Positions 1 through 33,754 of a stretch of DNA of 33,754 nucleotides are shown in pieces. Every line of letters begins with the position of its first letter. Positions within the stretch are counted from its first letter, which is position 1. The DNA is from an uncultured Romboutsia sp. Its GTDB lineage: Bacteria > Bacillota > Clostridia > Peptostreptococcales > Peptostreptococcaceae. The translations under genes were made by a program, and so were the position numbers. The notes beneath the pieces are model-generated. The model ran no database searches, had not been told where the DNA came from, and worked only from the letters and a program-made list of their open reading frames with translations. The stretch spans positions 1 through 33,754 of the forward strand of contig CAJFPU010000009.1 of the NCBI GenBank assembly GCA_904418825.1, written 5' to 3'.

Positions 1-486
1 TACACTCAATTTGATAAAAAAATAGATGGAGAATTGGCAATGCACTTAATGAGTGTACAAGCTATAAAAGGTGTAGAAATAGGTATAGGATTTGATGTAG
101 CAAGTAATCCTGGTTCTTTTGTTATGGATGAAATATATTATGATAGTCAAAATGGAATAAAAAGAAAAACTAATAAATTAGGTGGTATAGAAGGTGGAAT
201 GACAACTGGAGAAGAAGTCATTATAAGATGTGCAATGAAACCTATTCCAACTTTATATAAACCACTTAAATCTGTAAATATAAATACATTAGAAAGTTTC
301 AGTGCTAGTATAGAGCGTTCAGATAATTGTGCTGTACCAGCATGTAGTGTAGTTTGTGAAAATGTAGTTGCATTTGTTATATGTAAATACTTCTTAGATA
401 AAATAGGTGGAGATAATTTAAATGATTTAAAATCAAACTATAATTCATATATAAAAAGGTTAGGTGATAGAGGATGGAAAAAATAA
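1..486 (+). CDS. aroC: Chorismate synthase, C-terminal part (5' truncated by window edge)
   Basis: Frame 1 is open from base 1 (YTQFDKKIDGELAMHLMSVQAIKGVEIGIGFDVA...); the ORF-track start at 34 is an internal TTG. SVQAIKGVEIGIGF and the RSDNCAVPACSVVCEN region are chorismate synthase-like, and aroB/aroA follow. Confidence 0.95.
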   Translation, partial: YTQFDKKIDGELAMHLMSVQAIKGVEIGIGFDVASNPGSFVMDEIYYDSQNGIKRKTNKLGGIEGGMTTGEEVIIRCAMKPIPTLYKPLKSVNINTLESFSASIERSDNCAVPACSVVCENVVAFVICKYFLDKIGGDNLNDLKSNYNSYIKRLGDRGWKK

Positions 487-1613
487 TAAATGATGTTTGT
501 AATATAGTAATAGATAATAGCTATAAAAATTTTATGCCATCAGTTTATGAATTTAATAATAAGGATATTGAAGATTTATCTAAAATTAATATAAATGAAA
601 TATATGATGAAGTGTTAATTATAAGTGATGAAAATGTATATAATCATCAAATTGATAACTTTATAAATAATATAAAAGCAAAGATAGTATATGAATATAT
701 AGTTTTAGCAGGAGAAGATTCAAAATCATTATCAGTATATGAAGAAATAATTAAGTATTGTATAAAAATAAATTTATCTAGAAAATCACTAATCATAGCA
801 TTAGGTGGTGGAGTAGTAGGTGATTTAGCAGGTTTTGTAGCATCTACATATATGAGAGGAATTGACGTTTGTCAAATACCAACAAGTTTACTATCACAAG
901 TAGACTCATCAGTTGGAGGTAAAACAGGTATAAATATAGGTAATTTTAAAAATATAATAGGAACTTTTTATCAGCCTAAGTTTACTTATGTAAATATAGA
1001 TGCTTTAAAAACATTGCCCAATAAAGAATTTATATCAGGAATGGCAGAAGTTATAAAATACAGTATAATATATGATTATGACTTTTTAGATTATTTAATA
1101 AATAATAGTGAAAATATTTTAAATAAAGATAATGAAACACTACATTATGTTGTTAGAAAGTGTATAGAAATAAAAGCAGATATAGTTTCTAAAGATGAAA
1201 AAGAAAGTGGACTTAGAAAAATATTAAATTTTGGTCATACATTTGGGCATGGAGTTGAAAAACTTTGCAAAATAAGTCATGGTGAAGCTGTAAGTATTGG
1301 TATGAATATGGCATTTAAATTATCACTAGAAAAAGGATATATAGATAAAAGCTATTATGATAAGTATATAAAAGTATGTGAGAAATTTAATTTACCTTTA
1401 AAGTTTAATATATCATTATATGAAGATGAAATCACTGAAGAAATTAAAGTAAATATAAACAAAGAAATACTTGAAATAATGAAAAATGATAAAAAAAATA
1501 GCTTTGGAAAAATTAATCTAATATTACCAATAGGCTTTGGTAAAGTTAAAATTATAAATGACATAGATGAAGATAAAATATTAAATATAATAAAGGGGGT
1601 AAATAATGCTTAG
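474..1613 (+). CDS. aroB: 3-dehydroquinate synthase
   Basis: ALGGGVVGDLAGFVASTYMRGI, QIPTSLLSQVDSSVGGKTGIN, LNFGHTFGHGVE motifs; overlaps aroC by 13 nt. Confidence 0.97.
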   Translation: MEKIINDVCNIVIDNSYKNFMPSVYEFNNKDIEDLSKININEIYDEVLIISDENVYNHQIDNFINNIKAKIVYEYIVLAGEDSKSLSVYEEIIKYCIKINLSRKSLIIALGGGVVGDLAGFVASTYMRGIDVCQIPTSLLSQVDSSVGGKTGINIGNFKNIIGTFYQPKFTYVNIDALKTLPNKEFISGMAEVIKYSIIYDYDFLDYLINNSENILNKDNETLHYVVRKCIEIKADIVSKDEKESGLRKILNFGHTFGHGVEKLCKISHGEAVSIGMNMAFKLSLEKGYIDKSYYDKYIKVCEKFNLPLKFNISLYEDEITEEIKVNINKEILEIMKNDKKNSFGKINLILPIGFGKVKIINDIDEDKILNIIKGVNNA

Positions 1614-2865
1614 AGGAAGCTTCGAACTTATAGGAGATAAATCCATATCTCATAGAGCGGTGATGTTTTCTTCTATATCTAAAGGACATAATAAAATAAG
1701 CAATTTCCTAATGGGAGAAGATTGTTTAAGTACAATATCCTGCTTTAGAAAAATGGGTGTAGATATACAAATAGATGGTAAGGATGTATATGTTAAAGGA
1801 AATGGGTTATACGGATTAAAAAGACCAAAAGAAATATTAGACGTAGGAAATTCAGGAACTACGATAAGGCTTATGATGGGAATACTAGCAGGAAATAAAT
1901 TTAATGCAACTTTAATTGGAGATAATTCTATAGCTAAAAGACCTATGAAAAGAGTAACAGATCCATTAAGACTTATGGGGTGTAATATAGAAGGAAATGA
2001 TGATGCTAATTATACACCTATAAAAATATATGGTGGAAATTTAAAAGCTATAGATTATCATATGCCTGTTGCATCAGCTCAAGTAAAATCTGCTTTAATA
2101 CTTGCTAGTCTTTATGCAAATGATACTAGCTTTATATATGAAAAGATAAAAAGTAGAAATCATACAGAAATAATGTTAAAGTCATTTGGTGCAGATATAA
2201 ATGTAGAAAATTTAAAAATAAGTGTAAATCCAGTAAATGAGCTATTTAGCCAAGATATATATGTACCTGGGGATATATCATCAGCAGCATTTATAATAGT
2301 TTCAGCACTAATAACTGAAGGTTCAGAAGTTGTTATAAAAAATGTAGGCCTAAATGAAACTAGAACTGGAATAATAGATGTAGTTAAAAATATGAACGGA
2401 AATATAGAAATAATAAATGAAAGATTAGTTGGTGGAGAATTAGTAGGTGATTTATTAGTTAAATATACTAAAGATTTATGTGCAACTACAATAGATAAGA
2501 ATATAATTCCAAGATTAATAGATGAAATTCCAGTAATAGCTATACTTGCTACACAAGCTGAAGGTACTACTATAATAAAGGATGCACAGGAGCTTAAAGT
2601 AAAAGAAAGTAATAGAATAAAGGCAATGGTAGAGAATCTAAAAATATTAAGTGCTGATATAGAAGAATTAGAAGATGGAATGATTATAAAAGGAAAAAAT
2701 AAATTAAATGGTGGAAAAATAGAAACATTTAAAGATCATAGAATAGCAATGGCATTTTCAACTTTAAATTTAATATGTGATGAAAAAATAATATTAGATG
2801 ATGAAAATTGTATAAACGTATCATTTCCAGGATATTTTGATCTTATAAAAAAATTAACAATATAA
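1606..2865 (+). CDS. aroA: 3-phosphoshikimate 1-carboxyvinyltransferase (EPSP synthase)
   Basis: GDKSISHRAVMFSS, LDVGNSGTTIRLMMGILAG, KRPMKRVTDPLRLMG, KESNRIKAM, FKDHRIAMAF motifs; RBS AAAGGGGG upstream; overlaps aroB by 8 nt. Confidence 0.97.
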   Translation: MLRGSFELIGDKSISHRAVMFSSISKGHNKISNFLMGEDCLSTISCFRKMGVDIQIDGKDVYVKGNGLYGLKRPKEILDVGNSGTTIRLMMGILAGNKFNATLIGDNSIAKRPMKRVTDPLRLMGCNIEGNDDANYTPIKIYGGNLKAIDYHMPVASAQVKSALILASLYANDTSFIYEKIKSRNHTEIMLKSFGADINVENLKISVNPVNELFSQDIYVPGDISSAAFIIVSALITEGSEVVIKNVGLNETRTGIIDVVKNMNGNIEIINERLVGGELVGDLLVKYTKDLCATTIDKNIIPRLIDEIPVIAILATQAEGTTIIKDAQELKVKESNRIKAMVENLKILSADIEELEDGMIIKGKNKLNGGKIETFKDHRIAMAFSTLNLICDEKIILDDENCINVSFPGYFDLIKKLTI

Positions 2866-2969
2866 TAGTATATTATAAAATATATAAAGTATAAAAATAG
2901 ATTAAAGTTAACAAAATAAAATGGTAATATTCTTGATAATTATATTGAATTATAAAGAATATATATAAT

Positions 2970-2997
2970 ATTTTATTAGTTAAAAGACTAATAAAAT
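2970..2997. repeat. Perfect 11-bp inverted repeat (ATTTTATTAGT-taaaag-ACTAATAAAAT)
   Basis: Seen directly; lies just upstream of the -35 of the pduL promoter. Confidence 0.7.
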
Positions 2998-3000
2998 CAT

Positions 3001-3029
3001 TTGATTTATTGTTAAATATTATATATAAT
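3001..3029 (+). promoter_or_regulatory. Putative sigma-A promoter of pduL
   Basis: TTGATT (3001-3006), 17-bp spacer, TATAAT (3024-3029). Confidence 0.6.
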
Positions 3030-3065
3030 GTATCATGTATACAAAATAACTAGGAGGAATTTAAC

Positions 3066-3635
3066 ATGAAATTACCAATAGCATTATCTAATAGACACGT
3101 TCACTTAAGCCAAGCAGATATAGAAACGTTATTTGGTGCAGGACATGAGTTAACTCATTTTAAACCATTATCTCAACCAGGACAATATGCTTGTGAAGAA
3201 AAAGTTGATTTAGTAGGACCTAAAGGTACTATAAAAGGAGTTAGAGTTTTAGGACCAGCTAGACCTAGTACACAAGTTGAAATATCTTTAGCAGATGGAT
3301 TTGCTTTAGGAATAAAAGCTCCAATAAAAGAATCTGGTGATATAGCAGGAACTCCAGGTGTTAAATTAGTAGGACCAGCAGGAGAAGTAGAATTATCAGA
3401 AGGTGTTATAGTTGCTTCTAGACATATACACATGAGCTTAGAAGATGCAGCTAGATTTGGTGTAGAGGATAAGCAAATAGTAAAAGTTAGAACTTTTGGA
3501 CCAAGAGCAGTAGTATTTGAAAACGTATTAGTAAGAGCTAATGCTAACTTTGCATTAGAAATGCATGTAGACGTTGAGGAAGGAAACGCTGCAGGTGTAA
3601 GAAATGGTGAAGAAGTAGAATTAATAGCTGAATAA
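3066..3635 (+). CDS. pduL: PduL-type phosphate acyltransferase (phosphotransacylase)
   Basis: Two zinc-site motifs SNRHVHLS and ASRHIHMS, LGPARPSTQVEIS, GTPGVKLVGPAG; RBS AGGAGG. Confidence 0.93.
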   Translation: MKLPIALSNRHVHLSQADIETLFGAGHELTHFKPLSQPGQYACEEKVDLVGPKGTIKGVRVLGPARPSTQVEISLADGFALGIKAPIKESGDIAGTPGVKLVGPAGEVELSEGVIVASRHIHMSLEDAARFGVEDKQIVKVRTFGPRAVVFENVLVRANANFALEMHVDVEEGNAAGVRNGEEVELIAE

Positions 3636-3645
3636 CTATATAAAT

Positions 3646-3680
3646 AAAAGAACGGATTGTAAAATCCGTTCTTTTATTTT
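3646..3680. terminator. Bidirectional intrinsic terminator between pduL and the HxlR gene
   Basis: AAAAGAACGGATT-gtaa-AATCCGTTCTTTT, perfect stem with A/T tracts on both sides. Confidence 0.9.
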
Positions 3681-4036
3681 GCAAAGTTTTTTTCATATTC
3701 AATTCCGTAATCATACATTTGTTCAAGTAAAGGTATCATTTTTTTACCCAGATCAGTTAAGCTATATTCAACTTTAGGTGGAACAACAGGAAAAACTTCT
3801 CTATGTATAAGTCCATCTTCTTCTAAACTTCTAAGTTGATTAGTTAGCATTTTTTGTGTAACATCAGGTAATTTTCTTTTTATTTCACTAAATCTAAGCT
3901 CTCCACTACTTAAATACCAAAGGATAAGTATTTTCCACTTACCAGAAACTAATCTATGAAATAAAGTCATAGGACATGTTTCATATTTTAAACAACGTTT
4001 TGACATATGACATTTACTATGAGAATTTAAGACCAT
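3674..4036 (-). CDS. HxlR-family winged-helix transcriptional regulator
   Basis: CPMTLFHRLVSGKWKILILWYLSSGELRFSEIKRKLPDVTQKMLTNQLRSLEEDGLI. The start is placed at the ATG at 4036 (GAGGTG RBS 7 nt upstream) rather than the GTG at 4051 in the ORF track. Confidence 0.92.
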   Translation of the reverse strand: MVLNSHSKCHMSKRCLKYETCPMTLFHRLVSGKWKILILWYLSSGELRFSEIKRKLPDVTQKMLTNQLRSLEEDGLIHREVFPVVPPKVEYSLTDLGKKMIPLLEQMYDYGIEYEKNFAK

Positions 4037-4115
4037 GTGTAGACACCTCACATTTTTATTTTATAAAGCTAGTATATCATAAGTTTGGTATATAAAACCA
4101 TATATAGTATATAAA

Positions 4116-4132
4116 AGTATACTATGTATACT
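4116..4132. promoter_or_regulatory. Perfect dyad AGTATAC-TAT-GTATACT, candidate HxlR operator
   Basis: Perfect 7-bp inverted repeat in the divergent upstream region of the HxlR gene. Confidence 0.45.
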
Positions 4133-4333
4133 CTAAGTTTCTACATATAAAAAAAGTGCCTACTTGTTAAAATTGAATCAAAGATATATTATTAATTTGT
4201 AAATTATAGTAAATAATATGCTGTTCTTTTATTAAAAACAAATATTACTATAAAATAAGCTTATATAAATAACATAATATGGTAAATAAAAGTGTAAATA
4301 TATAAAGAAAAAGCTATAAAAGGAGAAGTTGTA

Positions 4334-4405
4334 ATGAACAAAAAAATAGCTAGTATAATAGATCATACATTATTAAAAGTTACAGCAATTAAAGAAGGCT
4401 ATTAA
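4334..4405 (+). pseudogene. deoC: Deoxyribose-phosphate aldolase N-terminal remnant
   Basis: RBS aggagaag then ATG: MNKKIASIIDHTLLKVTAIKEGY*. IDHTLLK is the DeoC N-terminal signature; the frame stops after 23 codons and no continuation was seen. Confidence 0.75.
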
Positions 4406-4539
4406 TATTAATTAAAATTTAATGCTTAAGTAATAAATTTATGGGTATTTAATATATATATATATGTTAGATTTAAAAATAATTGAAATTATAAAATAAA
4501 AAGTAGAATTAAATTAGCTTACATTATTGTTTATACTCA

Positions 4540-4588
4540 ATAATAAAGAAGGAGTCTATAAAAAATAGTAGAATACCTTCTTTATTAT
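4540..4588. repeat. Perfect 13-bp inverted repeat with 23-nt loop upstream of nifJ
   Basis: ATAATAAAGAAGG (4540-4552) / CCTTCTTTATTAT (4576-4588); no T-tract follows in either direction. Confidence 0.7.
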
Positions 4589-4714
4589 GTGAATTATAAC
4601 ATAATATTTATATGTATATGAAATTACATTAATTTATAGTGTATTCATTATACATTATAGCTTGACATTTAATATTGAAACTACATAGGAGTAATATTAA
4701 GGAGGATACACATT

Positions 4715-7700
4715 ATGGCTAAATTCATGAAAACAGTTGATGGAAATACAGCTGCTGCACACGTTGCATATGCATTTACTGACGTAGCTGCTATATTCCC
4801 TATAACACCATCATCTACAATGGCAGAAGTAGTTGATGAATGGGCAGCTCAAGGAAGAAAAAATATATTTGGACAAAAAGTTAATGTTGTAGAAATGCAA
4901 TCAGAAGCTGGTGCTGCTGGAGCATTTCATGGTTCATTACAAGCAGGTGCTTTAACAACAACATTTACTGCATCTCAAGGTTTATTATTAATGTTACCAA
5001 ACATGTATAAGGTTGCAGGAGGATTACTTCCAGGTGTATTCCACGTAAGTGCTCGTGCTCTTGCATCTCAAGCATTATCTATATTTGGTGACCATCAAGA
5101 TGTTATGGCAGCAAGACAAACTGGATGTGTATTATTAGCTTCAGGTTCTGTTCAAGAAGTTGCTGATATAGCACCAGTTGCACATTTAGCTGCAATAGAA
5201 GGTAAATTACCTTTCATACATTTCTTCGATGGATTTAGAACATCACATGAAATACAAAAAGTAGAATTATTAGAATATGATGATTATGCTTCATTATTAA
5301 ACATGGAAGCTGTTAAAGAATTCAGAGATAAATCATTATCTCCAAACCACCCAGTAACTCGTGGTACAGCTCAAAATGATGATATATACTTCCAAACAAG
5401 AGAAGCATCAAATAAATATTATCAAAATATAATACCTGTAGTAGAAAAATACATGGCTAAAATGTCTGAATTAACAGGAAGAGAACATGGATTATTCAAT
5501 TACTATGGAGATGAAAATGCAAAGAATATAATAGTAGCTATGGGATCTGTTACAGAAACTATAGAAGAAACTATAGATTTCTTAAATGCTAAAGGTGGAA
5601 GCTATGGTTTAGTTAAAGTTCATTTATATAGACCATTCTCAAATGAACATTTATTAAAAACTATACCACAATCAGCTGAAAGAATATGTGTACTTGATAG
5701 AACTAAAGAACCAGGTTCAACAGGTGAGCCATTATACTTAGATGTACGTAATGCATTCTTTGATATGGAAAAATCACCAATGATAATAGGTGGAAGATAC
5801 GGATTAGGTTCAAAAGATGTTACTCCTACTGATATAAAAACTGTATTTGATAACTTAACATCAGAAAAACCTAAAAACAACTTTACATTAGGTATAGTTG
5901 ATGATGTAACTAATACATCTTTAGAAACAACAGAAAACATAAAGATAGCTACACCAGGAACTGTAAGATGTAAGTTCTGGGGATTAGGATCTGACGGTAC
6001 AGTTGGAGCTAATAAGCAAGCTATAAAAATAATAGGAGATAACACAGATAAGTATGCTCAAGCTTACTTTGCATATGACTCTAAAAAATCTGGTGGTATA
6101 ACAATGTCTCACTTAAGATTTGGAGATACTCCTATAAGAGCTACTTACTTAATAGATGAAGCTGATTATATAGCTTGTCACAACCAATCATATGTTAATC
6201 AATATGATTTATTAAAAGGACTAAAAGATGGTGGTACATTCGTACTTAACACTATATGGTCTCAAGAAGAGTTAGAACAACATTTACCAGCAAAAATGAA
6301 GAAATTCATAGCTGAAAATAATATAAACTTCTATACAGTTAATGCTACTAAGATAGCATCTGAAATAGGTCTTGGAAACAGAATAAATATGATAATGCAA
6401 TCAGCATTCTTCAAGTTAGCTGAAATAATACCTGAAACTGAAGCTATAGAATACTTAAAAGATTCTATAAAGAAAGCTTACGGTAAAAAAGGTGAAAAAG
6501 TTGTTAATATGAACTTTGAAGCTGTTGAAGCTGGTATGAATGCTTTAGTTAAAATAGAAGTTCCATCTAATTGGGCTAATGCTGAAGAAGTTGAAACATC
6601 TTTAGATTCAGATGAACCAGATTTTATCAAAAATATATTAAGACCTATGAATGCGCAAGAAGGTAACAGCTTACCAGTAAGTGCATTTAATGGATTAGAA
6701 GATGGTACATTCCCAGCAGGTACTGCAGCATATGAAAAGCGTGGAGTAGCAGTTAATGTTCCAGAGTGGATAACTGATAATTGTATACAATGTAACCAAT
6801 GTGCATATGTATGTCCTCATGCATGTATAAGACCAGTTTTAGTAAATGAAGAAGAAGCAAGTAATGCTCCAGAAAGCTTCAATACTAAAAAGGCTATAGG
6901 TAAAGGATTTGAAGGATTACAATATAGAATGCAAGTAAGTCCAATGGACTGTACAGGATGTGGAAACTGTGCTGATATATGTCCAGCTAAGCAAAAAGCT
7001 TTAGTTATGAAGCCTCTTGACACTCAAGAAGTAGAAATAGAAAACTGGGCATTTGCAGCTGATACTACTAAAGTTTCTCCTAAAGGAGATATAATGGCAC
7101 CAACTACAGTTAAGGGAAGTCAATTTAGACAACCACTTATAGAGTTCTCAGGAGCTTGTGCAGGATGTGGAGAAACTCCATACATCAAGTTAGTTACTCA
7201 ATTATTTGGAGATAGAATGATGATAGCAAATGCTACAGGATGTTCTTCAATATGGGGAGGATCTGCTCCATCAACTCCATACACTGTTAACCATGAAGGT
7301 AAAGGTCCATCTTGGGCAAACTCATTATTCGAAGACAATGCTGAATTTGGATACGGAATGATGTTAGCTGTTAAGCAAATAAGAAATAAAATAGCAGAAA
7401 ATATGCAAACTCTATTAACTATGGATATATGTGAAAGTGCTAAAGAAGCATTTAATGCATGGTTAGAAGTTAGAAACGATGGAGAAGCTTCTAAAGCTGC
7501 TAGCCAAAGAGTATTAGAAGTTATATCAAACACTTGTGATTGTGCAAATGAAGAAGTTAAAACTTTAATTTCTGAAATAAAAGAAAGAGCTGATTACTTA
7601 GTTAAGAGATCTCAATGGATACTTGGAGGAGATGGATGGGCTTATGACATCGGTTACGGTGGATTAGATCACGTTCTTGCTTCAGGTGAAGATGTAAACG

Positions 7701-8257
7701 TACTTGTATTTGATACAGAAATTTACTCAAATACAGGAGGTCAAGCTTCTAAATCAACTCCAGTTGCTGCAATGGCTAAGTTTGCTGCTGCTGGTAAGAG
7801 ATCTAAGAAGAAAGACTTAGGTATGATGGCTATGAGCTACGGAAACGTATATGTTGCTCAAGTTGGTATGGGTGCAGATAAGAACCAATTAATGAAGGCT
7901 ATAATAGAAGCTGAAAAGCATGATGGACCATCATTAATAATAGCTTACTCTCCATGTATATCTCATGGAATAAAAGAAGGTATGGGTAGATCTCAAGCTA
8001 ATATAGAAAAAGCTGTTAAAGCTGGATATTGGCATTTATACAGATATAACCCACAATTAAAAGCTGAAGGAAAGAATCCTTTCACTTTAGATTCTAAAGA
8101 ACCAACTGAAAGTTTCAGAGAATTCTTAATGGGTCAAGTAAGATATGCTGCAATAGCTAAGCAATTCCCAGATGTAGCTGAAGAATTATTCACTATGGCT
8201 GAAGAAAATGCTAATGAAAGATATAACAACTATAAGAGATTAGCTGAAAATTTTTAA
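4715..8257 (+). CDS. nifJ: Pyruvate:ferredoxin (flavodoxin) oxidoreductase
   Basis: 1180 aa; TDVAAIFPITPSSTMAEVVDEWA, ferredoxin motifs CIQCNQCAYVCPHACIRP and CTGCGNCADICPAKQKAL, TPP-domain GACAGCGETPY and GGDGWAYDIGYGGLDHV; RBS AAGGAGG. Confidence 0.98.
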   Translation: MAKFMKTVDGNTAAAHVAYAFTDVAAIFPITPSSTMAEVVDEWAAQGRKNIFGQKVNVVEMQSEAGAAGAFHGSLQAGALTTTFTASQGLLLMLPNMYKVAGGLLPGVFHVSARALASQALSIFGDHQDVMAARQTGCVLLASGSVQEVADIAPVAHLAAIEGKLPFIHFFDGFRTSHEIQKVELLEYDDYASLLNMEAVKEFRDKSLSPNHPVTRGTAQNDDIYFQTREASNKYYQNIIPVVEKYMAKMSELTGREHGLFNYYGDENAKNIIVAMGSVTETIEETIDFLNAKGGSYGLVKVHLYRPFSNEHLLKTIPQSAERICVLDRTKEPGSTGEPLYLDVRNAFFDMEKSPMIIGGRYGLGSKDVTPTDIKTVFDNLTSEKPKNNFTLGIVDDVTNTSLETTENIKIATPGTVRCKFWGLGSDGTVGANKQAIKIIGDNTDKYAQAYFAYDSKKSGGITMSHLRFGDTPIRATYLIDEADYIACHNQSYVNQYDLLKGLKDGGTFVLNTIWSQEELEQHLPAKMKKFIAENNINFYTVNATKIASEIGLGNRINMIMQSAFFKLAEIIPETEAIEYLKDSIKKAYGKKGEKVVNMNFEAVEAGMNALVKIEVPSNWANAEEVETSLDSDEPDFIKNILRPMNAQEGNSLPVSAFNGLEDGTFPAGTAAYEKRGVAVNVPEWITDNCIQCNQCAYVCPHACIRPVLVNEEEASNAPESFNTKKAIGKGFEGLQYRMQVSPMDCTGCGNCADICPAKQKALVMKPLDTQEVEIENWAFAADTTKVSPKGDIMAPTTVKGSQFRQPLIEFSGACAGCGETPYIKLVTQLFGDRMMIANATGCSSIWGGSAPSTPYTVNHEGKGPSWANSLFEDNAEFGYGMMLAVKQIRNKIAENMQTLLTMDICESAKEAFNAWLEVRNDGEASKAASQRVLEVISNTCDCANEEVKTLISEIKERADYLVKRSQWILGGDGWAYDIGYGGLDHVLASGEDVNVLVFDTEIYSNTGGQASKSTPVAAMAKFAAAGKRSKKKDLGMMAMSYGNVYVAQVGMGADKNQLMKAIIEAEKHDGPSLIIAYSPCISHGIKEGMGRSQANIEKAVKAGYWHLYRYNPQLKAEGKNPFTLDSKEPTESFREFLMGQVRYAAIAKQFPDVAEELFTMAEENANERYNNYKRLAENF

Positions 8258-8276
8258 TTAAATATAGTTAAATAAT

Positions 8277-8310
8277 AAAGGGTGGACGAATTTTGTCCAT
8301 CCTTTTATTA
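8277..8310 (+). terminator. Intrinsic terminator after nifJ
   Basis: AAAGGGTGGAC-gaatttt-GTCCATCCTTT then TTATTATA. Confidence 0.85.
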
Positions 8311-8356
8311 TAAATATGATAAAATATATAGTAGCAATACTATTTGGAGGTGTTAA

Positions 8357-10312
8357 ATGAAAAATATTGAAAAAGAGCTTAAATATTTAAAAGTATTATC
8401 AAAACAATATCCAAGTATATCAAAAGCGAGTACAGAGATTATAAACTTAGAAGCTATTCTTAACCTTCCTAAAGGAACAGAACATTTTATAAGTGATATA
8501 CATGGAGAGTATGAACAATTTGTACATATACTTAAAAATGGATCAGGAGTTATAAAGAGAAAAATAGAAGAATTATTTTCAAATAGTATAAGAGATAGTG
8601 AAAAAAAGACACTAGCAACTTTAGTATATTATCCTGAGCAAAAATTAGAATTAATAGAAAAAGAAGAAGATAATATAGATGATTTTTATAGAATATATAT
8701 ATATAGATTAGTTGAGCTATGTAAATATGCATCAAGCAAGTATACTAAATCTAAAGTAAGAAAGCTTCTTCCAGAAGATTTTAAATATATAATAGAGGAA
8801 CTTTTAAATGAAAATGTAGAACAAGTACATAAACAAAACTATTATAAAAGTATAGTAGAGACTATTATAAGTATAGATAGAGCAAAAGAATTTATAATAG
8901 CTATATCTAAAGTTATACAAAAGTTAGTTGTAGATAGACTTCACATAGTTGGAGATATATATGATAGAGGTCCTAGACCGGATATAGTTATAGATACATT
9001 GATGGATTATCATTCAGTAGATGTACAATGGGGAAATCATGATATATTATGGATGGGTGCAGCAAGTGGAGAAAAAACTTGCATAGCAAATGCTCTTAGA
9101 ATATCTGCTAGATATTCTAATTTAGATATTATAGAAGATATATATGGAATAAATATATTGCCACTTGCAACATTTTCATTAGAAACTTATAAAGATGATC
9201 CTTGTACATGCTTCATGCCAAAAGGAGAAGAAATATCTACTAAACAAAAATCTCTAGTAGCAAAAATGCATAAGGCAATAAGTATTATACAATTTAAACT
9301 TGAAGGTGAAATAATTAATAGAAGACCTGAATTTGAAATGAATCATAGATTGCTTTTAAATAAAATAAATTATGATGAAGGTACTATAAATATAAAGGGA
9401 AAAGATTATAAATTAAAAGATAATAATTTCCCTACTATTGATAAAAATAATCCTTATAAATTAACTAAAGAAGAAAAAATCGTAATTGAAAAATTAGTTT
9501 CTTCATTTAAAAATAGTGAAAAATTACAAAAACATGTATCATTTTTATTTTCGAAAGGAAGTATCTATTTAGTTTCTAATGGAAATTTATTAATACATGG
9601 ATGTGTACCTTTAAATGAAGATAAGAGTTTTATGAAAATGAAACTTCAAGGTAAAGAATATAGAGGTAGAGAATTAATGGACAAAATGGAGACTCTATCA
9701 AGAGAAGGATATTTCTTTAAAGATAAAACAAAACAAAAACAATATGGAATGGATATTATGTGGTACTTATGGACTGGTCAATGTTCTTCTTTATTTGGAA
9801 AAGATGACATGACTACTTTTGAAAGGTATTTTATAGAAGATAAAGAAACTCATAAAGAAAATAAGAATCCATACTTTACATTAAGAGAAGATGAAGATAT
9901 CTGTAACAAAATATTTGATGAATTTGGATTAGATATAAATGAATCTCATATAATAAATGGACATGTTCCAGTTGAAAGTAAAAATGGAGAAAGTCCTATC
10001 AAATCAAATGGAAGGGTAATAGCTATAGATGGAGGATTTTCAAGAGCGTATCAAAAGAAAACTGGTATAGCTGGATATACTTTAATATATAACTCACAAA
10101 ATTTACAGTTGATATCTCATGAACCTTTTACATCAACTGAAGAAGCTATAGTAAATGAAAGTGATATATTATCAACTACAATGTTGGTAGAGCATAAATT
10201 AAGTAGAAAAACTGTAAAAGATACTGATGCAGGAAAAAAATTATTAGATGAAGTAAAAGATTTAAAATTACTTTTAATGGCATATAAAAAAGGTATTATA
10301 AAAGAAGTATAA
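8357..10312 (+). CDS. fbp: Fructose-1,6-bisphosphatase, class III
   Basis: 651 aa; [74 protein letters not shown]; typical class III length. Confidence 0.96.
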
Positions 10313-10341
10313 TTTAGGTAGGAAATTGTTTTTTATGACTA

Positions 10342-10370
10342 TTGACATGAAAATATAATTAATATAAAAT
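10342..10370 (+). promoter_or_regulatory. Putative sigma-A promoter of glcT
   Basis: TTGACA (10342-10347), 17-bp spacer, TAAAAT (10365-10370). Confidence 0.6.
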
Positions 10371-10412
10371 AATAAATATAATTAAAAATATCTATTTATT
10401 ATTTTAATAAAA

Positions 10413-10490
10413 TGGATTGTTACTGATAGAGCAGGCAATACCTAAGTTAAGGAGTATTTTTTGTACCTTAATTTAGGTATTTTTATTTTT
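10413..10490 (+). promoter_or_regulatory. RAT (ribonucleic antiterminator) element overlapping an intrinsic terminator, in the leader of glcT
   Basis: GGATTGTTACTGATAGAGCAGGCAATACCTAAG, with overlapping terminator stem ATACCTAAGTTAAGG (10438-10452) / CCTTAATTTAGGTAT (10466-10480) and a T-rich tail. Confidence 0.85.
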
Positions 10491-10505
10491 AGGGGGCTAG
10501 AGAAA

Positions 10506-11357
10506 ATGGTGACCATAAAGAAAATATACAACAATAATGTTATTTTAGCACTTGAAAATGGTAGTAAGAAAGAAGTAATCTTAACAGGATGTGGGATTGG
10601 ATTTAAAAAGAAGCCAAATGATATTGTTGATGAAAATAAAATTGAAAAGAAGTTTGTTATACAAGATGAAAGTTTTGAAAGTAAAGTAAATAAATTAGCA
10701 AATGAGATACCAGAAGAGATTTTTGGGGTAAGTAGTACAATAATAGAGTATGCAGAGAAAAAATTAAATACTACATTAGATGAGTATATTTATATATCTT
10801 TAACAGATCATATATCTTTTGCACTAAAAAGATATAAAGAAAATACACCAATAAAAAATGAATTGTTATCTGAGCTTAGAAGAATTCATAAAAAAGAATA
10901 TGAAATAGGAAGATGGGCTCAAGAATATATAAATAAAACTTTTAATGTGAATTTTTCAATAGATGAAGCAGGATTTATAGCTATGCATATTATAAATGCA
11001 AACTATAGAGAATCTACTAATAAATCTTATTTAATGATGAATATAATAAATCAAATACTTGATATAATAAAAAAATATTACGATATAGAATTTATAGAAG
11101 ATGAAATTAATTTTGATAGATTATTAACTCATTTAAAGTTTTTTGCAAAGAGACTTATAGATAAAAAAGAATCTATAGATACTAATAATAGTTTATTAGA
11201 AGTTGTAAAAATACAATATAAAGAAAGTTATAATTGTGCAAAACAAATAAAATCATTTATAGAGGAAAATTATACTTATAAAGTAAATGATGATGAAATA
11301 TTATATTTAATATTACATATAAATCGAGTAGTATCAGTTATAAATTTTAATAAATAA
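10506..11357 (+). CDS. glcT: BglG/LicT-family transcription antiterminator, GlcT-type (CAT + PRD domains)
   Basis: MVTIKKIYNNNVILALENGSKKEVILTGCGIGFKKKPND; PRD motifs SLTDHISFALKRYKEN and DEAGFIAMHIINA. The start is the ATG at 10506 behind AGGGGG; the ORF-track start at 10461 is a TTG inside the terminator. Confidence 0.92.
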   Translation: MVTIKKIYNNNVILALENGSKKEVILTGCGIGFKKKPNDIVDENKIEKKFVIQDESFESKVNKLANEIPEEIFGVSSTIIEYAEKKLNTTLDEYIYISLTDHISFALKRYKENTPIKNELLSELRRIHKKEYEIGRWAQEYINKTFNVNFSIDEAGFIAMHIINANYRESTNKSYLMMNIINQILDIIKKYYDIEFIEDEINFDRLLTHLKFFAKRLIDKKESIDTNNSLLEVVKIQYKESYNCAKQIKSFIEENYTYKVNDDEILYLILHINRVVSVINFNK

Positions 11358-11431
11358 GCATTATAAAGTTATGTATAGTGTTTAATTTAATATAATATAT
11401 TATAAATAATAATTAAAAGGAGATAAATAAT

Positions 11432-11935
11432 ATGAGTTTTTTTAAAAATTTATTCAAAGGAAAAAAAGAACAAGATGTAAAAAAAGAACAAATAGTACCA
11501 TTAACTAATGGAGAATTAGTTAATATATCTCAAGTTCCAGATGAAGTTTTCTCAAGTAAAATGATGGGTGATGGATTTGCTATGAAAACAAAAGATGGAA
11601 TAATAGTATCACCAGTAGAAGGAACAATAGTAACAGTATTCCCAACTAAGCATGCTGTAACTATAAACTCTGTAGATGGAAGAGAAGTACTAATACATTT
11701 AGGTGTAGATACAGTTTCTTTAAAAGGTGAAGGATTTGAAACTTTCGTACAAGAAAATCAAGAAGTTAAAGTTGGAGATAAGTTAGTTAAAATGGATGTA
11801 GAATTTATAGAAAAGAATGCAAAATCTTCAATGCCAATAGTAGTATTTACTAATTTATCAGAAGGAGAATCAGTTAAATTAGTAGAAGGAGAAGTTAAAG
11901 CAGGAGAATTAAATAAGATAGAAATTGTAAAATAA
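11432..11935 (+). CDS. PTS glucose-type EIIA component
   Basis: MGDGFAMKTKDGIIVSPVEGTIVTVFPTKHAVTINSVDGREVLIHLGVDTVSLKGEGF, the EIIA-Glc phosphohistidine region. Confidence 0.95.
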   Translation: MSFFKNLFKGKKEQDVKKEQIVPLTNGELVNISQVPDEVFSSKMMGDGFAMKTKDGIIVSPVEGTIVTVFPTKHAVTINSVDGREVLIHLGVDTVSLKGEGFETFVQENQEVKVGDKLVKMDVEFIEKNAKSSMPIVVFTNLSEGESVKLVEGEVKAGELNKIEIVK

Positions 11936-11942
11936 TACTCCA

Positions 11943-11956
11943 TGAAAATGTTTTCA
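11943..11956. promoter_or_regulatory. cre-like CcpA site
   Basis: TGAAAATGTTTTCA; contains GAAAANGTTTTC and lies just upstream of the ptsG leader. Confidence 0.6.
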
Positions 11957-12015
11957 AAAAATGTTACATAAAACTTTTAATGTGATATATTTTAAATATA
12001 AAATGAATTCATATA

Positions 12016-12091
12016 GTGTGTTACTGGTTATGCAGGCATGAGCTAAATAATTTATAATTACTTTTTTACTATAAATTATTTAGCTTTTTTT
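12016..12091 (+). promoter_or_regulatory. RAT element overlapping an intrinsic terminator, in the leader of ptsG
   Basis: GTGTGTTACTGGTTATGCAGGCATGAGCTAAATA, with terminator AGCTAAATAATTTATA (12041-12056) / TATAAATTATTTAGCT (12070-12085) then TTTTTT. Confidence 0.9.
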
Positions 12092-12178
12092 ATTATAATA
12101 ATAGTTATGATAATTAAATAAAATATTAATGTATAACCAGATAATATAAAATTAAAAAATAATAGGGAGGAAAGAGAA

Positions 12179-13837
12179 ATGCTTCAATATTTACAAAGAA
12201 TTGGTAAAGCTATAATGCTTCCAATAGCAGCACTACCGGTTGCAGGTATATTACTTGGAGTTGGGGGATCATTAATAAATATAGCAGCACTTGAAAATGC
12301 ACCAGCTATATACCAACCATTAATTGATTTTGTTAATATTCCAGTAATAACTATAATATTAACAATAATGCAAGGTGTAGGTAATATAGTATTTGGAAAT
12401 TTACCAATATTATTTGCAGTAGGTACTGCAGTAGGTCTTGCTAAGCAAGATAAAGGTACAGCTGCTCTTGCTTCTGTATTTGGTTTCTTAATAATGAATG
12501 AGGTTATAAGTGTATTATTAAGCATAGGTGCTACACCATTAGGTACTTTAATTTCAGGTGATGTACCAGCACAATATACACAATATGTAACTACTACATT
12601 AGGTATATTTACTCTTAACATGTCGGTGTTTGGTGGTATTATAACAGGTATAGTAACATCTACATTACACAATAAATACTATAATATACAATTACCAGCA
12701 GTTATAGGATTCTTCTCTGGATCAAGATTTGTTCCAATAGTAGTATCTTTAGCTATGGCAGTTGTGGGTGCATTACTTGCTTATATATGGCCATTTGTTC
12801 AAGATACAATAGCAGTAATAGCATTATTTGTTAAAAATGCAGGACCAATAGGAACATTTTTATATGGGCTAATAGAAAGAGCTTTAATACCGTTTGGTCT
12901 TCACCATATATTCTATACACCATTTTGGTATGGGTCATTTGTCGATGGGCAAGTATTAATAGATGGAACTTGGCAAACAATTCAAGGTGCTAACTATGCT
13001 TATTTTGCTCAATTAGGGAATATGCAAAGTATAGTTGGTGCAGATGCAAATACTATGTCAACTATAGTTTCTGGAACAACAAGATTTATGGCTGGTAAAT
13101 TCCCATTCATGATGTTTGGACTTCCAGCTGCAGCATTAGCAATGTATCATACAGCTGTTCCTAGTAAGAAAAAAATTGTTGGAAGTTTATTAGTATCAGC
13201 AGCAGTTACAGCTTTCTTAACAGGTATAACTGAACCATTAGAATTTACATTCTTATTTGTTGCACCAGTATTATATGTTGTTCATTGTATAATGGCAGGT
13301 TTATCATTCTTCTTAATGGATATACTTAATGTATTTATAGGTATGACATTCTCAGGAGGATTAATAGACTTTACTTTATTCGGGATACTTCCTGCAGGAG
13401 CTGGAGTTCCAACAAACTGGATAAGAGCAATATTAGTAGGAGCTGGATATTCAGTAGTTTATTACTTCTTATTTAAAACTTTAATAATTAAGTTAAACTT
13501 AAAAACTCCAGGTAGAGAAGGTGAAGATGAAGAAACTAAGCTTTACTCTAAAGCAGATTTCCAAGCTGCTAAAGGTTTAGATGGAAAAGATGAAATAGTA
13601 CAAAAAGCTCCAGAAGTTTTAGCTGCATTAGGTGGAGAAGAAAATGCTATATCAATAGATGCATGTATAACTAGACTTAGAGTTGAAGTTAAAGATAAAT
13701 CAAAAGTAGATAAAGAGAAGTTAAAAGCTTTAGGTGCAGTAGGCGTTGTTGAAGTGGGTAATGGAATACAAGCGATATTTGGTGCTAAAGCAGATGCTTA
13801 TAGACATGAAATAAATAGAATATTAGGAAGAAGCTAA
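12179..13837 (+). CDS. ptsG: PTS glucose transporter EIICB
   Basis: LQYLQRIGKAIMLPIAALPVAGILLGVGG, ALIPFGLHHIFYTPFWYG, GITEPLEFTFLFVAP, EIIB phosphocysteine ISIDACITRLRVEVKD. Confidence 0.96.
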   Translation: MLQYLQRIGKAIMLPIAALPVAGILLGVGGSLINIAALENAPAIYQPLIDFVNIPVITIILTIMQGVGNIVFGNLPILFAVGTAVGLAKQDKGTAALASVFGFLIMNEVISVLLSIGATPLGTLISGDVPAQYTQYVTTTLGIFTLNMSVFGGIITGIVTSTLHNKYYNIQLPAVIGFFSGSRFVPIVVSLAMAVVGALLAYIWPFVQDTIAVIALFVKNAGPIGTFLYGLIERALIPFGLHHIFYTPFWYGSFVDGQVLIDGTWQTIQGANYAYFAQLGNMQSIVGADANTMSTIVSGTTRFMAGKFPFMMFGLPAAALAMYHTAVPSKKKIVGSLLVSAAVTAFLTGITEPLEFTFLFVAPVLYVVHCIMAGLSFFLMDILNVFIGMTFSGGLIDFTLFGILPAGAGVPTNWIRAILVGAGYSVVYYFLFKTLIIKLNLKTPGREGEDEETKLYSKADFQAAKGLDGKDEIVQKAPEVLAALGGEENAISIDACITRLRVEVKDKSKVDKEKLKALGAVGVVEVGNGIQAIFGAKADAYRHEINRILGRS

Positions 13838-13841
13838 TATT

Positions 13842-13876
13842 AAAAAGGTATGAAATTTTAAATTTCATACCTTTTT
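13842..13876. terminator. Bidirectional terminator between ptsG and the AraC gene
   Basis: AAAAAGGTATGAAATTT / AAATTTCATACCTTTTT. Confidence 0.85.
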
Positions 13877-14753
13877 AAGTATCTGACATAGAATTTTCAA
13901 AATTATAAGTTTTAGAGTTATAATTACTTGGAGAAACACCATAAGCCTTTTTAAATGCTCTTACAAAACTAGAATAATCATTAAATCCACATTTAGAGCA
14001 TACAGTACTCATACTAAATCCATCAGATATAAGAGACCTTGCAAGTATGAGTCTTTTTTGAATAACATAACTATGAATAGAGCTTCCTATTTGATTTTTG
14101 AATTTTCTCATAAGATAATATTTACTTATAAAAAATTCTGAAGCTATAGTATCTATAGATAAATCATTTTCTAAATTAGAGTTTATATAATTTAAAACGC
14201 CCTCTATTGTTTTATCATATTGAATATCTTCGATATCTCTATTTTTATCGCTATTTAAAAACAATCTATTCATTAAAACCATCAATTGAATAAATAATGA
14301 TTCTTTTAAAATTTCACTTCCAAACTCATTACTATTATCACAGTTTTTTATATCTTGAATTAGATTTTTTATATTTTCAATTGATTTCATATTTAATCTA
14401 AGTAGATTATAATTATTTTTCATTGCTTCTTCAAAGCATTTAAGTAAATTATTATTACCCTGAGCATATTTTGCAATGAAATCAGGATTTAGCCAAATAA
14501 CTATACGCTCATAGTACTTATCAGCGTTTACCACTGGTTTATGAATTTCATTTTTATTTACAAATAAAATATCCCAAGGTTTTAGGATATAAGATTTGCC
14601 TTCTATATAATAAGTTAAATCTCCATCAATTAAAATGACTATTTTACTAAAATCATGATGATGATATTCAAATTTAATATCTTTCTTATCTTTTATATGG
14701 AATATTTTAAAATTATCATTTAAGTAACCAATTTTATTAGTTATATCTTTCAT
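13875..14753 (-). CDS. AraC-family transcriptional regulator with N-terminal cupin
   Basis: FEYHHHDFSKIVILIDGDLTYYIEGKSYILKPWDILFVNKNEIHKP (cupin) and C-terminal HTH FFISKYYLMRKFKNQIGSSIHSYVIQKRLILARSLI...FNDYSSFVRAFKKAYGVSPSNY. Confidence 0.95.
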   Translation of the reverse strand: MKDITNKIGYLNDNFKIFHIKDKKDIKFEYHHHDFSKIVILIDGDLTYYIEGKSYILKPWDILFVNKNEIHKPVVNADKYYERIVIWLNPDFIAKYAQGNNNLLKCFEEAMKNNYNLLRLNMKSIENIKNLIQDIKNCDNSNEFGSEILKESLFIQLMVLMNRLFLNSDKNRDIEDIQYDKTIEGVLNYINSNLENDLSIDTIASEFFISKYYLMRKFKNQIGSSIHSYVIQKRLILARSLISDGFSMSTVCSKCGFNDYSSFVRAFKKAYGVSPSNYNSKTYNFENSMSDT

Positions 14754-14817
14754 AGCCCACCTGCCTTTAGATTAAATTATAGAGCATTATTTACAATATA
14801 ACAAGCATTTTAAACGA

Positions 14818-14846
14818 TTGACATAGTAAATTTTGAACAATATAAT
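14818..14846 (+). promoter_or_regulatory. Putative sigma-A promoter of murE
   Basis: TTGACA (14818-14823), 17-bp spacer, TATAAT (14841-14846). Confidence 0.75.
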
Positions 14847-14913
14847 AAAAGGTATAAAAAAATTAGCTATATAATATATATAAATTAATATAAGTATTTG
14901 GAGGATAAAATAA

Positions 14914-16368
14914 ATGATATTAAATGATTTATTAAATGGATTAGATATAATTAATATAACTGGAAATTTAAATATAGATATAACTAATATAGCATATGAT
15001 TCAAGAAAAGTTGAAGAAAATACTTTATTTATATGTATAAAGGGATTTAATTCAGATGGTCACAAATATATAGAAAGTGCTATAGAAAAAGGTGCTAAAG
15101 CATTTTTAGTACAAGAAGATATAAATATAGAAGGATATACTTTTATAAAAGTAGAAGATACTAGAGCATCTATGGCAAAAGTTGCTGATAATTTTTATGG
15201 TAATCCATCAAGTGAATTAGGTGTTATAGGAGTTACAGGAACTAATGGTAAAACAAGTATAACAACTTTCTTAAGTGAAATATTAAGTTTAAATAATAAA
15301 AAAGTAGGTCTTGTAGGAACTATAAAGATATTTGATGGTGATAAAGAAGTTGAATCTAGTTCAACAACTCCTGAAAGTATAGATTTACAAAAGCATTTTA
15401 GAACTATGGTTGATAATGGATGTGATTACTGTGCGATGGAAGTATCATCTCATTCATTAGTGTTAAATAGAGTAGATGAGACAGAATTCAAATTAGGAAT
15501 ATTTACAAACTTAACTCCAGACCATTTAGATTTTCATAAAGATTTAGAAGATTATAGAAATGCAAAAGAAAAATTATTCCATAAAACAACTACGGCAAAT
15601 ATAATAAACATAGATGATGAAGGTGGAGCTAAGATATATGAAAATATAAAATCTTTAAATATACCTTGCTATACTTATGGAATAGATAATAAAGCAGACT
15701 TTATGGCAAAAGATATAAAGATAGATGCAAGTGGAGTATCTTATACACTAGTAACTCCAACATATGAACAAGAAATATTTGTACCAGTACCAGGTAAATT
15801 TACAGTATATAATACTTTAGCAGTTATAGCAGCTTGTTATATGTTAAATATACCTAAAGAAATAGTTAAAGAAGGTTTAAGAAAAACTAAAGGTGTTGCA
15901 GGAAGATTTGAAACAATAACTAATGATAAAGGAATAAGTGTTATAGTTGACTATGCACATACACCAGATGCCTTAGAAAACATATTAAATACTGCAAAAG
16001 GATTTGCTAAATCTAATATAATAACTGTATTTGGATGTGGTGGAGATAGAGATACAACAAAGAGACCTTTAATGGGAGCAATAGCACAAAGATTATCAGA
16101 TATATGTATAGTAACTTCTGACAATCCAAGAACTGAAGATCCAGAACTTATAATAGAAGATATATTAAAAGGATTAGATAATAATAAAGAAAACTATAAA
16201 GTAGTTATAGATAGAAGAGAAGCTATAAAGGAAGCTATAGAAATGGCTCAAAAAGATGATATAGTAATTATAGCTGGAAAAGGACATGAAAATTATCAAA
16301 TTTTAGGAAAAGTTAAGCATCATTTTGATGATAAAGAGATAGCACAAGAATTTTTAAGCAATAAATAG
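14914..16368 (+). CDS. murE: UDP-N-acetylmuramoyl-tripeptide synthetase (meso-DAP-type motif DNPR)
   Basis: GVTGTNGKTSITTFLSEIL, TTPESIDLQ, FTNLTPDHLDFHKDLEDYRNAKEKLF, VDYAHTPDALENIL, SDNPRTEDP. Confidence 0.96.
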   Translation: MILNDLLNGLDIINITGNLNIDITNIAYDSRKVEENTLFICIKGFNSDGHKYIESAIEKGAKAFLVQEDINIEGYTFIKVEDTRASMAKVADNFYGNPSSELGVIGVTGTNGKTSITTFLSEILSLNNKKVGLVGTIKIFDGDKEVESSSTTPESIDLQKHFRTMVDNGCDYCAMEVSSHSLVLNRVDETEFKLGIFTNLTPDHLDFHKDLEDYRNAKEKLFHKTTTANIINIDDEGGAKIYENIKSLNIPCYTYGIDNKADFMAKDIKIDASGVSYTLVTPTYEQEIFVPVPGKFTVYNTLAVIAACYMLNIPKEIVKEGLRKTKGVAGRFETITNDKGISVIVDYAHTPDALENILNTAKGFAKSNIITVFGCGGDRDTTKRPLMGAIAQRLSDICIVTSDNPRTEDPELIIEDILKGLDNNKENYKVVIDRREAIKEAIEMAQKDDIVIIAGKGHENYQILGKVKHHFDDKEIAQEFLSNK

Positions 16369-16387
16369 AATCAAGGGAGAAAGAAGT

Positions 16388-17641
16388 ATGAAATCATTTT
16401 GGAACAATTATAAGTCATCTCTAATATTATTAAGTGCAATAATATTAGGAGGAATAATAGGAGTATTTATGGGTCCAGAGGCTGTAGTATTTAAGCCAGT
16501 AGGAGATTTATTCTTAAACTTATTATTCATGACATTAGTACCATTAGTATTTTTCAGCGTTACATCAGCTATATCTAATATGGGTGAGATGAAAAGACTT
16601 GGTAAAATATTAAAGAATATAGTTATAGTATTCGCAACGACAGCAATAATATCTGGTATTATAGCTATGATAGGGGTTCTTATAATGAATCCTACAAAAG
16701 GATTAAACTCAGATATGTTTGCTAGCTTAATGGCAACTGCTACAGATCATACAAGTGGAGAAAAAGTTAGCTTATTGCAACAACTTGTAAATACTGTAAC
16801 AGTAACTGACTTTAAAGATTTATTATCAAAATCTAATATGTTACAACTTATAATATTCTCTATATTAGTAGGTATAGCAACTGCTATGGCTGGAGAAATA
16901 GCAAAACCTATAGCTAACTTTGTTGAAGCTGGAGCAGCAGTTATGATGAAGATAGTAAATATAATAATGTATATAGCACCAATAGGACTTGGATGTTATT
17001 TTGCATCAGTTATAGGTGAATTAGGACCACAAATACTTTCAGGATATGCTAAGGTATTTATATTATATCTAATATTAACAGCTATTTGTTACTTTGGATT
17101 ATTCACATTATATGCTTATGTAGCAGGTGGAAAAGATGGTGTTAAAACATTTTGGAAAAATGCTATAGCACCAACAGTTACAGCTCTAGCAACTTGTTCA
17201 AGTGCAGCATCAATACCTGTAAATTTAGACTCAACTAAAAAGATGGGTGTACCACAAGATATAGCAGAAACTGTTATACCACTTGGAGCAAATATACACA
17301 AAGATGGTTCTGTAATAGGTGGAGTTTTAAAGATAACATTCTTATTTGGACTATTTGGAAAAGATATGACAAGTTTATCAGCAATTGCTTCAATTCTTGT
17401 AGTATCATTCTTAGTTGGAGCAGTTATGGGTGCAATACCTGGTGGAGGAATGATGGGTGAAATGTTAATATTAAGTGTATATGGATTTTCACCAGAAGTA
17501 CTTCCTATAATAGCAGTTATAAGTACTATAATAGATGCACCAGCAACTGTATTAAACTCTACTGGAAATACAGTTTGTTCTATGGTAGTGTCAAGACTTG
17601 TTGAAGGTAAGGATTGGTTAAAAAATAAAATAAATAATTAA
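16388..17641 (+). CDS. Dicarboxylate/amino acid:cation symporter (DAACS family)
   Basis: FLNLLFMTLVPLVFFSVTSAISNM, ATCSSAASIPVNLDSTKKMGVPQDIAETVIPLGANIHKDGS, DAPATVLNSTGNTVCSMVVSR. Confidence 0.93.
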   Translation: MKSFWNNYKSSLILLSAIILGGIIGVFMGPEAVVFKPVGDLFLNLLFMTLVPLVFFSVTSAISNMGEMKRLGKILKNIVIVFATTAIISGIIAMIGVLIMNPTKGLNSDMFASLMATATDHTSGEKVSLLQQLVNTVTVTDFKDLLSKSNMLQLIIFSILVGIATAMAGEIAKPIANFVEAGAAVMMKIVNIIMYIAPIGLGCYFASVIGELGPQILSGYAKVFILYLILTAICYFGLFTLYAYVAGGKDGVKTFWKNAIAPTVTALATCSSAASIPVNLDSTKKMGVPQDIAETVIPLGANIHKDGSVIGGVLKITFLFGLFGKDMTSLSAIASILVVSFLVGAVMGAIPGGGMMGEMLILSVYGFSPEVLPIIAVISTIIDAPATVLNSTGNTVCSMVVSRLVEGKDWLKNKINN

Positions 17642-17646
17642 TATAT

Positions 17647-17673
17647 AAGAGTGCATTTTGCACTCTTATTTTT
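17647..17673 (+). terminator. Intrinsic terminator after the symporter
   Basis: AAGAGTGCA-ttt-TGCACTCTT then ATTTTTG. Confidence 0.9.
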
Positions 17674-17767
17674 GTGTTAAATTTCATTAATAATATATAT
17701 TGATTCGTGTGAAGGAATATAGTAAATTTAAATTTGATAAAAATAAATATTATTTAAGGAGTAACGC

Positions 17768-19426
17768 ATGGACAAAGGGACTATATTTTTGCAATTACTT
17801 GAAAAATCCAGTTTAACGATAGTATTATTTATAATAATTACTAAAATTCAAGGGTTTAAGTATATATTTCAAAAGGAAAATTATAAACTAAAGGACTTAT
17901 TTATTATATCATTAATATTTACAGCTCTTGCCATACTTGGTACATATAATGGAATAAATGTACAAGGATCTTTAGCAAATACGAGAATAATAGCTATTGT
18001 ATCAGGTGGAGTTTTATTTGGTCCATTAGTTGGCATAACTTCAGGTATTATATCTGGTTTTCATAGATATATAACAGATATTGGCGGTATAACGGCTTTT
18101 CCGTGTTTTATATCTTCTATATTTGCAGGGTTGCTATCTGGATTTTTTTATAAAAAAATTAGTAGTAAATATAAATGGATATATGGAATAGCATGTGGAG
18201 TAATATCGGAGAGTTTTTCTATGTGTTTAATATATTTATTATCAAAACCTCACAATATTGCTATTGGAATAATAAAAAAGATTTATATACCAATGATTGT
18301 TGGTCAAATTAGTATAGGTTTTTTGATATCCATAGTTGATGCTATAAAAAAAGAAAAAGAAGAAGTAGCTGCTATGCAGTCGAAGTTAGCCTTAGATATT
18401 GCTAATAAGACATTACCTTATTTTAGATCGATAAATGAAAAGTCTTTAGAAAAAATATGCAGGATAATAAGAGATAAAATAAAATCAGATGCAGTTAGTA
18501 TAACTGATAGAAATGAAGTGTTGGCATATGTTGGAGTGGGAGAAGAAGCATTTAAATCTCCTCATACAGAAATTAGTAATATAACTAGGTGTTCTATTAG
18601 AGAAAATAAAATTTTAAATATACAAGTTAAAGAAGAAGAAAGCTCAATAAGTGAAAAAGTGAATTTAAAGACAGCTATGATTATTCCATTAATAGATTCT
18701 AAGGGAGTAATTGGAACATTAAAGATTTATTATACTAAGAAATATGATATGAGTCACTCTAAAAAATCTTTGGCTATAGGTTTATCACAAATTATTTCTA
18801 CACTTATGGAAATATCAAAAATAGAAAAGATAGAAAAAGAAAAGAAAAAAGCAGAGATCAAAGCTTTGCAAAGACAAATTAATCCACACTTTTTATTTAA
18901 TGCATTAAATACTATAACTTCATTTATTAGAATTAATCCTGATAAAGCAAGAAATCTTATTATAAATTTATCTACATATATGAGATATAATTTAGAAGTA
19001 AATGATAATTTAATAGATATAAATAAAGAATTAGAGCAAGTAAAAGCATATGTAGAAATAGAAAAAGCAAGGTTTGGAGATAAACTTACAGTTTTATATA
19101 ATATAGATGATAATATAGATGCTAAAATTCCTAGTCTTATAATACAGCCACTAGTTGAAAATGCAATAATACATGGAATAAGAAAAAATGGAGGATGTGG
19201 AACTGTAGTTATTGGAGTTAAAAAAGAAGATGGATATACTAAAGTATGGGTAGAAAATGATGGTATAACTATAGATTTTGATATAATAGAAAGAGTGTAT
19301 AGTGGGAAGATGCCTGAAAATAAAATAGGACTTTACAATGTACATCTAAGATTAAAATTAATATACGGACAAGGTTTAAATATATATAGATTAGAACCTG
19401 GAACTAGAATGGAATTTTATATATAG
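17768..19426 (+). CDS. LytS-family sensor histidine kinase (5TMR_LYT, GAF-like, HisKA_7TM/HATPase)
   Basis: NTRIIAIVSGGVLFGPLVGITSGIISGFHRY (LytS-YhcK membrane domain); LQRQINPHFLFNALNTITSFIRINPDKARNLIINLSTYMRYNL; PSLIIQPLVENAIIHGI. Confidence 0.94.
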   Translation: MDKGTIFLQLLEKSSLTIVLFIIITKIQGFKYIFQKENYKLKDLFIISLIFTALAILGTYNGINVQGSLANTRIIAIVSGGVLFGPLVGITSGIISGFHRYITDIGGITAFPCFISSIFAGLLSGFFYKKISSKYKWIYGIACGVISESFSMCLIYLLSKPHNIAIGIIKKIYIPMIVGQISIGFLISIVDAIKKEKEEVAAMQSKLALDIANKTLPYFRSINEKSLEKICRIIRDKIKSDAVSITDRNEVLAYVGVGEEAFKSPHTEISNITRCSIRENKILNIQVKEEESSISEKVNLKTAMIIPLIDSKGVIGTLKIYYTKKYDMSHSKKSLAIGLSQIISTLMEISKIEKIEKEKKKAEIKALQRQINPHFLFNALNTITSFIRINPDKARNLIINLSTYMRYNLEVNDNLIDINKELEQVKAYVEIEKARFGDKLTVLYNIDDNIDAKIPSLIIQPLVENAIIHGIRKNGGCGTVVIGVKKEDGYTKVWVENDGITIDFDIIERVYSGKMPENKIGLYNVHLRLKLIYGQGLNIYRLEPGTRMEFYI

Positions 19427-19436
19427 GGGAGATATT

Positions 19437-20186
19437 ATGAAGGCAATTATAGTAGAAGATGAATTTCCAGCAAGAGAAGAATTAAAGTATTTTATAAAGA
19501 ATTTTAGTAAGATTGAAATACTAAATGAGTTTGATAATGGAGTAGAAGTATTAAAATTTATACAGGAAAATGTAGTAGATGTAATATTTTTAGATATAAA
19601 TATTCCATTATTAGATGGAATGCTACTTGCGAGAACTATAAATAATTTTAAGGTTAAGCCTAAAATAGTATTTATAACAGCATATAAAGAACATGCCGTA
19701 GATGCATTTGAACTAGAAGCTTTTGATTATATATTAAAGCCATACTCTGATGATAGGATAATATCTATGTTAAATAAACTAGAAAAAAGCTACTCTAGTA
19801 ATATAAGTATAGATAACAAGTTAGAAGAAGAAAAAAAGTTTGTTCAAAAATCAAAAGCTTCAAGTATTAGTTTATGGAAAAATGATAAGTTAAGAGTAGT
19901 AAATATAAAAGATATATATTACTGTGAAGCTAGAGAAAGAGAAACTATAGTATATACAAAAGATAGTGAATATATCGTAAAAGAATCTATAAAAGAATTT
20001 GAAAAAAATTTAGATACAAACCTATTTTTTAAAACACACAGGTCTTATATAGTAAATATATCCAAGATAAATGAAATAATACCTTGGTTTAATAATACGT
20101 ATAAATTAAAGTTAGATGATATAAATTCAGAAATACCTGTTAGTAGAAGTAAAATTAAAGATTTTAGAATAATTATGAACATATAA
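19437..20186 (+). CDS. LytTR-family response regulator
   Basis: Receiver KAIIVEDEFPAREELKYFI...DVIFLDINIPLLDGM...FITAYKEHAVDAFELEAFDYILKPYSDDRI; LytTR domain DIYYCEARERETIVYTKDSEYIVKESIKEFEKNL...FFKTHRSYIVNISKI. Confidence 0.95.
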   Translation: MKAIIVEDEFPAREELKYFIKNFSKIEILNEFDNGVEVLKFIQENVVDVIFLDINIPLLDGMLLARTINNFKVKPKIVFITAYKEHAVDAFELEAFDYILKPYSDDRIISMLNKLEKSYSSNISIDNKLEEEKKFVQKSKASSISLWKNDKLRVVNIKDIYYCEARERETIVYTKDSEYIVKESIKEFEKNLDTNLFFKTHRSYIVNISKINEIIPWFNNTYKLKLDDINSEIPVSRSKIKDFRIIMNI

Positions 20187-20221
20187 ATGCATTTAATGTA
20201 GTAAATAATGCATTTCATGTA
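20187..20221 (+). promoter_or_regulatory. Pair of direct repeats, candidate LytTR operator for cstA
   Basis: ATGCATTTAATGTA (20187-20200) and ATGCATTTCATGTA (20208-20221), 13/14 identical, 21 bp start to start; TATAAT at 20245-20250 downstream. Confidence 0.6.
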
Positions 20222-20306
20222 AAAAAACTAAATTAAACACAAAATATAATGTATCATACTAAATGAAATAATAATTGATACTTAAATTAATAAAGGAGAA
20301 GACGGT

Positions 20307-21740
20307 ATGATAACATTTATATCTTGTTTAGCAATTTTAATAATTGGCTACTTTGTTTATGGAACATATGTAGATAAAAACGCAAAGTTAAGCGATGACA
20401 ATCAAACACCAGCAGTTAGATTAGAAGATGGTGTTGACTATATGCCAATGCCTTGGCATAAAGTATTTTTAATACAATTTTTAAATATAGCAGGTACAGG
20501 ACCGATATTTGGGGCAATAATGGGAGCATTATTTGGTCCAGTAGCATTTTTATGGATAACATTTGGTACAATATTTGCAGGTGGAGTACATGATTATTTA
20601 TCAGGTGTTATATCTATGAAGCATGATGGTACTTCTGTTTCTGAAATAGTTGGAATATACTTAGGTAATGGAATGAAAAATGTAATGAGAGTATTCTCTG
20701 TTATACTATTGATATTAGTTGGTACAGTTTTCGTAACATCTCCAGCAGGTTTATTGACATCTATGACAGGAGTTGATAAAAATATATGGGTTGTTTTAAT
20801 AATAATATACTATATAATTGCTACAGTTTTACCGGTAGATAAAGTTATAGGTAAAATATATCCAATATTTGGAGCATCTTTATTATTTATGGCGATAGGT
20901 TTAGCAGGAGCTATGGTAATAGGTCACTTTAATGGAAGTATGGTAATGCCTGAAATGACATTACAAAATTTACATCCAAGTGGATTATCTATATTTCCAT
21001 TCTTATTTACAACAATAGCTTGTGGAGCTTTATCAGGATTCCATGCAACTCAATCGCCTATGATGGCAAGATGTATACATAGAGAAAGTGAAAGTAAAAA
21101 AGTATTCTATGGAGCAATGGTTGTAGAAGGTATAGTTGCTTTAATATGGTGTGCAGTTACTATAGCATTCTTTGGAGAAAGTGGAGTTATTCAATCAGCT
21201 CTTGATAGCTTCGGAGGTCAATCTGGGGTTGTAGGTCATATATCTAAAGAGTTATTAGGACCAATTGGTGCAATACTTGCAGTACTTGGTGTTGTTGCTT
21301 GTCCTATAACAAGTGGAGATACAGCATTTAGAAGTGCTAGACTTACAATAGCTGATGCATTTAATATAAAGCAAGAAGGATTATTAAGTAGATTTAAATT
21401 AGCAACACCATTATTTATAGTTTGTATATTCTTAACTACTATAGACTTTAACATAATATGGAGATACTTTGCTTGGTCTAACCAAACATTAGCTACTATA
21501 TTCTTATGGACAGCAACAGTATATTTAATAAAAAATCAAGCTAATTATTGGATAACTTTATTACCTGCAACATTTATGAGTTCTGTGTGTGTGTCTTACA
21601 TATTACAAGCGCCAGAAGGATTTAGATTAAATGCTATGTTCTCTAATGGAGTAGGTGTAGTTTCTGCAGTATTATTATTTGTACTATTTATGTTAAATAA
21701 AAATAAATTTTTAAATAAAGATTCTAAAAATATAGCTTAA
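20307..21740 (+). CDS. cstA: CstA-family transporter (carbon starvation / pyruvate-type transporter)
   Basis: PMPWHKVFLIQFLNIAGTGPIFGAIMGALFGPVAFLWITFGTIFAGGVHDYLSGVISMKHDG, GFHATQSPMMARC, CPITSGDTAFRSARLTIAD. Confidence 0.94.
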   Translation: MITFISCLAILIIGYFVYGTYVDKNAKLSDDNQTPAVRLEDGVDYMPMPWHKVFLIQFLNIAGTGPIFGAIMGALFGPVAFLWITFGTIFAGGVHDYLSGVISMKHDGTSVSEIVGIYLGNGMKNVMRVFSVILLILVGTVFVTSPAGLLTSMTGVDKNIWVVLIIIYYIIATVLPVDKVIGKIYPIFGASLLFMAIGLAGAMVIGHFNGSMVMPEMTLQNLHPSGLSIFPFLFTTIACGALSGFHATQSPMMARCIHRESESKKVFYGAMVVEGIVALIWCAVTIAFFGESGVIQSALDSFGGQSGVVGHISKELLGPIGAILAVLGVVACPITSGDTAFRSARLTIADAFNIKQEGLLSRFKLATPLFIVCIFLTTIDFNIIWRYFAWSNQTLATIFLWTATVYLIKNQANYWITLLPATFMSSVCVSYILQAPEGFRLNAMFSNGVGVVSAVLLFVLFMLNKNKFLNKDSKNIA

Positions 21741-21943
21741 CAAAATAAATTAAAAGGTAAACTCATTAGAGTTTATCTTTTTTTTACATATCAATAAAGG
21801 GAGTAGATTATCAAATAAGTGAATATAGATTAGTTCAATTAATATTTAAGCATTTTGAGAAATCAGTAAATAAAAAATGAGTAAATTTTTAAAAGAATAT
21901 TTGAGTAAATAAAATTTAAAACTTTAGATATTAAGATGAAAAA

Positions 21944-21971
21944 AAGGATAGGTAAATTTACACCTATCCTT
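21944..21971 (-). terminator. Intrinsic terminator downstream of ychF
   Basis: AAGGATAGGT-aaatttac-ACCTATCCTT; on the minus strand it is followed by a T run (complement of gatgaaaaaaaggat). Confidence 0.85.
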
Positions 21972-21976
21972 ATATA

Positions 21977-23074
21977 TTATACGTTAAATCTGAATAATAT
22001 AACGTCTCCATCTTTAACTACATATTCTTTACCTTCTAGTCTAACTAATCCCTTTTCTTTAGCAGCAGTCATAGTACCAACTTGTACTAAATCATTAAAT
22101 GCTATAGTTTCCGCTCTAATGAATCCTCTTTCTATATCAGAGTGTATTTTACCACCAGCTGCAGGAGCTTTAGTACCAACTTTTATAGTCCAAGCTCTAA
22201 CTTCTTGAGGTCCAGCAGTTAAGTAAGATATAAGACCTAATAATGCATAAGAAGATTTTATTAATTTATCAAGACCAGATTGCTCAAGTCCTAATGTTTC
22301 TAAGAATTCTTTCTTTTCTTCTTCAGTATCAAGTTCAGCTATTTCTGCTTCTATTTGAGCACAAACAACAACAACTTCAGCATTTTCAGTAGCAGCGAAT
22401 TCTCTTACTTTAGCAACATATGCATTGTTTTCACCTTCATCAGCTAAGTCATCTTCACTTACATTTGTAGCATATATTACAGGCTTTGATGTAAGTAAGT
22501 TTAATGAATCAACGAAAGCTTTTTGATCTTCATTAAAGTCCATAGTTCTAACACATTTACCATCTTCTAAAACTGCCATTATTTCTTTTAAGAATTCAAC
22601 TTCAGCAGCTACAGATTTATCAGCTTTAGCAGCTTTAGTTGATTTTTGTATTCTTCTATCTAATATTTCTATGTCAGAGAATATTAATTCTAAGTTTATA
22701 GTTTCTATATCTCTTAAAGGATCAACAGAACCATCAACATGAACTACATTTCCATCTTCGAAACATCTAACAACGTGAACTATAGCATCAACTTCTCTTA
22801 TATGAGATAAGAATTTATTTCCTAAACCTTCACCTTTAGAAGCTCCTCTAACAAGTCCAGCTATATCGCAGAATTCTATAGCTGTAGGAACTATTTTTTT
22901 TGAGTCATATAATTCTCTTAACTTTTCTAATCTCTCATCTGGAACAGAAACAACACCAACGTTTGGCTCTATTGTACAGAAAGGATAGTTTGCAGATTCT
23001 GCACCTGCTTGCGTTATTGCATTAAATAGTGTACTTTTACCTACATTTGGTAAACCAACTATACCTAATTTCAT
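21977..23074 (-). CDS. ychF: Redox-regulated ATPase YchF (Obg-like GTP-binding protein)
   Basis: MKLGIVGLPNVGKSTLFNAITQAGAESANYPFCTIEPNVGVV, VDIAGLVRGASKGEGLGNKFL-type G3 region, C-terminal TGS domain. The start is the ATG at 23074 with RBS AGAGAGGA; the ORF-track start is upstream. Confidence 0.96.
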   Translation of the reverse strand: MKLGIVGLPNVGKSTLFNAITQAGAESANYPFCTIEPNVGVVSVPDERLEKLRELYDSKKIVPTAIEFCDIAGLVRGASKGEGLGNKFLSHIREVDAIVHVVRCFEDGNVVHVDGSVDPLRDIETINLELIFSDIEILDRRIQKSTKAAKADKSVAAEVEFLKEIMAVLEDGKCVRTMDFNEDQKAFVDSLNLLTSKPVIYATNVSEDDLADEGENNAYVAKVREFAATENAEVVVVCAQIEAEIAELDTEEEKKEFLETLGLEQSGLDKLIKSSYALLGLISYLTAGPQEVRAWTIKVGTKAPAAGGKIHSDIERGFIRAETIAFNDLVQVGTMTAAKEKGLVRLEGKEYVVKDGDVILFRFNV

Positions 23075-23298
23075 ATATATCGTCCTCTCTTTTGTCAATT
23101 TTATTTATAAATTTAAACAATTTATTAAGTATTAAAATAGACTTAATAAGCTAAATTATCAAGTTTTATTTAATTATTTTGTAGACATACATTTTAATTA
23201 TACAACATATATATAATAGATGTAAACTATACAATTAAGTTAATACAAATAACAGAGACTTATTTAAAAAAGTTAATTTTTATAGTGAGGTTGATTTT

Positions 23299-24408
23299 AT
23301 GTTACTTTCAATAATTTTATTTTCATCTTTAGCATTTAGCTTTATATTAAAAGGAAGTTATGAAAACATATTTATAGTTTTAGCTACAATGTCATTTTAT
23401 AAGCAAGTAATAGTAAATAAAAATTATAAAAGTTTAATTTATGGAGTTTTGATTTCATTTATTGGAGTAAACTTGGTTATATCTTTTATATTTAAAGATT
23501 ACATAGTAATAAAAGAGGTACAACCAGTGAAAGAAAAAGAAGAAACTTTAGTTTTGTTAGTATCAGAAGGTGAAAATAAAAACTATAATATAAAGGAACG
23601 TTCAACTCAAATTTACTATGAGGAAGGTTATAAAGGCATGATTACTGGAATAAGTAATTTATACAATTATAAAAGTTACTATAGTAAATTAGGATTTAGT
23701 GAATTTAAGCATAAAGCAGAAGAGATAGCAGAAAAGCTAAGACATAGCTTAGGTAACGGTTATAGAGTGGTTAATTCATATATGTACTCGAAACCTTATT
23801 TTGAATACTCAGTAGAATCAATTATAGAACAAGGATATAAAAAAATAATAATATGTCCTTTATTTATGACAGAAGGAACTGATTATGAAGTTTTTATGAA
23901 TAGATATGAACAATTAAATCTTACATCTATGAATATAGCAGATGTTGAAGTTTTAGAACCGTTTTATAATGCAAATAATTTAGCTCAACTATATAAAGAT
24001 GAAATTTTAAAAAATATAAGAAAATCAGAAGAAGATAGTGGAGTATTACTTATTGGCTTACATAATAAAAATAATTTAGAGCAAGATATTTTATTTAGAG
24101 AAAAGATAAAGAAATATATAGAAGATTCAGAAAATGATATAGATATTCAAATAAAATTACCTCTTCTAGAAAACAATAAAAAAGATATAATTAAATCAGG
24201 AGAAGAATTGTTAGAATATGGAATAAAAACTCTATATGTTGTTGCTCCAACATCTACGATAGATACCATGTATACTAGACATCTAGTAAATAGCATACTA
24301 GAAGAATTAGATATGGGAGATACTAAATTTTACTATATAGATCCACCAGATAAAATAAATACTTTAGTTGATACCCTTTATACCAAGATAATACTTATGC
24401 AAATTTAG
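23299..24408 (+). CDS. Membrane-anchored, divergent ferrochelatase-like (chelatase-fold) protein
   Basis: N-terminal ~65 residues contain 2-3 hydrophobic segments, then EETLVLLVSEG, YYSKLGFSEFKHKAEEIAEKL, RVVNSYMYSKPYFEYSVESIIEQGYKKIIICPLFM, GVLLIGLHNKN. Order and spacing resemble HemH. Assigned by eye from motif order only. Confidence 0.55.
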   Translation: MLLSIILFSSLAFSFILKGSYENIFIVLATMSFYKQVIVNKNYKSLIYGVLISFIGVNLVISFIFKDYIVIKEVQPVKEKEETLVLLVSEGENKNYNIKERSTQIYYEEGYKGMITGISNLYNYKSYYSKLGFSEFKHKAEEIAEKLRHSLGNGYRVVNSYMYSKPYFEYSVESIIEQGYKKIIICPLFMTEGTDYEVFMNRYEQLNLTSMNIADVEVLEPFYNANNLAQLYKDEILKNIRKSEEDSGVLLIGLHNKNNLEQDILFREKIKKYIEDSENDIDIQIKLPLLENNKKDIIKSGEELLEYGIKTLYVVAPTSTIDTMYTRHLVNSILEELDMGDTKFYYIDPPDKINTLVDTLYTKIILMQI

Positions 24409-24500
24409 TTTAAATTTATATTAATCACTAAATTTATTATTTTAGAATATAAAATAGATTTAATTATAATACTTAGAAGTTTTTAAATAAATATTATTAA

Positions 24501-24700
24501 AATTTACATATATATATAAATTTAGAGAAAGAAGAGTTAAATAAGTATCATAATATATTTTATAACCCGGGAAATATGTCATTGTTTGTTGTAGAAATTT
24601 TATAATTTTACAAAATATTAGATAGTTTATGAAAAGATAGTGATAATATTGTTATAAGATTAAATAATAGAATAGAAAAATATAAAAAAGTATAATATGT
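24501..24700 (+). pseudogene. Degraded M16-family (YmfH/pitrilysin-like) peptidase remnant
   Basis: In frame: NLHIYINLEKEELNKYHNIFYNPGNMSLFVVEIL* then FYKILDSL*KDS. Resembles the M16 motif (KEDLxxxYxxFYxPxNMxLFVVGDVDPEKVLxxLEK), with in-frame stops and no intact ORF around it. Confidence 0.6.
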
Positions 24701-24871
24701 CAATAATAAGTATATTATATAATATTATATATACAGTTTAAAAAGATAAAATAAACAATATTTAAATATATATATAAATATAAAATAAAAAATAGTAAGA
24801 AAGATTAGTTTCATAAAATAGAAAAAAATAAATTATGCGATTTTTATAGAAAGTACACTAAATAGCAAAAT

Positions 24872-24906
24872 AAAAGTAGAATTATTACAATTCTACTTTT
24901 ATTTTG
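24872..24906 (+). terminator. Intrinsic terminator upstream of the PHP gene
   Basis: AAAAGTAGAATT-attac-AATTCTACTTTT then ATTTTGTT. Confidence 0.85.
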
Positions 24907-24949
24907 TTATAATATTATAATAAAAATTATATATATGGAGGGAGTACAT

Positions 24950-25729
24950 ATGATAGATATTCATTGTCATGTTGTTCCAAATATTGATGATGGGGCAAAA
25001 GATTTAGAAGATGCTTTAGAAATGGCTAGAATTGCATATAATGAAGGTATAAGAAAGATAGTTAATACATCTCATTATCATCCTAGCTTTGAATATAAAA
25101 AAGGAAATGAACTTCTTGAAGATATAAAAGAGTTTAATAACATACTTAAATCAAATAATATAAATATAGAAATATATATAGGAAATGAACTTTATTATAG
25201 TGAAGATATGATAGATATTATAGAACAAAAAGAGTTTTATACATTGAATAATAGTAAATACTTATTAATAGAATTTCCACCGATTAGATTTCCTAAAAAC
25301 TTAGTAGATATAATATATGAAATCAAGATAAGAGGCTATATACCAATATTAGCTCATGTTGAACGATACAAGGAAGTACAGGAAAATGTAAACTTAATTT
25401 ATGATTGCATAAATGAAGGAGCTTTAATTCAAGTTAATTCATCAAGTATAATTGGTAAAAATGGAAAAGAGGCCAAAAGAGTAAGTCAAATATTACTAGA
25501 TAATAATATGGTACATTTTATAGCTACAGATGCTCATAGTAGTCAAAGGAGAAGACCTATGATTAAAGAGACCTATGATTATGTATGTAGCAAATATGGA
25601 GATAAAACTGCTGAGATCTTATTTATTGAAAACCCAAGTAAAGTAATATTAAATGAAGATATAAATATAAAGTCTCCTATAAAATATAATAAGCCTAAGG
25701 GTTTTTTACAAAAATTATTTAAAAAGTAG
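24950..25729 (+). CDS. PHP-domain protein, CpsB/YwqE-type tyrosine-protein phosphatase
   Basis: MIDIHCHVVPNIDDGAKDLEDALEMARIAYNEGIRKIVNTSHYHP, GYIPILAHVERYKEVQENV, VHFIATDAHSSQRRRP. The start at 24950 follows the GGAGGG RBS. Confidence 0.9.
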   Translation: MIDIHCHVVPNIDDGAKDLEDALEMARIAYNEGIRKIVNTSHYHPSFEYKKGNELLEDIKEFNNILKSNNINIEIYIGNELYYSEDMIDIIEQKEFYTLNNSKYLLIEFPPIRFPKNLVDIIYEIKIRGYIPILAHVERYKEVQENVNLIYDCINEGALIQVNSSSIIGKNGKEAKRVSQILLDNNMVHFIATDAHSSQRRRPMIKETYDYVCSKYGDKTAEILFIENPSKVILNEDINIKSPIKYNKPKGFLQKLFKK

Positions 25730-25740
25730 GAGGTATAGGA

Positions 25741-26490
25741 ATGGATAAGGTTGCATTTAGTATATTTGGAATAGATGTTATGTGGTATGGAATACTTATG
25801 GCATTAGGTATGATATTAGGAACAATAATAGCATTAAAAGAAGCTAAAAGAGTTGGAATAAGTGAAGATAGTGTCCTTGATTTAGCTATAATAGCTATAC
25901 CTATGGGACTTCTTGGTGCTAGATTATATTATGTATTATTTAATTGGGATTTTTATTCTAACAACCCCTCACAAATACTTAATTTTAGAGGAGGAGGTAT
26001 GGCAATACATGGTGCATTAATTGCAGGTTTACTTACAGGATATATTTTTACTAAAGTTAAGAAAATTAATTTCTTAAAAATGGCAGATGCTGTTATGATA
26101 GGTATGCCTCTTGCACAATCTATTGGAAGATGGGGAAACTTTATTAACCAAGAAGCTCATGGTGGGCCAACTAATTTACCATGGGGTATTATGGTAAATG
26201 GGGAAAAAGTACATCCAACGTTTTTATATGAATCTATATGGGATGCATTAATATTTATATTTTTATGGATATTTAGAAAGAAAAAGAAATATGATGGACA
26301 AATTATAGTATACTATATAGGTCTTTATTCTATAGGTAGATTTTTCATAGAAGGACTTAGAACTGATAGTCTAATGATAGGATCATTAAAAATGGCACAA
26401 GTTATAAGTTTGATTGGTGTTATTGGTGCTATAATTGTACATATATATTTATCAAAACAAGAAAATAATAGAACAAAAGAAGAAAAATAA
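25741..26490 (+). CDS. lgt: Prolipoprotein diacylglyceryl transferase
   Basis: [71 protein letters not shown]. Confidence 0.97.
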
Positions 26491-26503
26491 GGAGAGAACT
26501 AAA

Positions 26504-27439
26504 ATGGAATTTCATCACGTGTCCGTACTCTTAGATGAGTGCATTGAAAACTTAAATATAAAGCCTGACGGAGTATATGTAGACTGCACTATGGGAGGAG
26601 CAGGACACTCTAAAGAGATAGTTAAGAGGCTATCAGATAAAGGACTTTTTATAGGCTTTGATCAAGATAAAAATGCAATAGCTACTGCGAAGGAAAGATT
26701 GAGTGAATATAGTGATAGAGTTAGATTTATTCATAGCAACTTTGAAAATATAAAGGAAGAATTAGCCAAAATAGGAGTTTATAAAATAGATGGTGTACTT
26801 GCTGATTTAGGAGTATCATCTCATCAATTAGATGAAGCAGATAGAGGATTTTCATATATGCAAGATGCTCCTCTTGATATGAGAATGGATGTAAGATGTG
26901 ATTTTTCTGCATATGATGTTGTTAATACATATAGTGAAGAAGAGTTATTTAAAATAATAAAAGATTATGGTGAAGATAATTGGGCTAAACGTATAGCTAA
27001 ATTTATAGTAGAAGAAAGGCAAGAAAAAACAATAGAAACTACAGGTGAACTTGTAGAGATTATAAAAAAGGCAATACCTAAAAAAGCAAGAATAGATGGT
27101 CCTCATCCTGCAAAAAGAACTTTCCAAGCTATAAGAATAGAAGTTAATAATGAGCTTGGAGTAATAACTAAGATGATAGATGATGCTGTTTCTATAATGA
27201 ATGAAGGCGGAAGAGTTTGTATAATAACGTTCCATTCATTAGAAGATAGAATAGTAAAAAATGAATTTAGAGACTTAGCATTAGATTGTGTATGTCCATC
27301 ACATTTACCGATATGTCAATGTGATAAAGAATCACTTGTAAAAGTTATAACTAGAAAGCCAATACTTCCAAGTAAAGAAGAAATAGAGTTAAATCCAAGA
27401 TCAAGAAGTGCTAAATTAAGAGTAGCAGAAAGAGTATAA
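26504..27439 (+). CDS. rsmH: 16S rRNA (cytosine(1402)-N(4))-methyltransferase
   Basis: [84 protein letters not shown]. The ATG at 26504 follows GGAGAG; the ORF-track start at 26435 overlaps lgt. Confidence 0.97.
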
Positions 27440-27462
27440 TTAAAATATTTAAAATAATAAAG

Positions 27463-27506
27463 AAGGTTATGTAAAAGAATTTAATTTTTTACATAACCTT
27501 TTTTAT
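27463..27506 (+). terminator. Intrinsic terminator after rsmH
   Basis: AAGGTTATGTAAAA (27463-27476) / TTTTACATAACCTT (27487-27500) then TTTTATT. Confidence 0.9.
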
Positions 27507-27883
27507 TGATTAAAAAGTTATTTCACAAAATCTTTTCAGATAATCTATAAATAAGTAAATATGTTAGTTAGTTTAGTAATAAAACCTAATTTTATATTTT
27601 GAATTATTGATATTTATAAGGATAAAATGAATATCTTAGGTAATAAAAAATTGTAACATCAATAAGCATATATTGTTATAGAAATGAATTAATTTATTTA
27701 TACATTGTTTGAAAAAATCGAAATTTACACTATAAGCAAAAATATATAATAAATTGTAATATAGTTTTGAAAATTTTTAGATTTTAATGAAGTATTATGT
27801 TTTAATTTTTCTAAAACTTCTAAAAGGGAGATTTAATATTTATCACAAATATATAACTAATTAGAATATATAGAGGTGGGTAA

Positions 27884-28240
27884 ATGAATAAAAATAATAG
27901 AGTTAGAAATATAAATGAATATAAAAAAGAAAAGAAGAATAAATATAAAAAGAAGCAGGTTAAAAAAATAAAAAAATCAATAATTAGATTTGCATTATTT
28001 TTATTTTGTTTTTTAATAATTATTGTTAATATATGTGGCCACTCAATTATAGGTAATCTTAAATATGATATATATTATTTAAGAAAAGAACTTAGAGAAG
28101 AAGAAATAAGACTAAATGAGCTAAAAGCTAATATAGATACAAATACTTCTATAAGAGAAATTGAAGTAAGAGTAAAAGAAAAACTTAATATGGATTATCC
28201 TAAGCAACATCAAATTAGATATATTGAAATAGAAAGTTAA
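27884..28240 (+). CDS. FtsL/DivIC-like cell division protein
   Basis: 118 aa; Lys-rich cytoplasmic N-terminus, one TM (FALFLFCFLIIIVNICG), then a coiled-coil-type region; position between rsmH and spoVD. Confidence 0.75.
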   Translation: MNKNNRVRNINEYKKEKKNKYKKKQVKKIKKSIIRFALFLFCFLIIIVNICGHSIIGNLKYDIYYLRKELREEEIRLNELKANIDTNTSIREIEVRVKEKLNMDYPKQHQIRYIEIES

Positions 28241-28255
28241 AAAGGGGGAATATTA

Positions 28256-30235
28256 TTGAAACAAGTAAAACGAATGAGTAAAAAAAGAGTAGTACTCGTT
28301 CTTATATTAGCATGTATTTTATTTTTAGCACTTACGTTTAGAACTGGGTATCTTCAGATTATAAAAGGAGATTGGTTAAGTACTAAAGCTATTGATCAAC
28401 AAACAAGAGAAATACCAATAGAGCCTAAAAGAGGAACTATATACGATAGAAATATGAAAGAACTAGCTGTAAGTGTTACAAAATATACAGTATGGTGTAA
28501 GCCAGTAGAAGTAAAGGACAAAGAATCTACGGCAAAACAAGTAGCTGAAATATTGGATAAAGAATATGATGACGTGTATGAATCAATATCAAAAAAGAAT
28601 ATGGCATTAGTAAAAATAGAAAGATGGATAGATGATGAGAAGGCAAGTAAAATAAGAGAAGCTAAAATATCAGGTATATGGGTAGCTGAAGATAACCAAA
28701 GATACTATCCATATGGAAACTTTGCATCTTATGTTTTGGGTCATACATCAGCAGATTCTGAAGGTATAGCTGGAATTGAAATGCAATATAATAAGCATTT
28801 AAAAGGAACATCAGGAAAGCTTATTATAAGTACTGATGCATCAGGTAGAGAGATTCCACAAGGTTTAGAAAAGTACTATGAACCAGTACAAGGAAATGGT
28901 TTAATATTAACAATTGATGAAGTTATACAGCACTATACTGAAAAAGCTGTTCAGAAAGCATATGAATTAAATAATGCTAAAAGAGTAACTGTAGTATCTA
29001 TAGATCCTAAAACTGGTGATATATTATCAATGGCATCAAAGCCTGATTATGATCCAAATGATTCAAGAACACCAATTTATCCATACTATCAAGAAGAACT
29101 TGATAAATATGATGATAAAAACAAAATAAAAGGGTACTATCAAATGTGGAGAAATCCAATTGTAAGTGATACATATGAACCAGGTTCTACATTTAAATTA
29201 ATAACATCATCAGCTGGAATAGAGGAAAATGTAGTAAAAGAAAATGATAAATTCACTTGTAATGGAAGTTTAACAATAGGTGGAAGAAGGATAAAATGTT
29301 GGAGACACTATAGACCACATGGTGAACAAACATTTGCACAAGGTGTACAAAATTCTTGCAACCCTGTATTTATGACTGTTGCAGAACGATTAGGCGTATC
29401 TAAGATGTATGATTACATAGAAGCTTTTGGTTTTATGGAAAAAACAGGAATAGATTTACCTGGAGAAGCTAAAGGAATACTTTATAATGAAAAAAATGTT
29501 GGACCAGTTGAACTTGCAACAATATCTTTTGGTCAATCTATATCAGTAACACCAATGCAGCTTATAAGGGCAATTTCTACAATTGCAAACGATGGAAAAA
29601 TGATGCAACCAAGGGTTGTGAAAGGATACACTGATAATAAAGGTAATGTAATAGAAGAAATTAAACCTAAAATGGTAAGGCAGGTAGTTTCAGAAGATAC
29701 AGCTGATAGAATTATGAAAGTAGCAGAAACAGTTGTTAGTGAAGGTGGAGGTCATACAGCATATATACCAGGATATAGAATAGGTGGAAAAACTGGTACA
29801 GCTCAAAAAGTTGTAGATGGTAAGTATGCTCAAGGAAAATATATATGTTCATTTATGGGAATAGCACCTTGTGATGATCCTCAGATAGTAGTTCTTGCAA
29901 TAGTAGATGAGCCAACAGGAGTTAGTGCATTTGGTAGTACAACAGCAGGTCCTATAATTAAAGAAATAATGAATGATGTATTACCATATTTAGGTGTAGA
30001 ACCTATATATACTGAAGAAGAAAAGAAAGAATTACAAAAAAATCAAGTAGTAGTACCAGATGTTAGAAATTTAGCTATAGAAGATGCTGTTAAAATATTA
30101 GAAGAAAGTAAATTAAAAGCTAATTTAGATCCAGATATAGAAATTCCAGAAGGTTCAAAAGTATCAGATATGTTCCCAAAACCAGGAGTTAAAGTAGATG
30201 AAAACTCAAGTATAATGTTATATTTTAATAATTAA
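28256..30235 (+). CDS. spoVD: Class B penicillin-binding protein, SpoVD-type, with C-terminal PASTA domain
   Basis: PKRGTIYDRNMKELAVS, YEPGSTFKLITSSAGIEE (SxxK), SCN motif in NSCNPVFM, GGKTGTAQK; PASTA VVVPDVRNLAIEDAVKILEES. TTG start with AAAGGGGG RBS. Confidence 0.93.
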   Translation: MKQVKRMSKKRVVLVLILACILFLALTFRTGYLQIIKGDWLSTKAIDQQTREIPIEPKRGTIYDRNMKELAVSVTKYTVWCKPVEVKDKESTAKQVAEILDKEYDDVYESISKKNMALVKIERWIDDEKASKIREAKISGIWVAEDNQRYYPYGNFASYVLGHTSADSEGIAGIEMQYNKHLKGTSGKLIISTDASGREIPQGLEKYYEPVQGNGLILTIDEVIQHYTEKAVQKAYELNNAKRVTVVSIDPKTGDILSMASKPDYDPNDSRTPIYPYYQEELDKYDDKNKIKGYYQMWRNPIVSDTYEPGSTFKLITSSAGIEENVVKENDKFTCNGSLTIGGRRIKCWRHYRPHGEQTFAQGVQNSCNPVFMTVAERLGVSKMYDYIEAFGFMEKTGIDLPGEAKGILYNEKNVGPVELATISFGQSISVTPMQLIRAISTIANDGKMMQPRVVKGYTDNKGNVIEEIKPKMVRQVVSEDTADRIMKVAETVVSEGGGHTAYIPGYRIGGKTGTAQKVVDGKYAQGKYICSFMGIAPCDDPQIVVLAIVDEPTGVSAFGSTTAGPIIKEIMNDVLPYLGVEPIYTEEEKKELQKNQVVVPDVRNLAIEDAVKILEESKLKANLDPDIEIPEGSKVSDMFPKPGVKVDENSSIMLYFNN

Positions 30236-30313
30236 ATGTAATATATAATTAGAAATACCTTCAAAAATATATAAATATAGTATATAATTATTAAGTTGAT
30301 ATTTACAAATGGG

Positions 30314-30347
30314 GGCAATGTATAGATATTTATACATTGCCTTTTAT
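30314..30347 (+). terminator. Intrinsic terminator between spoVD and murF
   Basis: GGCAATGTATA-gatatt-TATACATTGCC then TTTTATT. Confidence 0.85.
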
Positions 30348-30391
30348 TAAGATAAATATATTTAGAAATTAAAAGATAAGGAGGATTGAGT

Positions 30392-31765
30392 ATGAACAAT
30401 TTAACAATATTAGAACTAGTAACTGCTACAAATGGAAAGTTAGTAATTGGGAATGAAAATAACACTATAAATGATATAGTTATAGATAGTAGAAAAGCAA
30501 ATAAAGATAATGTATTTGTTGCCGTAATAGGAGAAAATTTAGATGGTCATCAATTTATGCAATCAGCGTATGAAAATGGATGTAAAACATTCATAAAAAA
30601 TGCAAGTAGTGGCATAAAATTAAATAGTTCGGACATAAATTTAATAGAAGTAAAAGATACTCAAATAGCATTAGGTGATATTGCTAAATATTATAAAGAA
30701 AAATTTGATATACCTTATATAGGAGTAACAGGTAGTGTAGGAAAAACAACGACAAGAGATATGATATATGCTGCAGTTTCTTCAAGATTTAATACATTAA
30801 AGAATCAAGGAAACTTAAATAATCACTTTGGAGTTCCTTTAACTTTATTTAATTTAGATGATTCTTATGAATGTGCAGTCATAGAAATGGGTATGTCTCA
30901 CTTTAAAGAAATAGAATATTTAGCTAATATAGTAAATCCTAAAATAGGAGTTATATCTAATATAGGTTTATCTCACATTGAAAACTTAGGATCACAAGAA
31001 GGGATACTAAAAGCAAAAATGGAAATAACAACTAATTTTAATGAATCAGATATTTTAGTTGTTAATGGAGATGATAAATTTTTAGGAACTTTAAAGAACA
31101 AAAATCTTAACTATAAATTAAAAACATTTGGATTTAACAAAGATAATGATATATACTGCAAAAGCTATACAATGAATGAAGAAAATTTAACTTTTGTATG
31201 TTATATAGATGGAAAAGAAGAAGAAATATTTATACCTACAGTAGGAGAACATAATATATACAATGCAATGGCAGCGATATTAGTAGGTAGAGAATTAAAT
31301 ATATCTTTAGAAGATATAAAATGTGGATTAAAAAACTTTAAGGCAACTAAAATGAGATTAGATATAATAAAAAATAATAAAATGACAATAATTAATGATG
31401 CATATAATGCAAGTCCAGATTCTATGGAAGCTGCACTGAAAATACTTGGCAGATATGAAAATAGAAAAGTAGCTATACTTGGAGATATGTTTGAAATGGG
31501 AGAACATGCTGAATATGGTCATCGTTTAGTAGGAAAGTATGCTATGGATAACACAGATTTATTAATAGCTATAGGTAAAGATGCAAAATTTATGTGTCAG
31601 GAAGCTATATCATTAGGATTTAATAAAAATAATATACATCATTTTAATACAAAAGAAGAAGCTATAGAAAAAATAGATGAACTTATACAAGAAGAAGATG
31701 TAGTTTTAGTTAAAGCATCTAGAGGTATGGAATTAGAAAAAATAGTAGAATATCTTAATAAATAA
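30392..31765 (+). CDS. murF: UDP-N-acetylmuramoyl-tripeptide--D-alanyl-D-alanine ligase
   Basis: IGVTGSVGKTTTRDMIYAAVSSRFNTLKNQGNLNNHFGVPLTLF, VIEMGMSHFKEIEYLA, NDAYNASPDSMEAAL, LGDMFEMGEHAEYGHRLVG. The ATG at 30392 follows AAGGAGG. Confidence 0.96.
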   Translation: MNNLTILELVTATNGKLVIGNENNTINDIVIDSRKANKDNVFVAVIGENLDGHQFMQSAYENGCKTFIKNASSGIKLNSSDINLIEVKDTQIALGDIAKYYKEKFDIPYIGVTGSVGKTTTRDMIYAAVSSRFNTLKNQGNLNNHFGVPLTLFNLDDSYECAVIEMGMSHFKEIEYLANIVNPKIGVISNIGLSHIENLGSQEGILKAKMEITTNFNESDILVVNGDDKFLGTLKNKNLNYKLKTFGFNKDNDIYCKSYTMNEENLTFVCYIDGKEEEIFIPTVGEHNIYNAMAAILVGRELNISLEDIKCGLKNFKATKMRLDIIKNNKMTIINDAYNASPDSMEAALKILGRYENRKVAILGDMFEMGEHAEYGHRLVGKYAMDNTDLLIAIGKDAKFMCQEAISLGFNKNNIHHFNTKEEAIEKIDELIQEEDVVLVKASRGMELEKIVEYLNK

Positions 31766-31806
31766 TCACAAAAGAGATAGCCAACAATGGAGAGGAGATA
31801 TATATT

Positions 31807-32775
31807 ATGTTAGGAATAACAGAACTTACTTACACAGCATTGATTTCGTTTCTAATAGTAGTTATACTAGGTCCTATATTTATACCTATGTTAACTAAAT
31901 TTAAATTTGGTCAAACGGTAAGAAACGATGGACCAAAAACACATTTAGCTAAAAATGGAACACCTACAATGGGTGGAATACTAATGATAGTAGCTATACT
32001 TATAACAGGACTTACGAGAAGTAAAGTAGGACCAGATATGGTTATAGGTCTTATATGTATATTTGGATTTGGGTTAATAGGTTTTATAGATGATTTTATA
32101 ATAATAAAAAAGAGAAGATCATTAGGACTTAAGCCTTGGCAAAAAATAGTAATGCAGTTTGGTTTAGCTTTATATGTAGCTAATTATCAATATACTGCAT
32201 CAGCAAGCGCCCCTCAACTTATGATACCATTTACAGATATTGCAATAAACATAGGTCCATTATATGTTCCTATAATGGTATTTGTAATAGTTGGAACAGT
32301 TAATGCAGTTAATTTAACAGATGGTTTAGATGGATTAGCATCAGGAATAACATTAATAGTATCTACATTCTTTATGCTACTAGCATCTTATTCAGGGGTT
32401 GCAAATACAGAAGTTGCTGTATTGGCAGCAGCTACTATTGGAGCTTGTTTAGGATTTTTAGGATTTAATGCATATCCTGCAAGGATATTTATGGGAGATA
32501 CTGGTTCGATGGCTTTAGGAGGAGCAGTTGTTGCTTTTGCTATATTAACAAATAGTGTACTTTTAATACCATTAGTTGGAGGTATATACTTTGCAGAAGC
32601 TATATCTGTTATACTTCAAGTAGCATCATTTAAATTAACAGGAAAAAGAATATTTAAAATGGCTCCTATACATCACCATTTTGAACAATGTGGATGGCCT
32701 GAAACTAAGGTAGTATTTACATTCTGGATAGTAACTGTAGTACTTGCTTGGATAGGTATTATAGCAATATTCTAA
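31807..32775 (+). CDS. mraY: Phospho-N-acetylmuramoyl-pentapeptide-transferase
   Basis: DGPKTHLAKNGTPTMGGILM, FIDDFIIIKKRRSLGLKPWQKI, NAVNLTDGLDGLASG, MGDTGSMALGG, APIHHHFEQCGWPETKVV. Confidence 0.97.
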   Translation: MLGITELTYTALISFLIVVILGPIFIPMLTKFKFGQTVRNDGPKTHLAKNGTPTMGGILMIVAILITGLTRSKVGPDMVIGLICIFGFGLIGFIDDFIIIKKRRSLGLKPWQKIVMQFGLALYVANYQYTASASAPQLMIPFTDIAINIGPLYVPIMVFVIVGTVNAVNLTDGLDGLASGITLIVSTFFMLLASYSGVANTEVAVLAAATIGACLGFLGFNAYPARIFMGDTGSMALGGAVVAFAILTNSVLLIPLVGGIYFAEAISVILQVASFKLTGKRIFKMAPIHHHFEQCGWPETKVVFTFWIVTVVLAWIGIIAIF

Positions 32776-32792
32776 TTCTGGGGGTGTAAACT

Positions 32793-33754
32793 ATGAATCT
32801 AAAAAATAAAAATATTTTATTAGTAGGTTTAGCTAAAACTGGTATATCTACAATTAAACACTTGAATAAATTAGGTGCAAAAGTAGTTGTAAATGATATA
32901 AAAGATAAAGATAAATTAAAAGGTATACTAGATGAACTTTCTGATTTAAATAATGTAGAATATATATTAGGATATCATCCTGAAAATGTTGATGATATAG
33001 ATATGGCAGTTGTATCTCCAGGAGTACCATTAGATTTACCTTTTATATTAAAATTAAAATCTAAAAATATAGAGATAATAGGTGAAGTAGAATTAGCTTA
33101 TAGACTTTCTCAAAACCCTATGTTTATAGGTATAACAGGAACTAATGGAAAAACAACTACAACATCATTAGTTGGAGAAATATTTAAAAAGGCTAATATA
33201 GATACCTACATAGTTGGAAATATAGGAAATCCTGTAATAGATACAGTAGATACTGCTAATAAAAACTCTGTATTAGTTACAGAATTAAGCAGTTTTCAAC
33301 TTGAAAGCATAGATACTTTTAAGCCTCATGTAAGTGCAATATTAAACTTTACAGAAGATCATTTAAATAGACATCATACTATGGAAGCTTATATGGAAGC
33401 TAAGGCTAGAATATTTAAAAATCAAGATGAAAAAGATTTTTGTATATTAAATTATGATAATGAAGATGTAAAATCTTTATCAGATAATGTGGAAGCTAAA
33501 AAAATATTCTTTTCTAGGAAAAAAAGTTTAGATTGTGGAATATATTTAGATGAAGACAACAATATAATAATAAATATAGATAAAAAAATTAAACTTTTAA
33601 ATAAAGATGAACTTAGTCTTCCTGGAAACCATAATTTAGAGAATTGCATGGCAGCTGCAGCAATAGCGTATGTATCTAATATAGATATAGATGTTATAAG
33701 AGAAGTATTAAAAACTTTTGCTGGAGTAGAACATAGACAAGAGTTTGTAAGAAA
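32793..33754 (+). CDS. murD: UDP-N-acetylmuramoylalanine--D-glutamate ligase (3' truncated by window edge; missing from ORF track)
   Basis: ATG at 32793 behind GGGGGTG: MNLKNKNILLVGLAKTGISTIKHLNKLGAKVVVND..., VVSPGVPL, GITGTNGKTTTTSLVGEIF, ELSSFQLESI, LNFTEDHLNRHHTMEAY; open to base 33754. Confidence 0.95.
   Translation, partial: MNLKNKNILLVGLAKTGISTIKHLNKLGAKVVVNDIKDKDKLKGILDELSDLNNVEYILGYHPENVDDIDMAVVSPGVPLDLPFILKLKSKNIEIIGEVELAYRLSQNPMFIGITGTNGKTTTTSLVGEIFKKANIDTYIVGNIGNPVIDTVDTANKNSVLVTELSSFQLESIDTFKPHVSAILNFTEDHLNRHHTMEAYMEAKARIFKNQDEKDFCILNYDNEDVKSLSDNVEAKKIFFSRKKSLDCGIYLDEDNNIIINIDKKIKLLNKDELSLPGNHNLENCMAAAAIAYVSNIDIDVIREVLKTFAGVEHRQEFVR

Follow-up and report, generated by a model that had tools for sequence, protein, structure and literature searches.

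The locus and its gene product

The stretch of DNA analysed here (the window: 33,754 nucleotides from an uncultured Romboutsia sp.) carries, between a divergent ychF gene and the remnant of an M16 peptidase gene, an ORF for a protein with a membrane-bound N-terminus and a ferrochelatase-like domain (Table 1). The ORF is real and is part of a conserved family. Its ortholog in R. timonensis encodes a protein 93% identical to that of the window, and comparison with the other Romboutsia genomes gave a dN/dS of about 0.07-0.14, which corresponds to purifying selection.

Table 1. Position of the chelatase-like gene, its parts and its neighbours in the window.
Feature	Position	Strand	Basis
ychF, divergent neighbour at many family loci	21977..23074	-	ORF list, synteny
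Gene of the putative membrane-anchored pseudo-chelatase, 369 aa	23299..24408	+	ORF, homologs, dN/dS vs other Romboutsia
Three predicted membrane helices, residues 2-16, 20-40 and 44-63	23302..23487	+	AlphaFold2 model, homolog alignment
Codon of invariant Glu22, near first loop	23362-23364	+	Family alignment
Ferrochelatase-fold domain, residues 80-369	23536..24405	+	Alignment, AlphaFold2, Foldseek, profiles
L254-H255, aligned with the catalytic His of HemH; His not conserved	24058..24063	+	Profile alignment, residue counts
Y325, aligned with the catalytic Glu of HemH; Glu not conserved	24271..24273	+	Profile alignment, residue counts
yfmH (M16 peptidase) remnant, two in-frame stops	24522..24683	+	48% identity over 54 aa
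CpsB/CapC-type PHP phosphatase, next intact gene	24935..25729	+	

The AlphaFold2 model, built from a 34-sequence alignment (pLDDT 90, pTM 0.87), shows an alternating alpha/beta domain C-terminal to three helices, so that the two or three hydrophobic segments proposed in an earlier note on this DNA can now be counted as three. The same architecture characterizes the whole family: in proteins of about 370-400 aa, a complete ferrochelatase fold comes after three membrane helices at the N-terminus.

Loop composition points to the orientation of the protein. Averaged over the family, the first loop contains 0.35 Lys/Arg and 1.3 Asp/Glu residues, and the second 3.3 and 0.9, respectively. Based on these charges and on the positive-inside rule, the N-terminus and the second loop are predicted to lie on the inner side of the cytoplasmic membrane, and the chelatase domain on its outer side. 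The low cysteine content of the domain (0.46%) points the same way, being close to that of the neighbouring penicillin-binding protein (0.55%) and below those of YchF (1.2%) and RsmH (2.2%), although one cytoplasmic neighbour has an even lower content (0.29%).

The order was sampled with 247 genomes, of which 65, distributed over four families, have a full-length ortholog (counted as a profile match above 100 bits); orthologs also occur in three further families of the class. A broader sample of 280 genomes of the phylum matched only the window's own genome, and therefore the family looks like a Clostridia-level one. Identity is 93% within the genus and 21-27% with members of other families, the N-terminal membrane part being kept throughout. 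When the genome collection was scanned with peptide patterns, only R. timonensis matched. Weak profile matches (frames of 128-143 aa, and parts of frames of about 450 aa) were taken as canonical CbiX-like proteins or as chance. One ortholog (G046:C1:1252520-1253675) is split by an in-frame TAG, and is possibly a pseudogene or the result of a sequencing error. Our literature searches, which covered open-licence papers, retrieved no description of the family.

A ferrochelatase fold with an altered site

The ORF scores 32.0 bits against the Pfam model PF00762 (Ferrochelatase; cut-off 27) and 27.4 bits against Pfam CbiX (cut-off 22). The NCBIfam models gave scores below their curated cut-offs, namely 24.4 bits for the HemH equivalog TIGR00109 (cut-off 124.6) and 26-27 bits for the SirB/CbiX/CfbA models (cut-offs of 120). 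In a Foldseek search of the PDB, HemH/CpfC ranked at the top (1doz, E 2.8e-9, TM 0.70 by target length), followed by SirB and FetB, with no unrelated family ahead of them; HemH was again the top match of a second model, built from a distant homolog (about 24-25% identical). Profile-profile alignment with 21 HemH sequences extended across the entire domain (prob 97.1, E 5.9e-11), and reproduced over its full length the HemH-like order of motifs that the earlier note had recognized. With two models and the profile alignment pointing in the same direction, the class II chelatase (HemH-type) fold and the homology to HemH can be considered solid. A phage origin was also considered and discarded, as there was no PHROG match.

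Because a direct sequence search of the PDB returned matches too weak for placing the active site, the alignment of the catalytic residues was made with profiles. The two residues concerned are a histidine (H183 in Bacillus subtilis, H194 in Escherichia coli, H263 in human) and a glutamate (E264, E275 and E343, respectively); every variant of human H263 studied so far is inactive (PMC9133952). E. coli H194 aligns to L254, or to H255 if a shift of one residue is allowed, but column 255 of the family alignment is occupied by Glu in 12/34, His in 4/34 and Lys in 4/34 members. The segment LLIGLHNKN, which had been read as retaining the catalytic His, can hardly be so interpreted, since the His is found in these four members only and never together with the Glu. 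E. coli E275 aligns to Y325, in a column where seven of the 34 members have Glu, and these seven differ from the four that have His, so that no member combines the two. The absence of the catalytic Glu had thus been correctly anticipated, while the shortening claimed for the same region is not evident: the region aligns with no clear truncation.

Other residues are conserved instead. They are E22 at the first loop, G91, E92, Y96, K125, Y128, P166, Y167, P187, G248 and G308, and they define a family signature composed of GE-x3-Y (91-96), LxxYKxxY with the invariant Lys125, PY (166-167), P187, G248 and G308. Among the 34 members examined, the canonical catalytic pair is shown to be lost, and the family has retained the fold with an altered site. 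Fold search, profiles and residue counts all agree with the earlier proposal of a membrane-anchored relative of the chelatases devoid of that pair.

Genomic neighbourhood

Comparison with other genomes, which was needed for the detection of the yfmF-yfmH-lgt synteny, of the decay of yfmH and of the sporulation link discussed below, revealed a conserved gene environment in most relatives. The typical order is divergent ychF, the chelatase-like gene, yfmF, yfmH and lgt, with the chelatase-like gene at the head of what resembles an operon, often followed by mraZ, rsmH, ftsL and the gene of a penicillin-binding protein. The M16 pair was identified as YfmF/YfmH through NF047422 and NF047421. Its NCBIfam name points to modification of EF-P, and pairs of the YmfF/YmfH type are heteromeric proteases that mature peptides (PMC8960859).

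Among the 65 carriers of the order, 11 do not have the pair, including all four Romboutsia genomes. The remnant in the window matches yfmH with an E value of 2.9e-8 and 48.1 bits, compared with at most 22.3 bits in 300 shuffles. A strict functional dependence of the chelatase-like gene on the pair is ruled out by the 11 carriers without it, and considering that dN/dS in Romboutsia is low despite the loss of the pair, the gene has a function that outlasts it. At six further loci (L036, L038-L040, L043 and L067), where the gene has no adjoining yfmF-yfmH, the pair is missing from the genome altogether, which suggests that YfmF/YfmH were lost several times independently.

A block of about 55 bp between ychF and the gene (23182-23240; TAGACATACAT...ATTATACA...CATATATATAAT...GTAAACT) is conserved across genera, including genera that do not have the chelatase-like gene. 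It was considered as the promoter of this gene and ruled out, because genomes that lack the gene have it upstream of ychF as well, and because it holds the sigma-A-type promoter of ychF (minus strand) with a conserved 5' leader.

Heme pathway context

No tetrapyrrole gene was seen within the window, in line with the lack of nearby heme genes stated in the earlier note, and no recognised tetrapyrrole gene or heme-pathway synteny was observed at the family loci. The search for heme genes elsewhere in the hosts gave a divided picture. This family aside, neither the genus nor the relatives sampled yielded a canonical HemH above the curated cut-off; hemB, on the other hand, was detected in the other Romboutsia genomes and in most carriers, and is missing from 13 of 64 well-assembled carrier genomes. 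With a canonical HemH missing from the genus and hemB from at least these 13 carriers, the protein is unlikely to be an enzyme of the heme pathway. The role of tetrapyrrole or metal sensor or chaperone that had been put forward stays a conjecture. No riboswitch adjoining the gene was found in seven sources. An azaaromatic (yjdF) riboswitch (L037:14098-14205, minus strand) lies in the vicinity of one distant homolog's locus without adjoining the gene.

Co-occurrence with sporulation

All the 65 carriers of the order contain spoIVA, compared with 52/182 non-carriers, and so do all eight carriers of other families (73/73 carriers tested overall), with spoIVA serving as the one marker gene of sporulation across these related genomes. 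Within the window's family, the five genera without spoIVA are all without the gene, and 14 of the 18 genera with spoIVA have it (hypergeometric p 0.004). The M16 pair is not confined to sporulators (64 of 139 pair-bearing genomes have no spoIVA), and the sporulation link is therefore specific to the chelatase-like gene. However, shared ancestry and the reduced genomes of non-sporulators confound this co-occurrence. Several sporulating genera (g9, g10, g14 and g17) do not have the gene, which is therefore not a core sporulation gene.

In 11/41 loci, a gene for a YhcN/YlaJ sporulation lipoprotein is located directly upstream on the same strand; in B. cereus, lipoproteins of this family affect the lysis of the cortex that depends on SleB (PMC12331253). 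A search for SigE, SigF, SigG and SigK motifs upstream of the gene, a weak test that relied on B. subtilis consensus sequences, did not reveal any convincing enrichment. Four of 42 upstream regions contain a SigK-like pattern, which was rejected because it lies mainly in one genus and in the ychF block.

Possible function

Considering that its relatives, in the genomes tested, are confined to spoIVA-bearing bacteria, the protein probably has a different, spore-related job. The chances that it is a sporulation-linked, membrane-anchored pseudo-chelatase appear to us about evenly balanced. The chelatase domain would face the outer side of the cytoplasmic membrane, which in the forespore is the space where the cortex is built. 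Its two-lobed cleft may have been rebuilt around the GE-x3-Y, Lys125/Tyr128 and PY residues, and would bind a ligand or a partner protein with no metal insertion, while Lys125 and, in the outer loop, Glu22 may keep the cleft pressed to the membrane. The role would most likely be in spore envelope assembly or in germination, near lipoproteins of the YhcN/YlaJ type. It is also conceivable, as a more tentative proposal, that a ferrochelatase evolved in a clostridial sporulation family into a non-catalytic, outward-facing receptor of the forespore or spore membrane, with a part, for instance, in assembling the cortex or controlling germination.

Other explanations were weighed against a sporulation-linked pseudo-chelatase. 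An extracytoplasmic binder of heme, porphyrin or metal (a sensor, scavenger or chaperone), comparable to FetB or to periplasmic CbiK, would fit the predicted topology and the appearance of FetB among the profile (E 0.06) and fold matches and of periplasmic CbiK (2xvx) among the latter, and the conserved Tyr, Lys and Glu residues could act as ligands. However, the aligned family members have no conserved His or Cys ligand, and neither heme-uptake nor metal genes were recognised at the family loci, nor was a riboswitch adjoining the gene; the carriers devoid of hemB also argue against a binder, although uptake would not require hemB. We regard such a function as unlikely. A chelatase that is still active through a relocated catalytic site would agree with the full-length HemH fold and homology and with the different set of invariant polar residues, but the absence, among the 34 members, of any with both His and Glu, the missing hemB and the lack of heme-pathway synteny make it very improbable.

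The protein could also be a functional partner of YfmF/YfmH, e.g. a membrane platform or a regulator for that protease. The gene is found directly upstream of yfmF-yfmH in 31/41 loci, with gaps mostly of 1-100 bp and with distant families included, and 54 of the 65 order carriers have the pair; moreover, YmfF/YmfH have been reported at the inner spore membrane of B. subtilis (PMC13393411). Against a partnership stand the 85 genomes in which the pair occurs without the chelatase-like gene, and the 11 carriers, the four Romboutsia genomes among them, where the pair is absent and yet, in Romboutsia, the gene is under purifying selection. In addition, the chelatase domain is predicted to be outside, whereas M16 peptidases of the YfmF/YfmH type show no evident membrane anchor and are regarded as cytoplasmic. 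On balance, a partnership of this kind seems quite doubtful.

Relation to known proteins

The likeness of the window protein to HemH/CpfC (PF00762) consists in a fold shared over the whole domain and in a remote homology; the former differs in its three additional membrane helices, its predicted location outside the membrane, the loss of the catalytic His and Glu and the absence of a heme pathway nearby. The likeness to the sirohydrochlorin chelatases SirB/CbiX/CfbA is limited to the fold class and to weak profile matches, below the curated cut-offs, and the family does not conserve their catalytic, metal-binding His. The proteins of the M16 pair YfmF/YfmH are unrelated to the chelatase-like protein, being only its usual downstream neighbours, lost in the window's genus. 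An extracytoplasmic chelatase fold, in our case a predicted location, is shared with FetB of Porphyromonas gingivalis (9b86) and with the periplasmic CbiK of Desulfovibrio vulgaris; neither is known to be fused to three helices. FetB has been reported to handle porphyrins (PMC13402209).

The ferrochelatase label assigned by Pfam is probably wrong for the window protein, judging from the sequence evidence, and where an organism offers no other candidate it may lead to the protein being counted as part of heme synthesis. If the spore link is true, a lineage-specific membrane component would be added to clostridial sporulation, and bacteria would offer an example of the chelatase fold repurposed without its chemistry. 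A ferrochelatase relative without the catalytic His is described in a eukaryote, the pseudo-ferrochelatase of Caenorhabditis elegans (PMC9133952), which is likened here by its description and is assumed to have an independent origin.
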